From Halobacteriovoraceae bacterium (GTDB lineage Bacteria > Bdellovibrionota > Bacteriovoracia > Bacteriovoracales > Bacteriovoracaceae), in assembly GCA_018663815.1 (NCBI GenBank), contig JABJPQ010000595.1, positions 1-5,394 of the forward strand: 5,394 nt of DNA, given 5' to 3'. Shown piece by piece: positions 1 to 5,394 of the stretch; the first letter of the stretch is position 1; each line of letters begins with the position of its first letter. The position numbers were made by a program, and so were the translations under genes. The notes beneath the pieces are model-generated. The model saw only the letters and a list, made by a program, of their open reading frames with translations, did not search any database and had not been told where the DNA came from.

Positions 1-260
1 AATTTATAATGAAAGCTATTGCTAGAAAAGACCCAACTCCCCTCAACATGCGTACGACTACAACGAGATGCTGTATCTGTTTCATAACTATCAGGCAAAG
101 TTGCTCGGTATAAACATTCCCTAACAATTTGGCCATTTGGTCTTTCTCTTTTTACACCTTCAACATATTTCCTGCTGCAAACCTGTGATAAAACTTTAGC
201 TGGAGCTGAAATTACTAAAACTGGTGTAAATATAAGAAAAAGCGTGATTATTGCTCTCAT
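1..260 (-). CDS. Secreted protein of unknown function, N-terminal part only
   Basis: This leftward frame is open for 86 codons from ATG at 260-258 and leaves the window at the left edge, so the C-terminus is missing. The first 21 residues form a typical Sec signal peptide: MRA, then a hydrophobic stretch (IITLFLIFTPVLVI), then S-A-P-A, giving an A-x-A signal peptidase I site with likely cleavage before K22. There is no lipobox cysteine, so the product should be periplasmic, secreted or outer-membrane associated. The visible mature part is hydrophilic, with cysteines at 28, 49 and 66 that could form disulfides. I do not recognise a family. The start is supported by a GAGG ribosome binding site 6 nt upstream and a sigma70-like promoter in front of it. 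It is transcribed divergently from the SprT-like operon. Confidence 0.75.
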   Translation of the reverse strand, partial: MRAIITLFLIFTPVLVISAPAKVLSQVCSRKYVEGVKRERPNGQIVRECLYRATLPDSYETDTASRCSRTHVEGSWVFSSNSFHYK

Positions 261-266
261 TTTATG

Positions 267-270
267 CCTC
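267..270 (-). promoter_or_regulatory. Ribosome binding site of the left-edge secreted protein gene
   Basis: Read on the minus strand this is GAGG followed by six bases (CATAAA) and then ATG at 260-258. Spacing and sequence are near ideal and fix the start of the left-edge gene. Confidence 0.65.
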
Positions 271-287
271 AAATCAAAATTCGGCGA

Positions 288-316
288 ACTATATGTCCAC
301 GACCTAAAATAATCAA
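288..316 (-). promoter_or_regulatory. Sigma70-like promoter for the left-edge secreted protein gene
   Basis: On the minus strand there is TTGATT (316-311), a 17 bp spacer and TATAGT (293-288). Both boxes match four or more positions of the housekeeping consensus and the spacing is optimal. The expected transcription start is near 281, giving a leader of about 21 nt that contains the GAGG ribosome binding site. Prediction from sequence only. Confidence 0.55.
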
Positions 317-325
317 TACTTATTG
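314..325. repeat. Short inverted repeat between the divergent promoters
   Basis: CAATA and TATTG form five-base inverted arms around a two-base centre. The element overlaps the -35 box of the leftward promoter and lies where the -35 of the rightward promoter would sit, so a bound regulator could affect both. The arms are short and AT-rich, so chance occurrence is quite possible. Confidence 0.25.
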
Positions 326-339
326 TAAAATTTATAGAT

Positions 340-345
340 TATAAT
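340..345 (+). promoter_or_regulatory. -10 box of the rightward operon, probably giving a leaderless transcript
   Basis: A perfect TATAAT ends six bases before the ATG at 352. With usual sigma70 geometry the last T is at -7 and +1 falls on the A of that ATG. The bases between (TCCTCC region) carry no Shine-Dalgarno sequence; they are its complement. No convincing -35 box is seen 16-18 bp upstream; the segment there is near TACTTA. The likely reading is a leaderless or near-leaderless mRNA for the SprT-like gene. Confidence 0.5.
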
Positions 346-351
346 TCCTCC

Positions 352-1431
352 ATGAAAATTTACTCAGAAGCGATCAAAAGCTTTACTTTAAGATGTGAAA
401 ACTACCTCAAAATGATAATGAGTGAAGAGACTGAGCTAGAGCTAAGAAGGACGCGATTTGAATATAACAAATACACGTATCCCTTAAGTGTCATCATCTT
501 TATTGATTCTCAAAAGTTAGGATATTTTGATCCGACAACTTATCAAATTGGCTTACATGCTTCCCTTATGTACCAAGCAAAAGAGCATGTTATTAAGAAC
601 ATTCTCCGACACGAGCTAGCCCATTATCTATGTTGGCTTAAATATGGCCTGGATGGTCCCCCTCACGGAGAAAACTTTAAAGATATTTGTAAGAAGTATC
701 ACTGGGATCAAAAAGTTGATAAAGCCAGTATTGATATTAAGCTTGCTAATGAATTTGAAGGTGACTTAGCATCCGAAAAAATCATTTCGAAAGTAAAAGC
801 TCTTTTTAAATTAGCCGAAAGTGATAATGAACATGAAGCCAGGCTTGCAACAATAAAAGCCAATCAACTGCTAATCAAACATAACTTAGAAAAAATCAAC
901 TTACATCATCACGATATTTTATATTCTCAAGAAGTCTATTCTTCTAAAAGAAAGAATGCTAAAACAAATGCTTTTTATTCTATTTTAATGCATTTCTTTG
1001 TTAAACCTGTCATCGTTCATTCAACAAATAAAACATCACTAGAAGTTTTTGGAACTAAAGAAAATATAGAGCTCGCTCAATACATCACTCATTTTTTAGA
1101 ACGGAATTTTGAACAACTTTGGAAAGATCAAGACCTTTTAAAAGGTCTTAAAGCTAAAAACTCTTTTTTCCTTGGAATTGCCAAAGGGTATGAAGAAAAA
1201 ATGTTAAATGTAAAAAAAGACTTTTCCCAGAGTGCTCAAACCTCCCTCCTTGTTTTATCAAATCAACTTGCGACTCAAGTTGAAAAATTTTGCATGCGCT
1301 TATCATACTCACGCTCCCAAAATCAATTTGATAAAAACGCCTTTCAATCAGGAAAAGAAAAGGGGCACAAACTGAATATTAACCCAGCCCTCAAAAATAA
1401 AACAAAAACTCATCTACTCTTTTGGAAATAA
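352..1431 (+). CDS. SprT-like zinc metalloprotease domain fused to DUF2786
   Basis: This is a 359-residue soluble protein with no signal peptide or membrane segment. Residues about 10-120 look like a SprT-like (SprT/Spartan type) metallopeptidase domain: HELAH at 87-91 supplies two zinc histidines and the catalytic glutamate E88, and H105 in PPHGENF fits the third zinc ligand of the H-G-x-x-F pattern. Residues about 142-182 match DUF2786 (K-V-K-A-L-F-K-L-A-E-S, then EA-R-A and N-Q-L-L-I-K-H-N). Residues about 190-285 resemble the DUF7168 segment that often follows DUF2786, ending in SFFLGIAKGYEEKM. The tail is lysine-rich. Spartan proteases cut DNA-protein crosslinks, but a role in DNA repair here is inference. 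ATG 352 is the first usable start after an in-frame stop at 310-312; it has no Shine-Dalgarno site, consistent with the TATAAT just upstream. M21 and M23 are alternative starts but would cut into the domain. Confidence 0.85.
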   Translation: MKIYSEAIKSFTLRCENYLKMIMSEETELELRRTRFEYNKYTYPLSVIIFIDSQKLGYFDPTTYQIGLHASLMYQAKEHVIKNILRHELAHYLCWLKYGLDGPPHGENFKDICKKYHWDQKVDKASIDIKLANEFEGDLASEKIISKVKALFKLAESDNEHEARLATIKANQLLIKHNLEKINLHHHDILYSQEVYSSKRKNAKTNAFYSILMHFFVKPVIVHSTNKTSLEVFGTKENIELAQYITHFLERNFEQLWKDQDLLKGLKAKNSFFLGIAKGYEEKMLNVKKDFSQSAQTSLLVLSNQLATQVEKFCMRLSYSRSQNQFDKNAFQSGKEKGHKLNINPALKNKTKTHLLFWK

Positions 1432-1433
1432 AT

Positions 1434-1820
1434 ATGTCTTCATCACTCGCAAAAAAACAAATTTTAACAGGGATCTTTTTTTTAGCAACGGCCGTCATGC
1501 TGGGAGCTTTTGGAGCTCACGGATTAAAACAAACATTACTTCCAAAGTACTTAAGCACCTTTAAGACAGGTATTACCTATCAATTTTACCATGGCTTCGC
1601 CCTCATTATTCTAGGTATCATTACCCAACAGTTTTCAGCGCTAAAAACATCTGCTTCCTTTTATACTTTTACCCTTGGCATTTTATTATTTTGCTTTAAT
1701 TGTTATTTATATGCTATTACTCAAATCAAGTTTTTTGCTCTTATTGTGCCAGTTGGTGGAATCCTTTTTATCTCTGGATGGAGCATGCTTTTTTATCAAG
1801 TTGCAAGGAAACAAAAATGA
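1434..1820 (+). CDS. DUF423 family small integral membrane protein (YgdD/YwdK type)
   Basis: This is a 128-residue hydrophobic protein, the usual size for DUF423. Four membrane helices are visible at about 10-30, 51-66, 76-96 and 100-122. Family hallmarks are GAFGAHGL at 24-31 in the first helix, a Y-Q-F-Y-H-G-F-A-L segment with H53 before the second, and PVGG (106-109) followed by GW (115-116) in the last. The C-terminus is short and basic. The family's function is unknown; it sits in the inner membrane. I place the start at ATG 1434, two bases after the SprT-like stop codon, with GGA at 1424-1426 seven bases upstream. An in-frame TTG at 1422 lies inside the previous gene and is less likely. 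The tight spacing implies translational coupling with the SprT-like gene. Confidence 0.88.
   Translation: MSSSLAKKQILTGIFFLATAVMLGAFGAHGLKQTLLPKYLSTFKTGITYQFYHGFALIILGIITQQFSALKTSASFYTFTLGILLFCFNCYLYAITQIKFFALIVPVGGILFISGWSMLFYQVARKQK
1805..1809 (+). promoter_or_regulatory. Ribosome binding site that decides the lipoprotein start
   Basis: AAGGA lies seven bases before the ATG at 1817, inside the 3' end of the DUF423 gene. It supports starting the lipoprotein at 1817 rather than at upstream in-frame codons such as 1700, which would only add an out-of-frame copy of the DUF423 coding sequence. Confidence 0.65.
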
Positions 1821-2164
1821 AATTATTAATATTACTCACTCTCGTATCATGTACCCAAAAATACCAAACGTATCATGTAATTGATAAGTTTAACTTTGAC
1901 CAAGACAATCCACAAACACCGATCACTAAAAAACAGTACCCAGGAAGAAAAACAACTATTGACCACTGCGCGGGACAGTTCTTCTTTATGAGTAATGCTA
2001 AAAAACAGACTGATCGCTATTTAAAGACTGCTGTCAGAACGATGTGTCCAAATAGTAATACGATTTTGAATTCAAGGTTAACTGAAACATGGTGGACGAC
2101 GATTATTTATTCAAGGTCTTGTTTTGAGCTAGAGGGATATTGTCCTAAGAAACTAGCCCACTAA
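1817..2164 (+). CDS. Small cysteine-containing lipoprotein, unknown function
   Basis: This is a 115-residue protein with a very short signal sequence (MKLLILLTLVSC) ending in a lipobox, L-V-S-C at 9-12, so C12 should be lipidated and the protein membrane-anchored on the outside of the inner membrane. The residue after C12 is threonine, not aspartate, so outer-membrane sorting is likely if the host is Gram-negative. The mature part has four cysteines (51, 77, 102, 109) that could form two disulfides, and a conspicuous ETWWTTIIYSRSC stretch near the C-terminus. Small size and layout are loosely like Bor/TRL-type lipoproteins, but I cannot assign a family. The gene starts in an ATGA overlap with the DUF423 stop and has its own AAGGA site, so it belongs to the same operon. 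Its stop codon lies 12 bases inside the convergent receptor-like gene. Confidence 0.8.
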   Translation: MKLLILLTLVSCTQKYQTYHVIDKFNFDQDNPQTPITKKQYPGRKTTIDHCAGQFFFMSNAKKQTDRYLKTAVRTMCPNSNTILNSRLTETWWTTIIYSRSCFELEGYCPKKLAH

Positions 2165-4306
2165 TTTGAGTAATGGCTCTAATTCTTTCTCATCATTATC
2201 CAGTATTAACTGATTACACTCTTTAATCAGTATTTTTAAGGAAGTGACAAGCTCTAACTGACTATAGTTTTGTGAAATATCATGAAGAGAATCATTCAAT
2301 TTTTGATTCACTTTTTTTACATCAGTAATACCCTCACTATGGTGATGAAAAATTTGCTGTGCATTTTCTGCTAACGATTCTGCATCAAAGGCAATTTGAC
2401 CTTCACTCTTTAGTAACTGCAAAACTTGAAGTCTAAACTGAGCAACTCTTTTTTGTTGAGAATTTATACGATCTGTATTAAAGCAATCTTCATGTTTAGA
2501 AACTTCATCGAGAAAAGACTGCAGCTTGTAAAAACCTTGATTTAGGGCTTCTATGTACTCTATCGCTTCAGGCGAAACTTCATCACGATCAAGCTTAAGC
2601 TTCATGTTCAAACATAAAACTTCTAACTCACTTCGAATGGAAGAAAACTCATCATTTTTCTTGTTAAGCTCATAAAAAACCTTTCCAAATTCTGCATTTT
2701 CATCCGTAAGTTTTAAAACATGTTGATGCAGCTCTTTCAGCTGTTCACTATTGGTACGAAAAGATTCTTTTAATTTCGTATAAATTGATGCTACTTGTTT
2801 TTCATAATCATATTCTTCATCAAAAAAATTATCAAACAAGTCCCCTTTGTATGCTGTTGTAGAACTATAAGTACTAAAGATTTTTTCGACCGATTCAAGT
2901 TGCTGATGAAAGCTATGAAGTTTATGTGTAATTTCAGAAAACTTTTTTTCGGCCTGTTCTTGCCTATTTAACATTATCTCCTTGATTTGCTTGATTTCAA
3001 GTTGTTCATCAACGAGACGATTTTCTTCTACCGATAATCGTTGCTCAAAGTCCAGCAATGCCTTATTTTTTGCATCATAAGCTGATTGCTTTTCAGCAAA
3101 TTCTTTTCTTTGTTCATTATACTGATCAAACTCTATTTTTTGCTGGGTAACACTTAATTTACTTTGTTCTAAAACATTCTCAGCTTGAAAGAGTTCTTCT
3201 TTACCTTGTACCAAATCTTCTTTTAAATCAAAAAGACTGACTCTTTCCTCATTAAGCCATAAGTCTTTTCGCTCGACTTCAGCTAACTTTTCCTTGAGTT
3301 CCATTTCTCGTTCTTTTAAAACATTAGCTCTTTTAGAAATATGGTCATTATTTCTGACAATTGCCTCTTCTTTATCTTGTATACTATTTACATAGTTTTC
3401 ATAATTTAAATTAGAAGCTATCAACTCACTTTGTAACTTTTCTAGCTCAACTGTCCTTTCTTGTAATAAAAGATCTTTTCCCCTAACATTTACAGGAACA
3501 AGATTTTTTGATCGTAAAACAAAGATTAAGCCCAGTAAAAAAGCAAACATCATGACAATTTGTTTACCGAGAAGACTTAAGTCGGCACCATGATTTAAAT
3601 AGCTTAACCTTACTCCCCAATCGAGCTCATTTTCAAATAAATCTTTTATGGTAACTAAAGATCGTCCAGATTTTGAAAATGCATCAGAGATGACACTCAC
3701 CTTCAGATCAGAAACCTGCATACTTTTTGCATGGTAAGTTAGAGTTTTATCTAGATTATAAAAACCTATAAAGTATGAATGAACTTTTTTCTTATTCTTA
3801 TATAAAGGTATCGAAAAATAATGCCCTCTATCTGATGTAAAGAATTTATCCTTAACTAGCGCGGATAAATTAACGCCTACTAAACCTTCATCAAAATTGT
3901 TAGAGTGTTTTTTACTTAAAAGATGTTTAAATAAACTTTTCTTGAAGTGATTTTGCTTAGTGTCTTTTTTCTTTTTTACTAAGTCACTAAAAAGCATATT
4001 TTTCTTTATCGGGTCTACAATAAAAAAATAATCAAATCCTGTTTCCTGCTGACTTAAGGTATTAAGATATGCAACTCTCTGTGAACTTGTGTCCAGTAGG
4101 ATATTATTCTTAGCAAATACCTTTAAGGTTTTATAACTTTTTACAAAGCTATTTCTCAGGTTTTCTTCAAATATCGTTTCAGGGTCAATTGTATTTTCAA
4201 AATCATATTTAATTTTTTTAAATGTTTTTTGTGCTTGGTACCCCCATATAATGGCAATACTAAGTAATGTGACCTTAATTAATGTTAAAGATCTATTTTT
4301 AATCAT
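2153..4306 (-). CDS. Two-TM sensor with Cache-like domain and long coiled coil; possible divergent chemoreceptor
   Basis: This 717-residue protein has a membrane helix at about 7-25 after a basic N-terminus, an extracytoplasmic region of about 220 residues, a second helix at about 249-265, and a large cytoplasmic part. The outer region has Cache/PAS-like strands (YFFIVDP at 93-99, HYFSIPLYKNKKK at 162-174, YFIGFYNL at 178-185), which suggests ligand sensing. Residues about 275-475 are a charged coiled coil rich in Glu, Lys, Gln and Leu. An acidic, aromatic break (about 478-500) leads to a helical C-terminus. There I557-R574 aligns without gaps to the chemoreceptor tip (IAFQTNILALNAAVEAAR in Tsr), keeping LxLN (N567) and the arginine seven residues on (R574); the rest is degenerate, with no GRGFAVVA motif. 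It is coupled to the CheA-like gene by ATGA and has an AGAAGG site. The membrane topology is secure; the receptor assignment is tentative. It could instead be an unrelated coiled-coil scaffold. Confidence 0.8.
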   Translation of the reverse strand: MIKNRSLTLIKVTLLSIAIIWGYQAQKTFKKIKYDFENTIDPETIFEENLRNSFVKSYKTLKVFAKNNILLDTSSQRVAYLNTLSQQETGFDYFFIVDPIKKNMLFSDLVKKKKDTKQNHFKKSLFKHLLSKKHSNNFDEGLVGVNLSALVKDKFFTSDRGHYFSIPLYKNKKKVHSYFIGFYNLDKTLTYHAKSMQVSDLKVSVISDAFSKSGRSLVTIKDLFENELDWGVRLSYLNHGADLSLLGKQIVMMFAFLLGLIFVLRSKNLVPVNVRGKDLLLQERTVELEKLQSELIASNLNYENYVNSIQDKEEAIVRNNDHISKRANVLKEREMELKEKLAEVERKDLWLNEERVSLFDLKEDLVQGKEELFQAENVLEQSKLSVTQQKIEFDQYNEQRKEFAEKQSAYDAKNKALLDFEQRLSVEENRLVDEQLEIKQIKEIMLNRQEQAEKKFSEITHKLHSFHQQLESVEKIFSTYSSTTAYKGDLFDNFFDEEYDYEKQVASIYTKLKESFRTNSEQLKELHQHVLKLTDENAEFGKVFYELNKKNDEFSSIRSELEVLCLNMKLKLDRDEVSPEAIEYIEALNQGFYKLQSFLDEVSKHEDCFNTDRINSQQKRVAQFRLQVLQLLKSEGQIAFDAESLAENAQQIFHHHSEGITDVKKVNQKLNDSLHDISQNYSQLELVTSLKILIKECNQLILDNDEKELEPLLKLVG
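2209..2237 (+). terminator. Possible weak intrinsic terminator of the rightward operon
   Basis: ACTGATTA (2209-2216) and TAATCAGT (2224-2231) pair as an eight-base stem with a seven-base loop, followed after one A by five Ts (2233-2237). It lies 45 bases after the lipoprotein stop and inside the convergent receptor-like gene. The stem has only two GC pairs, so it would be weak. On the minus strand no T-run follows, so it would act in the rightward direction only. Confidence 0.35.
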
Positions 4307-5388
4307 GATGCCACCTTCTTAGAAAGATCTACTGCCCAACTAGGACAATTATTGATAACAGGAATTAGTTTCTCTCCGTACTCAACTTGACCATCTATAA
4401 AATCATTCTCTAATTTTTCATCTAAGCCTGTAATCACGACTTGTTCGACTTCACCAACTTTATCAACTAAACAAACAAAAGGGATCGCACCTTTCCCCAT
4501 GATGGCACCAATAAACTTGTCTCCTACTCTCGTGTTTTCAAAGTTCATCACTGGATACTGTTCAGTATCTTTTAGAAAATAATAAACATCATCAATGAGT
4601 TCTAATTCATGAGATGAAATATTTACAAATTCAATAAGATCATCTTCTTTAATAAAAAAGGGCTTGTTTTCAACCTCAATTAAGAACGCTGGGTTCACAT
4701 TAAACTTAATTGGTAAATCATATGTATAATGAAATGAATTTATCTCATTTGAAACCTTATTGGCCTTAATACCTAATTTTTTAGACAAATCAATAATTTT
4801 TGAAACACGATGATCGACGGCATCAGTTGCAACTTGCATAAAGTCAACGTCTTCAATATTAACATCGACACTAAACTGCAACCTCGAACTTTGAAGGTCA
4901 GTCTTTATATTAACATGGTATTGGCTTTGATTATTTAATTGATAATCGACAATGAGTTCTAATAGGCTATGAAAATAGCTTTCAAACATATTTAATTTAT
5001 AATACAAAAACTTTGCTTTTCCCCAGTAGGTATTAAATACTACATTTTTCCCAGCTGTAATTGTGTAATCCTCAAGAACCGTGATTACATTATCTAGATA
5101 AAGATTAACAGGAACCAATCCCATCTTTTCATAAGTACTAGAAAAACTATTAAGATCATGACATAAGTTTTTAACGACGACGTCGTCTGAGTGAGCAAGT
5201 TTATTCTTATTAACAATTATATTCTTAAATACATCCTGAAGTTTTTCAAACTCCATATCATCAACACTCAAATTTAAAGTAACTGGTGTCTCTTTTGTCA
5301 TTTCAAACTTAATTAGATTTAACTCTGAATTATCATTCGCTCCTTGCATAAAACTAAGTGCTGGCACTTTCACTTCTTTTTTAAACAA
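4303..5388 (-). CDS. Degenerate CheA-like protein (P3-P4-P5 without HPt or ATP-binding boxes)
   Basis: This is a 361-residue soluble protein whose order matches the C-terminal two thirds of CheA. Residues about 36-90 fit P3: TLNLSVDDMEFEKLQ with NIIVNKNKL resembles the R-V-x-V-x-K-L-D-x-L...ELVI-x-R-x-x-L region. KMGLVPV (88-94) fits K-M-R-M-V-P-I at the P3/P4 junction, and TAGKNVVF (111-118) fits the LGK-x-V segment of P4. The N-box position reads LLELIVDYQ (142-150), without the metal-binding asparagine, and DxGxG and GxGxG boxes are absent. Residues 203-229 (KKLGIKANKV to TYDLPIKF) match the end of P4. P5 follows at about 230-355: VDKVGEVEQVVITGLDEKL resembles V-D-x-V-L-G-x-x-E-V-V-I-K-x-L. 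P1 and P2 are missing. It is therefore probably a catalytically dead, array-forming CheA relative. The start is TTG 5388; an in-frame stop at 5394-5392 excludes a longer frame, but GTG 5373, GTG 5367 or ATG 5349 are possible. It overlaps the receptor-like gene by ATGA. Confidence 0.82.
   Translation of the reverse strand: MFKKEVKVPALSFMQGANDNSELNLIKFEMTKETPVTLNLSVDDMEFEKLQDVFKNIIVNKNKLAHSDDVVVKNLCHDLNSFSSTYEKMGLVPVNLYLDNVITVLEDYTITAGKNVVFNTYWGKAKFLYYKLNMFESYFHSLLELIVDYQLNNQSQYHVNIKTDLQSSRLQFSVDVNIEDVDFMQVATDAVDHRVSKIIDLSKKLGIKANKVSNEINSFHYTYDLPIKFNVNPAFLIEVENKPFFIKEDDLIEFVNISSHELELIDDVYYFLKDTEQYPVMNFENTRVGDKFIGAIMGKGAIPFVCLVDKVGEVEQVVITGLDEKLENDFIDGQVEYGEKLIPVINNCPSWAVDLSKKVAS
4314..4319 (-). 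promoter_or_regulatory. Ribosome binding site of the receptor-like gene
   Basis: On the minus strand AGAAGG lies seven bases before the ATG at 4306, inside the last codons of the CheA-like gene. With the ATGA overlap of stop and start, this supports coupled translation of the two proteins. Confidence 0.6.
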
Positions 5389-5394
5389 ACTTTA

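Follow-up and report, generated by a model that had tools for sequence, protein, structure and literature searches.

A predicted CheA-like pseudo-kinase encoded in overlap with a membrane coiled-coil protein in a Halobacteriovoraceae bacterium

Results

The window, that is the whole stretch of DNA analysed here, is an entire contig of 5394 bp (C418) from an assembly that is broken into 717 contigs and 80.7% complete, and it was assigned to its genus because its SprT/DUF2786, DUF423 and small lipoprotein-like genes adjoin or nearly adjoin in kin. The SprT-like domain is fused with DUF2786 and DUF7168 (352-1431) and was found in 26 of the 39 genomes searched, the own genome included. At the other end of the contig, P0001 occupies positions 4303..5388 of the reverse strand and encodes 361 residues from a TTG codon; alternative starts are a GTG at 5367 (residue 8) and an ATG at 5349 (residue 14), the former agreeing with the database record, which is 354 aa long. 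The frame runs through 361 codons with no stop or frameshift, and its GC3 of 0.262 is close to that of the neighbours (0.248-0.295). Its stop codon and the start codon of the next gene, P0002, share the tetranucleotide ATGA (4303..4306, reverse strand), a 4-bp overlap with a partner frame that the earlier note on this DNA did not mention. No other che gene was seen within the window. The search for a mobile origin returned no plasmid match and no relative on a viral contig, a phage match to a radical SAM-like protein (E 0.7) being taken as chance, and PADLOC gave no defence match for P0001.

P0002 (2153..4306, reverse strand) is a membrane coiled-coil protein of 717 aa, in which an N-terminal hydrophobic segment, recognised by eye, is followed by about 220 residues, a transmembrane segment located by hydropathy (residues 243-272; 3491..3580, reverse strand), a long coiled coil and a helical C-terminus. 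Residues 281-476 give weak, coiled-coil-type matches of the SMC kind, and residues 304-471 a single PADLOC match at E 0.052. A weak Pfam YfbR-like match over residues 475-717 (2156-2884) is below the cut-off in spite of its E-value of 0.00098 and is probably due to chance. No homologue of P0002 at E 0.01 was found among the 7993 word-sharing candidates scored from the protein database, and 58 further related genomes yielded none at E 0.001. The possibility that P0002 is a degenerate MCP was suggested by residues near 563 that resemble a hairpin tip by eye, and is rejected for now: there is no PF00015 (MCPsignal) match, the hhalign scores against two MCP profiles are 15.0 and 16.5 (against the first profile only, 100 heptad shuffles reach up to 23.6), and the best 70-residue tip window scores 3.6, under the 95th percentile (6.6) of 300 shuffles.

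The lipoprotein-like gene was found in 6 of the 20 kin regions fetched, and in all six it is followed, with at most one gene between, by a queE-like gene (assigned by eye). The P0002-P0001 pair stands at that very spot, and it thus looks like an insertion in its lineage.

The part of P0001 most readily related to CheA is its C-terminal P5 or CheW-like domain (residues 229-361; 4306..4704, reverse strand), which contains the stretch VDKVGEVEQVVITGLDEKL (residues 308-326). With a profile of 43 CheAs taken from kin genomes and selected for an N-box pattern, the alignment of residues 220-329 to the end of P4 and to P5 scores 43.4 (E 2.7e-5), and none of 300 shuffles of P0001 exceeds 28.5. When the same profile was run on the 443 frames of the fetched loci, scores above 41 were obtained by 44 CheA frames and by ten others, the next frame scoring 31.4; some of these ten, which were not individually inspected, carry CheW-like stretches, and nine of them outscore P0001. 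Taken alone and compared by hhalign with 56 CheAs, also chosen by the N-box, P5 gives an E-value of 6.7e-7 that none of 400 shuffles equals. In a semi-global profile test it is matched by none of 1000 shuffles and by 4 of 830 windows from other frames, whose identity was not assigned, and in HMMER with 58 CheA rows it ranks first of 2001. P0001 thus combines profile-profile homology to the CheW domain with a modelled two-barrel fold, placed after P4 as in CheA, while Pfam, including the CheW domain PF01584, returns no family up to E 10 either with the full protein or with residues 229-361 alone. The homology of this domain to the P5 of CheA is firm.

The share of retained positions supports P5 as the best-preserved part of the protein: among the columns in which at least 90% of the 58 CheA rows hold one residue, P0001 keeps 17 of 62 in P5 (residues 229-351), 17 of 105 in P4 and 7 of 35 in P3. 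L251, E253 and V255 are invariant in P0001 and in all 58 aligned CheAs, and, placed by eye, they appear to fall in the receptor groove formed by CheW and P5, as described in the available part of PMC5706961.

Ahead of P5, the protein was divided into a P3-like helical hairpin (residues 34-89; 5122..5289, reverse strand), delimited by the guided structure model and hhalign, and a P4-like GHKL core devoid of an ATP lid (residues 90-228; 4705..5121, reverse strand). The motifs KMGLVPV, KKLGIKANKV and LPIKF start at residues 88, 203 and 225. Both hhalign and MAFFT place the P3/P4 junction and the end of P4 where the earlier note had them, so that its order of segments stands, as does its estimate of about 140 residues for the P4-like part. 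In the MAFFT alignment with 58 of 120 CheAs, which is unreliable over residues 172-198, P0001 is collinear and N62, L79, N80, P93, D107, K114 and D148 fall on invariant columns. The statistics are marginal at the sequence level. By hhalign, residues 55-121 align to the P3/P4 start with a score of 19.9, equalled by 5 of 400 shuffles, and the stretch from P3 to the N-box, aligned semi-globally, is equalled by 10 shuffles in 1000 and by 6 of the 988 windows taken from other frames. P4 alone, tested with a low-cost lid gap, is matched by 95 shuffles in 1000 and by 219 of the 725 windows from other frames, and the P3-P4 part ranks 185th of 2001 in HMMER. A joint test of P3 and P4, in which 6 of 1000 shuffles did as well, was discounted because this global alignment, which made the lid gap inexpensive, had a traceback that slipped out of register.

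The structure models add support for P3 and P4. The guided model, which borrows from the CheA rows in its input, displays P3-like helices at residues 44-65 and 70-89 (pLDDT about 41-56), a GHKL core with no lid and a two-barrel P5, i.e. the architecture that the earlier note expected. In Foldseek, the single-sequence model (pLDDT 34) gave nothing below E 0.001; its six leading matches have TM-scores of 0.12-0.17, and unrelated chains come directly after them, from rank 7 (E 2.4e-2). From the weak sequence signal and the models together, it is probable that the residues preceding P5 fold as the P3 and P4 of CheA.

The catalytic site is where P0001 departs from CheA. DxGxG, GxGxG and HxxKG are all missing from the protein, and its only N...H pairs, at residues 62 and 256, lie away from the N-box place. 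In the alignment, the N-box helix is occupied by YFHSLLELIVDYQ (residues 138-150; 4939..4977, reverse strand), which keeps only the L and the D of the CheA HLxRNxxDHG and in which the N-box Asn is replaced. According to the modelled secondary structure, six residues (178-183; 4840..4857, reverse strand) stand in place of the G1 box, the ATP lid and the G2 box, separating the strand 169-177 from the helix 184-204, where the G1-G2 spacing in CheA is 52-53. By comparison, among 120 CheAs chosen by homology and not by motif, the N-box is present in 120, DDGxG in 115, GRG(V/I)G again in 120, and HxxKG is carried by 117. The earlier note's claim that N-box Asn and glycine boxes are both gone from P0001 is confirmed. 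An AVDH at residues 190-193, the same letters as in the N-box of CheA, was set aside because it would allow P4 only some 30 residues, up to LPIKF, for everything that follows the N-box, and because both structure models put its helix at the G2 position. The HATPase_c domain with N-box Asn, G1 and G2 boxes that defines CheA was looked for in P0001 and is absent, and the protein is therefore not to be classed as a CheA kinase. Judged from these motifs, the loss of the kinase is near certain. The proposal that the structural parts are kept and the kinase is lost is thus borne out for the ATP motifs, the lid and P5, and leans for P3 and P4 on a weak sequence signal and on the models.

The HxxKG of a P1/HPt domain is found nowhere in the frame of P0001, a gene that sits at the contig end; its absence depends on a TAA that lies in frame ahead of the TTG (5392..5394, reverse strand), whose three bases are the last of the contig. 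No overlapping upstream contig was found, the last 17 bases occurring once in the genome. Since some HPt-less CheA genes lay at contig ends in the survey of PMC10782961, as its available part reports, the loss of P1 is likely and not certain, and the assertion that there is no P1 domain holds for the frame as it can be read here.

By profile, Pfam yields nothing for P0001 up to E 10, and neither does NCBIfam; one PHROG match (E 0.1) and, against the PDB by sequence, two ribosomal proteins (E 0.66-0.8) were all that these collections returned. Among 5.8 billion proteins, with candidates restricted to 0.55-1.75 times its length and thereby excluding CheAs of 900 aa, P0001 itself was the only match at E 0.001, and at the same threshold no relative was found in 58 further related genomes. 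A family search up to E 1 gave a row in 25 of 129 genomes, the own genome among them; beyond that one, the ten best rows, which cover about residues 203-343, are ordinary CheA frames with 22-28% identity, and several weaker ones are not CheA. At E 0.01, 14 of 368 genomes of the phylum gave a row, the own genome included; two of these look like chance, and those of G329 and G331 lay outside the inspection. Several weak phmmer rows were dismissed as chance: an RNA methyltransferase (L195), a photolyase (L132) and an isomerase (L129), all named by eye, and a protein with no recognised domain (L185). A histidine kinase (L196) was rejected as a relative since its alignment departs from the GHKL register. 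When 59, 129 and 368 genomes were searched, the own genome counted in, only weak matches came up, and none revealed a close orthologue with intact ATP boxes, which would have marked P0001 as a mere damaged kinase in the terms of the earlier note; as no orthologue was found, there is no sign of conservation of P0001.

The own genome holds an intact CheA of 612 aa (L079), with 7 CheW-domain and 8 MCP matches, and from its sequence the che system looks active. It also contains, at 8108-8983 of contig C140 (L080), a 291-aa frame matching CheA from mid-P4 onward; an IS3-type transposase-like ORF, recognised by eye, lies about 400 bases away, and the fragment is possibly an interrupted CheA. G009, a genome of this family, encodes a 404-aa CheA made of P3-P4-P5 only (L118, 4259-5473), with the N-box, G2 and DDGRG in place, so that a P1-less CheA is not unique there. 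One base after it comes a 297-aa protein whose C-terminus is CheW-like (pair at 3364-5473), and a similar-looking neighbour of 293 aa stands behind a 706-aa CheA in G011 (L117). Loss of the pocket was seen only in P0001 among the CheAs examined, a rarity that is not readable from the kin set, chosen by an intact N-box, the set of 120 having been chosen otherwise.

Chemotaxis seems to have been lost or gained inside this one genus: G001 and G002, both 99% complete, have no CheW-domain and no MCP match, whereas the own genome (G000) and G003 have 7 and 6 CheW-domain and 8 and 7 MCP matches, respectively. Another genome, G022, has 23 CheW-domain matches, three of which lie in one 516-aa frame (L056, contig C50).

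Discussion

The model that we propose, to which we give slightly better than an even chance, is that P0001 is a kinase-dead CheA-like partner of P3-P4-P5 layout that docks into chemoreceptor arrays and serves there as a non-catalytic scaffold. The P3 hairpin would dimerise the protein, P5 would take the position of CheA in the CheW/P5 rings and at the receptor tips, and the P4 core, holding no ATP, would be a rigid spacer only. P0001 and P0002, whose genes overlap, would probably be co-produced, and P0001 would either tether P0002 to the arrays or dilute the active CheA there, either action modulating the output of the genome's intact CheA. The functions that we infer for P0001 are thus array docking, dimerisation, a link with P0002 and an effect on signalling; it may well function as the structural half of CheA does. 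A bolder version, which we hold to be doubtful, would make of P0001 and P0002 a kinase-free array unit, in which a non-MCP signal enters through a pseudo-kinase sitting in the seat of CheA.

The overlap of the two genes, the transmembrane segment and coiled-coil-type matches of P0002 and a window with no other che gene seen would also suit a dimeric CheW-like/P5 adaptor serving P0002 alone, outside chemotaxis and with no contact with CheA arrays. Such a private coupling protein is unlikely in our opinion, since the invariant L251, E253 and V255 appear, by eye, at the CheW/P5 receptor groove and since the own genome has an active-looking che system. It is distinctly unlikely that P0001 is a decaying CheA copy, a lineage-specific remnant with no function and heading for loss, expressed or not: its presence in one genome only, the fast divergence of all its domains and the weakness of all matches in the 368 genomes of the phylum argue for decay, and against it stand the 361 codons free of stops and frameshifts, a GC3 near that of the neighbours, the exact 4-bp overlap with a frame of 717 codons and a share of conserved columns larger in P5 than in P4. 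Finally, P0001 could be half of a split kinase, binding nucleotide in an altered pocket and phosphorylating an HPt in trans, as in the CheA4-CheA3 pair of Rhodobacter; the precedent of CheA4 (PMC10782961, available in part) and the P1-less P3-P4-P5 CheA of G009 lend it some colour. With neither N-box Asn nor G1 and G2 boxes and six residues replacing the lid, and with the 404-aa protein of G009 differing from P0001 precisely by its N-box, G2 and DDGRG, we find this highly improbable.

As an array-docking pseudo-kinase, P0001 would mean that catalytically dead subunits can tune the stoichiometry and the kinase output of arrays, if such proteins sit in them. Automated searches identify CheAs by HATPase_c and CheW models, according to the available part of PMC10782961; a CheA relative that has lost its ATP site can therefore escape them, and P0001, with no Pfam match at all, is an example.

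In the literature titles and abstract openings consulted, most subscription journals lying outside this scope, no free-standing CheA pseudo-kinase was encountered. As far as the available part of PMC10782961 goes, every CheA homologue surveyed has a HATPase_c domain, and the one degenerate case lies inside CheA3 of Rhodobacter (Cereibacter) sphaeroides, whose domain is missing helices and some ATP/Mg residues, as detected by profile-profile search and AlphaFold. CheA3 resembles P0001 as a CheA relative with a degenerate HATPase_c; it keeps an N-terminal HPt and has the kinase CheA4 as its partner, whereas the frame of P0001 includes no HPt, and its partner gene encodes a membrane coiled-coil protein. 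CheA4, which is termed a kinase in what is available of PMC6829392 and PMC10782961, and the 404-aa CheA of G009 share with P0001 the P3-P4-P5 layout lacking P1/P2, but their ATP sites look intact.

The CheA-CheW-REC hybrid kinases of the Bacteriovoracaceae (850-940 aa), a size shared by most of the ten strongest rows of P0001, are matched at the end of P4 and the first P5; unlike P0001, they carry P1, ATP boxes, REC and, by alignment, a second CheW-like stretch. Among CheW-like proteins, FrzB of Myxococcus is a divergent one that does not touch its CheA and exerts its action upstream of FrzCD, the receptor (PMC6952110); it is named CheW-like, with no mention of P3-P4 in the available part of that source, and P0001 has P3-P4-like parts. 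ParP of Vibrio enters the array core units by a P5-like domain, AIF, through contacts with MCP and CheA, and the formation of arrays is reported to be promoted by a P5-like domain that is not part of CheA (PMC5706961, available in part); the N-terminus of ParP is devoted to ParC, no P3 or P4 being named in that part, whereas in P0001 the P5 is preceded by P3-P4-like parts.
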